Origin: Nannochloropsis oceanica
Lineage: Eukaryota; Sar; Eustigmatophyceae; Eustigmatales; Monodopsidaceae
DNA length: 64,000 bases
NCBI GenBank assembly: GCA_004519485.1
Contig: CP038132.1
Coordinates: 305,001 to 369,000, forward strand
Direction: 5' to 3'
Shown here: piece after piece, positions 1 through 64,000 of the stretch
Layout: each line of letters starts with the position of its first letter
Numbering within the stretch: the first letter of the stretch is position 1
Position numbers and translations under genes: made by a program
Notes under the pieces: generated by a model
Seen by the model: the letters and a program-made list of their open reading frames with translations, nothing else
What the model was told of the DNA's origin: nothing
Databases searched by the model: none

Positions 1-176
1 CTCCCCGATCCAGGGTGTGCGCGAGCTTGTTTCTTAAATGATGAATGCAACAGTGTGTCAATTGTGCAATGCTTCGTAACGACCTAAGATAAGACACGCA
101 TCTCAATTCCTTCTCCTTTCCCTTATCTCTATATCAATTTTTGTTATCTCGAATCTCTAGACTATTTTTTTCATCA

Positions 177-2606
177 TCACGATAATCTACCTTCTCCTTT
201 CAGCTGTGCTTTTATGTATCTGCTAACCTCCTGCTTCGCTAGGACAATGCGACCGGGATTGTTAGGCATCTGTCGCGCCACGAGGGGAGGGACAAAGAAG
301 GTGGGGTTAGCAAGCGCACGGACAAGGTAGGGTGCCAAGATGCTCGCGCCCGTCGGACTGTTCTTGCCCCGCCCTACAACCATGACCAGACCCCGGATTG
401 AGCATGTCTTCGTCGAAACGACGGTAGCGGTGCTGAACGCATTGCTTGATGTGCCATCAGATATCGCCACGCCTGTCGCCACCTCCGTCCTGTCCTTACT
501 CTTCTCCATATCGCTGGTAATCACATCGGTGGTGGTGGTGGTGCTCCTTCGTCCATGCGCCTTCATCTCCTCCTTCTGCGCCGTCAGAGCCGCCTCCATG
601 TCCTGCAACAACGCCAATACCGCACACACACTCTGCCGACTCCCAAACCCATGAAAATCCACCACCTGCACTTCTCCATCTTCCCCATCCTCTTTATGAC
701 CATGACTCACATACCCTTCCCGGTACAACCGCCCATACATAGCCGGGCCAAACACCGTCAAAACTTTATCTGGCACCCCCTGCGCCCATGCCGCAAAACC
801 ACTAGTCCCTACGTTTCTATACTGTAACAACACCGCTTCCTCCAACAAAAACGTCGACACGGGCCACTGACCCGCACTACCCACGGCCTCTAAAGCCGCC
901 GCACGATTCGACTCCGTCGGCTGAATGCCAGAGGCGGCCATCTGCCTCATCAAGCACTCCATCCCCTCCCAATCCCCCACACTACAGAAGACGCGCAAAC
1001 CAGTGTTCAGCGCTACAGGGCCCGGGGTTACATCAGGAGTCGAGGCAAACGTTTCGGTAATAGCCGAAAACAGGGAAGCCGCTTCCTCCCATGCCTCCTC
1101 CTGTGACAGCCTCTCAACCATACCTGCCGATCGCGAGTGCCCGAGCATATCTCGACTTTGCATCTCGTGCAGTAATTCTTTTGCGTCCTCAACCATTCCA
1201 GCCCTCCCACATGCCAAGACCGCCCGTGAAAAACAGAGTCCGTCAGGGGAAGGACCAGCATGCTGAAGGTGCCGAAGGAAGGCAAGAGCCCCTGCACCGT
1301 CATCAGCATTGGCATATGCTAGCAAGACCTCTGCTGCTATCTTTGCCGACGGGGGGATAGAGGGAGGGAGGCTATCGTAGAATGTCCGAGCCTCGGAGGC
1401 ACTCGCGAATTTCCCAAGGACGTGAAAGACGACCCGGTACGTTTCATGATTTGGTCGTGCTTGGGGATACTTCCCCTTTTCCATCTCTTTCAGTAGAGAC
1501 AAGGCCTCCCGCCAGTGCTCGGCGTCGCTCCAGTAATAAGCTTGCAGAGCAGAGTTACACACGATGAGATTGGGAGATAGCTTGGCCGTGTCTTTCATGT
1601 GACGAAATAGGCGGACCACTTCTGTCCACTGTCGTGCCCTTCCACAAGCGTGCATCAGACTTCCATACACAACCACGTCCGGAGTTACTCCATCCCGTGG
1701 CATATCTACGTACAGCATTTCAAGCGCTCGACGCCACTGTCGACCGCGGCCCAACGCTGTTATTGCTATGGTGTAAGCAATTGTCAAGGTCTTCCTCTCG
1801 ACCGCCAGAACCCCTCCTCTAGACCGTTGCAATAAGTCCGGCTTGTGCGCCTCGAGCAGATGCAAGGTGCCTTGCCAATCACCGGCGCGGGCATGTGCGT
1901 CCATCAACGTATTTATCATGAACGAATTCAGCCGCACGCCCCTTCCCTCTAGATCTGCCACGACCCGCAGCGCCTCGTCTAGACGACGGGCCCGTGCACA
2001 GGCCTTAAGTAGGGCAGCCCACATCCAATCAGTGGGAGGAATGCTGTGGACAGCTTCAGCTCGCTTTAAAAGCTTCCACGATCGTTGATAGTCACCCATT
2101 TGGGCACACGCATTCATTGCAAGAGAGTAGCTATACGCATCTGGCGGCGCCGCGGCCCGCCATTTCTCAACGACTGCCTCCACCACCTCAATGTAATGAC
2201 CTTCACGTCGCATGGAATTGATTCGTGCATTCTCCAGCTCGACGGTCGGAACACGCGGCGCAGCAGTGATGCTGGCAAAATGTGTGCTGGGTGAGGTGCG
2301 TCCGGAGGAAGTGGAGGCGGGAGGCGATGAAAAGGAGGACAGGCGGGACGGGGACGACGACGATGGAGCCGCTGCTTTGAGTGGTAGCAAGGATGGTGCA
2401 GAGAAGCGCCGGTATGGTTGAACGAGAGGTGTACATTGGAACAGGGTGCAACAGGTACTGGTGGTGAGAGTACTTGGGGTGTTGAGGGGGGTTCGACGCT
2501 GCTGCTGGTGGTGCTGCTGGTGGGGCTGTACGATTCTACGGGTGCGGAGCAACGCCACCAGGGACCCAAGGCTGCCTTTTCTTGAGCCTGATGGAGCTGT
2601 TGGCAT
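177..2606 (-). CDS. PPR-SMR organellar RNA-binding protein
   Basis: Single-exon gene of 809 codons starting at the ATG at 2606. The first 100 or so residues are rich in Ser, Arg, Pro and Thr and lack acidic residues, as expected of an organelle transit peptide. Residues from about 150 to 600 carry degenerate pentatricopeptide repeats, for example around ARAGDWQGTLHLLEAHK and VVVYGSLMHACGRARQWTEV. The C-terminus has an SMR-like domain: DFHGFGSRQSVCAVL (near 650) matches the D-x-H-G start and GLVMVVGRGKNS matches the G-x-G-x-x-S core, followed by PNNPGRIVL. PPR-SMR proteins bind organelle transcripts and act in RNA maturation or plastid gene expression; the target here cannot be told. The 5' end faces the OTU gene 289 bases away, suggesting a shared divergent promoter. 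PPR call firm, SMR call good. Confidence 0.88.
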   Translation of the reverse strand: MPTAPSGSRKGSLGSLVALLRTRRIVQPHQQHHQQQRRTPLNTPSTLTTSTCCTLFQCTPLVQPYRRFSAPSLLPLKAAAPSSSSPSRLSSFSSPPASTSSGRTSPSTHFASITAAPRVPTVELENARINSMRREGHYIEVVEAVVEKWRAAAPPDAYSYSLAMNACAQMGDYQRSWKLLKRAEAVHSIPPTDWMWAALLKACARARRLDEALRVVADLEGRGVRLNSFMINTLMDAHARAGDWQGTLHLLEAHKPDLLQRSRGGVLAVERKTLTIAYTIAITALGRGRQWRRALEMLYVDMPRDGVTPDVVVYGSLMHACGRARQWTEVVRLFRHMKDTAKLSPNLIVCNSALQAYYWSDAEHWREALSLLKEMEKGKYPQARPNHETYRVVFHVLGKFASASEARTFYDSLPPSIPPSAKIAAEVLLAYANADDGAGALAFLRHLQHAGPSPDGLCFSRAVLACGRAGMVEDAKELLHEMQSRDMLGHSRSAGMVERLSQEEAWEEAASLFSAITETFASTPDVTPGPVALNTGLRVFCSVGDWEGMECLMRQMAASGIQPTESNRAAALEAVGSAGQWPVSTFLLEEAVLLQYRNVGTSGFAAWAQGVPDKVLTVFGPAMYGRLYREGYVSHGHKEDGEDGEVQVVDFHGFGSRQSVCAVLALLQDMEAALTAQKEEMKAHGRRSTTTTTDVITSDMEKSKDRTEVATGVAISDGTSSNAFSTATVVSTKTCSIRGLVMVVGRGKNSPTGASILAPYLVRALANPTFFVPPLVARQMPNNPGRIVLAKQEVSRYIKAQLKGEGRLS

Positions 2607-2895
2607 ACCTGTAGGGTGAATGTTCGTAAGGAAATGTTATGACTTCACTCGTTTTGACCTCCTCACCCCGCCTCCATCATATGGTCATCCTTCCCGTTCC
2701 TGGGAATTCACCTGAGGTGCTCTTCCTCACATTCACAAGTTCCATCCTGCACATCTTTCGCACAATCACAGTATAAAGGGTACGCTGCGGTGGTAGCGAC
2801 GTTGGCTGGGAGCCAGGTCTTGCCCCCCTCTTGAGTCCTCCCGGCCCAGCTTGCCCTGCCATCCTTTATATACCCCCTGTAGCACTCCGGCCACC

Positions 2896-4175
2896 ATGGG
2901 CAAAAGGGGCACTGGACTGGGCCGTCGGAAGAGCAGCATTGGAAGCCACTCGCGGAAGGATGAATTTTCGGGGCAACCGGCAGCGGGGGAGCATAGGAAC
3001 ATTGGAAAGCAGCAACGGGTATGTCCTTTGCGAATTAGTGTGGAAAGCGTAGACAGCGTGCCCATTCCCGGCAAGATGTCAGTGCATGGCTCCTGAGAAG
3101 CAATTTGATGCATCATCTCTCTTGTGTCACGCGCATATCTACGACATTTCCTTGACTAAAAAACATATCCTATCCTTTCTTGTCCCCAAAACAAAACAAG
3201 TCCAAAGGCAAACGCTTCGGAAAGGACGAGGAGCAGCGTTTCGAGCAGCAAGTCGCCGAGTTGGGTGCCCGCATCGCCATCATGGCATCGGATGGGAACT
3301 GTCTCTTTCGTGCCTTAGCTGACCAATTAAGGGGACGACCTCAGGATCATGGGGAAATGAGACAGCACATTGGTGATTTTATGGAGGAGCATGAGGAGGA
3401 CTTTGCGCCATTTGTGGAGGACGATGAGAAGTGGTCCGATTACGTTCCGCGCATGCGGTGCGAGGGACAGTGGGGAGGGCAGCAGGAGATATGTGCGGCG
3501 AGTCGTTGTTTTCGAATCAATGTGGTGATTCATCAATTGGATAACCCCCGCTTTGAGATTTCTTACAAGACCACAGCCCAAACAGTTCATTTGTCTTTTC
3601 ACGGGGACGCGCACTACAACAGCGTCCGCGCGATGGACGATCCATGCCGGGAAGGTGAACCTGCGAAAGCCTTTATGAATCTAACTGCCAAGCCTTTCGC
3701 AGCATGTAGCTCCTCCACCTCCCCGAACACCTCGCCCTCAACCAGGTCTTCGTCCTCCTCGCATCGAAGGATCAAGGCGAGCGAAATCCAGCGACCACAA
3801 GAATTCGAGTTACAATATGGAGAAGAAAATGATAACATGACAGGGATCGAAGGATCGGGTGGTGACAGTGACGGCCAGGGTAACGAAGAAGATGGCGAGG
3901 GGGAAGGCGAAGTGGACGAGAGATGGGAAGCGGGCATGATAACCAAAGTGGGGGGTCAATGTCCGTGTGGGTCGGGAAAGAAGTGGCGCAAATGCTGCCG
4001 GAAAGCAGAAAGACAACGCGAGCGTTACATGAATGGTGGTTGGGTCGGGTCGCGCACAGGTCAGAAGCAGTGGCAGTCGCGTCCCCTGCAGCAGCGGCAT
4101 ACCGAAGGTAACGATGGAAATGACACGGAGAGCACAAGGATGTTGACACAGAAGCTGGCGGCGATCGCATTGTAA
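2896..4175 (+). CDS. OTU-family deubiquitinase with C-terminal SEC-C zinc motif
   Basis: Two-exon model: 2896..3018 and 3201..4175 (182-base intron, GTATGT donor, ACAAG acceptor, phase 0), 365 aa. The start ATG at 2896 lies in a strong CCACCATGG context. The OTU cysteine protease domain holds the catalytic block ASDGNCLFRALADQL (Asp-Gly-Asn-Cys) and the closing His in HGDAHYNSVR, spaced as in OTUD3-like enzymes, which remove ubiquitin from substrates. A Ser- and acid-rich linker follows, then CPCGSGKKWRKCC, a SEC-C zinc-binding motif. OTU plus SEC-C is the layout annotated for Arabidopsis OTU7, so this is a plant/alga-type OTU protein. All catalytic residues are present. The exon 1 join rests on phase and splice sites only. 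Confidence 0.85.
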
Positions 4176-4933
4176 AATTGATAGGTCTGTATGCACAAGT
4201 AGCGAATGGAATCGATTCGACTGTAAAGAATGAACAAGGCGGAATAGGCCTGGAATTCACTCCTAATAGAAAGAGTGCCTTCCTCCCCAGCCATTACTTT
4301 GCAATGTTGGCCACACTGCTCGGCTCAATTGATTGAAAGTGAAATTCACGTTCGTTTTTAACTTCGGACCATGATTAAATAATGGTATTGAGAGCAACCT
4401 AAGATGAACTGCTGCAACCGCAGCAGCCCCCACCCAGTCTCTCCCAAAAATCAACGCAGGAGCACAAAAAAACAGGACCCTCACATCCAGACAAAAAAGA
4501 AGGGGCGATTTTCCCGAGAGCGTCAGTGATTATTGACCCATCTTTATGCCATCCCTCAACAAGTAATGATATTTCAAGTGCACCAAGATGTGTGTTTCCT
4601 TGTCTTGTCTTGTTTTCGTTGAGTGTCCCCTCGGGGAGGACTTCTAATGGCGCATGTCGAAACAGGCCGACATTCTACGGTCCAGAACACACCTAGAGGG
4701 GGATATTGAGTCGGGTGCACTTGTGAACTATCTCGAGGCTTATGCACTGCGAACCTCCCATAACGTTTACGTTTAATCCAACGGCAACCGATGCGTTACC
4801 CGGCTTCTTTTGCAAGTTCAGCCTTACACCAACACCCGCACCCTTCACCCTTCTTCCCCCCACACACATAGAACGATAGTTACTAGTAGCATCAGTAGCA
4901 ATAGCAGCAGCCGGAGCGATACCAATTACCGCC
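4176..4933. other. Intergenic stretch, no gene seen
   Basis: Lies between the stop of the OTU gene and the start of the thioesterase gene. It should hold the 3' UTR of the first and the promoter and 5' UTR of the second. I see no supported coding region, RNA gene or repeat. Confidence 0.6.
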
Positions 4934-6397
4934 ATGCGTCGATCCTCGGCAACGGTCGTCTCCTCTGTGGTTGCCGCATCGAGCGCACGCTCTTCCTCTA
5001 CACGCCTCTCGCCAGTCCTCCATCTGCCGCGCCGGCACCTTACCGCACACCACAAAAAGGGTGGCACAGAAAGGTTGGGGGACTTCAAATCCCCCATTGT
5101 CACACAGTTGTGGTCGCGACGCTCCACGGCGAAGGAGTTGGAGATGGATTCGAGTCATCCAGGCGCGCCCATTAGAAGAAAGCCGAGTGAGTCACGCACC
5201 ACCGTTACATACGCATTTACGAAGGACCCCTTCCTTTGCCAGAGCTACGAGAATCCTTGGGGCTTCTTCCGGAAGGGCAAGCTTTTGGAGGACATGGATG
5301 CACTCGCTGGAAACATTGCATTTAAGCATTGTGAGAAGGATGATAAGGTCCCCTTGTTGGTAAGGCGTAGTAAAGGAGGAGGCGGTTGTGTGGAGGAAAA
5401 GGCAGGACTTGTGGATAAGGGAAAGCCATCACCCGCAATAGTCTGATACTCGTCCACAAAATCTCATTTCCTTTTTGCTTCCGAACATCCCCCCCGCACC
5501 ATACTCCAGGTGACAGCAAGCGTGGACAGGATTCGGCTCTCAAGCAACCCTACGCTGGACCGTGACATGGAAATGTCCGGTCATGTCGTATGGACAGGAA
5601 AATCAAGCATGCAGATCGATTTGGAAGTCCGGGCGTTGCCGGACACTCGGCCCTGGATCAACGCGTCATTTACGTTCGTCGCGCGGGCACCCACTACTGG
5701 TAAGGCGACTGCGATCAATCGCTTGGAGCCCGAGACGGAGATGGAGAAGACACTATTTGAGGCAGTCGAGCTAAAGAACCAGCGACGCAAGGCTTTGCGC
5801 AAGGTGGCGGAGCATACAGGGAGTAAGACTGTGGGGCAGCATCCACCGGATCACGTGGGGGAGTTCGATAGTGAGGCGATGATTAAATTGCTGCTGAAGC
5901 AGGCCCGTCCTTTGCTGGAGATGCCTTGCTTGGCGGACCCGACGTGCGTGTTGGTGGATAGCACTCGTGCATCCAACTCGACAATTATGCAACCCCAGCA
6001 ACGGAATATGCTTAATCGCGTGTTTGGGGGTTTCCTAATGCGACGAGCCTATGAGATTGCGTTCTCTACGTGCTATCTGTTCGCTGGGGCTCGGCCCGAA
6101 TTTTACCAGGTGGCTCACGTGGACTTTCTATCGCCCGTGGATGTGGGAGATTTGATGCGTTTTGATTCCGCGGTGCTCTACACGCACACAGGGCTAGAGA
6201 CCGGCTCGCCCCATGTGCACGTTCAGGTGGTGGCATCAATTTGTCGGCCAGAGAGAGTGCAGAGTTCCATAAGCAATACCTTTAATTTTATTTTTCGTGT
6301 GCCAAGCAAGGCGACGGTGCGGAAGGTGTTGCCGGCGAATTTGGACCAGGCAAAGCGGATGATTGATCGGATGACCGCTGACCTTGAGGACGAGTGA
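4934..6397 (+). CDS. ACOT9: ACOT9-like acyl-CoA thioesterase, mitochondrial
   Basis: Two exons, 4934..5359 and 5510..6397 (150-base intron, phase 0), 437 aa. The join restores the PLL-VTASVDRIRL stretch that aligns with human ACOT9 (PLSIVTALVDKI). The N-terminus, MRRSSATVVSSVVAASSARS, is an arginine/serine-rich mitochondrial presequence. Two hotdog domains follow: the first includes MSGHVVWTGKSSMQIDLEV and NASFTFVAR, the second RNMLNRVFGGFLMRRAYEIA, the strongest family signature (human QERNIFNRIFGGFLMRKAYE), then VDFLSPVDVGDLMRF. The family hydrolyses fatty acyl-CoA to free acid and CoA in the mitochondrial matrix. Substrate length cannot be read from sequence. The size matches the double-hotdog family. 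Confidence 0.88.
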
Positions 6398-7111
6398 GGG
6401 AGCGAAGAAGGGAGGGGGGCAGAAAGTGAAGATATGGATAGAGACGAAAGGGATGTAGATAGTCAAGGGTGCACCAGGAATGGATGGCCAAAGAAACGTA
6501 TCGTCAGTTTGAGCAGCGCTTTTTGTGTCTTCACTTTCTATATTGTTTTGCCTCGTGTGGTTATCCTTTTTCGTTTTTCTTCCTTCGTGTTTTCCCTGCA
6601 GGTCTCCTTCCTTCTCATTTGTGCGCGAAGCCGTGGGTGATCCTTCACGGACAAGACGCGTGTGTGCCTATACAACTGCGGTTTCTTGGTTTTGATTCTG
6701 TTGGTTGCGGGATCGTTTTTTCCGGTATTGTTGTTGCGTGTTTGTTCCTTCCTTCACCTCTTTCTTGAATGCAAAGCTCCCTCCATCTCTCCTTCCCGTT
6801 CCTCCCAATCCCCATCTTCTCCGTTCTGAAATGACGCGGAGTTCTCTCTCTTTCTCTCCTCTCTTTGTTTGATGGTGAGTATGCTCTCCACAAGACGAGC
6901 CCCTCCTTCCTCCATCTTACAAATACAGGTAGGCACTCAATCCCCCGTTGCATCTTCCCTCACTCCCGACCCTCCTGCCCCTCTCCTTTCACTCGAATGC
7001 ATCAGCTGTACGTGCATCCTCCCCCTGCTTTCCTTCGTCCTCGCCTAGTCCTGCACTATCACAAAAATGTAAACCTCAACACCTGCCTCCATCCCTCCGC
7101 TTCTAGTCTGC
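6398..7111. other. 3'-3' intergenic stretch, no gene seen
   Basis: Convergent gap between the thioesterase and Rab genes. It is pyrimidine-rich on the plus strand, with runs of TTCCTTC type typical of UTR sequence in this window. Short reading frames are low in complexity and have no recognisable motif. Confidence 0.6.
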
Positions 7112-7944
7112 CTAACAACACTTCTTGGCATCACTCCCCTTCTTAGCATCAACAATAGCCTTTCCACCTGTCGCCCTAGGCCCTCCATCAACCAACATCC
7201 TATTCTTCACCTCCCTTGCGATCGTCACAAAAGACTTCTCCACATTGACGTCGTTCTTAGCCGACGTCTCAAAAAATTGAATCCCGAAATCATTCGCCAA
7301 TGACTGCCCTTCTTCCGTCGTCACCACCCTCTGAGGAGTCATGTCGCACTTGTTTCCGATCAAAATTTTATTCACGTGCACATCAGCGTGTTGCTGAATC
7401 TGACCAACCCAGTTCCGGATGGACTCGAAAGATCGACGGTCCGTCACATCATAGACGAGAAGGATGCCCTGCGCCCCTCGGAAGTAGGACGTGGTGATGG
7501 TTCGAAAACGTTCTTGCCCAGCCGTATCCCAGATTTGGAGTTTGATTCGTTTGCCGTCCAGTTCAAGATTTTTAATTTTAAAGTCGATGCTGTGGGGGAG
7601 TGAGGAAGGGAGGTGGAAGTGTAAGTGTAGACAGAGAAGAGAGAGAGGAGGCCAAGACGAGGCTGAAAGAGGTGACATGCCTCACTCTCATACGCACAAA
7701 AAATGAGGATATTTGAAGGCAACTGGAAGACAAATTTGGTCCACATTCTAAAACTCTAAGCCTTCATTCCCTCACTCCCTCCAATCCTCCCTAGCTAAGG
7801 ATGTACGCACCCAATAGTGGTGATGAAAGTAGGCGAGAAAGAATCGTTGGCGTACCGCAGCAGCAGACACGTTTTACCCACCCCCGAGTCCCCAATCATC
7901 AACAGCTTGATCTGCATATCGAAGGGATTCTCTTGCCGCGCCAT
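7112..7944 (-). CDS. Rab-family small GTPase (Rab8/Rab1 type)
   Basis: Two exons on the minus strand, 7811..7944 and 7112..7589 (221-base intron), 203 aa. The split codon rebuilds TTIG-IDFKI, the effector loop of Rab8/Rab1 proteins. Motifs seen: P-loop GDSGVGKT, switch [26 protein letters not shown] for guanine specificity, ETSAK, and a C-terminal KKCC dicysteine for geranylgeranylation. Rab8/Rab1 GTPases recruit effectors for secretory vesicle traffic between ER, Golgi and plasma membrane. [18 protein letters not shown] is identical in type to Rab8. Assignment to Rab8 rather than Rab1 is by resemblance from memory and should be read as subfamily level only. Confidence 0.93.
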
Positions 7945-9256
7945 ACTAAAGGTAGGGATGGATGGTGCTTGTGGCGTGTGTGTGGTCGAGACGAAGGAGG
8001 AGGAGGCAGAGGTGGAAGAAGAGAAAGGACCTTCTTTTGGTGTGTGACTTCTCGAGACTCGCGAGAAGTAGGCCTGCCGATAGAAATGTATGTATGGTGG
8101 AAAAGAAGTGGTGCGAAATTTAAAATATTGGTGTTTTTCAGATGCAGAGCTCGTGGCGGCGAAAAAGAAACGCAATAAGCGCTAGAAAGGCACACAGGTG
8201 GGGAGCGACCCCCCCAATTTCTTTCCGTAGGAATATTGCCTTGTGCCTGCAAGTATAGTTTTAAGTCGGAAAATAAATGCATGGTCAAGAGTGGCCTTGC
8301 TTGTGTGAGAGAGAACCAGAGCCACCATCCATTAAGAGGTCAAGTTGCAGGCGGAGATGCATAGATCTGTAGCTGAGCAGCCCACCGACTCAATGCATAG
8401 AAAATTCGCCTCATGGTGCTATATGTGCGCACTACTGGTTCTGTGCGCTACAGAACACAGCGACAAGGACAGAATTTTGGCAGAAAACGCGGCATGCCAC
8501 AGGGCATGTGTTCTGGCACGAAGGTCGCTACTATTTGAAACGGAATTTCGACCTCCTGGTCTGCCCAAAAGAATTCCTTCACGCTGTGCCCGCTAGACAG
8601 CATTTTGAGTGTATGACTTCCAGTACTCCTGTCCATGAGTTTCCTTGTAGGCGCACGGGGGTTCCGGTGGCATTGACTTAAATCTCACTTTCTCGCATCA
8701 GCAGCAGGGCTTGACAAGCTCCCCTATGTACACATCGTCAGATCACTCGCCCCAAGCAGCTATGATTAAACAAACAGCAGAATGTAGGTTGCATGATGGT
8801 GGTTCAGCTGCTGCGAAGGCGTGGGACGTGGGACGTGACGAGGACGACAAAAAGTGGACCACGACACGCCCACACATGCACGGCGAATCATGCTCGTAAT
8901 TTAGGGATTAACTGCAGGCTCACCACTTCCCTGGACGACGCTGCGAACACCTGATGCACTTCAAACGCTTTAAATGGTCTGTATAGAGTATGTGGGTGGG
9001 TGTAAATGATGTGGAGGGTCAAGGGCAGCGGATTTCGTGACGAAGATGGGGCCAGCCGTTGGGCTTCTTTCTCTCGCCATGTCCCGCTTCCACTTCGGTA
9101 CGTGGCCACAAGTCCTAACCCGCTTGAGCACGCCATTCACTCGAGCTAGAGTAAATCAATCCCTCTCTTCCTTTCCTACGACAACAGCAGGCTTGGGCGC
9201 CAGGAGCAAGTCAGCCAGGAAAGCGGTGCGAACGGTAGGCAGCAACGGCCGGAGAC
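7945..9256. other. Divergent promoter region, no gene seen
   Basis: About 1.3 kb between the divergent starts of the Rab GTPase and the alpha/beta hydrolase. It should contain both promoters and 5' UTRs. A frame from the ATG at 9079 gives an Arg/Ser-rich peptide that could be a spliced leader exon for the hydrolase (GTACGT at 9098 is a possible donor), but no phase test settles it. Confidence 0.5.
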
Positions 9257-10486
9257 ATGCAGCGTAAGAAGAGCTACAGCTCGAATGGAGGGCTGGGAGG
9301 CATTGATGGAGCACTCACACACCAATACAAAACGACAGGAACCACGCGGAGTGGTCTCGCGTATTTAATCAAGACCTTGCCGTCCTCCAGCAGCGCTAGC
9401 CTTTCTGCCACGTGCACCATCCTCTTTTGCCATGCAAATGGATTCAACAAGGAGGTCTTCCTACCCGTGTGGGAGGAGCTGGAGAAGCGCTGGCGGGCTT
9501 ATCCGGGCACGTGTCCTCCTCCCCTGACCCTCGTAAGTCTTGATTTTACGGGCCATGGAGACAGCCGAGGCGTTTCGGGGCCCGAGTGCTACGACTGGCG
9601 AAAGGGGGCAGGGCGGGACGTGTTAGAGATGCTGCAAGAGTTGGGGCAGACGGGAACGACGCCCTGCCTTGGCGTGGGCCATTCTCTGGGGGCTACGGCC
9701 CTGACTATGGTGGAGTTGACGCATCCAGGCCTATTTTTTGCGGGGCTGGTACTGATAGAGCCGGTGCTTGTGCCTCCTGGCGGAGAAGGATCCATGTCGG
9801 AGGCTTTGTCGGAGCGGGCACTGAAGCGGCGAGCATCGTGGTTAGTCTTGGGTTGGATTTTCTTTCTGACCGGAGATGTGTGTTTCTGCGTGAAAAATGT
9901 ATAGATTGATGATTATTCATATGCTCCTACTCCTCTTTCCTTTCTTAAAAGGCCATACAAAACAGCAGCAAGGGAGTACTTAGCAAGCCGGCAAATGTTC
10001 AAGCGTTGGGACCCCCGGGCTTTCAATGCCTATATCGATGGAGGACTTGAAGAAATCGACCACAAAGGTGACCCACACCAATTACCAACAGGGACAATCC
10101 AGCGCATGGTCCGACTAAAGTGCAAACCTGAGAGCGAAGCAGGTTATTACCGCGGCGCTGGTGCTAGTGTCTGGCCTGAGCTTCCCAAATTGGGTGTTTC
10201 TCGTCCCGTCACTTTCATTGCGGGCGAGCATTCCGAACACATGTCAGCTATACTAATAACTGAGAAACATTCAACGGGCGCGGATGCGGCGAGGATGCTG
10301 GTGGGATTGATGGGGCCACAAACACGCCTGGTGCTTGTCCCGAAGGGGAGCCATTTTGTAGTGATGGAGGACGTGGCACTGGTGGCAGGCATGGTGTGGG
10401 AACGTGTGTTGGAGACAATGAGAGAAAAAAATAGTAGCGGCAGTACTGCAGGAGAGGAAGGCGCCGGTGCACGGTCATCTTTGTGA
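9257..10486 (+). CDS. Alpha/beta hydrolase
   Basis: Two exons, 9257..9840 and 9952..10486 (111-base intron). The split Trp codon gives RRASW-PYKTAAREYL, a typical lid-start of this family. 372 aa. Motifs: FCHANGFNKEVF (oxyanion-hole HANGF), DFTGHGDS, the nucleophile elbow GVGHSLGATAL with Ser, a possible acid in FIAGEHSEH, and the catalytic His in PKGSHFVVMED. The family hydrolyses esters or related bonds; the substrate is unknown. The C-terminus SSL is a weak match to peroxisomal PTS1 signals, so a peroxisomal location is possible but unproven. The start at 9257 is the first in-frame ATG of the exon; an upstream leader exon is possible. Confidence 0.82.
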
Positions 10487-10712
10487 GCTGGTCGTAAGCA
10501 TTTCCGCAATGCCTGCTTGCTGTTCTTTTCTCGGATACCTTTGAAGAAAATCCTCCTTCCAATTATTGACGAGCCGCTTCCTTTGACAAGTGGATACAAA
10601 TTGAAGCATGTACAAAGAAAGAAATTGCAAATGAGGGACCTACACCAAAATATATTTATCACCCCCCTTTGCTTCAACACTCACCACAATTTACTAACAG
10701 ACACACACACGT

Positions 10713-10752
<40 letters not shown>

Positions 10753-10820
10753 TTATATACAGGGTATCGTCGCTGGCTTCGGCGTCGTCCTAAACGTGAG
10801 GTTGTCATCCATCAGTGATC
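10487..10820. other. Intergenic gap with dinucleotide microsatellite
   Basis: Gap between the alpha/beta hydrolase and the PLP decarboxylase, carrying the CA/TA repeat described separately. It must hold the 3' UTR of one and the promoter of the other. Confidence 0.6.
10701..10758. repeat. (CA)n/(TA)n compound microsatellite
   Basis: CA repeats (interrupted once by GT near 10711) run from 10701 to about 10738 and pass into TA repeats to about 10758. It lies just upstream of the decarboxylase start, so length changes could affect its promoter or 5' UTR (inference). Confidence 0.9.
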
Positions 10821-10917
10821 ATGCGGCTCCCTGCACTCCTTTCCTTCCTTCTTACCCTTTTAAATCCACTACAAACAACCTACGCCTTCGTCATCGTCCC
10901 CCGTCACCACCACCACT

Positions 10918-10954
<37 letters not shown>

Positions 10955-12698
10955 TTCATTCAAAGATCAATGTTCACGGAGATGGACAAGCCAAGAAGAA
11001 CGACAGCAAGTGGAGCAGTCAAAAACACCCCTGGTTGAGGCTCTCGCCCTAGCTGCCACGCGCATCAAAGCTCCCTTTTTCTTCCCAGGTCATAAAATGG
11101 GACGCGGATTGCCTGTAGGGCTTTCAGGACCCTTCGCACGAAGCGCAGCCGATGCCGATGTTGTTGCTAAACGTAGACATGTCAGGGATAGCGTGTGGCA
11201 GCATGACTTACCCGAGATTCCAGAGCTCGATAATTTGTTCGCTCCCGAGGGGCCTATTCAAGAAGCGGAGATGTTGGCTGCGCAGGCATTTGGCGGGGCT
11301 CAGCGAACGTGGTTTCTGGTCAATGGTAGTACCGCTGGGGTTCTGGCAGCATTGCTGGCAGTGGTACGACGCCATCAGCAGCAGCAGCAGCAACAACCTA
11401 ATGGAGCATCACGAATTAGCAAAGTGCTTCTTCCACGAAATGTGCACAAGTCAGCGATTAATGGTTTGATTCTTGCGGGAGCCGATCCAGTGTTTCTCAG
11501 TCCTGTCTATGACAAAGAATGGGATATTTGCCACGGCATCCCCATAGATGGTGAAGGTGGGTTGGATGACGCTTTAAAAGTACATGGCCCCGGTGGGGAT
11601 ATAGCTGCGGTACTTTTGGTTTCGCCGACTTACCACGGTGTGATAATGGATATCAAACAAGCTGCCCTTCTTTGTGCCAGGTACAAGGTTCCGCTTATTG
11701 TCGATGAGGCACATGGCGCCCACTTAGCATTTCTGGAACGAGACGGGCAGACAGCAGCAATAAAACCAGCAGCGGCTGCGGCACTGGAGGGGGCTTTGGC
11801 GCTAGGGGCGGACTTGGTGGTGCAGAGCACGCACAAGACGCTGACGGCGGTGAGTCAGTGTGCGATGATGCATGCAGGGAACGGTCCATTGGTTGATGAG
11901 GGATTGCTTGAGTTTGTGGGTTCCGCTTTGCAGTTCGTCCAGAGCAGCTCGCCAAATTATGTGTTGCTGGCTTCGTTGGACGGGGCAAGATGGCAGCTTG
12001 CGGCTCCAGCAGGGGAGGGGAGGGGAGCTTTGCGACAGGCGCAGGTATTGGCGAAAAAGGCAAAGCAGTTGTTGAGGAGCGAGACGCCATTTCCGGTTTT
12101 GGATCTGCCAGTAGTGGGGTCGATGAGGGGAGCTTTTGTGGGGTTGGACCCTCTCAGAGTTACGGTTGGAATGATGGGGACGAGGATGAGTGGGTTTGAT
12201 GCGGACGAGGTCTTGATTGAGGAGCATGGGGTATATGCAGAGTTACCGGCATCGAGGACATTGACTTTTGCGGTCGGCCCAGGGAACGTGGATGAGGACG
12301 TGGAGAGATTAGTTGCTGCATTTAAGGCTTTGGCCGCCTCTTTGCAGGAGATAGAGCTAAAGGAAGGAAAGAAGGGCAAGGACATGACCCCAAATGTCGT
12401 CGTTGAGTTTCCCGCCTTTGATGGGCAGCAAGCAGCGGTGGGCACCCGGCGGTGTGGGCCCCGTGAAGCTTATTTCACAGCATCTGAGGTAATGTCGACG
12501 AGCGATGCGTCAATTGTGGGGCGTGCGAGTGCAGAGACTGTTTGCCCCTATCCGCCCGGGATTCCTGTCTTGTTGCCGGGGGAATTAATCACTACGGAGG
12601 TCCTGCGATTTTTGCAGGGGGTACTGGATGCGGGAGGGTCGGTGACGGGGTGTAGTGATCCGAGCTTGGGGATGCTAAGGGTGCTTTGCTTGGAGTAG
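10821..12698 (+). CDS. Plastid-targeted Orn/Lys/Arg decarboxylase-fold PLP enzyme
   Basis: Single exon, 625 aa from the ATG at 10821. The N-terminus MRLPALLSFLLTLLNPLQTT is a hydrophobic signal peptide followed by YAFVIVP, an Ala-Phe junction like the ASAFAP motif that marks plastid import in algae with secondary red plastids. A polyglutamine run follows (CAG repeat). The fold-type I PLP domain shows FFFPGHKMGRG (start of the bacterial-type Orn/Lys/Arg decarboxylase family), VNGSTAGVLAAL, VDEAHGAH, and STHKTLTA containing the PLP lysine. The C-terminal region ends with YPPGIPVLLPGE, also a family hallmark. The family makes putrescine, cadaverine or agmatine from ornithine, lysine or arginine; which one is not decidable here. 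A second Gln run lies near 187-195. Confidence 0.87.
10919..10952 (+). repeat. (CAG)n coding microsatellite
   Basis: An uninterrupted CAG run encodes about 11 glutamines directly after the predicted plastid-targeting junction of the decarboxylase. Confidence 0.9.
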
Positions 12699-12882
12699 TT
12701 AGAGTGCCGGAGTGAGCAATAGCGAAAAAGAAAAGATAGATATGAATAAATAAGATAGATTCAAAACAGTAATCATCTGAAAGCAATATTGGATGGCTCG
12801 ATCTCGCTCTTCGCTTATTTCTCAAATTGTTTCCTCAACCCCACATGTTCGATCCTTGTACACATCCATGCATACCTACCGT

Positions 12883-14928
12883 CTACAACCGGTATTCTAC
12901 TCCACCATCCGCCGTTCGGACCTCCTTCAAGGGCAGAAGAGAAGAGGGTGCATCGTTCCTCCTGATATCTGTCTCTACTATCCCTACTGCCGTCGGCTTG
13001 TCGTGCTGCGAGGAGAATCCTTTATCCTCGTCCTCGTCCTCGTCCTCACTATCGTCTAGACCGGATTTAAGAGTGTCAAACGCACCGAGATGAAGTGGAA
13101 AATGGTTTGATTGCATACGCACGGATCCGGTTGGCGGCTTTACTGTTCTCGATGCTTCTGCAGATGTAGGAGCAGGTGAGTTCGATGAATCATCGGAGGG
13201 AGGAGGAAAGACGATAGTGCGTGACGAAATGGAAGAGGAGGTAGGGGCACTGGAGGAAACAAGATGAAGAGGCGAGGGACTCTTACTGCTAGGAGTGGAC
13301 GTCATGGAAAGAGAACAAATAGAAGGAAAAGGAGAAAGTTTTTTCGCGATTCGCAGGGAGGATAAGGTGCTGGGAAAAGGTGGAAGAGGAGGTGTTGGAG
13401 TGCGGGAGCTAGATAAGCCTCCGCGAAGCAGGCAGAGAACTGTTGTAGCCGGCACAACGTGGGGGTAGGGGCTGCTGAGGTTGGGCAGATCCCCCCTATC
13501 CAACACCGAGGAGTCAAAGGAGGAGGAATGACAGGGTGCAGTGTTTGTGATCGTACTAGCAGCACCTTCATAAGGAGGTGGTGGTGCAGGCAAGGGGGAG
13601 GAGAGAGACAATCCAAGGCTTTGGAGCGTATTGCTTACGTCCGCGCCGGGAAAGGGGACATTGTGCGCATGAATAAAGGCTTCTAAATCCCTGTCCCGAT
13701 CAACAGCTTCAATGACCTTAAACATAAGTTGAACCTCATACTGTTCATTCGCCAAGCAACTCGACTCGAACACCACCTGCTTCCGCAGCATCACCGCCAG
13801 CTCTTCCACGGACCTTTCCTCGCATAATTGATATTGACATAATACCTTTTGTAAGGTGTGAGTGGCCGTGCGAGCAAAGCTGGCAAGCTCGTTGTAGCGG
13901 TCCCGACAGGCAAAGCGAAGCAATACAGCCAATTCCATGTTGTCCCGTGCGGTGGATTGTAGGTCTTGTTGACGGTCTTTGCCGGAGGGGAGAAGCCAGG
14001 CGCTATTTTGTGGAATGGCGGTGGTAGGAGGGTGAGGAGAACAGAGAGGTACCCATATCCATCCTGCACGCTTGACCCAAACCTAATTATGCACTCACGT
14101 AAGGTCCTTCTTGGCTATATTAGTGAGGGCACCTGAGAGAAGTCTAGGACTACCCGCGACCATGCTGCTCAGTTCCTCCTTCCTCAGGTCAAAAGGTGAG
14201 GAGGGCGGTGGACTGTTGTCGCGGGACGTGGCCGTATGCCGTCGATAGAGTGCATGTATGTCCACGGTTGGGAGGATATGACCTTGTTCCAATAAGAAAT
14301 TGCTCGTGGTTGTGGCGAGCTGGACGGCCTGCTCGTGTTTCTTGTGCGTGGAGCGGTACCTGGCCTCGAGCCCCCGTCCCTCTTTCGCCAAGGCTGAAAT
14401 CGTATCTTCCAAGTCCTTGCTTTCCGCCGCCAGTTGGTTGAAAATTTCTTCGACTGGGCCAAAGACATCGGTGAGAATACTTGCCGAAAGCTGCTTGCGT
14501 TGCACGGCCTTGTTGAGCATGTCTGCCTTTAAGGTCTCCACGCACTCCCGAAATGTGCTGTGACTGGCAGTCAGACTCGCCTCCTTGGCCGCCTCCACCT
14601 CGCTAAGCCCACCCCCGCCTGCTTTGCGTGTTAGTTTCTCGCCCAGATGACGCAGGCCGTGGGTGTGGTTGGCCACGACGCGGGTCAATTGCTGCGAATA
14701 GGCCTCTTCGACGGAGGCCCGGTTCTTGACCATGGTCTTGAGCTCCTCCAAGACCTTGAGTGTCTGGACATTCTTTTTGCGGACCGCCCCAAAGGCGCCC
14801 AACAGATTAGTGGCGAAGGAATAGGGTGGCGTCGAGGCCGGGGAAGACGCACGAGCAGAGGCTTCGTCATCGCTGGCGGGGCGGCTGCTGAAAAAGGCAG
14901 GCATCGCAGACGCAGTAGACGAGGCCAT
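12883..14928 (-). CDS. F-BAR (FCH) domain membrane-curvature protein
   Basis: Two exons, 14099..14928 and 12883..14002 (96-base intron), 649 aa. The start is the ATG at 14928. The first half is an F-BAR domain: SFATNLLGAFGAVRKKNVQ then ELKTMVKNRASVEEAYSQQL, the FCH signature, followed by long amphipathic helices. The exon join LT-AWLLPSGKDRQQDLQS keeps the helix in frame. F-BAR dimers bend membranes and link them to actin during endocytosis and cytokinesis. The last 250 residues are Ser/Pro-rich with a DDSEDEDEDEDKGF acidic patch and no SH3 domain that I can see. It converges on the decarboxylase, the stops being 184 bases apart. Confidence 0.8.
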
Positions 14929-15241
14929 TGTTTGCCTTCTGGCGTGTGTGGCAACGAGAAGTAAGACACTGAGACGATGTAGGGAACTCGATACGTTTGG
15001 GAATTGACTCGGTGGCTTGCAATGAAGGAGAAGGAGTGCGAGCACTCACACAAATAGATCGCGGAAGAAGCAAGCAGGCGGCGCAGGCGTGCGTAAAACA
15101 GACAACTTCGAAATTTAAATCGATGCATTCAATGTAACGGTTCCCCCCTCCCCGTCATTTTCCCTTTTCCTCATTTATGATTCTTTGCATCTTTCCTTTG
15201 CTGCTCTTTTTACAACTGCTTTCCCTTTTCATTTTTTATAT
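14929..15241. other. Short intergenic gap
   Basis: About 310 bases between the F-BAR start and the last exon of the upstream coiled-coil gene on the same strand. It should hold the F-BAR promoter. Nothing else recognised. Confidence 0.55.
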
Positions 15242-16873
15242 TTATTGCGATTGCGACGCTTTCAGGATTTTCACACACAGCATCGCGTCCTCTTCCAGTA
15301 GCTTGGCCACGAGTTTTTCCAGGCGATGCTTCTTGGTCTGCACATGTATACATTGTTTTGTGTTCAAATGAGGGAGAAAAGATGAGAAAGAGTCACTCGG
15401 CTTATAGTATGACAGATTGAACTGGAAAATACAGTCAACGCCCTTTCAGTTCCTCCATAATTCCATCCCCCGATCCTACCTTTTCTTCCACACTACCTTC
15501 CTACGCACCTCTAACTCCTCCACCTCAGTCTTAAATTTCAACTCCTTCGTGCGCAAGTCAGAAAACGCCCGGATTTGCCGGTCTTTACGTGCCTCCTGCC
15601 GCTTGCGCTCTTGGTCGAGCCCCTGAATTTTATTGCGAAGAGAATTTGAGGAGTAAGTGCATGTCGGTGTGTGGTGATTCACAGGCCCACTCTCTTATAA
15701 CCCCTGTACCCGGTACTCGACGATTTTGTTGCCAATAAATTTATTTGCCATCTTAACCATGTGTACTGTAGATTTGGGACCATCGGCATGTGTACATGTC
15801 TACCGCCCCTCCTCTCCTTCCCCATGACATATTTCCCCCAAATCCCACCAACGACACCCTCACCCTGTCCTCCCTGCCATTAAAATTACCTTGACCTTCT
15901 TCTGTAGTCTTGCCAAATCATGTTTTGTCACCATTCTCTTCTTCTCCCATTTTTTCTCATCCCATTCATCGCCACCATCATTCCCCCCTTCCCCTCCTGT
16001 GTCTTTCCTTTCCTCAAACGCCCCTTTAGCTCTTTTCAACAGCGAGTCCACACAACTATTCGTCTTTGACAACAGCTTTCGGGTACGTTCGGTCCGTTCG
16101 TCGTATTCCTGCGTCACCAATTTTCTCTCCTTTATCTCTACCTCCATAGCCTCAAACGCCCCCTCCAACTCTTCTATGTTCCCCTTGTACCCAGCTATCT
16201 CAGCCTCCGCTGCCTTCTTCCTGTCCTCCTTTACTAATCTCTCCTTGTCGATCTCGGCAAATTCCATCCGTAAGTACGTTTCAAGAGCGTGGCGCTTCGC
16301 ACGTAACGTCGCTGCCTCCTCGTGCACCCGCCTCTGCTCATTCTCCATTTCCTCCACCGTGACTTTCAATTCGGTAGACAAGGCAACGCGCTGCGCAGCC
16401 TCCGCATCTATACGCAACTGATGCGCCTCTACCAGGCGCTTAAATCGTGTCTCCAATTCCTTTTCCAGGTCCTGAAGCCGACGTACCGTCTCTCCCGCCG
16501 CGTTTAGTTCGTCTTCGGCGGTGTGGTAGGCTGCCTCAAGCTCGGTGTGTTCGGCGCTCAAGCGTTGTTGTAGCCCACTCAGCCTGGCTAGCTGTCGCTG
16601 CAGAGTCTTGCCCCGCTTCTGTTGCACGTCAAACAAGCCACGCACGCCGTTGGGGTCTATCGTGTAGGCGAGGTCTTCATCGTCTGAGGGAGGCACAGGA
16701 GGAGGCGCACTGCTGGTCGTGTTACTGCTGGTGTTACCTCTGCTGGCCACAAATGCTTCTCCCTTTCGCATATCGTCGTTTTCGTCGTTATGGTTATCAC
16801 ACTCTAGCGGCAGCTTATCCAGCGACGTTGTAAGTGGAGTACTCGTGACTGTGGGAGACTTGGTTGGGGGCAT
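15242..16873 (-). CDS. Coiled-coil protein, function unknown
   Basis: Three-exon model: 15890..16873, 15497..15622 and 15242..15337, all phase 0, 401 aa. The start is the ATG at 16873 (MPPTKSPTVTS). The first 100 residues are disordered and acidic; from about 120 to the end it is an almost continuous charged coiled coil (QRQLARLSGLQQRLSAEHTE onward). The spliced joins KKVK-GLDQERKRQEARKD and EVRRK-TKKHRLEKLVAKLL preserve heptads, which supports the two small exons. The C-terminal pattern distantly recalls taxilins (syntaxin-binding coiled coils), but no diagnostic motif is visible, so I give no name. A structural or traffic scaffold is the most that can be inferred. Confidence 0.62.
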
Positions 16874-17186
16874 TGCGTAGAACAAGTAACCACGCGCACA
16901 CAAGGAAAGAGGGGGCCGAGCGACAAATATGGAGGGCTCGATTGCAAGTCTTGACAGGCCTGTGATAAAGGTAGGGTGGAAGTTAAAATGATAACAGGCA
17001 TGGTGAGGTGGTGGCGATGTAATCGTAAACACAAAATTCGGCACGCAATGTTGGCCAGCAAGGAAGGACTTGTTGTCCCACATCAAGGGGCGGCAAAAAC
17101 AAGAGCTGCCAAACAAAAAATAAGCAAAGTTAAGGAGACCTATCTTATTCCTTATCTCTTATCACATGTGTATGTGTTTCTTTATC
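16874..17186. other. Short intergenic gap
   Basis: About 310 bases between the coiled-coil gene start and the stop of the VASt gene, both minus strand. Nothing recognised beyond the expected promoter and 3' UTR. Confidence 0.55.
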
Positions 17187-18760
17187 CTACTTGCTTTTGA
17201 TCTGCCTGCTGCGATGGACCAATTCAGGCACGTACGAAGCTCCTTTGGTCACCAATACCACGAGTGATGTCAACAATCCCGTAAGCAAGAGATGCCTGGC
17301 GACAGAAAGTAGCCTACATTTAAATCCTGTCGTCGTCCCTCCTTCCTTTCTCATCGGCGTGGGTGCAGGCGACTTGCCGTCGACGGGCACGGCAACCTTC
17401 TGGTGTGCCAAGAGACTCCACAATTTAAGGGTCGACAAAGTCTCGCTGGCTGTCTCCTTCTCCACTACCCTCTCTAGCCAAAAAGGCCTTCTGAAAACGA
17501 TGTGTTGGTGCACTGTAAGCCGTACTATCGCTTTGCTGCCGTCGGCTTTGGAGTTTCTTCTCTCCGAATGATATGGAGGTTTACTGCTGCTGCCGCTGCC
17601 ACCCGCTGTATCTTCCCCCCACTTGACCGTCCATACCAGCACAACAAAAAAACGATCGGAAAATGGCACGCCTTCCACGACGTTGGTTTCATGGACCTTG
17701 ATAACCGGTAAGCTCTTCTTCCCTCCCAACCCTGCTTCTCCCTCAGATAAAGTCTGGATTTTGGTACTTTTGACATGGCTGGGGATTCCTGGCATTCGAG
17801 TCTTGACTGGGTGCTTGGTCACGACCGTACGGAGTTGGCATTTGCTGTGCTCGTTGAATTGGGATGAAGGGGCGGGAGACCAGGGCTGGATATCGACATC
17901 TCGGTCGCCTATTTCCGAGGAGAGAAGGGTCAAAGTTGAGGCATCTAATTCGCCGTGACAGAATTCCAACATTGTCGTTTATAAAATGCAATGAATAACA
18001 TGGCGACTGCCTCGATTTATTCTTTTGTGATTTTCGAGATAGGAGGAGGAGGGTAAGTGATGAAAGGACCACATGCTTGTGTGAGGTATGGATGGGACGA
18101 GACAGACGGTCGATTCTGCTCCCGGGTCGCACAAGGAGCCTAAAAACAGGAAGCGAAGCTTCAAATCCAGAAGTAATACGTTCACTTTACCGTGAAAGAT
18201 AACACATTTTCCCTTCACACACGACACACACGCACGGAGGGATGGCCGCGCTGAGCAAAACGAAGAAAGAGCTTCAAGGGAAGAAAGAGAAGACGATGTA
18301 AATCCTGTCTGTGAGCAACTTAAATCCGAGGCGTACCTGATTTTTTCAAGAAGTCCTCATAAAATTTTGCATCGTGCCAAAAAGTGTCAATGTATTGCTT
18401 TGGGGTCATTGGGGGCAGGGTGATGTCGAGGAGGAGGACTTGGGCGGAGGTACGCTCTTCGGCGTCTGCGCCGACGAAGCTCCTTGACAATAAGTAGGTC
18501 ATAGTTACAGACAGCAGTCTTCGTGACCAAAACCACTTGTGACTATGCGAGGACGTCATGATGCCGCCGCTTATATTGCAAGGGGGCTGTCTATAGGCTG
18601 TGTGTGGGCTGCGTGCTCCAGTGGATGGGCCGTCGGAGCTTAGTTGACGCTTGCCGCCGTTTCTCTTTAACTGACGTACAGGCAAGGTTCTTGCTATACC
18701 TCGCGCTGCAAAGTGTGTGCGTGAGAGGACAAAGTGAGCATCATGGCGAGATTGACACAT
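17187..18760 (-). CDS. VASt-domain membrane protein (sterol-transfer type)
   Basis: Two exons, 18337..18760 and 17187..17944 (392-base intron; the split Asp codon gives FLKKS-DASTLTLLSSEIGD), 393 aa. The VASt/StART-like domain is clear: LLLDITLPPMTPKQYIDTFW and FYEDFLKKS at its start, then DIQPWSP, EGVPFSDRFFVVLVWTVKWG and HQHIVFRRPFWLERVVEKE. One transmembrane helix lies near the end (LLLTGLLTSLVVLVTKGASY). VASt domains of yeast Lam, animal GRAMD1/Aster and plant VAD1 proteins move sterols or lipids at ER contact sites. Those proteins usually carry a GRAM domain first; none is visible here, and only 289 bases separate this gene from its upstream neighbour. The start may instead be a later ATG near 18559. 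Confidence 0.75.
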
Positions 18761-19049
18761 AACGTTTACTTCTTCTAGGGGTAAGAGCTGGAGCGAGAGA
18801 TCGTCTCACACTAGGGATACGTCTCAATCGGTCTCAACGGAATCATCTTCAATGCCGCAAAAACCTCCCAGCTTCATTATGCGTTTTTTTCCCATCTGTT
18901 ACTGTCTCTTCCGTTCGTTCGTCTTAGTTGTACATTTCGACCAAGTCCTCTTTCGCTCCAAACATCCCTCTCCACACAATTTCCTCCAACCCCACACCTA
19001 CTCCTACACCCACCCCCTCCTCTCCTCCTTCCACCCTCCACCCCACATC

Positions 19050-20770
19050 TCAAGTCCCCATGCGCATAAAAACATCCCCCGCACAAGTTATATATCGCAC
19101 CCAAGGCAAAGCCGCAAAACCGCTCTTCTCTATAATCTTCAAGTATCGAACCTGGATACCCGAAACGGTAAAATAAGGAATCTCAAATTTAATCTGCACC
19201 GGCTTCTTCCAACACTTCTCCGCGGCACTGGTGGAGGACCCTTCCGCGGCAATGGAAGGCAAACCAAAATGAGCGCGCATAAGATACTCACGTTGACCGT
19301 GGAATTGCTTGATGCTCCAGACGATGGCGTCCTTGTCGGGGAGGTATGTGACGGTGCCAATGGAGGCTTTGAAGGAGGGCGTGTCCACATCAGAGGGGAC
19401 GGGGATAATGATATCCACGTTGTTGGCGATGGAGCGGGACTTAAACTGACTCTTGGCCTGTGGATTGATTGGAGAAAGGAAAAGACAAGAAAATGGTGTA
19501 AGTGTGTTTGCGTGTCATGGGCGCCGTGGACAAAGACACTCAAGGTACGAAATCCATCTTAACATACTCTCACCATCACGTCCTCCCTCCCTCCCTCCCT
19601 CCCTCCCTCCTTCGTCTTCCGTTCTTCCTCACCTTGATCATATACTCGATTCTAGAGTGAGAATGAGGCTCCACTACCGCCTCCACCCATATCAAGGGCT
19701 TCACCTGCGTCGACAAGCGGTAGGTCATCAGGTCAAACTCCCCATCCGGCGGGATGAAGGAAATGGTTCGATCGTTCTCGAAGCGCGCCAGCCTGACACA
19801 TTGATGAAACTTGATGTCCTCCAGCTCGATCGCCTTCCCTTTCGTCGAGGCCGAGACCGACCGCCCGGCCGCCTCGAACATCAGCTTATCATTCAAACCC
19901 AGCTTCAACTCGGGCATGCCACTCAAGAAGGACTTCATCCGGATCGCCCCAACAATCTCCGAGTGCAACACGGTCCCGTTCGCTGACACCAACAAGTTCA
20001 ATTTTTCGATGACGTCCAAGAAGATCTCGTTCTTCCGATGTTTGATCCCTTCTGAGCGCCATGACACCGTGTTGGTCAACGCCACCGGCGGCCGTGGGGC
20101 GGCTTCCAGCCTATTCCCTTCTTGAGTGATGTACTCTCTCAGAATCTTCGCCTCCGTTGTCTGGGGATAGCCAAAGTCCATCGTCTCGTCCATTAACTCA
20201 TAAATAATGACAAAGTTGTCACGGATGCTTTCTTCTTCCAACTCCCCAAAATACTCTTTGAACACGTCGACCAACCGGGAGAGGTAGACAAGCATCAAAG
20301 CCACGTTGGAATTGCGTTTGGTCACACTCAGAAGAAAGAGATTGTTGTACTTGAGATAGGCAAAAGTGTAGCCGTCTTCTGTGAAGACGGGCCGTTGCTC
20401 CGATTCTTCCTTTTCTTGGAGGTATATGGCGAATCTAAGGGACGGGGGGAGTAAGGGGAGAAAGAAGGATGGGTGGATGAGAGCTGGAAGGGCACGGAGA
20501 GCTCGCAGAGGCATAAGACAGGCGCTCTAAAACTCGCTCCGGACCGTGAAAGACAAAGCAAAAACAAGCGCTGCAGGAGCCGCCCTCTTGCTGTCCCTAC
20601 GGATGTCACAGCCCCGCTTGCCCCCTCGTAATCATCAGCAGAAGCAGCAACCCTGCCCTCCCTTACTCGCTTTACCTTTCCGAGACAGTCTGGGGGATAT
20701 CACCCCTGAAGTTGCGGGAGATGATGATCTTCCCCTTGAGATCCATGATGAAAAGCGCCGAGGCCACCAT
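19050..20770 (-). CDS. AP1M: AP-1 clathrin adaptor complex mu subunit
   Basis: Three exons, 20676..20770, 19633..20434 and 19050..19457, 434 aa. The start is MVASALFIMDLKGKIIISR, the classic longin-like mu N-terminus; the first join gives VSER-FAIYLQEKEE and the second MIK-AKSQFKSRSIANNV. The C-terminal mu homology domain binds YxxPhi cargo signals and starts near VSWRSEGIKHRKNEIFLDVI. The end IQVRYLKIIEKSGFAALPWV matches AP-1 mu closely. AP-1 sorts cargo between trans-Golgi and endosomes in clathrin-coated vesicles. Length fits the family (423-435 aa). The second intron contains a TCCC repeat (19585-19612). Confidence 0.95.
19582..19613. repeat. (CCCT)n microsatellite inside AP-1 mu intron
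   Basis: About seven CCCT units on the plus strand within the second intron of the AP-1 mu gene, next to the donor site at 19632. Length variation here could matter for splicing (inference). Confidence 0.85.
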
Positions 20771-21276
20771 GGTGGGCTCCTTGTGGCGGCCGAGGGGTCC
20801 GGAAGGAGAAGGAGGCAGGTGTTCGCGGAGACTTGAGGCGCGGGTGGGTTAGCCTTTGTTTCGAGTGGTGATCCTTGCCTGTAATAGAGAACAGACGGGT
20901 GAAAATGGGGTGGAGTTGATTACGTGCGTGGATGTGGTGGCGCTGTAGTCGTTGTGAAGGTATGGGTTGGGGTGGGAAGGAGAAAGACGAGGCACGAAAA
21001 GCCCATGATGCTGTGTCTCCTCCGGGTCGTCAGCATGCGTTCCCAGCGGAACTCATCCCCTCCTTCCGTCCTCCTATCCACTCCATTCACAAGCACTTTC
21101 TTTATGTACATGTACGTGGCCTATAGCGAAACGCTCTGCTGAATATTGTGTACTACGAGAGCCCCTGCAACCGAAGTTGTACCGGCGCTTGCAGCGATAG
21201 CGATGACGGCGATCAAGTAGTGATGTACCTCAGGGTAAACCTTGTGCGGTGAACTATATATATGTATGTGCGTGAA
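20771..21276. other. Upstream region of AP-1 mu, no gene seen
   Basis: Should hold the AP-1 mu promoter and 5' UTR. Reading frames here are short and unrecognised. The next 1.8 kb is the repeat relic. Confidence 0.5.
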
Positions 21277-23000
21277 TTAAGAAAACGAGAGACTTTCAGA
21301 GCAATGAGTTAAGCATGCTCTCATCAATAACGGGGGGTCTTCAATTACTTTGGCGATATGCAGCAACAAATAGAACGACAATGCCCCCTTCACGGGCGCC
21401 CCTCTGCGCGTCCCAGTAGCAATATCCCGGAGATTCACCGTGCGCACAGCTACTTTTGATGGGAGGATAGCGCGTTTTTTGGAACTGAAGATGTGGCTAT
21501 TCGACGGGGACACCCAGGGCGACGATTTTCGGGCGGCACCTCAGTCCCGAGTAGCACCAACGATAACCCGCCACAAGCGAAGGGAAGCAGCTACGACAGT
21601 TGCCAAGAACTGGAGAGGGAGAAGCGCTCTTCTCTGACTCTGTCTGGCCAAGCGACTATTATCCGCTTTGGTGAATGCCAGGACTTCACTGATGGTCTCC
21701 GGTCCCTTCTGAAAGGGTGGCCACCCGCAGGAAGGAGGGAGAAAGAGAGCCATTTCCAACTCAGTCTCACGGTCGTACCGCACGGAGCAGACGGACAACA
21801 AAGAGGCATCAGGTTATTGACAGAGGGAAAGGTAGGACAAGGGGGCGAACCCAGTTTCGTTTGCGCCGAGACCGGGTTTTGCGAGCGTCCTGATCATCTC
21901 CACGAGGGCTATTCAGGGTAGCTATGCTGTGGAGGCCTTGAGGTACCAAAGCAGTTTATTTATTACGCACCTCAGGAATGGAGGTCAGAGGCTACAAGGA
22001 AAAGGACCAGCCAGTGATAGATGAATTCATCCAGGTAGTCTCCACTACCTCAATCCCTCCACTACCTCAATCCCTGCCTGGTCCTACTCCCTGTAGCCTC
22101 TCTCTGACCCTCGCTCCTGCGGTATCTACGTACGGCACTGCTGCGGGGCTGCGTTGGGAATGGCTCTCTCTCTCGCTCTCTGCTGTGGATGGCCACCCTT
22201 GCCATAGAAAGCGAAGATCATAGGAGTCCTGACATGTATAAAGCTGATGGTCTCTCAGCCAGACATTCTTCTCCTTCTCCAGTACTCCGCAACTGTCGTA
22301 GCTGCTTTTCTTCGCTTGCGGCGGGTTATCGTCGGTGCTACTTGAGGTTCTGTAGTGCCGTCACAATCGCCATCCTAGACAGGCCCCGTCTAACAGCCGC
22401 GCATCAGCTTCTCCAAGAAGCGCTGGCCCACATAAAATCAGAGGCGCGTGCGATGCTTACGGCGAATCTCCTGTCCTCCGTGTTGCTGGAACCCGGGCTC
22501 CAAAGGTTCCTCCTAAACTGGTCCTTTGCGTTCCACCTGCAATCGGCACCCTGGCCATGCGTCTACACTGGGGGCGCACACCGCCTGATCAATGGCAAGG
22601 ACTTCTTTCCGATGCCCTCTGGCGAGGAGCCGGGCTCTCCTCCAGCTCCCCAAAGCCCTCCTCGACATAATCTCCCGTTGCTCGCATGTGCTTCCAACGA
22701 GTGGCTTACGGCGAGCGTCTTCTAGGGCTTCCACCACCACCTCCACCTCCTGCGCCTTCTCCGTTTCCTCTTTCCCCTCGATGTCGGAGTCCTGTGCTTG
22801 TACGCGCCTGATCGTAAATGTAGAAGCGGCCCGCTGCGGTGAGTACAGTGTGTGTGCGGTTAGCGACTCGAGAGACATTCAAAGCGATGAGAATAGCTGT
22901 CTTTTGTTAATAGATAGAAGGCAGCAACAATAGAACGACAATGGCCCCCACTCCCTGGCGCGCGGAGGGCTGTGTCTTGCCCCCCAGCCGGTGCTAGGCC
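21277..23000. repeat. Diverged repeat relic with inverted arms
   Basis: Nucleotide similarity is visible by eye between three blocks. 21546-21640 and 22267-22352 are inverted copies (both read GCAACTGTCGTAGCTGCTT in opposite senses). 21700-21790 and 22140-22215 continue the inversion around an axis near 21960 (TGGCTCTCT and GGCCACCC words). 21285-21400 and 22868-22960 are direct copies sharing ATAGAACGACAATG. Copies differ at roughly 15-30 percent of positions by eye and are partly open in the minus sense, with a shared LSFY peptide. This is an old multi-copy sequence rearranged in place, perhaps a transposon or a decayed gene family; I cannot name the family. Confidence 0.5.
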
Positions 23001-23658
23001 CCATCATAAACACACAACCAAGGCATGCCCAAGACCCTAGTGCGCACGCCTCATCACCGAAAGCTAAATGGCTCATCAACATTTCTTCCAGGAAATGTCC
23101 ATCCATCTCGAGGTAACTTAACTTGAGGCATCAAGTTGGTCGACTCGGAACCTGCCAGCAGTGCTCGGAACTCTACGTCCCGAGAGTATTTCGTGACATC
23201 AAGGCAAGGCAAAGGCTCACAATGAGCCACACGCCACGCTAGCCCTTTCTCTCATCTGTGCAGGGTACCTTTACACATACCTCCCATGATGGCGAACACT
23301 CGTCCAGGCGCCTTTGGTCGCCCTGTCCTGATCGTTTCTTCCTTGTCCTCCGCCGACCTCCTCACCTCCCACTCCTCACTCTTTATGTTCCTTCATGCAC
23401 GCCATGGGCCGCACTCACACACACGGCCAACCCCAAACACAAAGTCGATTTGCCAGCCGATTGCTCCTTTGGTAACCCATTCCACCAAGCCTCCACCATA
23501 TACATATGCATGTAAACATATCAGACAATTACCTTCTCACCTACTTCTTCACAGACTACACCCACCCATCACATCACCGTAAACAGCAGCAAAGGAGCAG
23601 CAGCAGCAGGACCAGAAGCGGCAGTACAATTTATAGCAGTAATAGCAGCAGTACCATC
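23001..23658. other. Intergenic, pyrimidine-rich, no gene seen
   Basis: Runs from the end of the repeat relic to the start of the next coiled-coil gene. Contains a CAG-type cluster (23583-23650) just before that start and no supported gene. Confidence 0.5.
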
Positions 23659-24525
23659 ATGACGACAATTTCCAAAGCCATGGCTCATCGCCCCCCCCGC
23701 TCCTCCTCCCCCCCTACCCCCCACCCTGCGTCCCCCCCAAACCCCTCCTCCTCTTTCTCCTCTTCTATATCCTCCTCCTCTTCCTCCTCTTCCTCCTCCT
23801 CCTACCGTCTCCTCACCTTTGTCAATAACCTCCGTCAATCCACCGATGAAGCCACCACAAGCCTCAACGAGGCCCTGGCGCATATGTCATCCCTCTCCGC
23901 CGAACTCAAGCTTGAGCAAAAGGAAGAAAAACAAATCTTGTCAGAGCTTAAAGAGACCTTGCACCAAACCCGCAAAGTCCAAGCAATAGCCAGCGAAACC
24001 CAGTCGAAAATATTCGAATTGGAGAGACATAATTCTTTGTTGTCGTGGCAGGTAGGTATGGTGAGGGTTCTTGAAGAAGAGGCGACAGAGTTTTTGGATG
24101 GATTTAGGGGGAGATTAGCTTCGGTCCAGGAGAGACATGGTAAGGAGATGGAGGTGGAGATGAAGAAAGCGAGGAAGACGCATATGCATATGACGGAAGC
24201 AAGCAAGGGATTGGTGGTTGCGGTGGCGGGAGTGCAAGCAGCGAAGGAGGAGGGGGAGGAGGCAGCGGCACAATTCCTGGCGATGGAGCAGCAGAGGGAT
24301 GAGGTGAGGGCGGAAATGAGGAAGGAGCAGGAGGAGACGCGGAAGCTGTTGGAAGAGGTGAAAGAGGTCAATTTGAAAATACAACAGACAGATGAGGCGG
24401 TGGGAGAGCTGGAAACGTATGTCATGGCATTGAAGAATGAACGGATGCGCGCGGCGGCAGCGGCATCGAAGGAGGGGGGGGGAGGAAAAGGAGGGGGGAG
24501 GGAGGTGAGGGAGTTGGGAGGCTGA
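23659..24525 (+). CDS. Coiled-coil protein with Ser/Pro-rich head, unknown function
   Basis: Single exon, 288 aa from the ATG at 23659 (MTTISKAMAHRPPRSS). Residues 1-55 are Pro/Ser-rich including a run of about ten serines from TCC repeats. Residues from about 60 to 270 form a long charged coiled coil (SSLSAELKLEQKEEKQILSE onward; KKARKTHMHMTEASKG; QFLAMEQQRDEVRAEMRKEQ). The end is Gly-rich. An in-frame ATG at 23506 would add a Ser/Thr-rich extension but the codon choice there looks non-coding. No domain is recognised; the coiled coil suggests self-association or a scaffold role. Confidence 0.6.
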   Translation: MTTISKAMAHRPPRSSSPPTPHPASPPNPSSSFSSSISSSSSSSSSSSYRLLTFVNNLRQSTDEATTSLNEALAHMSSLSAELKLEQKEEKQILSELKETLHQTRKVQAIASETQSKIFELERHNSLLSWQVGMVRVLEEEATEFLDGFRGRLASVQERHGKEMEVEMKKARKTHMHMTEASKGLVVAVAGVQAAKEEGEEAAAQFLAMEQQRDEVRAEMRKEQEETRKLLEEVKEVNLKIQQTDEAVGELETYVMALKNERMRAAAAASKEGGGGKGGGREVRELGG

Positions 24526-25283
24526 ATTAAGGGGGGGCGGAGTGTCCGAGGGAAAATAGATGACTGACGGAAGGGATAATGAGAGTGAATTCAATTCATG
24601 AGACGAAAAAGCGGCGACATAGAGTGAGTGTACATCAGTATATGTGCCCAGTTTGCGGAAATATGGAGGAAGGGCGCGACATAAAGTAAAAGGATGAAGT
24701 ATAAGAAAGTCAGTGGACAGATGTTGGGCCGAAAGAATGTTTGGTGGTATAAAAGATTGAGGAGAAGGCAAGGAAGTGAGTTAGTCGGACATACATGGCC
24801 GTGTAGTATATTACAGTGGGGAGAAGCGACGGATTTGTGTTTGGCAGTCATGGGATGCAGAAAAATAAAGTGTGGTGAGAATGAGAAGGTGGGCATGTCA
24901 TCAAAGAGAGTTAGCGGCGATAGCATGAGAGAGACCGGCGGAGAAGAGTACGCCAAGCGAAAAGAAAGAGTTGTGAGTATGTGTGTCTGCGGACATAAAG
25001 AAAGTGAAGACATAAACGGCTTGCTCCCGCCAAATAAACGCAGCCTTTTCATGCACTTCCTTTTGACCAACGCCGCGCCTCACCCACATCCTTCTCGCCT
25101 GCACAGAAGCATACAGGCTGTGCGTGCTTAAGTTCATCGTTGTTGTCGAGGTGCTGGTGCTTGTTTTTGCCCATGTACTTGCGTGGCTTCCTCTTGTCTC
25201 CGAGCAGCTCATTGTGCATTGAGCGATAACTTGACAGGGCATTCACCCTCCACTTCCCCCAACTCAACACAACGACAGCCACC
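24526..25283. other. Intergenic, no gene seen
   Basis: Between the coiled-coil protein and the OB-fold protein, both plus strand. It holds a 3' UTR and a promoter by position. No recognised frame. Confidence 0.55.
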
Positions 25284-27299
25284 ATGGCCAAGACGATGTC
25301 CACCCCGTGGATTTTGCCGGCTGTCAAGGCGGCGTTGGGCGCAGAAGACTCGGCGGGGAGAGTCGGAGCTAGCAATAACAAGCCTGCTGGCCCCTCGGAC
25401 CACCGGCCCAAGGTGGTCCAAGTCGTCCGCGGCTCCACCCAGCACGGCTACCTAGAAGTGAGTGACAAGGAAAACAAGATTGCGGTCTTCCTCACTCCGG
25501 ACGCCCGTCAATCCTTCCACGAGGCCATGCCACAGAAAAGCTTGTCGGGCCTCAGCACCTGCATGGTCAAGCTCGAAAAGTGGCTTGTCTCATATCTACC
25601 CCTCGCTGTGGACTCAGCCACAGGAAGCCTCGCCCACCATTTGCCCCAAAACACAAAGCAAGATGCGCATACGTTTGCGCCATTATGTTTGGTGGCCACA
25701 AAGTTCACCGTGGTTTTGTCAGAGAGGGGGCAATCGACCTATGGCAACCCTCGAAGTATCAACACCATTACCGAAATAAAGAGGCTGTATCGCGAGCTGG
25801 ACCCTAGCGCCCTCATAACCAAGCTTGCCACCGGGCAAGGCCTGCCTCGCCTTCCTGACAGTACTGGCGCGGATGCTCTTCCAGATCCTGTGGATAATCA
25901 ACATCCTGTCACGCTTACCGAGGTAAAGGCAATGCTTGCTCAGGACGCGGCTTACCCCGAGAGGCGTATTGCTGGCGTGAACGTGGCTACAGCCGCCGCA
26001 GCGGCGGCTGCTGCTGCGGCTGCTGTTGTTGCAAAGAGAGCGGTAGGTGCAGTAGAAGTATTGGGAGGAGCGGGCAACGGAGCGCATGCAATCAATGGGG
26101 GAGCAGCAGCAGGACAGCAAATGCAAACACCAGCCGCAGCAGAGACGGGTCGAGCTGGAGCAGCAGATGCAGCAACTGTAGCAGAAAGAGCAGGAGCAAT
26201 TGCAGCGATAGCCTCGCAAGCAGAAGACGAAGAGGGAGAGCAGCAAGAAGAAGGAGAGGCAGAGGGGAAAGAAATCGACGAGGACGATCGGTTGGCTTCT
26301 CAATTTGGCGCGTCGCCTGCCCGGGAATTTGAAACGCAACGTCAGGAGGAGGAGGAAGAGGAGGAAGAGGAGGAAGAATCTTATGAGTCTGTGCCTGTGC
26401 TCATCCCTCCCCCGAGTCCGGCGCGTTCGACACGAAGCGCGGCGAGCATCAAGGCCACCAGCCCTACACGACAGATGCAGCAGCAGCAGCAGGAGGAGGA
26501 GGCGGAGCAGCAACAGCAGCAGGAGCAGCGGCAAGAATCCCCAAGCCGACGACGAAGGACTGTCGCTGCCCCCGTTGATGATGATGCCAAGGAAGGAAAG
26601 AATGAAGAAAGCAAGGCCCTGTCACCAAAGCCAGGAGGTCAGGAAGAGGAGGGGAAGAAGGAGGGCGAGGGTATCTCCACACGTTCTCCAAGGGCGCAAA
26701 TCCTTCAGGCGGGTCCCGGTTCCCCTCATCCACCCTCTCCAGCACAGCGGACGTCCCTGCGACGCAACAAGAAACAACAGGATAGTCAGGCTTGGGCCAT
26801 GCAAACACAAGCGTTCTCTCAAGATTTCTCGCAGACGCAAGTGGACGAATCTCAACAGGAGGAAGAAGAGTTGGAAGAGGAGGAAGAGGAGGAGGAAGAG
26901 AAGGAGGAAGAGGAGGAGGACGAACTGAAAATGGTGCTTCGTCGACCTTCCGTCCCCTTTCCTTCATCCCCTTCCCCGGGCAAGCGTCCTGCGCCCACTG
27001 TATTAGCTGGAGGAGGAGGAGGAGGTCCTTCGCCTACTCGTGTCCGCCTGTCAGCACCCACCTCAGCTGCTGCTGCTGCTACTGCACGGCTTTACCCTGC
27101 CGCAAAAGCAGCAGCTACAGCAGCATCAGCATGCAGGAGTACTAGTAGTAGTACGCCTGTTGATACTAGCAGCCTATTTGGGGGTCGGCCGACCATTTGG
27201 GGGTTGTTGGGTATGTTGAAGCCCGGGGGAAGCTCGCCTTCGCGCAATTTTAGGAAAACTGGTTGTAGTGGAGGGGGAGGAGGGAGTGGAAGAGTGTGA
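25284..27299 (+). CDS. Candidate TPP1/Tpz1-like telomere OB-fold protein
   Basis: Single exon, 671 aa, start in a strong CCACCATGG context. Residues 1-165 are compact and match the layout of the TPP1 (ACD)/Tpz1 OB fold: STPWILPAVKAAL at 6-18 resembles the LRPWI opening of human TPP1; then PKVVQVVRG, HGYLEVSDKENKIAVFLT (human LLVSDGTHSVRCLVT), a variable arm with LVATKFTVVLSE (human FYLQVDRFSLL) and TEIKRLYREL ending the domain. TPP1 links telomere-bound POT1 to telomerase. The remaining 500 residues are disordered with Ala, Glu and Gln runs from microsatellites, plus an AFSQDFSQTQ cluster of SQ/TQ sites. No Zn or catalytic motif is seen. Homology is inferred from memory; it could be another OB-fold protein. 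Confidence 0.5.
   Translation: MAKTMSTPWILPAVKAALGAEDSAGRVGASNNKPAGPSDHRPKVVQVVRGSTQHGYLEVSDKENKIAVFLTPDARQSFHEAMPQKSLSGLSTCMVKLEKWLVSYLPLAVDSATGSLAHHLPQNTKQDAHTFAPLCLVATKFTVVLSERGQSTYGNPRSINTITEIKRLYRELDPSALITKLATGQGLPRLPDSTGADALPDPVDNQHPVTLTEVKAMLAQDAAYPERRIAGVNVATAAAAAAAAAAAVVAKRAVGAVEVLGGAGNGAHAINGGAAAGQQMQTPAAAETGRAGAADAATVAERAGAIAAIASQAEDEEGEQQEEGEAEGKEIDEDDRLASQFGASPAREFETQRQEEEEEEEEEEESYESVPVLIPPPSPARSTRSAASIKATSPTRQMQQQQQEEEAEQQQQQEQRQESPSRRRRTVAAPVDDDAKEGKNEESKALSPKPGGQEEEGKKEGEGISTRSPRAQILQAGPGSPHPPSPAQRTSLRRNKKQQDSQAWAMQTQAFSQDFSQTQVDESQQEEEELEEEEEEEEEKEEEEEDELKMVLRRPSVPFPSSPSPGKRPAPTVLAGGGGGGPSPTRVRLSAPTSAAAAATARLYPAAKAAATAASACRSTSSSTPVDTSSLFGGRPTIWGLLGMLKPGGSSPSRNFRKTGCSGGGGGSGRV
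26347..26379 (+). repeat. GAGGAA-type coding microsatellite
   Basis: One of several acidic-residue repeats in the OB-fold protein (others at 26487-26525, CAG/GAG, and 26855-26925, GAG/GAA). Encodes poly-Glu in the disordered tail. Confidence 0.75.
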
Positions 27300-28036
27300 G
27301 GGGATTCCTTTTGCTTTGGAATAAGCCGAGAATCTTAATCCCAGGTAATTCGAGTGATGTGTTGAAGATAAGAAGAGGAGGAGGTAGGGGAGGAGCAGGT
27401 TGGGAGGCGGAGGGATCGGTCGACTTCGAGAAAAAGGGAAACGTGGTGGAATGGGAAGTATAATAATATGGAGGGGAGTGTATGATAGAAGGAAGTAAGA
27501 GAAACCCCAATACCAACTTGGAGAAGACGAGGAAAAGAAGTCGATAAGAAAAGGACACGAGACCTCCCTCATTCCATTCATTTCCATTAGACCACCCGTA
27601 ATGGTAACAAGGAAAAATATGTGCCCCCCAGCAAACTCGAAATGGAGGACCAAAAAGTTGAAAGAAGAAGAATGAAACCTACCCCCCAAAAAAGAATATA
27701 CCTAATACCTTTGAATACCTAACGCTTCCATTAAAAAAAATTGTTTTTCCTGTCGTTGTAGTTGAGGTTTTGCTTTCTCCTAGTCTTTTCAAGGTTTTGA
27801 CCGTCGTCAAATGGAGACTGACAAACACAAGGGTAAATGGGGCATGCCTCCCACTCTACCCTTTTCTTTCCTTTCTCTTGGACCATCTTTGGCGCAGCCT
27901 CTCATAACTACACCATGGTCTTGCCGTTCCTTTTTTAAATTTAGAGAATGAGACCAGAAAAAGGCAGATACGACCGCCCTCCCCCCTCCCGCTTGCCGCC
28001 TGCCCTTCCACCAGATATTGAGGAAAGCGCATCGTC
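27300..28036. other. 3'-3' intergenic stretch, no gene seen
   Basis: Convergent gap between the OB-fold protein and eS26. Purine-rich first half, no recognised gene. Confidence 0.55.
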
Positions 28037-28624
28037 TTAACGAGCGCCGGGGCGCTTGTTCTCAGGCGCTTCTCGCTTTCGTCGGTCCTCCTTGCTGCGG
28101 GAACGGACGAGGCGTTGATGCACGGCGGCCTCCACGGAGTAGTACTGCTTGATGTAAAGCTTGGGCAGTTGGTAGTTCTCGAACACACGCGCCTCCTTGA
28201 TATCACGGGCAGAGGACTGGTCCACGATGGAGCGCACTAACATCCGCTTGATCGCCTTGTCCTTGGGGACGGCCTTGCCGGTGTTGGCGCACCTGGGGTT
28301 GGGTCGGGAGGGAGAGTGCATGAGATTGCTGGGTTTGTTCATTGCAAAAGCACGGGATGGGAGAAGTACCGTCCTTTCTGCAGGACTAAGTGAGATGCAG
28401 GCAGCGTCGCGCGCACAAGGTCATTGGTACCACCGGTTCTGAGGAAAAGACACAAGCTGACCATGCTCCGTTGTGGCAAGCACGACGCTGGACTCACGAC
28501 CATGACCACCCATCCGCTAGACCAGCCAACGACTCCACATTTCACACACTCTTTCTTACCGCACACGCTTGACGTGGCCGCGGCCCTTCTTGTTGCGCCC
28601 GTGATTGCGGCGCTTGACAGTCAT
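28037..28624 (-). CDS. RPS26: 40S ribosomal protein eS26, zinc cysteines mostly lost
   Basis: Two exons, 28560..28624 and 28037..28292 (267-base intron, split Arg22 codon), 106 aa. The start MTVKRRNHGRNKKGRGHVKR and the blocks VPKDKAIKR, ARDIKEARVFENYQLPKLYI and VHQRLVRSRSKE are diagnostic of eS26, which binds mRNA near the small-subunit exit channel. In the usual protein four cysteines (23, 26, 74, 77) hold zinc. Here Cys23 is kept, but position 26 is Thr, 29 is Ala, 74 is Ser and 77 is Ala (RCANTGKAV and YYSVEAAVH). The rest of the fold is well preserved and the frame is intact, so this is probably functional and zinc-free. A second, cysteine-bearing copy elsewhere in the genome cannot be excluded. 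Confidence 0.92.
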
Positions 28625-30117
28625 GATGGCTGTGATGATAATAACGAGTTAGTGGAGAAGATGAGAAAGAGAGGGGTAAGCGCGGTGTGAAACGTGAGTG
28701 GAAAGAGCCAGCGCAGAGCTTAGACATTGTCAGTGACCAGGCAAATTTACGGGGGTAACCGTGCGCAGGTCTGGGTGAGGACAAGGTACATACGCTGGGC
28801 GCGGAAGAAGAGGGAGCGAGGAAGGGACGGAGGGAGGCAGAGGTGGTGGTGCCTTGCTTCTCTCCCACCATCCATACTCTCTCCACTCCCGTCTCCTGTT
28901 GAAAGCCATGCAAACATTGTCCTGTACTGACCACGTGACAATGGGGAGACTAGGTTCTTCCCAGGGTGAATGAGGAGGAGGGAGGGGTTCTTTGGCCAGC
29001 GGAGGGCTCCGCGGAGCCGTTCACCGATAGCAAGTACCAAAGCATGACGAAAAGTACCTCAATTTTAACCGTTAGTTATTTTACCTTTTTTTGCGCATCT
29101 CTTTGTGAGACAGGCATTCACGCGCGCACCTGACTTCAAACAAATGCTCACGAAAAGGCGTTGTGGTGCGCTCACCCATTCTATCAGGACATGCATCATT
29201 CCACATTCTTTCTCCGAATAGTTTGTCATGAAAGTGCGCACTCCGGGGTCGAGCACCCCTACTCGTCCCTCCCCCACCCTTTTTCTCCCTTCCTGCTCTT
29301 CCTTTTCCACCTTGTAAGGCATCAAAAAGTACCATCTCCCAAAACAAAATTGGATACAACAGTTTGCGTCAACCTCATTCTTGGAGTTCTCGCACATCTT
29401 GATACCTTTCTCCACCCCCAAATTATGCCGGGTGGAATAAAGGAAGGGCCCCGTCAATTTTTGGTCCTCGCTGTCACTACCGAGACACTCTTCTCCTCGA
29501 AGCCAAACGAATCACTGGTCATGCGCTTGGACTTGGACTTAATATGAAATGCCGGGGATGGCTTCTTTCACTGCCACATGTACCCTCTCCCCCTGACATC
29601 CACACACTCTCCGCCGACACCTTCACGTGCACACCCACCCACATGGACAGAAATATACATATATCGTGGGAGGTAAACTAAATTTTCATACTTTTTAAGA
29701 AGCAACAAGCAATGGAAAACGATTTTGAGGATAGGCGACGCAAGTAGCCTGAGCTTAAGAAAACTACTTAGCGACTTACCCTCGATCCAATGTGGAAAGA
29801 TCATATCGCAAGGCTGGCTACTTTGGAAGGAAACAAAGCTGAAAAAGAGGATCTCGACAAGGTGCACGAATTTTGTGCAAACGCGACCCGTGGACCCGTG
29901 ATGCGTTGGAGTAAGAGCACTTGGCCATGTACAAACGCCATCTGTCGCATGTAATATGCGAACATCTTGGACTGGTTCACAGGTCCTACGGTCCTCCCAG
30001 ATGTCGCCTGTTGAGGATTGCACTACAGCCGGAGTGGTCGCCTCCCTCCCATGGTAGAAGCTCCATTGGTCGGCTCATCCCTCAAGCACCTCCCTCCCTC
30101 CCTTCTCCCTCCCCAAC
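28625..30117. other. Intergenic 1.5 kb, no gene supported
   Basis: Upstream of eS26 (its promoter and 5' UTR must lie in the first few hundred bases). The frames here, such as one at 29568-30023 on the minus strand, lack recognisable motifs. Confidence 0.45.
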
Positions 30118-30637
30118 CTAGGCAAGATAGGGCAAGGCATGATCGCCGCCATGCAAGCTTGCCCAGTCATCCCATCCGCAATGGTGCCCGGGAGCGGAAG
30201 GGAAAGAGGGCAGCTCGGACAGGAAAGAGGTAGACGCGCATTCAATTTTATCGGGGTAGCTGCTGAAGTTGAGGGTGGAGGGATTACCAGAAATTATACC
30301 TTTCTGGAGGCTTTGGGTCTCGCGCAGGAGCACCGGGCGCTTGAATTTAAGCGCCTTGACCACGTTTGTGCGGAGGACATGCGAGGTGTTTGATAAGGTG
30401 GCCTTTGTGACCTGAAATAAATTCTTTGGCACAGGACAGGAGTTCCGCAGGTAAGGCTAGCGAAGCCTTCTTCTCATGCACTGGTATATTCCATCTTTCG
30501 TATTTTCAAAGTTCACATACATGCCTATGGAGGTGCCATAGTCCTTGGCAAATCTTAGATTCTCCTTCGGAAACTTTGCCAAGATCAATATCTCTTGCAT
30601 CCTGCACGTTGATAAAATGTTTACACAAAGAGAGCAT
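30118..30637 (-). CDS. Small two-exon hypothetical gene
   Basis: Model 30521..30637 and 30118..30411 (109-base intron, phase 0, GTATGT donor and TTATTTCAG acceptor), 136 aa. The start is MLSLCKHFINVQDARDIDLG at 30637 with AAAA before the ATG. The join gives HLHRH-VTKATLSNTSHV. The second exon reads on through TNVVKALKFKRPVLLRETQS and ends ALPYLA. Composition is balanced and not simple-sequence, and both splice sites match those of firm genes in the window, which is the only support. I do not recognise the protein. It ends 147 bases downstream of the stop of the F-box/FIST gene on the same strand. It could be a missed terminal part of another gene or spurious. Confidence 0.32.
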
Positions 30638-30783
30638 TTTTACGCCCTGCGTCTCCCCCCTCCTCAATAAACACACACGCACTTCATTTCTTCGTGACTA
30701 AGAATGTATGCGTTTCTCTCCAAATATGTCCTCCTTCTGTCAAATGATATTTACATCTCCACATCTCGACGAACCCTTATGTT

Positions 30784-32556
30784 TCAAGCCTTTTGCACTG
30801 CTCCCGGCGTACCATTCACATTCCCCCCACCCCCACCACTTTTGACAGCACCACTTCCTTTCCCCCCAAATCCACCAATACCGCGGTGTTCCAAGACACG
30901 CTGTACTGCTACTGCCAACCCTTCAGTGTTTAGCACCATGAGCAGAGGCGACGACGCGGTGGAGCGTTGCGGTGTCACAAGCAAGGCAAAAACGGCAGTG
31001 AAACCTTGCAACGCACAGGATCCCGACTGACTATTCCGCAAAATAGATCCCCTTTGCTCTACCTCTTCCTTATCGCTGGCTACCGCCACTCCCCTTTCCT
31101 CCATACCCTCCTCGTCGTCGTCTACATACGTTGCTTGTGGACCAATCTCGCCCATGGCGTAGATGCCACTCAGAGGCGTGTCAGGGAAGTGGCTCATGAA
31201 CATCAAGGCATCAAAATTCGAATGAGCGGTGTCCATAAACCGCCGCGGCCCCCGCCCATTGCAAGAAAAGAGTAGTGCCCCTAGAACCTTTTCTTTATTT
31301 TGCCCCAGCTCAGCTGCGACCGCCCTCAATTTACTCTGCACGTGCGCTTGGGCGGCAAGCCTCGTCAGTTCGAAAAACCGAATCGCCAACTGCGCGTTTG
31401 CTGGCGGCAATTGTGATGCATTTGCGAAGGAAAGGAGGAGCTCTATGTCTCCCTCCTGTGATAACGCAAATTCAAACGAAGGCAATTCGTAGGGTGCATG
31501 GGCCGTGATCCTCGTCTCGCCTCCGCCCCCTCCGTCTCCTACCCCTGAAGCTCCACTTTCTAACGATGGAGACTCTATTTGGAGGCCTACGTACATATTG
31601 TCAACCCCCATCTCCTGAAAAATGGTGTAAGGATTTTCTGTAATCGTCGCCGTTGCTGCCGAGGAAGCGGCCGCAGCTCGAGACGCTGGCTGGTAAACGC
31701 TCTTGACACTTATAGCCTCCACGTTTCTGTCGTACTTCCAATCCGCCACTTTGAGTGCCGGGCACCGTGGAACTACCCCACGCGACACCACCGCTTGCAA
31801 TGGCACATTCCCCCATAACGCCATGCCAACAATACCTTTGTTCTTTGCAGCGCCGCCCGGCGTCTGGAACATACCGTCTTTCCAACAGAAAACATTACGC
31901 GAAAAGACTCCGCCAATAATTGCAGCGCGAGGATGACCTTCTTGCAGGGCTTGCAATAAAAACTCCACGTGTTCAGCACACTGACCGGGTATAATTATGA
32001 ACATTTTGTAATCAATAGTGGGGACCAGGCCCAGAATATTTTCCCGCACAACGCTTCGCCCACCCGTCAGTAACTTTTCGGCCGCGTCTAGATCCCCGTT
32101 ATTGACCATAAAGACGTGCGCATGCGCTTCGAACAAGGACAACAGGCTCAACACTGCATCCCCGTCCCGGCCACCGGCTTGTGTAAACACCTTGCCGTGT
32201 CCTGTAAACGGGTAAGGGCTTCCCCCCCCAATCACTTGACAGCTTGAAGGCAATGCGGACAAAGCCTCGGTCAGCTTCGCCGGGCCCGACCCGTTGGCAG
32301 AGAAAAGAAAGCCCACCGAGGGCGTCGCTGAGCAATGCAGCTTGACCTGGGATGCCAGCTTCGGCAGTGCCCCCACCACCGTGGTGAATGACGGACGGGA
32401 CTGCTCGTGCTCAGCGACGAGTACGGCCCATAGCCGGGCCGATGCACGAAGATGGAGAAGGGCCTCAAGATTACAGTAAGACACAATCTCAAGAAGCAAG
32501 TCCGTGAACAGGATGCTGAAATGAGACGTGGCGGGGATGTCAGACGTCGAGGCCAT
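30784..32556 (-). CDS. F-box protein with FIST domains (FBXO22-like)
   Basis: Single exon, 590 aa from the ATG at 32556 (MASTSDIPATSHF). Residues about 12-50 form an F-box: FTDLLLEIVSYCNLEALLHL followed by ARLWAVLVAEH. A FIST-N-like region follows (residues about 65-300; PSVGFLFSANGSG, VIGGGSPYPFTG) and a FIST-C region (GALLFSCNGRGPRRFM, then LSGIYAMGEIGP) lies near the end. This is the layout of FBXO22, an SCF ubiquitin ligase adaptor. FIST domains are thought to sense small ligands. The C-terminal 30 residues are Gly-rich. The frame is open further upstream to 32772 but that part looks like 5' UTR. The gene diverges from RSH. Confidence 0.85.
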   Translation of the reverse strand: MASTSDIPATSHFSILFTDLLLEIVSYCNLEALLHLRASARLWAVLVAEHEQSRPSFTTVVGALPKLASQVKLHCSATPSVGFLFSANGSGPAKLTEALSALPSSCQVIGGGSPYPFTGHGKVFTQAGGRDGDAVLSLLSLFEAHAHVFMVNNGDLDAAEKLLTGGRSVVRENILGLVPTIDYKMFIIIPGQCAEHVEFLLQALQEGHPRAAIIGGVFSRNVFCWKDGMFQTPGGAAKNKGIVGMALWGNVPLQAVVSRGVVPRCPALKVADWKYDRNVEAISVKSVYQPASRAAAASSAATATITENPYTIFQEMGVDNMYVGLQIESPSLESGASGVGDGGGGGETRITAHAPYELPSFEFALSQEGDIELLLSFANASQLPPANAQLAIRFFELTRLAAQAHVQSKLRAVAAELGQNKEKVLGALLFSCNGRGPRRFMDTAHSNFDALMFMSHFPDTPLSGIYAMGEIGPQATYVDDDEEGMEERGVAVASDKEEVEQRGSILRNSQSGSCALQGFTAVFALLVTPQRSTASSPLLMVLNTEGLAVAVQRVLEHRGIGGFGGKGSGAVKSGGGGGNVNGTPGAVQKA

Positions 32557-33328
32557 ACTTCCAGAATTGTCGATCTTGTGCCCGGGAGCTGAATGCCTGC
32601 GTTGGCCTGGCACCTCACGTCCTGGCCCTGTCACAGTGTAATATTGCACAGTGAGGAGACAATGAGAATTCATAACCTCCAATTTAGGCTTTTTGGGCAC
32701 ATGACACAGGTGCATGTCCCAGTGCACCAGATGTGCCAGGAAGAAGTGGGGGCTGCGCTGGTGCGCTGACACGTTTACATCTTTCTGTTACATATCAGCG
32801 CGTGGATCAGAGCTCAGCTAACAGGGGAAACATCTTGCCAGTCACAAGTTTTCCTCTTGTTTTTGTTGTACACCCTTTTGACACGCCCTTCTATGGTTCT
32901 GACGTATCCGGGGTTCGTGTGGGAGGAGGGGAGGCTGAGGACTCAAGTCTCGGAAGTGGAGGGAGAATAAGGGCTCGGCTCCCACTTGCTCCTCTGCATT
33001 TTTGTGGAAAAGGTGCATTAGAATTAGCGCTCATGGGCTGCTTTTGGTTTGCATAGACAAAAATGTAGCCGTCGGCTTGCATTCAATTCACACACGTTAC
33101 TTCGTTCGCGGGGAATGCTTTCGTCGTTTATGGACACCACTTGTGCGTGAGACTTGGACCACGATTTATGACGCTGCGCTTGCAAGTCGTAGAAATGTAC
33201 GTGACAAGCAATGTTGCCGCTATTGTCGAGGCTTTGGGGGCACGCAGTCTTGAGATTGCCACCACACCCAAAACCATACCCAGGGAAGCGCGGCCCGTAC
33301 CGGACTGCAAGCGCGATTCGAAAGGTCA
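32557..33328. other. Divergent promoter region of F-box and RSH genes
   Basis: About 770 bases between divergent starts. It should carry both promoters. No gene or repeat recognised. Confidence 0.5.
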
Positions 33329-36300
33329 ATGAAGGTGAACTTATATGCGTACGCACACCCACATCGCACACAACCACAGGCGCATCATCCCACCATTACG
33401 CTCGCCGAGGACTCCGATCTGTCAATGAACCCCGCAGCAGCCGCAGTAGCAGCAGCAGCAGCCGCAGTAGCAGCAGCAGCAGCCGCAGCAGCAGCAGCAG
33501 CAATACAACTACCATTACAAGAGTCGCACGGGCGGTTGCCCTTTCCCCTTCTCCTCATCCTGCTAGCCAGCAATTTACCATGTGCTTCACCCTTCATGCT
33601 GCCGGCTTCGGGACCAAGCCCTCCCCCCTTTCCTTCCTCCCTCCCATCTCCTACGTGGGTCACAAAGACCTGCCGCACCCAGACGACGACAATGATGGTC
33701 TACGTGCCACCACCACCGCCCCCGCAATCAGAAATTGATGCCTCGGCGCCTCCCCCCTCAACATATGCCTACTCCTCTTCCCCTTCTTCCGGGTGGTTGG
33801 ACGCGTGGTCCTTACTCCTCAAAGAAATTCGGCCTCCCATCCCTAGCGGCGCCCCGCGGTCCTTCGTTGAGCTCGTCCGCACGGATCGGCAAGGACGGAA
33901 GCGCACGCTAAGTCCTGCTGTCAAAGATGCCGAGATGCGGGAGTCGGTTCGTCGATTTTGGCGAATCCTTTCTCCAGAACTAGGGTATTTGACAACAGAT
34001 GAAGTTGCGCGGGTCAAGCTTGCGTTGGAAGTCAGTTGCTTGGCCCACCAAGGGCAAAAGCGAAAGTCGGGGGCGCCGTTCATCGAACACCCTGTAGAGG
34101 TGGCGAGGATTTTGGCAGGGCTTAGCATGGATGTCGATACGATATGCGCGGGTCTGCTGCACGACACGGCGGAAGACACCCACTTGCGCTTGGAGGAGAT
34201 AGGAGAGATCTTCGGGGAGGGCGTGCGACAGATCGTGGAGGGGGAGACCAAGGTGTCCAAGCTGGCTAAACTGGGTTCGTCGACAGCAGATTACGAGGAA
34301 ACTCAAGCGGAAAATCTCCGGTCACTTTTCTTGGCGATGTGCAATGACTACCGTGTAATTTATGTAAAGCTTTGTGATCGTCTCCACAACATGCGAACTC
34401 TTCAATTTATGTCTCCGGCGAAACAAATGAAGATTTCGAGGGAGACTTTGGACATCTACGCGCCGCTGGCTGATCGACTGGGGGTGAGGGGCCTTAAAAG
34501 TGAATTGGAGGATATCGCGTTTCGGTATGTGTACCCAAAGGAAAGCGAGGAGATCAGCGCGATGCTTGCGAATCGATCGGACGGGTATGAGGACGTGTTA
34601 GCTTCGACTCACATAGCCTTACACCAGATGCTCGAGCGAAAGCTGCTGCTTGACCAGCCCAAGCCGCTCAATTTAACGGTCACGGGGCGGTTGAAAGAGA
34701 AGTATTCGTTGTGGAGGAAGATGGACAGGAAAGCGAAAGAGGTAGGTAAGCCTGTTAGCTTGGACGATATCAAGGATGTAGTGGCCATGCGGATTGTGAT
34801 TAATGTGGATAGGCAGCCGGATGAGCCGGAGAGTGAGTGGAAGGGGCGCGGGATATACTTGTGTTTTCGGGTCATGTATTTGGTCCAGAGGCATTTGTCT
34901 GCTTCGGGTTACAAGAGCACGGTGGAAGACTATGTCTCGATCCCCAAGGTTAACGGCTATCAGTCGTTACACGCTACCATCATGAGGAATGGACAGGTGG
35001 TGGAGGTGCAGATACGGACGGATTGGTACGTTTTTCGTTAATAAAGAGGGAGGGACGGATTTGAGGAAGCAGGAGGGAGTGGGTGCGTTGGGTTGTGGTT
35101 GGAGTTGAGTATGCGTGTATCTGGATGCTTGCTCCGATTGCTCACTCCGCCCTCTTTCCCTCCTTCCTTCTTCTCTTCTTCTACTCTACCCCCTCGAAAG
35201 GATGCATGCCGTTGCCGAGATGGGATTGGCCGCCCACTGGCTCTACAAAGACGAGCAACGCCGGATAAGCGGCCCTGGCGGCAGTAGCAGTAGCAGTAGC
35301 AGTAGCAGTACCAGTACCAGCGGTGTTTCGAGTGGCAGCACCAGCCATTATCGCACTGCTTGGTTAACCTGCCTCAAAGACTGGCAAACGGAAGTGAATG
35401 CCCGGGATTTCGTCGAAGGTATGTGTGCTTGCTTGCCCGTTCGAGTTGATCCATGCTTTTGTTTGTGCACTATTCGCGCAATGGTGCGCCAAGCACACAT
35501 GAGGCATTTACATGTATAACCAGCTGCTGGGGGTTCACTTCTTCCTGCGCACATGCCCTCCTTCAATCTCAATCTCACTTGATCCCCCTCCCTTTCCCAC
35601 CCGTACACAAACACCACGCAGCCGTCCGCGCCGAAATCCTTGGCAGCCGCGTCTCCTTTTTTCTTAAAAACGGACGCATCCACGATCTTCCGCGTGGTGC
35701 CACTCTACTCGATGCCGGCTTCAAACTCCACAAACAAATTGGCTTGCACCTCCGGCTTGCCGAAGTCAACGGCCGTCCGGTCTCGTCTCTGGGGTACGTT
35801 GTCCAAAACGGTGACGTGTTGTACGTTGTGGCTACCCGAAACGCCAAGCCTTCCGTGCCTTGGGTTCGTGCCGCACACTGTCGAACCACGCGTGGGAAAA
35901 TCCGTACGTATTTCCGTACGAAAGAACATGGGGTGGCGGAAGAGGAAGGCCGACGGCTCGTACAAGCCCTGTTGGTATGGAACCAGGTGTTCCTTGAGAA
36001 GAAACTAGGCACGCTTCCGACTCCGGAGGATTTGGAAAGATCAGTAAAATCATTTACGGGTTACGCGTCACTGCAGGAGGTCTACTTTCAGGTGGCACTG
36101 TCGGTGGAGCCCCATGAAACGGGAGCCATGTTGGGAAGAGTGCTGGGACTAGATGCTGAAAGTGCTCATGAGTTGGACTTGACGCCTTTGATGGATAGAG
36201 GGCCGGAGGAGGAGGGTGAGGGATACAGGAAGGAGAGAGGAGAGGAGGTTCGGTTTAGTGCTCGGGGGGAGCAGGAGCCTGTGTATTTGTTGAGTCATAA

Positions 36301-37030
36301 CGGGCGGGAGACGTATCGATTGTGTCCTTGCTGTAGGCCTGTGGATGGCGATCCTCTGACGGGGCTGCGTGTGTGGGAGATGCCCCATGGCGAGGTAACG
36401 GTTGTTCATCGCGCCGACAAAGCCTGCCCGCTGTTGCAGGCAGGGGAGGAAGCAATGCTGGGGGCTGTGGGGGGAGAGAATGCGTCTTCGTCGATGGTCA
36501 GGGCACGAAGGGTGGATGTGGACGCGGAAAAGTTTAATATGGATGACGATAATGGGTATTTCCCAGTCTCAGTTGAGATTGGCGCAAGACGGGAACAGTT
36601 ATATGTCTTGTCAAATTTGGTTGCCTCCTTGGAGGCTGCTGAGGCGATGCTGTTAGATGCTGCGTTGGGTGTCAGTGAGAATAAAAGCAGTAGCAGGAGG
36701 GGTGGAATAGGGATTCCCAGCAGTGGTGCTGAGGAGATGCACGAGATGGAGAACGAGGAGGAGGAGGGAGACGACGACACCTTGGTGATCCGGTTTCTCA
36801 TTGGTGTCCATAATCTGGCCCATGTCGAACGGCTACTTGCGGGTTTTAAAGCGGTAGCGGGGGTGTTGAGTGCCGCGCGGAGTGATATGATAGGGCCAAC
36901 GAAGGACCCACGGCCACGAGGGGTGAGAGAGCACGATGCCCACCAGCTGGGCTCGGCCTTGGAAGAGGTTCTGGTGCCCGAGATGGAGGAAGAGATCAAG
37001 ACAGAGAGAGATTATGAATTTACTGTGTAG
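33329..37030 (+). CDS. RSH: RelA/SpoT homologue, (p)ppGpp synthetase/hydrolase
   Basis: Three exons, 33329..35025, 35201..35418 and 35622..37030, 1107 aa. Joins restore IRTDW-MHAVAEMGLAAHW and DFVE-AVRAEILGSRV. N-terminus: poly-Ala from GCA repeats, then a hydrophobic stretch LLLILLASNLPCASPF suggesting plastid targeting. The HD hydrolase domain is intact (FIEHPVEVA, GLLHDTAEDT, CDRLHNMRTL). The synthetase domain is intact (DIKDVVAMRIVI, DYVSIPKVNGYQSLHATI, VVEVQIRTDW). A TGS domain follows (LPRGATLLDAGFKLHKQIGL, VNGRPVSSLGYVVQNGDVLY), then the Cys domain (LCPCCRPV, GEVTVVHRAD) and an ACT-like end. RSH makes and degrades the alarmone (p)ppGpp, in algae mainly in plastids. Both activities should be possible. 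Confidence 0.93.
33431..33511 (+). repeat. (GCA)n coding repeat, poly-Ala in RSH
   Basis: GCA/GCC repeats with a few GTA units encode a long Ala tract near the N-terminus of the RSH protein, before its targeting sequence. Confidence 0.85.
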
Positions 37031-37672
37031 TTACATAGAACAGATCATCTAGTAATTTGTACATACATGATGGGCGTTCGACTTGCTTCGCGGGCGAGTG
37101 TTGTTGGATTTGCTTGCAAGCGAGGTTAGCACCAACAGCATCCATAAAAGATAGTAGATAACAATAAAGAATATATTGATGCACGAAGTTTTGATATTTT
37201 TGCTTCCCTCTTTGTTTGCCAAACGACTTGCTGGGGTATTCTTCGTGCGGTCCGTTGAAGCTACCCGGATAGCCAGTTTTCTAGGGTCCTTGCTCTATCC
37301 ACTGCATTTGAACATCACGCACATACGCAGCTTCAGTCGCACGTAAACAAAGCCCCTGGCTATCTCTTGCAGCGGCTGCTGTCCCCGCATTCATTCTGAT
37401 TTTAATATTTTTAGGAGTCTCCGCTAACCTCCCCAGCCCCACACAGCACAGCCCTCTCGTGACCGCCCACCCTTCACACAATCGACCACGACAAACTGGC
37501 CACCCGCCGCTTTGACCGCCGATGCTTTGATCGCCGGTGTGTGTGCTTCCTCTTCCTCCATCTTTTTCTTCAACTCTTTGCCGCTGCCCGGGTGCCTGCG
37601 TTTTTTGTTGGCAGCAGTAAGCCCCCTCTCCATTTTGCCTCCCGGCGCGCACGCAAGACGCAAGCCGTGTGC
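37031..37672. other. Gap between RSH and TrmB; open frame without ATG
   Basis: The TrmB reading frame stays open back to 37463 with no ATG, encoding a Leu/Phe/Ala-rich stretch (CFLFLHLFLQLFAAARVPAF) that resembles a targeting peptide. A spliced leader exon upstream is therefore possible. Nothing else recognised. Confidence 0.4.
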
Positions 37673-38674
37673 ATGCGTGAACCACCGTCCCCACAGGAGG
37701 ATAGCGCAGCCCTTATGTGTACATCATCGAACCAGGAGCAGGGAGATGACTGGAAAGCAACAACGATCGCGATGATGGAGGGACTAGATTTGGAGGAGGA
37801 AGACGTCAACCCCAGACGTTCCCCGGCGGAACGAAAGCGGCTGCGCAACTTACAAAAGAGGCCTGGGTGGTACCGCCGTGTCTCGCGGTGGGTGGGTAAG
37901 GGCACGAAAAAGCGCATCCGAGAGCTTTGGCCACGGTACGGGATAGAGCCTCCGGGCTGGCAAGTTAAGATGGACATTCCGGCCCTCTTTGCGCCGGACC
38001 GCGAGGTGCGAACGGTGGTGGTAGATGTGGGGTTTGGAGACGGGGCAACCCTTGTGACCAAGGCCTTGGAGCTACAAGAATTAGCGCCCGAAGTGGGATT
38101 CATGGGCTGTGAGTGGCATTCTGCCAGTGTTGGGGGAGCCTTGACGAGGATGAATGAAACGGCGGTGGAAAATGTGCGAATGTTGCGTGGTGATTTCCTG
38201 CACCACTTACGGGCTGGTTGGTTCGCACCCGGGGCTTTAGACGAGGTTTGCATCTTTTTCCCGGACCCGTGGCCAAGGCCTGAAGATCACGAGCGGCGGG
38301 TCATAAATGCTGTGTCGGTGGGACATTTGGCGGGGTGTGTGAAGCCTGGAGGGTTTCTACATGTCGCAACCGACGTGCGGGATTACGCAGCGTGGGTTGG
38401 GAAGGTGATGGAAGGAGATGGGGGCAATTGGGAGGCATGTTCTGTCCCGAAGGAGAGTGTTTTGTACCGAAGTCCGTCCCAGGATGGGGTGGAGGACGGG
38501 CCGCATTATCATCACGGATTGGAGGAGGTGGAGGCGATATACGGGTTGCTTGAGGCACGCCCACGGTGGCGGCCTTTGACGAGGTATGAAAGTCGAGGAA
38601 TTCACGAATTAGAGCATAAGATTTACGATTTGTGTTACCGACGGAAGTATATACCGGGAGAAGAATCAGCATGA
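37673..38674 (+). CDS. trmB: tRNA (guanine-N7-)-methyltransferase, TrmB family
   Basis: At least 333 aa from the first in-frame ATG at 37673. The SAM-dependent fold shows VVVDVGFGDGATLV (motif I), GCEWHS, RGDFLHHL, the family signature IFFPDPWPRPEDHERRVI and VKPGGFLHVATD, ending PLTRYESRGIHELEHKIYDL. TrmB methylates guanine 46 of tRNA. The bacterial-type single-subunit layout and a possible targeting stretch encoded just upstream suggest an organelle enzyme (inference). The true start may lie on an upstream exon, since the frame is open for 210 bases before the ATG. Confidence 0.9.
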   Translation: MREPPSPQEDSAALMCTSSNQEQGDDWKATTIAMMEGLDLEEEDVNPRRSPAERKRLRNLQKRPGWYRRVSRWVGKGTKKRIRELWPRYGIEPPGWQVKMDIPALFAPDREVRTVVVDVGFGDGATLVTKALELQELAPEVGFMGCEWHSASVGGALTRMNETAVENVRMLRGDFLHHLRAGWFAPGALDEVCIFFPDPWPRPEDHERRVINAVSVGHLAGCVKPGGFLHVATDVRDYAAWVGKVMEGDGGNWEACSVPKESVLYRSPSQDGVEDGPHYHHGLEEVEAIYGLLEARPRWRPLTRYESRGIHELEHKIYDLCYRRKYIPGEESA

Positions 38675-39011
38675 CAGTTAAACGGAAAAAGAAAATAAGT
38701 AATGTACATGTGATTTTTTTCTTCTTCATTGGAGTAGAAAGTACCCGCAAAATTCATATTCCTCCTTTTCTATGTTGGCACATTTCCTGTGTTTCCGTCC
38801 AAAGGAAGTAAGAAATTTCAAGAAAGATTACACCCTAAATGGTGTTCGTTCTACTCTGTTTTCGAGTTCAGCTTCTTGCGTGTTGCTACTGCTGCTCTTC
38901 TTCTTATTTTTCTACTTGTTCTCTCTTGGAAAAGTCATCTCGACCCCTATCAATTCAGTATATAAAGGTACACATTGTTCCTCTCGCCTCCTTTCTTTCT
39001 TTCTCTTTTTA

Positions 39012-39052
<41 letters not shown>

Positions 39053-39542
39053 TCCTTTTTCTGCTTTTGGTGGTAGTAGTAGTGATAGTAATATAAGTAG
39101 TAGTCATTGTTGTTGTCGTTGTTGTCGCTCTTGTCGTTCTTGCTGTTATTCGTTATTATACCATTATCATTACAAACAATATCTCGCGATCTATCTGTAT
39201 CTCTTGGTTTGCCTCTTCCCCACCTCCCTACTTTTTTCGGGCCCCTGCAACTGCGAGTCTGGAGTGACAAGAAGAGAAATGAGTATAACACAAATGTGCA
39301 CATTCACACGTACACGCACAAATATGGATAAACACCAAACCCATTTTTGAAAGAATATATACATCAAAAGACAGTGTAACAAACATAATAATTTAATGGT
39401 TTCATTTTCCTCCACCTCCTCATCCTCCTGCTGCAGCATTTGTATGCGCGTAGATCTCTCTCCCTTCCATCTAGTCCACCATCTCGTTCTATCTCAAAAC
39501 CAAAGCTTTATCTCCTGTATTGCATGAAGACCCATTATTCTC
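38675..39542. other. 3'-3' intergenic stretch with long poly-T
   Basis: Convergent gap between TrmB and the endosulfine-motif gene. It holds a T34 run and scattered TAG/GTT triplet repeats, and no gene I can support. Confidence 0.6.
39014..39047. repeat. T34 homopolymer
   Basis: Thirty-four consecutive T residues. Could be a genuine homopolymer or the trace of an old retroposed poly-A tail on the minus strand; no flanking target-site duplication was obvious. Confidence 0.9.
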
Positions 39543-41331
39543 TCACCTCACGGCGCCATGCCCCGTCTCCTTTTCTCCCTTTTCTCCTTGAGCCTGAATC
39601 GCCCTAGGCCTCTCGATCACAGCCGCATTCCCAGCAGCTGCTCGAGTTCTTGTATCTTTCTGCATGAAGTAATCCCCCGAATCAAATCTTGACAACTGCG
39701 GCATCATGAGCTGCTGTGGCCCTCCCTTCTCCTCCTCCTCTTCCCTGATTATATTGCTGCCCGTGTGAAAATGCTGCTGCTGGAAACGCTGGGGGTACTC
39801 GCGAGAATCAGGAAAATCATCTTCTAACCCCTGGATCTCCACAAACCCCTCACTAGAACGGCGCCGGCTGTGCATACGGGGTGGAACCTGCAAAACCGTC
39901 GGTACCACTGTAGCCTCCGAAGACCCCAACTCCAGCTCACTCTTTAAATGACTAGACAACGAAGAGGAAGTGGAAAACTCGCACTGGCTGTGCTTCCCTC
40001 CCTTCTTTCCTTTTGTATCTCCCTCTCTCCCGCCACGGGCCTTCCTTAAGGCGGCATCGGCAGAGTCATACCTCTTTAGTTCTGGTCTGTCAGACAGGTA
40101 GTGGTTCGCCAACATCCGCTTCACCTTCTCGCTAATTTCCCCCTCCTCCCTGGTTTCCTTTAGGTGGTTGTCTTCTGTCTCACTCTCCTTCCCCTCTTCC
40201 TCCTTCTCCTCTGCCACCGTCATAGCCCCGACATGAGAGCCATACAGGGCCGAAAGCGCTGCCCGCTGCGAAGGGCTCGGGCTCTCAGATGCACCAACCA
40301 CATCAATCTCACGCATCCCTCCCCCCGAGAAGTTCGTCTGGAACCGCCGCCGCTCTTCCTCCAGTTCCAACTCCTCCTGTCCTCCCTCCCCTCTTCCTAG
40401 CTCTCCATATTGCCGCTCCTTCTCGTCCAAAAACAATGGCATCTCCGGTAGAGCCGGAGAGCCCCGTGATGTGTCATCACAGCAGTGACTGTTGCTGCTG
40501 TGTGTGCGGCTGCTATAAGCGGAGGAAGAGCAGAAGACAGAAGACGACGAAAAGTCAGGGGAGGACGAGGAGGCCGTCGTGGGGGAAATAGAGGAGGCCA
40601 CACTAGTGCTCGCACTAGCAAAAACGGTACTCCAACCACCGCCAGTCATGTCGCTGTGGACTGCTCGGGCAGCCCCGTACATTTCGTGTTGCTCGGCGAG
40701 ACCATCTTCCAAGATGCCCGTCCCTTCAGCCATTTGCGAGCCAGATTCGGCGGTTAGGCTGGAGCGACGTGAGTGATGCGTGGGGAGGGGGTGGCCCCCA
40801 GGGCCGGTGCCTTCCTTGGCGCGGGTGGCCTGTTGAGATTTGGTTGAGCAACGGGGAGAGGAAGAGAGGTAGTGTGAGTAAGTGTGGCTGATGAGAATTA
40901 GAGACTCTTTTCTCTGATACAGGATGAATGTCGTCCACATGGACCGAGGCACAAGGGAATCTCGAGAATCGCCCGTTCAAAGGCTGGACGACGGGACCTT
41001 AAAGACGGGGTCGAGTGGGCTCATAAATACACTCTGACGATTCTGTTCTACATGCAAAACAAAGTATTTAGAAAGTGGATGGACGAGTCCATCACCACGT
41101 GAACATTCTCATGCTTTCGAGAACATTGAGACGGTTGCCGACGTACCGAACATGAAGACTTGCCATGCCCCTTGCGTTGCCCTCCCCCCCCCCCCCCCTT
41201 CCCTTCCAACTGGTGATATTTACCTCGGGGCTGACAGGCTCCGGCTGGACAATGGAAACGTGGGTATCGTTGCATTTCTTGGCCATTGCGCGGTGGCCTA
41301 AGGCCATGCGCAAGCTTCCAGAAGCGGCCAT
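39543..41331 (-). CDS. Protein with two endosulfine-like PP2A-inhibitor motifs
   Basis: Two exons, 41224..41331 and 39543..40829 (394-base intron, phase 0, AATCTCAACAG acceptor), 464 aa. The start is MAASGSLRMALGHRAMAKKC. Most of the chain is disordered and rich in Ser and Glu. Two short motifs stand out: KRYDSADAALRKA at about residue 288 and SRFDSGDYFMQKD at about 417. FDSGDY is the signature of endosulfine/ARPP19/Igo1, where the Ser is phosphorylated by Greatwall-type kinase and turns the protein into a PP2A-B55 inhibitor that allows mitotic entry. The run KVKRMLANHYLSDRPELK before the first motif also recalls the helix preceding the human motif (KLKAKYPSL). Family call is inference from motifs; the length (464 against about 120) and doubling are unusual. 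Confidence 0.55.
41184..41198. repeat. C15 homopolymer in intron
   Basis: Fifteen C residues on the plus strand, within the intron of the endosulfine-motif gene, close to its donor site at 41223. Confidence 0.85.
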
Positions 41332-42120
41332 GTGACGTGGAAACTTTGCTTGGTAGTGTGGCGTGTCTTTGCTTGCGAATCTGTGGGAGCGGTGGGTGAT
41401 ATTATGAGTGTGTGAGCTTATGGCGTGTGGGATGTCGATTTTATCTGCTGCATGCTACCGAGTACTTATGCACCAAGCTGCCAGCCGAATGGTGAGCCAG
41501 CCGGACCCGAATAAAATACTAACGGCGGTTTGACCGTAGACATTTTGGTTTGAATTCCACATATCATTGCGTCACAGTGTTTATCAAAAGGGTTGTAGTG
41601 TCTTGGCGGGGACCAAGCACAGACAGCCAATCAAACCCTCGATGGAAAAAGCGCGCTTGCATGCAATAGGTGCGGGATCCCGCCGGTTCGCTGCTCAACC
41701 CGCCTAAAGAGAAATCGATATAGACGAACAGTTATATGCCTCAGCTCTGACGCCGCGTAGACACCGTGCCTCCGCTTGGATTAGGCTTTACTTCAGAGCC
41801 ATTCGCATAGTCATCATGAGCATTATACTTTTTTGGGTTCTCTGTCCAAGCACAGGGGGAATGCACAAATTTCGAGAGGCAACAACCCCTGGGGCTTCAA
41901 CGGCCCACCTTAGCCGTTGGTAGAAACGCATCGCCGAGGACCGAGGAGTGAGGCATCATGAAATATCGTCAAGCGACAACCATTACTTTTTCACACTCCT
42001 TGCCCCTTCGCCGTGGTTGCCCTCGTTTGCACGGTTGTCGAATGCCTGTCGTTAACACCTGTACTTATTTGTTCATCTTTCTATTCTCTGGACAACACGC
42101 TAGTACACAGAGACACAATC
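41332..42120. other. Divergent promoter region, no gene seen
   Basis: About 790 bases between the divergent starts of the endosulfine-motif gene and MED31. I looked for tRNA or snRNA structure and saw none that holds up. Confidence 0.5.
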
Positions 42121-42705
42121 ATGATGCAGCCACCGCCTCAGCTTTCCAAACCCAGTGCTGCCAAAGCTGCACTACCCCAACAACATCACAATGCCTTGCC
42201 CGACGACGAAACCCGCTTCATCATTGAGCTGGAGTTCGTGCAGTGCCTGGCCAACGCCGACTACTTGCATTGGCTCGCCCTCAACAAATACCTGGACGAC
42301 CCGGCCTTCGTCGTCTTCCTACGCTATCTCAATTACTGGCGCCGACCGGAGTACGCACGATTTCTGGTTTATCCCCAGACCTTGGCCGTGCTTGAGCTGT
42401 TGGGACGAGCAGAAGTTCGAAAAGAGATAGGAAGGGTTCAGTATAAGGATTTTCTGCAGGACCAGCAATTGCTGCAGTGGCGGTTCTACCTCAACAACCG
42501 GCGACGACTCGCGGATGCGGGTTCACCAGCGGGTACGGAAGGTGAGCGACGTGCACTGAGAGCACTGAGTAAGGCTGGTGGGACATGGTCAAGTGCGTTG
42601 AATGAGCCACCGGGACCGCCCTTGTCAGTGGTAGATTCTGGAGGAGGAAGAGCAGGAGTGGCCGCCAGTAACGCCAAGCGAGCAGAACACCAGGCAAGAA
42701 TATGA
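42121..42705 (+). CDS. MED31: Mediator complex subunit MED31 (Soh1)
   Basis: Single exon, 194 aa from the ATG at 42121 (MMQPPPQLSK). The MED31 core is plain: ETRFIIELEFVQCLANADYL, HWLALNKYLDDPAFVVFLRY, LNYWRRPEYARFLVYPQTLA and a QQLLQWRFYLNNR end. MED31 sits in the middle module of Mediator, which links transcription factors to RNA polymerase II. The C-terminal 65 residues beyond the core are Gly/Ala/Arg-rich and not conserved in the family. The gene converges on the NOG1-like GTPase (155 bases between stops). Confidence 0.95.
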   Translation: MMQPPPQLSKPSAAKAALPQQHHNALPDDETRFIIELEFVQCLANADYLHWLALNKYLDDPAFVVFLRYLNYWRRPEYARFLVYPQTLAVLELLGRAEVRKEIGRVQYKDFLQDQQLLQWRFYLNNRRRLADAGSPAGTEGERRALRALSKAGGTWSSALNEPPGPPLSVVDSGGGRAGVAASNAKRAEHQARI

Positions 42706-42860
42706 AATGGAAAAAATAATATGAATATAATGCGATACCGTTGCATTGGTACGCTCGTGTGTGTGGAAGTGTACTTTACTTTCTTATCTTGTCCGTTTTC
42801 TCGCGCCTCAGTACTCGTACTGTCACCTCCCCCTCCCCCTCTTCCTCCTCCTCCTCCCCT

Positions 42861-44541
42861 TCAGCCTCCCGCCTCATCCTCCTTCTTTCTTAATCCAATC
42901 ACCGCCAAAACCTCCCGGACATCTCGCAACATTTCTCTCACCCTTGCCTCTAGCTCTACCAGGCCCGTGCCATCCTCCGTCGATACCCTTACTGCACCCT
43001 CCGGAGCCCGGGCCACTGATGGGTCTGACTCATCCATTGGTAAGTCTGCCTTGCTGATCACGTCTACCCACGGCCGTTTCGGGAATCGTGCCCGCAAGTC
43101 ATTTCGAATTTGAATTTGATTTTCAATCGAGGACAAGGCCCCTGAATTCCCCGTCAGGTCCAAAACGAACATCACGGCTGTCGGGAGATGTTGCATGCTT
43201 GCAAGGGTGAGCGCTTCCATCTCATTCCTTTCCCCGTCCGGCCGATTCAACACCCCCGGCGTATCCATCACCTGGCACTTCTCCGACGCCCAATCGTCGT
43301 ATGTGACATGCCCCAAGGTCATCCCGCGAGTCGTGAAAGGGTAATTGTTCACTTCAGGTGTTCCGGACGAGATGGCCCGGACTATACTACTCTTCCCAAC
43401 GTTCGGGGCTCCCACCAAAACAACGGTTGGGGTGTCAAGCTGCACGATGGGGATTTTTCTCAGCGCTTTCTGCACTTCTATTAAATTTAAAACGACTTCA
43501 GAATTGCCGAGAACGAGGTTTTCCACCTCGCGGAAACCCTCTTCGGTTAGGGCGATTGCCTCTGCTTTGCTACTCGCGTTTTTGGCGGCCCCTGCGTAGT
43601 GCTTGCCTGTTTCCAACACTGCTTTCCGCAATTCGTTAACAGCAGAGAGAACTTCTGGGAGGGTTTGGTGGCCTTGCTTGGCACGGGCGCGGACTGTTAA
43701 GTCGGCAAGTGTGGCTTCAAAAGGGTGGAGGACGGCAAGTTCATATTCGTACGCCTTAAGGGTATCTTTCAAAGGTTTGGAAATGCCCTTGGTGAGGGTG
43801 TCCAATTGCAGGGCCCCAAGCTTACGGGCACGCAGACGTTGGTTCTTAGTTTTCTCTTCATCGATCTGTGATTTGAATGGATGAGGGAGGAAGGGGGGTG
43901 AGTAAGACTTGGTCCTCGTCTTCATTCTCCCCACTCTTCCACCCCTTCCACCTCCTCTTGCATACCTTCAAATATTTGGATATCCGCAACGCCCGATTCA
44001 GCAATTCATTTGCTGGCGGGCACACAGGCAAGTTTTTGAGTCCCCCCGTCACCGTCCGACGTGGGCGGGCCCGCTTGGGGGCAAGCATGTGAGAGGGGGG
44101 GGCTTCGCCAGTCTCCGCACTAGCAGCAGCATCGGCCGCGGCCTCCATCGGGGTTTCGTGCGTGGAGGAGGACGAGGACTGTGCATGGATGTGACATATG
44201 TGTCGCACGGGAAAATATATAGATGCTACATTACTTTGCCGTTGGTGCTGGTGCAGGTGCTTGTGCTGGTGCTTGTTCGTCGTGGAGGAGGAGAAAAATG
44301 CTCCTATAAAAGAGGAGCAAGATCTTGGGTGGCTGGCATAGCTGCTGGAAGAGATTGAGCCCCACGCATGAAAATCGCCACCATGTCTTGCCGTGTACAC
44401 GACCAGGGAGCGGAAACTCCCGCTGCACAGGCAGGACATGGACAGCATGACTGCAAGAATCAAGCAGGAGTGCGAGGATGACGCGAGGCGTAGGGGATGA
44501 GAGTGGCGCGGCGGCGTCTCTAGGCAGAGTTTGTGCTCCAT
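42861..44541 (-). CDS. NOG1-like GTPase, probably organellar
   Basis: Two exons, 43966..44541 and 42861..43865 (100-base intron, phase 0, join RISKYLK-IDEEKTKNQR), 526 aa. The N-terminal NOG1-type helical region runs through GISKPLKDTLKAYEYELAVL. The G domain shows VLVGAPNVGKSSIVRAISSG (G1), YPFTTRGMTLGHV (G2), VMDTPGVLNRPDGERNEMEA (G3) and VDVISKADL (G4). NOG1/Obg-type GTPases act in large ribosomal subunit assembly. The first 90 residues are Ser/His/Arg-rich, and there is no C-terminal NOG1 extension, which fits a short organelle form (inference). Several ATGs are possible; 44541 is the most upstream, one near 44450 (MLSMSCLCSGSF) is an alternative. Confidence 0.82.
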
Positions 44542-44727
44542 GCAGCACTAAGCCACCATATGCAGGCCTTGGGGCGTTTTGTCCTCGAGATATACACAAC
44601 GGTCCCTGTCTTTATTGGTGGAGGGTATTGTGAACGGTGGATGGTCGCAATGTGCTTGAATTCGCTGTGGGCCAGAGGGGAGATAGGGCCCCTAACTTGG
44701 GGTCAGTCTTGCCTCCCCCATTTCGCA

Positions 44728-46195
44728 ATGCTTACCGCACAAGGCACCAGGACACAACCACAGCATTCCGACGACGACAATAAGCTATTGACCGGGGTCT
44801 GGATCACCCCTTTAAAGGCACCAGCCGCTTCCATTCCAGCCTCTTCCTCGCCTTCTCCCCTCGAGGCTTCATTCGTAAATATGCGCGCACAACATGCTCC
44901 TCCAGCCCTAGCCAAATTAATTGCTACCTCCAAAACGACAATACCGACAACAATGGCGACAGACATGAGACACCAAAGCATGACGGCCATGGCAGAAGAT
45001 GAAGCAGCGGTGAACAAGCAGCAAACCTCCCCACACCTAACTCCGTTCCCTTCCCCTGTCGTTCTGAGCAGCAGCAACAACAATAGCAGCAGCAGCACGG
45101 GCACAACCACGGCTCCCATCCGCGGCCTGCTTCCATCCTTGTTACTGCCGCCCCACGTGGAAAGCGAACCTTTGCCCGCCACAGTTGTCTTGGAAAAAGT
45201 CAGGCAGTATGTAGAAACTGTCATCGCCTACGAAACTCACCATTTGCCTGTTGTTAAGTGCAGCAAGAGTGGGAGCCATTGCATCAGAACTCCGGAAAGC
45301 TTTCGAAGTGATGCCTTGACCACCGCTCGTTGGTTAATAGGGGCGAGGTTAGTAAGGGTGCTACCGTGTGGAACGCGTCTGAGCGGAAAGATTGTGGAAG
45401 TAGAAAGTTATTTGGGCAGTCATGACAAAGGGGCGCACAGTTATGGTGGGAGAAGGACGCCGCGACTTGCCCCTATGTATGAGGCAGGGGGTGTGGCATA
45501 TATTTATCACATGGTAAGGAAGAGAGGAAGGGAGGGAAGGGAGGGAGGTATAGGAATTTATCTAACTCTATTTATGTGGCCCCATACAAACACAGCACTC
45601 CTGCTCCTGTTTGAATGTGATTGCATCTGAAATTGATGATCCGGTGGGTGTCTTGATTCGTGCCTTGGAGCCCGAGGAAGGGATAGAGCACATGCTCCAA
45701 AATCGACTGACGGCACGCGTCCTTCGGGGGAGTAAAAAGAAGTCCTTGTCATCCTCATCGTCGTCGTCCTCCTCCTCCTCTATAGTACTGCCACGCGTGG
45801 AAGACTTATCAGAAACCGAGAGGCGGAAGCTTCAAGCGGAGTTGTGTGCGGGACCCGGGCGGTTATGTTCTGCCTTGGCCGTGGATCACTCGATGAGTGG
45901 GTTGGATTTGATTGAAGGCAAGGTGTTGTTTTTAGAAAGAGGAGAACATGTGCTTGCGTCTGAATTGATGGCGTCTCCGAGGATTGGGATTGGTTATGCA
46001 GGGTTATGGCAGGCGGCGCCGTTGAGGTTCTCGGTGCTGGGCAGTCAATGTGTGAGTAAGCCGTGGCCGTGGCGACAAGCAGGGAGAGGAGGCGGAACAG
46101 GAAGAGGAAAAAAGGAAGGAGGAGGAGAAGGAGGAGGGAGAGGAGGAGGAGGTGATGGACAAAGGGGGAGAAAGCGAATGAAAACAATTCAATAA
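44728..46195 (+). CDS. MPG: 3-methyladenine DNA glycosylase (AAG/MPG)
   Basis: Two exons, 44728..45513 and 45596..46195 (82-base intron, phase 0), 461 aa. The join YIYHM-HSCSCLNVIASEID aligns with human YIIYGMYFCMNISSQ. The glycosylase domain shows TARWLIGARLVRVLPCGTRL, KIVEVESYLGSHDKGAHSYG (Glu that activates water), RRTPRLAPMYEAGG, VGVLIRALEPEEGIEHM and ELCAGPGRLCSALAVDHSMS. The enzyme removes alkylated and deaminated purines at the start of base excision repair. The 200-residue N-terminal region is disordered, and a Ser run from TCC repeats interrupts the domain near 300. The tail is Gly-rich. Start is uncertain: 44560 is also an in-frame ATG, but lies within 20 bases of the divergent NOG1-like gene. 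Confidence 0.9.
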
Positions 46196-47307
46196 GGATG
46201 AAAGAGCTTGAGGGACTAAAAGAAAATAGAGACCAGGAGAAAGAAATTATGCATGCATGTGCTAGAAAGAAACAATACGTGTTAACCATCCATCTTAATT
46301 CCATATGCTTAGATAGACAGATAGATAGATGGTGTTTTTATCCCACAAAAAAAAATCTTCTTAAGGAATAGTTGGGCAGAGAGAAGAGAGCAAGACGGCA
46401 TGTATATTGAGCTTGTTTCCTGCAGGATCGTCTTTATTCTTTTCTATTGGGTGTTTCCCTTCCCAGTCCCGTGATTTTTGGTGACATGCGTGCGTTTATC
46501 GTCTTTATTGTTGTTGGTTTCAATTCGTAGGTCTCCCTCTCTCCCTCTCCATCTGTTGTGGATGATGTATGACGTTTTTCGATCTCTTCTCGTTCTCTTG
46601 CTTCTGCTTCATCGTCTTGTCGTCCTTCTTCTTGTTCTTGCTTGCACGGTCTTGCACATCTTTTCCTTCTTCCTCTCTCTCTTGCTCTTCCTCATTTTTT
46701 CTCTGCCTCTTCCTCTTCTTCTTTCTTTTTCATTTCTTCTCCATCATTGTCTCGTAAGCCTGTGTGTACCCTGCCCTTCTCCTTGTATGTTCTTCTCCCG
46801 TGTGCACCGTCCCTCCCATCCCATCATTTATTCTATGCCGTTCTCTGACGACCTTCGTCGTCGTCTCAGGCACGCGCGCATCCTTTTTATAGGTTACGAC
46901 GAATACGATGACATCAGACACACACACAAGACCCCACAAACCCACACAGACACATACACGAGATCATACACATACACAGCCGACCCCCATCAAAGAGAGG
47001 GGTACCAGACAAGCATGGACACAAAAGAAAATACACGCACACTTTCCCACTCGCTCGACCCTACTTCATCGGAATTATCGTCACCACGGCCTTCCTCGTC
47101 TTCTGTCTCTTCAGCATCATCGTCGTTCTCTCCTCCTCATTCAAAAACATCACGCCGAAAGAATACAAGGCAGAGGATACCATCCTCCCTCCCTCGTTTC
47201 TTTCCTCTCCCCTTTCCTTCCCTCTCCACGTTAGAGGGGTGAACGTTCAAGATCGAATCTCCCATTCTTCTTTCCTCTTTCTCCACCTCTTCCCTTAACC
47301 TCCCCCT

Positions 47308-47310
<3 letters not shown>

Positions 47311-47351
<41 letters not shown>
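47311..47351. repeat. (CT)n microsatellite
   Basis: About 20 uninterrupted CT units. Confidence 0.92.
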
Positions 47352-47354
<3 letters not shown>

Positions 47355-47492
47355 CTTCCTCGCCTCGATTAAAAACACATTGGCTGTTGCGGGGAGAATT
47401 CACATCGATATTCAATAATTTTTAAGATGGTCGTTTTCAACTTTTGGCTCACTTTTTCATGAATAAATACTACCGGTATACCGTGATGATTA

Positions 47493-47493
<1 letters not shown>

Positions 47494-47538
<45 letters not shown>

Positions 47539-47590
47539 CGTAGTAGTAGTCGTAGTCGTAGTCGTAGAATTAGTAGTAGTAGTAGTAGTG
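47494..47590. repeat. (TAG)n microsatellite
   Basis: About 97 bases of TAG repeats on the plus strand with TCG interruptions near 47539-47566. It makes a poly-Val reading frame that is not a gene. Confidence 0.9.
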
Positions 47591-48044
47591 GTCGGACATG
47601 AGGATGAAAATGACACGGAGGTTGTTACACGTCTTTCGTCTGTTTTCCTTCATCTCCTCCATCCCTCCCTCCCTTCCTTCCTTCCTTCCTTCCGTCAAAA
47701 TTGATATGACGGATAGTAAAAAGAGGACTTATGAATAGGAGAGGTGCGTTCTACGCCGCAAAACACACACACACACAAGGGAGTGGGATGGGGAGACATA
47801 CGAAACTGTGGTATCTCCATCTTCCTCCCTCTCTTTCTCCCTTTCTCCCTTCCTTCCCCCCCCTCCCTCCATTTATTTCTTCCATTTCTCTCACGTGTAC
47901 TCTCGTTTCATATTTTCCATTTTCCCTTTTTTGCTGTGTCGCGAATGCGTTTCTTCTCAAAGAACCTGACAGTCAATTGGTTGTGTATTTGTGTCTCCCT
48001 CCCTCTCTCCCACTCATCTCCCCCCCCTCTCTCCCTTCCCCTCT

Positions 48045-50183
48045 TTACGCACGCAAGACCCCCGCTGTGGTAACCGCAGCCGAGGCCGAGGAGGAGGAGG
48101 AGGAGGAGGGAGGGCACGTGGAGGCGCTGGTGCCAGCATCAAGCATGTTCAAGAGCATGTGGTCCAATTCCTCCTCCGTCGTGAAATATCCGTAGTCACT
48201 GTCCTCTTCCATCTCCAGGCCCTCCCTCCCTTCCTCCCCTCCCTCCCTCCCTCCCTCTCCCGCAGCATGCACCATAAATGGCACCGTGGAAGATCCCTTC
48301 ACGAATTGCGACGACACTGCCCCTCCCTCCCTCCTTTCCTGGCTCATGCGCGCCCGTTTCGCGGGCGGGGCTTCCCCACCCTCCAAGAACCCAGCAGCTG
48401 CCACGGCGCCAGCCCTAGCCCTAGCACCAGCAGCCGCGCCGCTCCTCTCCTCGTCGCTTTCATCCGACGGGAGGTAACTTCCCGTAGATGAGGAGGAGTG
48501 GGACCCCGAGTCAGTCAGGCTACTCACCGATACTCCCCGGGCCGGCGCCGACAAGGCAGGCGGCGTTGGCAGCGGGAGCGGGAGATGGTGATGCATCCGC
48601 TCGTCATGCTGCAGCGCATGGGCGTGTAAATGACCCTCGTCCCCCCCCCCAACCCCCCCGACCCCCGTACCTCCAACCCCTTCCAAGGCCCCTAGTGCTT
48701 CGTTCAACGCCTCCCCCCAGTCAGGTGCTGTTCGCCCTGCCAACTCATGGAGCGTCGCAAACGTGTCCTCCTCCTCCTCCTCCTCGCCCTCCTCTTCCTC
48801 TTCCTCCGTTGTACCGGCTGCGCCCGACGAAGAGGCCGAGGCTGAGGACGAGGATGTGGTTGAGGAAGCGCAGCTACCTGCCGGTTGCATCGTCACAGGA
48901 ACGCAATGCATGTACTCCGGTCGATAATTCGTGTACAACTCCTCCTCCTCCTCCTCCTCTTCGTCCCCCTCTCCTTCCTCTCCCCCCTGCTCCATCCTGT
49001 CTTCCTCCTCCTCCTCGACCCCCCCCTCCTCCTCTCCTACCGAATGAACTATATTCAGCGGGAACGTCACCACGCCCGGGTACAAGTCCGCGACCGACGT
49101 CGGAGTTTGCGTCGCCCGTCCTCCCCCTCCCCCTGCCCCGTGCGACGCATCCAACAGACTCGGAAACCCTAAACTGTCCTCTCCCAACACGATCTCGTCG
49201 TCATGATCATCCGCCGAAGGTATCTTGACCATCAATCCTCCGCTGCTGTTGCTGCTGCTGCCCGTGGCCTGATGGTGGTGGTGCTGGTGGAGGTGCCCGT
49301 GGCCATGTAGGGTAGGGTGGCCGCCTGAGGGCATCAATGCACTCCATAGTGTGTGACTGAAGGAGGAGCTGGAGGAATGACGACTGCCTGAATTGAAGCT
49401 GGTGTTGTTGCCGACATGATCACTGTGGCTTAAGCGCTTTTGCTGCCTCCTCCCCCCATTACTGCTGGTCCTAAACACGCCCCCGCTCCCATGGCTGCTG
49501 CTCCCGTCGCCGAAAGTGGCCGTGCCACGGGAGGGGGAGGCAGGGAGGGGGGACATGAACGAAGCAGCCTTGTGGGGCGGCGGACGAGATACACGACCGC
49601 GAGACGTCAGGGTGGTGCCCCGCTGGTACCCACCACGGGCGCTATCCCACCCTTCTTCCTCCCCTTCAGTCTCCTGCCCCCCCTCCACCCCTTGCTCCAT
49701 CGTGGGCCGGCGGGCAACCTCCGCCTCTTCCTCCTCAGAATCTAAACTGAGCACACGACGGCGGTACGTGCTTTTCCCCACCGATCGCTTCTTACGTGCC
49801 AGCGACAAGGGTAAGTCCCCCCCAATCGCCACTCCCATACTCACGCTCACCCCGCTAATGCCACTGCTGCCGTGTGCAAAGGATGATGACGACGCACCAT
49901 GGCTGATGTGGTGGTGGTGGTGGTGGTGGTTCGCCGAGTTTGGAGGCTTCAGCGCAATTGATGTGCTGGTCGCCGGCTCGATTTTGGCCAGCTTCAGGAA
50001 ATATTTCTGGGCGTGCGTTCTAATCTGAACCACAGTACGGGTAGGGATTTCCTCCGCAATCCGCTTCCACTGCTTGCCGTACTTGCGCAGGCCGTCCTCG
50101 AACAAGGTGTGCTCCTCCGTGGTCCACCGACCGGTACTGCTCCCATCCTCTTCATCAGTGTAGCCCTTCTTGAGTCGGGCCAT
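48045..50183 (-). CDS. SHAQKYF-class single-MYB transcription factor
   Basis: Single long exon, 712 aa from the ATG at 50183 (MARLKKGYTDEEDGSS). Residues 19-66 are a MYB-related repeat: RWTTEEHTLFEDGLRKYGKQ, WKRIAEEIPTRTVVQI and RTHAQKYF, the SHAQKYF signature with Arg-Thr in place of Ser. This class includes plant CCA1/LHY/REVEILLE clock and stress factors and binds DNA as a single repeat. The rest is disordered: His, Ser, Gly and Glu runs, then a short conserved-looking end DYGYFTTEEELDHMLLNMLD that may be an activation or interaction helix. The frame opens upstream, and an exon starting near 50361 (MPFHQPQPPR) could be spliced in, so the N-terminus is provisional. The target genes are unknown. 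Confidence 0.85.
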   Translation of the reverse strand: MARLKKGYTDEEDGSSTGRWTTEEHTLFEDGLRKYGKQWKRIAEEIPTRTVVQIRTHAQKYFLKLAKIEPATSTSIALKPPNSANHHHHHHHISHGASSSSFAHGSSGISGVSVSMGVAIGGDLPLSLARKKRSVGKSTYRRRVLSLDSEEEEAEVARRPTMEQGVEGGQETEGEEEGWDSARGGYQRGTTLTSRGRVSRPPPHKAASFMSPLPASPSRGTATFGDGSSSHGSGGVFRTSSNGGRRQQKRLSHSDHVGNNTSFNSGSRHSSSSSFSHTLWSALMPSGGHPTLHGHGHLHQHHHHQATGSSSNSSGGLMVKIPSADDHDDEIVLGEDSLGFPSLLDASHGAGGGGGRATQTPTSVADLYPGVVTFPLNIVHSVGEEEGGVEEEEEDRMEQGGEEGEGDEEEEEEEELYTNYRPEYMHCVPVTMQPAGSCASSTTSSSSASASSSGAAGTTEEEEEEGEEEEEEDTFATLHELAGRTAPDWGEALNEALGALEGVGGTGVGGVGGGDEGHLHAHALQHDERMHHHLPLPLPTPPALSAPARGVSVSSLTDSGSHSSSSTGSYLPSDESDEERSGAAAGARARAGAVAAAGFLEGGEAPPAKRARMSQERREGGAVSSQFVKGSSTVPFMVHAAGEGGREGGEEGREGLEMEEDSDYGYFTTEEELDHMLLNMLDAGTSASTCPPSSSSSSSASAAVTTAGVLRA

Positions 50184-52249
50184 TCGATACTGCTGGGGTA
50201 GAGGGTGACGCACTTTAGCTGGTGGCTGCGGTTGTGTGGCGGGGCTCGAGGCGTGGGTCGTGTGTACAGGGACTGTCCTGTGGCGGGGCTTTGGACTTTT
50301 ACCTGGCTGCTGCTGGTGGTGGTGGTACTACCCGCGGCGGCTGTGGTTGGTGAAAGGGCATGATTCTATTAGTCGCCCTAAGCCTCAAGGAACACATGCG
50401 GACAATATGTAGGCAAAGGAGCGTCTTGATCATGCGATTGTCGCTGTGTATGCATGACTACGAGGGCTTGATGAAGACCCCAAAGTGCCGCTGCTCACCC
50501 ACAAACAGCGGCCCACATGACCTCTACCATTTCTGATGCAAGCGGTGGGCCATTCCTTCTGATGGGAAAGCAGCCATCATAAATGTGGCACCACATACAC
50601 AAGGAGGATGCGACGACAAAAAAGCGTCAAGCCCCTATATCATGATTGGACAAAGCGAGGTGCCTTTGGTGTTGTTAAGTACTCTTCATTAACCCCGCAG
50701 TGCTCTCTGCAACACTTCTGGGGCGTGCTCGCGTGGTGCACTTCTGGTATTGGGGAGAGAAGCACTTAATAGCTTTTGGTAACTTGGCTACTTTTTCTCC
50801 CGGTGTGACATCTGCTTCTGTCTCCCTGCCACTGCCGGTGTCAAAAACGATGTAAGGCAATGGCCAACACCACTGAGGGAAATGTGCCTCTGCCGCTATT
50901 TTCTCAATTCATGAAGAGCTCTCTGCGGCTGTTCTCGCAGGCAGAGGGATGGCCGGTCGCTCGCCGTCTCGAGTTCTGTTGCTGGGTGTCTCTCCCCCCA
51001 CCACACGAACGAGAGACAGTTTTCTCGAGCTTCAAGTCGGTTCCGTGCTTACATACTCGGCACTGGGCCAATTGTCTTACATGTGTGTTTGCGTGAGGTG
51101 TGAATCACAAGCCAGTCAAGTCCAAAGAACAGGACACAAGGCAAAGAGACAAATTAAAGAGATGGGCCTGGCAAGGACGGTGGTGGTGGTATTATGATTG
51201 GAAGAGGCGGCGAGAGTCTCGCCGTGAGGGTAGACGGGCCAACTTCACGCAGAGTGTGCTTGAGAACTCGTCCAAGTATCCCGGTACGTTCATGTTTTTT
51301 TCGGAGGCAAGGACAAAACCTTTTGTCTCACCAGTCGTGTGACTGGTAGTATGTAGTCAATTTTCCAAGGCCATTTGCATTGATGTCAGAAATAATCGTC
51401 TCGTAGTCCGCTCCATAACTTCACGCTCAACTCACGCTCCACGGAAGGGAAAGGGACAAGGGAATTTCATAAACCCTCAGGTATTGTAAGTATAAAAATG
51501 TACATTTCGGTTGACAGCATGCCTTGTAGATGTACTACCAGCGCTACCAGGTAGAAAGTGCATGAAGAAGTGATTTTGGGATGCCTTCTTTCCTTCCATC
51601 CCCACCATCTGCATTTGGACATGGGGCTGTGCGGAACGAAGCAAGAAAGTGGTTGGGAGAAGAAGTTTATGACAAGTGTTTCACTGCCCCTTTCGATTGA
51701 CTTATCATTCTCACTTGAGGATCAAGGAGCGGGGAGAGGGTTCAAACTTTATTCCCATTCTCACCCCATTTGACAGTAAAAAACGAACAAAAAGAAGTGA
51801 AGTAAGAGCACGAGACTAGAGTGTTCTGGTTGATGTTTTCTTCATGTTGGCTTTGTCCTCCTTACTCTGAAGTCCACGAGGAGAAAATAAAGCACGACCG
51901 AGAAATAATTTCAGGCCCAGAGACCTTCTCTTCCCGACCACGTTCCCCCTTCTCCCCCTCGCTGAACCTTGTTCTTTACCTCCCTCGAGTCGTTCATGCC
52001 TACATTTTGTTTGTCGTTTTTCAAAGTCTAATGAATGCTTGTGCGGTACCCCCTTCCTCCCTTTAGGCACTCCGCACCAGGCGGGCAGTCAGCCAGCCAC
52101 ATCCCGCCCCCCAGTTCTTCCCTCCCTCTCCTCCTCCTTCCTCGCCTTGAGGAGAAAGGAAGCGAATACAGAAGATGAGCAATTAAAGAGCGTGTAGCTG
52201 GCCTTATGATAAGAGTGGAATTAATCCAAAAGTAAGAATGCCTCAAGCA
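50184..52249. other. 2 kb intergenic region, unknown short frames
   Basis: Upstream of the MYB gene and downstream of RACK1, both minus strand. A 61-codon minus frame (50675-50860, MPYIVFDTGSGRETEADV) and plus frames near 50860-51342 have balanced composition but no recognised motif or clear splice partner. They could be decayed sequence. The first few hundred bases should hold the MYB promoter. Confidence 0.4.
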
Positions 52250-53194
52250 TTAGTTCACGCCCCAACAACGGATCTTCCCGTCCGTGTACCCCGAAAACAA
52301 AGTCTGCCCATCCGCAGACCAGGCCAGGGAGGTGCAGTACGGCTGGGGGGAGAGGGAGTGCTTGCCTTGCACGGGCCATTTGGGTTGCAAGTTGTCGACC
52401 ATGTCCTTGCTCTCCAAGTCCCAAATTTTGATTCCCTGGGAGGTGGCAGCGCACAGCCAGTAACGGTTGGGGGAGAAGACGAGGGAGTGGATGATGTCCC
52501 CGGCATCCAAGGAGTACAGGCGCTTGCCTTCATTCAAGTCCCAGAGCATTGCCGTGCCGTCTTTTCCGCCCGAGGCGCAGAGGGAGCCGTCGGGTGAGAC
52601 GGTGACGACATTAAGGTACCCTGAGTGGCCGATCAGGTTCTGCTTCAGTTTGCAGTTGGCCAGGTTCCAAACCTTGACGCGCTTGTCCCACCCGCACGAG
52701 ACGATGACGGGTGCTGTCGGGGAAGGAGAGAATCGGACGCAGGAAACCCACTCGGAGTGGCCTTCGTCGGTGATGGTGAACTTGCACTCGCCCAGGGTGT
52801 TCCAGAGCTTGACGGTCTTATCCCGGGAGCCAGAAACAATCTGTCGGTTGTCCGGAGAGAAAGAGACAGAGAGCACGTCCTTGGAATGGCCCACGAATCG
52901 ACGGGTGGTCTTTCCGGTCTTGATCTCCCACAATCGAAGGGTCCCGTCCCACGAGCTCGACAGCGCAAACTGCCCATCTGAAGAGATGATGACATCGGAG
53001 ACGAAGTGCCCGTGGCCGCGGAGGGCCCGCTGGGGCTGGCCGTAGTCCTCGGAGCCGTCAATGTTCCAGACCATCACCGTCTTGTCCCTCGAACTGGACA
53101 GGACCAGATTGGGGTTGTCGGCGTGAGTGGCGATGGATGTTACCCAGCCAGCGTGGCCCTTGAGCTCGCCTCGGAGGCTCAACTGCTCTCCCAT
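52250..53194 (-). CDS. RACK1: RACK1, ribosome-associated WD40 scaffold
   Basis: Single exon, 314 aa, start [20 protein letters not shown] at 53194. Seven WD40 repeats with the usual GH...WD pattern (for example [80 protein letters not shown]). RACK1 binds the head of the 40S ribosomal subunit and docks signalling proteins such as protein kinase C. Length and repeat order match the family exactly. The frame is open upstream to 53416 but that part is probably 5' UTR. Confidence 0.97.
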
Positions 53195-54313
53195 AGTGAC
53201 GAGATCTGAGTGAATGTTTGAGAAGAAGGGGTAGGGGAAACGTGAGAACTTACAGGAGTTTTGGAAGACATGCATTGCATGCGTGTCTCTGCATGTTGCA
53301 TGTTGTTGCTTGGGGTGGCTAGGAGGTGATCCCGCGGCTTGTGCACGATGGGAAGGGAGGTCTACGACGATTGTCACCGCGGCCTGAGAACCACAACTAG
53401 TGCACCGCCCCAGCATTCACAGCAGGCCTAAAGGTGGGTTCTCACATGTCTGCACTGTGTGTGGATGCTGTATGATGGTTAAAAGGGGAGGGGAAGGAGA
53501 AGGCCGAGGCCATGCGCGTTGGGATGGGAGGGGGGAGGTCTTCGCCTGTCTTGCGCCCCTGGACGCCATAGATAGAGACACAGGAAGTCCCACCATCATC
53601 TGCAGCACTGCCTTTTCAGAGTGAAAGAGAGTGTAGAGTGGAGGATAGTCGGGCACATTTACATGGGTGTGGGGCCATGATCATGAAAAGGGGCAAGCAG
53701 GCTTCTTCGCGCTCGTCTCCGTGTGGCAGAGGAGCCCTCTCCACCATCGATTGCACATGCAAATAATAATTTCGAGCAGCGGAGTTACACCGAGTGCACA
53801 ATCTGCCATGGAGCTGCCAATGAGTGAACGTCCTTGGCCGGCAAGGTAAAGGGTATAGTGGACGGAGTCAATGCACCTGGGCAGAAGGCATCGAGAGCCA
53901 TCCATACATAGCCCAGAATAACAGGTGATGGGCGAGAACGTTGGCGCCAGAGCGAAGTGAAGCGAAGACCCGACGAACCTAAAACGTGAGAGACGATGCT
54001 ACTTTACTTCTTCCTTCCATGCCCCTTTTGGTCCCTATCTTGACTGTAGTACGAAATTGAGTACTGCATTAATTTCTTCGCCTTTCAACCACAGCAAACC
54101 AACCTCCCCTTTCCCTCACCCTGCCAGGCCTACTCTACGCTAGGAGCTGGCACATCCCAACGCGTAACGTCTTTACCCTACTTCAGCCAAGCAGCAGCAG
54201 AACCTTAACAAAAACCAAACGTACTACACGTACATAAACGCATCCACAAGGTGCACTAGGCACTCACATCAATCTGCCACGCGCTGGACACCACGCCGCC
54301 CAGCCATAGAAAG
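53195..54313. other. Divergent promoter region, no gene seen
   Basis: About 1.1 kb between RACK1 and the palmitoyltransferase gene. It should hold both promoters; no recognised gene. Confidence 0.5.
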
Positions 54314-55744
54314 ATGGGGCCGCAATTACTCCCAACGCAGCTGCCACCATCACCACAACAGGTCGCATTACGATCACAATCCCCATACCACAACCCTTCC
54401 GGTCCACCAAGCCAATTGGAACAATTCAAGGCAGCTCTGCACTCGAACCGGCCATTTGAGTATGGTTATTGGATTTCGGTTGGTCTTGCTTCGTTGTTTG
54501 ACGGGGCCATGCGTGCATTGGGTCCGTGCCTTGTCGTGCTCGCCTGCGTGTTGATCGGCCTGGTCACGTGGCTCTACTACGGCTACTTACTCCTTGAATT
54601 CGTAGGTCAGGACTTGACGTCTAATAAAGAACGTCACACCTCGACTTCCTACTTTACCATGGAGCGAATTCTGCATGGGGGCTTCACGGGCTTCTTGCTG
54701 TTCAACACCCTCTATAACTACTTCTACTGCGTCATGACCTCCCCTGGCACCCCCTCCACTCCACACCCTCCATCACAACCCATCACAACCACCAGCACTA
54801 CCTCTCTCTACGAAGAGAGCAGCAGTAGTCTCTCCCACGCGGTTGACGACGCAACTGCCGCAGGGGCGGCGCAAGCCTGTCTTATGGCTGCGAACAGCAC
54901 TGGGGGTGTTGACCCCAAAACGTACGGGTTCTGTAAAAAATGCCGGATCCCCCGCCCGCCCCGTGCGCACCACTGCCATGTTTGCAAGCACTGCGTATTG
55001 GGGATGGACCATCATTGTCCTTGGGTTGGTCAGTGTGTCGGGTATTTTAATTATCGTTACTTCGTGCTATTTATGGCTTATTTGTGGACAGCGTGTCTAT
55101 ATGGTACTCTATTGCTAGCCCGTCCTTTCCTTGGAATGGTGTATGGGACTGGAGGTGGGAGTAGGCCACGCATGCCTGTCATTATCGGTCCATTGGCCTC
55201 TGCGAGATCGGCGATTATTTTTACGTTCGTCTTGTCTCTGTCGGTGGGTCTGGCCCTGTCGGGGTTATTGGGGTGGCATCTGTTTTTGATATCGACGGGA
55301 CAGACCACGATTGAATTTTACATCAACAAAGCACGGAGAGAGCGAGCGAGGCTAAGAGGGGGCTCTTACACCAACCCATATGATATGGGGTTCAGAAAAA
55401 ATTGGCAGCAGGTGTTAGGAACTGAATTATCGTTGTGGAGGGCCGTGCTGCCTTCTAGTAGGTTGCCTCCGCCGATGCGATATAGAGGGGGATGGGAAAG
55501 GGAAGAAGGCAAGGAGGATTTTGAACAAGAGGTAGAGTTGGGGATGATGGAAGGTTTGGAGGAAGGGAGGGAGGAGGAGCGGGGGATAAAGGATTCTCGG
55601 AGAGGAGGAAGAAGGGAGGGAGAGAGGAGGGAAGGGGTGACAGCAGGGGCTGGGGGGGGACGAAATCGAGGACGGAGAAGGAGTGGGGGAGAGGGTGCTG
55701 AAATGGGAGAAGGAGAGCGAGACTTGTCTTATGTGATAGTGTAA
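54314..55744 (+). CDS. DHHC-type protein S-acyltransferase
   Basis: Single exon, 476 aa, start [16 protein letters not shown]. Two hydrophobic helices ([20 protein letters not shown] and [20 protein letters not shown]), a loop with a Ser/Thr insert, then the zinc-binding Cys-rich domain [20 protein letters not shown] and [20 protein letters not shown] with the catalytic DHHC Cys, then two more helices. The TTxE motif ([10 protein letters not shown]) and the downstream [16 protein letters not shown] (PaCCT-type motif) are present. DHHC enzymes attach palmitate to cytosolic Cys residues of membrane proteins at Golgi or other membranes. The tail is Gly/Glu/Arg-rich. The whole active-site set is intact. 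Confidence 0.94.
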
Positions 55745-57152
55745 ATGACGTTGAAAGTTGATGAGGAGGGGAAAAGACGAATCAAAAGATGAAGAAGCTC
55801 GGGGGCGGAAGCGCAACATATAAAGCATGTAAAAAAATGACTGAGGAGACTCGGAAATGGAGCGTGAAATTGACATGGGTTGCAGGTCTTTGTCTCGGTG
55901 CATGTTGCGGGGGAGACACGCGTTATAAGTAGAGAAAGCATGACTGGTAGGAAGACTAAGAAAATAGGATAGGAAAGATACGTCGATGAATGAATTCAAA
56001 AATCAACGTATTATCAAATGGAAAAGCAAAACAAATATAGAGGAGAGAAAGACAAGTAAACTTTTAAAGAACATTGAAATCAAATAAAGCGGTGACACAT
56101 TGGAAAGGATGATTCGAAGGGATGTTTGTGTGTCGTCCAAAAGTGCTACTTCTCATCCTTCTTCTTCTTATTCTTCTTCGTCTTCTTCATCCTCTTCTCC
56201 ATCCCCATCATCTTTTACTTCTTCTTCTTGTCGATTTCTTAAATGGCGCACCCTCAGTCTTGTTCAGGGGCTTAGTACACTTCTCTTCCTGACTTGTTTT
56301 GTCCCCATATGTCGCGTGTGTTTCTCAGGGGCCGCGCTCCGACCGTTTCCCTCATAAACTCTTCCACGCACATTTTATTTTGACCTCTCTTTCCTCTTTC
56401 TTACTTCTTTTTCGCTTCACCTGTCTTTGCCTCCTTAATTTTTTCTATTAATGATTGTATGCGTGCGTTTTCGTTACCATTGGTCGGGGGGGCGTGTGGT
56501 CATTATCGAAGGGAAAGAGAATAATACGTGAAAGGTTGGGATGCTATTATAATTTTATTATTCTCTGCTGGTTTCTGTTCCTATTTCTGCTAGTTTTGTT
56601 GCTTCTATTTCATCTTCCTTCAAGCGTACGGCTCTGGGTGGTGTATATGGATGTGCCCTCGACAAGGGAGGACAGCACCCGCCTTACCTTCCACTTTTCT
56701 TTCACGTCCTCTCTCGCTTCATAACGTTCTCACTCCCTACTGTCATGAAGGTAAGATACATGCCTTTTGACCCTCTTCATACACACACATACTCTCCTTC
56801 TGTTCCACTCTCATTGTCTTTCTCGCTCTCTGATAAAAAAGGGGATGATCTCTGTGTAGCCTGGAAGGCCACACTGCACATGCGCCGTCCTCCTCGTCCC
56901 TATGCTCTTCCTCCTCTTTATCCTTCTCTTGTTTTCTGCAATTCTAGTCTCCAATCTCACGGTCCCCTTCTTTCGCTTGCTCTTCTTTATCTTAAATCAT
57001 CCCCGAACATACACACACATTCCTACATATATAATCCTTCTTTTCTCATCATAAAAATGAATAATTGATGTCATTAGCCATGGAGAATAATTATTTAGTT
57101 ACAAGGGGAGGGCCTTCCTCCTTCTCTTCATTCCTCCCCCCTTCCCTCTCTC
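55745..57152. other. 3'-3' intergenic region, no gene seen
   Basis: Convergent gap of 1.4 kb between the palmitoyltransferase and the large unknown-domain gene. It has TTC-rich microsatellites near 56157-56225 and no supported gene. Confidence 0.55.
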
Positions 57153-60059
57153 TCAAATCCGAAATGACTCATAGCTCCGTGCCTTTTTCATGGGCGGCAA
57201 GCCAAGAGCACCCCCGTTGCTGTTGCTGCTGCTGCTGTCGCTGTTGTTGCTGCTGGTGCAGGTGTTCTTGATTTCACCAATACTTTTCAAGCTATACCCA
57301 CCAGCAGTCACGCCCTCCCCCTCTCCCTGCTTTGGCGCCAAGCCATCCCGAGGGATGCCACCGTGGTGCCCACGACGACGCTGCTGCTGTAGTTGGGGCT
57401 CTCGCTCGTTCTCTCCCTCCTCTTCCTCCTCTTCTCCCTCCTCCTCTTCGTCCCTGCTTCCCCTCCCTCCCTCTTCCTCCCGACTCGCACTGCTGTCATC
57501 GTTTCCATCGGAAGAGTTTGCGCTCGCCATGGGGCTGTTCCCATCGCGGCTCGTCCGGGGCGAGTCCTCATCCCCACTTCCGCTCTTCGACGACGAAGAG
57601 GAGGCGCCACTGCCGCCGTGAGCCTTTTCCTCGTGCTGTCGCCGAACAGTTATGAGAAAATCAAGCAACAGCTCCCCCTCGTTGTGATTCGCAGGAGGGG
57701 GGGAATGCACTCGTCTCTCCACAGACTGGTGGGCATCGTGTTGGTATTTGTGTTCTTGAACAATCTTCGCGCCATGCGACCAATCCCGGGGTTCGGAGGA
57801 AGACCGAGCATGCCGGTAACGGCTCAACAACCGCGCGTCCGCGTCCTCTCCTGCTTCTTCTGCTGCTGCGGCTGCTGCTGATGCTGCTGTTGTAGATGCT
57901 GCCGCTGCGATGGCTTCTTGGTGCATGAGTGCGACGTTGTTGCTACTGAGAGAGCGGCGGGGAGGGACGGGCACGCGGCCGTGGATGTAGGAGGAATGAT
58001 GATGCTTGTGATGCTGCTGGTGCTCTTGGAGCTGGTGGTGGTGAGGGAGGGAGGAGGGAGGAAAAGCAAACGAAAGGTTTTGGTGTTCGTCTGACTCCGT
58101 GTGATCGTCCCCTGCGGCGGCTCGCTTGCTGCTGCTGCTCCGAGGGCTGTTGTTGTTGCTGCTGCTGCTTTTGCCGTTGGTTTCCTCGGTGGGAGTGGGG
58201 CACTTTTCTACAGCGTAAGGAGGAAGGCCCGAGAGACCAACGTTCCTATTCGTTTTGCTGCTGCTGCTGCTGCTGGTGCGGCCGTTACCTTTTCTGCTGT
58301 GCGACTGGTGGTGGTCAACGACCTCCCCGCCATCATCGCTTCCGCTCCCACTACCCTCGCTGCCCGTGCTGCCTCCGTGACTGCCGCTCTTGCTGCACAT
58401 GCTGCTGCTCCTGCTACAGCTGCTGCTCCCGATCCGCAGCCCCCCAAGAGAAGGAGGGGGAGGGGGAAGAACGTTGTTGTTGCTGACTGACGGTCCAACG
58501 CCGTGGGGAGGAAGAGGAGGAGAAGGGATGGTGGAAGAAGACGAAGAGGAAGAGAGGGGAGGAGGGGGGGGAGGGACAATCCCAAACGCGGTGACGGATG
58601 GACCAAGAGGAGGCCCGCCGATAATATCATGGGGTCCGTGAGAATGCGAATGAGGAAGGGAAGGAGGAGGGGGCGGAGGGACCCCCCACGGCTGGTGGTG
58701 CTGGGGTTGCTGCTGCTGCGGTTGGTGGGATGGGCGCCAGCCAGCGTGGGTTGAAACAGAGCTTTTTGACGAGTCACTATAGGAAGAGGACGATGAGGAG
58801 GGAGGAGATAAGCCACTGGGAGGAGGAGGGGGGGGAGGGTAGAGATAGCCGCCAGGAGGGGCGTAGCCTGAGGTATAGCCAGGGCCAGGAGGAGGGGGAA
58901 GAGGAGCAGAGCCACCGAATGGCCCGTAGCCTGGAGTAGGACCAGGGGAGGTCCGGTGGTGAGGATGCGGATGGTGGACGCCCCAGTGTTGCACGTGCGT
59001 ATGCTGCTGCGGATGTGGGTGGTGGTTGCTGCTCCCCCCCCCCCCGCCTGCACGCCCGCCGGTCAGTGGCATGATCAAACTGGTACCTCCGTGGTACGAG
59101 GAAGACAGCATCGACGACGTCGTCGTTCTCAAAAACTCCTTTCTTAATACCTCCAATTCCGCCTGTGCCCGCCTTCGTCTCTCTAGGGTATCTGCAGAGG
59201 AATCACAAGGTTGGAAGACCCTCTTCCCAATGCACGCCGCTCCTGCAAATTTCTTGGTGATGCGCATCGGGTCACAGTTCAATGTATCACTCAAATAAGC
59301 ACGCAACGTGGTCCCTGCTGCTAGTGGTAGCAGTCCATGGTTGAAATCATGAATGATTCGGGAAACATAGGCCTCTTCTTGGAAGGTCCACTTCCCACGA
59401 CGGAGCGGGGGACGAGGGCCAGTGCTCGGCGCTGCTCCTACTGCTGTCGGGAGAGTGGGAGGAAGGGGGGCTGCGGTGGCCGTGGGCGCTGCCTCATTGA
59501 GCAAAGAAGAGGACATGAGGGCGGCTTTGCCTGTTTGTCGCTGGCCATTGAGGTCACCGCTGCTAGTGGAGCGCTGGATAGGAGTCAGACATGGGGGCAG
59601 GGGTTGGGAGCGGACGACCACCATGTTGCTATCATCGTCCGACGAGTTGTCTGAGCTATCGCTGCTTTCGTCTTCGTCCTTATTAGTACGGGCTTCGGTG
59701 CCTGTGGTTTATGAGTGGAGAGGGGCGGGCATATTTATACTTGTTTATAAAACAGAGTGGAACATGAGGGAGGGAGCTTGCTCTATAAGGGGCGAATGAG
59801 ACCCTTCTTCCCTTGCCTCCTTTTCGAATCGTTCAAAGTACTTACGGGTCATGGCGTTGGTAGTGAAGGATTTGTGAAGATGCCTTGAACGAGGTTGATG
59901 CTGTCGTTGCTGGTATGCCTGCTTCTCATCTTCGTCCTCGTCCATGCTAAGGTCCTCCTCCTCATCCGCCTCCGGTTGGTTGGAGTTGCTGTAGAAGGTC
60001 TTGTCCTCCTCCACCCGCGCTCGACTGCTGGCCCGTCGTCCCGTGCTCGTGGCCACCAT
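57153..60059 (-). CDS. Stramenopile-type unknown-domain protein (GKWT/CDPMRITKKF)
   Basis: Two exons, 59846..60059 and 57153..59701 (144-base intron; split Arg codon, join NAMT-R-TEARTNKDE), 920 aa. A short acidic N-terminus is followed at about 172-240 by a compact domain: RRGKWTFQEEAYVSRIIHDF, GLLPLAAGTTLRAYLSDTLN, CDPMRITKKFAGAACIGKRV, then a charged helix RRRRAQAELEVLRKEFL. I recall this GKWT...CDPMRITKKF block from diatom and oomycete proteins of unknown function. Its Trp and helical spacing are faintly MYB/SANT-like, so a nuclear DNA- or chromatin-binding role is a guess. The other 650 residues are disordered with Pro, Ser, His and Gln runs from triplet repeats. The ends diverge from NFS1. 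Confidence 0.78.
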
Positions 60060-61793
60060 TTAAGTGCTGATTCTGTTTCTTGGCTTTTTACCTGGGTGCT
60101 CGATTCGTGCAGGTGATTACGAAGGAAAAGGGCACACGCAGAAAGATCGCCTTGGTGGTGCGCTGTGGTCAAGGGGAGTGGGAAGAAAAAGAGGGGCTAC
60201 TGTCAGTGCAGGCATAAGAAAAAGAGTGCAAGAGATTTAAAGAGGTTTACTAGAGACAGGCCAAGCTGTTTTGCGCTGAGGTGAAGTGCTCTTGGCGTTC
60301 TACTTCTGGGTTTACGTGCACGTCGAATAGCTTGCCTGAAACATCAAGTCAACAACAGATCCATGGCACACGTGTCTTTGACCCCCCACCACCCAAAAAA
60401 GGGCGCGGGGAGGCAAAAAGACCATGGCATCTCACATAGCACATGTCTACAGCGCCTTATGCTACAAATCCAGGCCCGATGTTAAACACACATAAGGCAG
60501 GGCAAAGTCAAACCAACGATGCCGGACTCCTTCATTTCGATCGAAGGCAAGTAACATCGAAGGCAAGTAACAATGCGTCGACGTGGCCTTCTTGAGGATT
60601 GCGCGCGTTTTTCCCCTCACTTGTCCTATTTTTCCCGGACGCCCTTTTCTTCCTGCGATCAACCTGGTTGTCTGCTCTACAACGATTGATAAAGATTTAG
60701 CTTGTAAGAAAATCCAAAATGTGCCTGTAGTATTGGGTGTCTTCAGCATTTGCAATTTGGCCCCATGGCAAGAAGCAACGGATCAACATGAAGAAAAAGC
60801 TTGCCTTGCCATGTCAACTTGACTTCCCATAAACAAAAGCAACTCAGACCAGCATCTTATTCTGCTTCTTCATACCCTTTCAACATCTACGTTGTTTTCC
60901 TTTATTCGGGTCTTCCTCATGTCTGTGTGTTTTTCTCCCTCGCGGTGGCTTGGGCCAACCGCAAACGTACGCGGAAGAAAAGCGATTTCTCTCTTTTGTC
61001 TGTGGCCTCACAGTACACTTACACAAATCTGTTCATAGAAATAGCTTGATTCACAAAGCCTGGATCATTCCTAAGAAGTGGAAGGGTCATACTGTGTTCG
61101 CATTTCAAGATTTGGATGGATATGTGAGGGTGCTGCTGTTTCTGGCGAAGGAGAGAGCAAGGGGGAAGGTAATCCTCCTGGGAATTGTCTCCTTCTCCGC
61201 CCCAGAATGACTATGGTTATTTATAATGTGAAGGAGAATGCACCTGGTGTTCGGGTGTGTCGTACGGAATGCTTTGGAAGTGCTCATTCGACATGTCGAA
61301 TGGCCCCTTGAGGCTAGGGCAGGGGTTTAATACTTGCAATTATCAGCTGCGAATTCCTTTCCCCTTACCGATGCGAGTCTTGACAAGCCGTAGAACGCTT
61401 GATTAGTTTTCCTTTCACCGTCACAAGAATGTCGCGCGTTTATTGCCGAGGAACGATTTTGCGCAGGCTTGAGTGGTCTAGCAAGACATGTGTGAGCAAC
61501 GGCAATCCACGAAAAGAAAGGTTGTTGAGTATCACGTTGTTCGTCCTGACCGAGTCACACAAACTTGCCCCAAAAGCAACCCCTCGTGTCATGCTGGCGT
61601 ATCAATTTGCCGCTTCATTGTGCGTTAGACATTGTTGCTCCTTGTTTTTCTTAAACCTACATCCCCTCCACCTTCCTTTGTCCGCATCGCAGGGTACATC
61701 TTGGAGCAGCAGCACTTGATCGACGAAGCGGCGTACAAAGACAGCATTAGGAGCGAGGAGTTCTGTAGCCCCTAGCAACGCCACTACAAAGCA
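60060..61793. other. 1.7 kb divergent gap, no gene supported
   Basis: Between the unknown-domain gene and NFS1. It should contain both promoters. A frame at 60950-61210 has balanced composition (HKAWIIPKKWKGHTVFAFQD) but no recognised motif or exon partner. A CAG acceptor-like site lies at about 61690 and may mark a 5' UTR intron of NFS1. Confidence 0.45.
60540..60571. repeat. Tandem 16-base repeat, two copies
   Basis: ATCGAAGGCAAGTAAC occurs twice head to tail at 60540-60555 and 60556-60571, with a TTCGATCGAA palindrome at its left edge. It could be a small duplication or a binding site pair in the divergent promoter region. Confidence 0.85.
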
Positions 61794-63302
61794 ATGCAGC
61801 GTCTCTTGCTCGTCTCCCGGCGGAATCTGCTCCTACCGGCGACCACCGCTGCACGTGGATCCACCCCGATGCCGATTGTGGCAGCTGGCGCTCAACGGGG
61901 CCTGGCCTCCGCTGTCTCGGATAAGGACGAAGGAGTGAATGCCCCCACCACCTTTTCGCATGAGAAAATGGCCCGCGACAAGCGCTATAAAGCTCAGTCC
62001 GAGATCCCCAAGCAGGTATTGGAGTCCATGCATAAGAGTGAAGTGCATTCTCCCGGGTTTTCCATCAGGGGAGAGGCGCGGGAGGGCCGAGCGGCTTACC
62101 TGGACTTCCAAGCTACCACTCCTATGGACCCCCGCGTGGTGGACGCCATGCTGCCCTTTATGACAGGGAGCTTCGGTAACCCTCATTCGAGGACGCACGC
62201 GTATGGATGGGAGGCGGAGGCAGCAGTGGAGAAAGCTAGGGAGCAGGTGGCGTCGATTCTGGGGGCCTCTTCCAAGGAGATTGTGTTTACGTCGGGGGCG
62301 ACCGAGAGTAACAATGCCGCGATTAAGGGCGTGGCACACTTTTACAAGGAGAAGAAGAATCATATCATTACCACACAGATTGAGCACAAATGTGTCTTGG
62401 ATTCATGCCGGGTGCTAGAACAAGAAGGCTTCAAGGTGACATATTTGCCGGTGCAGAAAAACGGGCTGTTGGACCTACAGGTGCTCAAGGACGCAATCAC
62501 GCCGCAGACGTCTTTGGTCTCGGTGATGGCTGTCAACAATGAGATTGGGGTGTTGCAGCCCATGAGGGAGATTGGGATGATTTGTCGGGACAAAAAGGTA
62601 TTTTTCCATTCGGACCTGGCCCAAATGGTGGGGAAAATGCCGATAGACGTGGATGAGATGAAGGTTGATTTGGCTTCTTTGTCTAGTCATAAGGTGTACG
62701 GGCCTAAGGGTGTGGGGGCTATGTATGTGCGCCGTCGTCCACGTGTAAGGCTGGAGCCAATCATGTCGGGAGGGGGGCAGGAAAGGGGGTTGAGGAGTGG
62801 GACTTTGCCTCATTTTCTGTGTGTGGGGTTCGGGGCTGCGTGTGAGATTGCGAAGAAGGAGCTGCCGCATGACGAGGCGTGGATTCACTTCTTAGCCAAT
62901 AGGTTGTATGACGGGATTAAGAAGAACATCCCGCATGTGATTTTGAATGGGGATGAGCATGCAAGGTACGAAGGGTGCTTGAACATTTCGTTTGCCTATG
63001 TGGAGGGGGAGTCCCTTTTAATGGCCTTGAAAAATATTGCCGTCTCGAGTGGCTCAGCATGCACCTCAGCGTCGCTGGAGCCGTCGTACGTGCTGCGGGC
63101 CATCGGGGTGGGGGAGGACCTGGCCCATACGTCGATCCGATTCGGGATAGGGCGGTTCACGACAGTGGAGGAGGTGGACTTCACGATCGATATTTTGAGC
63201 AAGAACGTAGCGCGCTTGCGGGAGATGTCTCCATTGTATGAGCTGGTCTTGGAGGGCGTCGACCTGAGCACGATTCAGTGGACACAGGATGCGCACCACT
63301 AG
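61794..63302 (+). CDS. NFS1: Mitochondrial cysteine desulfurase NFS1/IscS
   Basis: Single exon, 502 aa, start [20 protein letters not shown], a mitochondrial presequence. The mature enzyme starts near [20 protein letters not shown] and matches IscS/NFS1 throughout: [64 protein letters not shown], the PLP lysine in [22 protein letters not shown], and the catalytic Cys loop [20 protein letters not shown]. It takes sulfur from cysteine, leaving alanine, for Fe-S cluster assembly and tRNA thiolation. An unusual Leu is seen in [10 protein letters not shown] where the family has Ala (DAAQ). Full length with the usual C-terminal end. Confidence 0.97.
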
Positions 63303-64000
63303 AAAGGGAGGGATGTACATTGGAGTAGGAGGAGGATGGAAGAGAGCAGAGACTCGCGCGGAAGCGCTCTTACGTGGGAGTAGAGAGCTATGTTGCCTGG
63401 TCGGGCCTGTAATTCCTTCTAGAATGGGAGCAAGGCGGAAGCAAACAGCATGACTTTCAAAAATTGAAAATTGGTCGAATGTATGGAGGGTCAGAGGGTT
63501 ACGTTTTGTGTGACGTTAAAGGATGGCGGGAGATGTGTGAGACTCTCAGAAGAAATAAACAGACAGGAGAAAGACGCGAAAGGTTACGATAAGGATAGTT
63601 ATATCAGAGGAGTGGGAGAATGGGATAGAGCCCAGATTCGATGCTCTGCGTTGCTTTTTCCTTTCGGTAAGTGGAAGCGCGTCGGGATTTGGACAACCGT
63701 AGTCGGCTTGTTTTCTTTCCTTTTTTACCTTCCTGTCATATATTCTTATTCTTTCGCTGTCCTGTATTGTTTTTGTTCTGTCCTACTTGTCTTGGGCGCA
63801 GCCTTTCCTCATCTTCCGCCTCCTCCACCTCCTCTCTTCTTCTCCTTCCTCCTCCTCTTCCTCTTCCTTCCGCAACCTACTCCCTCACTTTTCCTGTTTG
63901 CGCCGCATGTGGTCGTCCGAAAAATCACTCCTGAGACCACTTCCCACGTAGATGCCTAAAACATCATCAGTTTTCTCCCTCTAGCTACCTCTCTCTGACC
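63303..64000. other. Downstream of NFS1, no gene supported
   Basis: 3' UTR of NFS1 by position, then pyrimidine-rich sequence to the window edge. A 162-codon plus frame from 63471 is hydrophobic and simple in composition and has no recognised motif; it could be part of a gene running off the edge. Confidence 0.45.

Follow-up and report, generated by a model that had tools for sequence, protein, structure and literature searches.

A candidate divergent TPP1-like protein in Nannochloropsis oceanica, a stramenopile alga whose genome also encodes POT1

The TPP1-Like Gene and Its Product

The window analyzed here is a stretch of 64,000 nucleotides from contig C6 of Nannochloropsis oceanica (CP038132.1, positions 305001–369000), and coordinates given without a contig refer to it. 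On the plus strand, an uninterrupted frame of 671 codons (25284–27299) is a candidate TPP1-like gene encoding 671 amino acids; the ORF list, the start context, and the coding score support the frame. The start ATG at 25284 lies in the context GCCACCATGG; upstream of it, an in-frame stop is found at −18 codons, with no earlier in-frame ATG. This frame gave the best coding score of the six readings both in the OB part overall (0.076, with the next at 0.004) and in the tail (0.162, with the next at −0.03). Only within the central third of the OB part did a minus-strand frame score slightly above it (0.060 compared to 0.037). A GTGAGT that resembles a splice donor sits within the VSD motif of the gene, and the Pfam match described below spans it.

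On the same strand upstream of the gene, a 339-amino-acid frame (23506–24525) reads as a coiled coil and gave no Pfam match at E ≤ 0.001. Part of a gene for ribosomal protein S26e lies downstream on the opposite strand (28037–28342).

From the letters of the frame, the original prediction had proposed an algal TPP1/Tpz1-type OB fold followed by a tail that was taken to be disordered and to carry an SQ/TQ cluster, and had suggested that the protein could be a telomerase-recruiting TPP1 not previously described in stramenopile algae. The motifs that it named were found in frame: PWI (residues 8–10), the VSD motif (VSDKENKIAVFLT, starting at residue 59), LYREL (residues 168–172), and, within the tail, AFSQDFSQTQ. 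The interval it had assigned to the fold (25284–25790) corresponds to residues 1–169 and stops within LYREL. In composition, the tail also agrees with the form proposed for it. Residues A, E, G, K, P, Q, R, S, and D make up 78% of the tail (residues 189–671) compared to 56% of the OB part, bulky residues make up 14% compared to 29%, and six SQ/TQ pairs fall within 50 residues, a density equaled in a fraction of only 0.0005 of 2000 tail shuffles. The cluster occupies residues 501–524 (26784–26855, plus strand); the plain count of nine such pairs for the whole tail is unremarkable (fraction 0.0665 of 2000 shuffles). The observation on this frame, with an OB-like start and a low-complexity tail, is confirmed.

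No Pfam family matched residues 190–671, the approximately 480 residues after the OB domain, at E ≤ 1. Near the end of the tail, a hydrophobic patch at residues 626–648 (27159–27227, plus strand), defined by residue composition, contains SLFGGRPTIWGLLGMLKPG and one of the four tryptophans of the protein, which are found only at positions 9, 100, 504, and 639. Such a layout, in which a long C-terminal stretch free of known domains comes after the N-terminal one, is often seen in TPP1-domain proteins, as described in a passage of PMC4122937.

Placement of the N-Terminal Domain by Sequence

A profile search assigned the domain to TPP1/ACD, and most of the tests named in the original prediction turned out in its favor. 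When residues 1–189, a cut of our own choosing, were searched against Pfam, the TPP1 family (PF10341) matched residues 7–99 (25302–25580, plus strand) over positions 2–102 of its 158-position profile, with 26.9 bits and an E-value of 4.8e-6. TPP1 was the sole Pfam family below E 0.1, the runner-up standing at E 0.22. A six-frame scan of the 29.3-Mb genome (29.26 Mb, 32 contigs) returned this gene as the sole PF10341 match at E ≤ 1, with 26.8 bits. Both scores lie narrowly above the curated cut-off of 26.5 bits, the whole 671-residue protein scored 23.8 bits and fell below it, and the alignment leaves the last third of the profile uncovered. Given alone to Pfam, residues 101–189 yielded no TPP1 match; the TPP1 signal therefore comes from the first hundred residues. 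Five scrambled copies of the domain (one reversed, four shuffled) were also searched, and none matched a Pfam family. The Pfam families of RPA, SSB, STN1, and TEN1 gave no match to the domain at E ≤ 10, in a search whose filters discard most matches above about 0.1.

Pairwise similarity of the domain to the human TPP1-OB is weak or absent. When the two were aligned alone with gaps, 29, 37, 42, and 107 of 1000 shuffles reached the observed score under four settings; ungapped alignments did not rise above the shuffles (184, 230, and 117 of 300). A phmmer search of the domain against the PDB gave no match. It is on the PF10341 profile, and not on pairwise identity, that the family placement rests. 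Overall, the assignment of the protein to the TPP1/TEBP-beta type is fairly well supported.

Predicted Fold of the OB Domain

The N-terminal OB-type domain (residues 1–188; 25284–25847, plus strand) was modeled with AlphaFold2 from the single sequence. In this first model, which is of low confidence (mean pLDDT 40.4), strands were predicted at residues 43–51, 56–61, 64–69, 93–100, 105–109, 130–134, 138–145, and 157–160 and helices at residues 72–81, 87–92, 165–171, and 174–183, the latter two following the last strand. A second model, trimmed to residues 42–185, showed a similar order of elements, also at low confidence (mean pLDDT 50.2). The order in both is OB-like.

A structural match to TPP1 above other OB folds was among the outcomes that would support the original prediction, and the result was mixed. 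In Foldseek searches of 350,542 chains, members of the TEBP-beta, Est3, and TPP1 group headed the list for both models: TEBP-beta took rows 1–4 and Est3 row 5 for the first, and Est3 took the best row and TEBP-beta row 3 for the second. Chain G of Tetrahymena telomerase (7uy5/7lma), which we take to be p50, ranked 7 and 40, respectively. These rankings carried no E-value ≤ 0.001, and the query-normalized TM-scores were low (0.21–0.34 for the family rows of the first model and 0.37–0.45 for the family rows among the first 30 of the second). Rows for RPA70N/Rfa1 began within about threefold of the best E-value for the second model. In a second look with VIA-align, SSB and RPA70N led for the first model and HIN domains were level with TPP1 for the second; as judged from these models, this method leaves TPP1 undistinguished from other OB folds. 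The part of the structural expectation that stood is the leading Foldseek position of the TEBP-beta/Est3/TPP1 group; the part that did not is a clear separation from other OB families.

Telomere Partners and Chromosome Ends in the Genome

A POT1 homologue in the same genome had been named in the original prediction as a supporting feature, and one is present. It is encoded on contig C19 (L013:2282-4840) as one frame of 852 amino acids, which matched PF02765 with 52.8 bits and an E-value of 4.7e-14. PDB chains of POT1, the best of them presumably human, matched it as well, with E-values starting at 2.7e-5. About 240 residues lie ahead of the first-OB match in this POT1 and matched no Pfam family at E ≤ 10, and an extra N-terminal domain is possible there. 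A weak OB-type match was also seen at about residues 751–777 (E 0.008, below the cut-off).

An RNA-binding domain of TERT was found on contig C4 (61.8 bits, E 9.8e-17), and TEN1 is encoded as a separate gene on contig C1 (84.6 bits, E 8.4e-23). TTAGGG arrays stand at both ends of C1, and the genome contains 1389 overlapping 24-mers of this repeat compared to 0 of the reversed pattern. Contig C4 starts with the complement of the TTAGGG repeats; no CCCTAA was found in the first 2000 bases of contigs C6 and C19. The TERT domain (C4:11298-11897, minus strand) lies approximately 11 kb from the CCCTAA end of its contig, which places the telomerase gene in a subtelomeric position. On contig C2 (C2:1402002-1402580), a forward TTAGGG array (to 1402253) and a reverse one (from 1402407) point toward each other, no more than about 200 bases apart; this may be a telomere array in head-to-head arrangement or a join made during assembly.

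Genome profile searches for the N-terminal region of TIN2 (PF14973), the TRF homology domain (PF08558), STN1 (PF10451), and the TERT TEN family returned 0 matches, with controls that never reached the cut-off, and a search for TEBP-beta (PF07404) at E ≤ 10 returned 0 matches, with a control that matched nowhere. All five are weak negatives, because such genes can be divergent or broken by introns and the controls themselves stayed below the cut-off. In a full shelterin, TIN2 and TRF would link the protein to the double-stranded repeats.

Comparison with Known Systems and Alternative Readings

Compared to human TPP1/ACD (PF10341; PDB 2i46 and 7qxa chain O), the algal protein shares a domain profile score above the curated cut-off, an OB-like order with C-terminal helices in the models, a long stretch without domains behind the N-terminal one, and the presence of a POT1 gene in its genome. 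It differs in having no convincing pairwise identity to the human protein and in a genome where TIN2 and TRF are unmatched, both as weak negatives. Oxytricha TEBP-beta (PDB 1jb7 chain B and relatives) is the nearest system in the Foldseek rows of the first model. Ciliates belong to Sar, as does the stramenopile host of the gene, but the TEBP-beta family itself (PF07404, with a control that matched nowhere) went unmatched in the algal genome. Yeast Est3 (PDB 6q44 and 2m9v) resembles the algal domain in providing the best Foldseek row for the second model, but its listed chains have 170–180 residues and lack the long tail. Fission-yeast Tpz1 offers a likeness in layout: a passage of PMC4936895 presents it as an orthologue of TPP1 whose N-terminal part is an OB fold.

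Considered together, these data indicate that the protein is very probably a divergent member of the TPP1/TEBP-beta/Est3 superfamily that occurs alongside POT1. Within that superfamily, it might correspond to Est3 or to the ciliate p50 and be a protein that is stably built into the telomerase particle and does not pair with POT1. The high Foldseek positions of Est3 with both models and of the presumed p50 chain with the first would fit such a subunit, as would the weak negatives for TIN2 and TRF. The approximately 480 residues beyond the OB domain, frequent in TPP1-domain proteins and missing from the listed Est3 chains, speak against it, and so does the POT1 gene; we consider this identity unlikely. 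The gene might instead encode an OB protein from a different family, whether RPA70N-like, CST-like, or a single-strand binder specific to the lineage, with only its fold in common with TPP1. Such a protein is improbable, since the domain matched none of the RPA, SSB, STN1, and TEN1 profiles at E ≤ 10 (within the filters noted above), TEN1 has its own gene elsewhere, and TPP1 was the only Pfam family under E 0.1, with its superfamily first in Foldseek for both models.

An accidental OB pattern in a poorly conserved or mis-called gene would be in keeping with the modest E-values from Pfam and from Foldseek with both models. It is difficult, however, to reconcile with a sole PF10341 match in the genome, five silent scrambled copies, agreeing fold rankings from two models, and an in-frame coding score that is the best of six in the OB part overall and in the tail, and we regard a chance match as very improbable. 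The original interpretation is partly supported: the TPP1-type OB reading was upheld by the profile, the Foldseek order, and POT1 in the genome, and was not upheld by VIA-align.

Proposed Function

Following the TPP1-type reading, the protein is most likely the working partner of the alga's POT1 and would help to recruit telomerase, a role that we consider probable and whose contacts are proposed by analogy. POT1, encoded on another contig, would bind the single-stranded TTAGGG overhang. Contact with POT1 would be made by a segment of the TPP1-like protein that follows the OB domain. In human TPP1, as outlined in a passage of PMC8262337, the N-terminal OB domain precedes a domain that binds POT1, and the C-terminal region binds TIN2; by this layout, residues 205–230 (25896–25973, plus strand), directly after the algal OB domain, may be the site of the POT1-binding segment. 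The OB surface would in turn bring TERT and telomerase to the POT1-bound end and keep extension going. The long SQ/TQ tail, with its lone hydrophobic patch, could serve in regulation and in contacts with other telomere proteins; the cluster is a possible target of ATM/ATR-type checkpoint kinases and of control by phosphorylation, and the patch a possible short binding motif.

The surface through which telomerase would be contacted may differ from that of the human protein. The glutamates of the human TEL patch (E168, E169, and E171), which a passage of PMC10055720 describes as strictly conserved across mammals, fall on A81, M82, and Q84 of the algal protein in an ungapped alignment anchored on VSD that is not better than shuffles. 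Fission-yeast Tpz1 contacts telomerase through R81 and I77, according to a passage of PMC4936895, so the human glutamates may not define the wider superfamily, and a different patch is possible. The TEL patch of the alga may be built from residues other than the human ones.

Evolutionary Implications

The TPP1 of animals and fungi is the partner of POT1 and delivers telomerase to the ends of chromosomes, and a TPP1-like gene in this lineage would help to date the pair. A 2014 survey counted the TPP1 Pfam domain in 151 UniProt sequences (release 2013_12), all but three of which belonged to opisthokonts; the exceptions came from Oxytricha (two) and Acanthamoeba (one). Its authors took this to suggest that ancestral eukaryotes lacked TPP1 or that some ciliates may have gained it by transfer, unless divergent homologues exist (PMC4122937). 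Arabidopsis is stated in a passage of PMC4199523 to lack TPP1. Among the matches listed from titles and abstracts of the open-licence literature, none concerned TPP1 in stramenopiles, and the passages retrieved from papers naming TPP1, POT1, and a stramenopile made no mention of a stramenopile TPP1; automatic database labels may exist.

The furthest-reaching interpretation, which in our judgment is evenly balanced between right and wrong, is that this photosynthetic stramenopile carries a genuine orthologue of TPP1, that a telomerase-recruiting POT1–TPP1 pair existed at or near the eukaryote root and was later lost in plants, and that the TEL patch is perhaps different. If this is true, the algal gene would join ciliate TEBP-beta and the recorded match from Acanthamoeba in pointing to an ancient POT1–TPP1 pair, as opposed to one that arose in opisthokonts and reached ciliates by transfer. 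With POT1, TERT, and TEN1 encoded in the same genome, a stramenopile TPP1 would make the ancient pair directly testable in an alga with a small genome.

Other Genes in the Window and the Genome

Other frames in the window include one of 712 amino acids on the minus strand (48045–50183) with one N-terminal Myb domain followed by an HAQK motif, a layout that resembles plant single-Myb regulators, and one on the plus strand (33329–35041) for a RelA/SpoT-type enzyme with HD_4 and RelA_SpoT domains. Contig C32 (117,556 bases) encodes both Rubisco subunits. The best PDB matches of the large subunit are 8bdb and 5n9z, which we take to be red-type Rubisco, and this fits a stramenopile alga.
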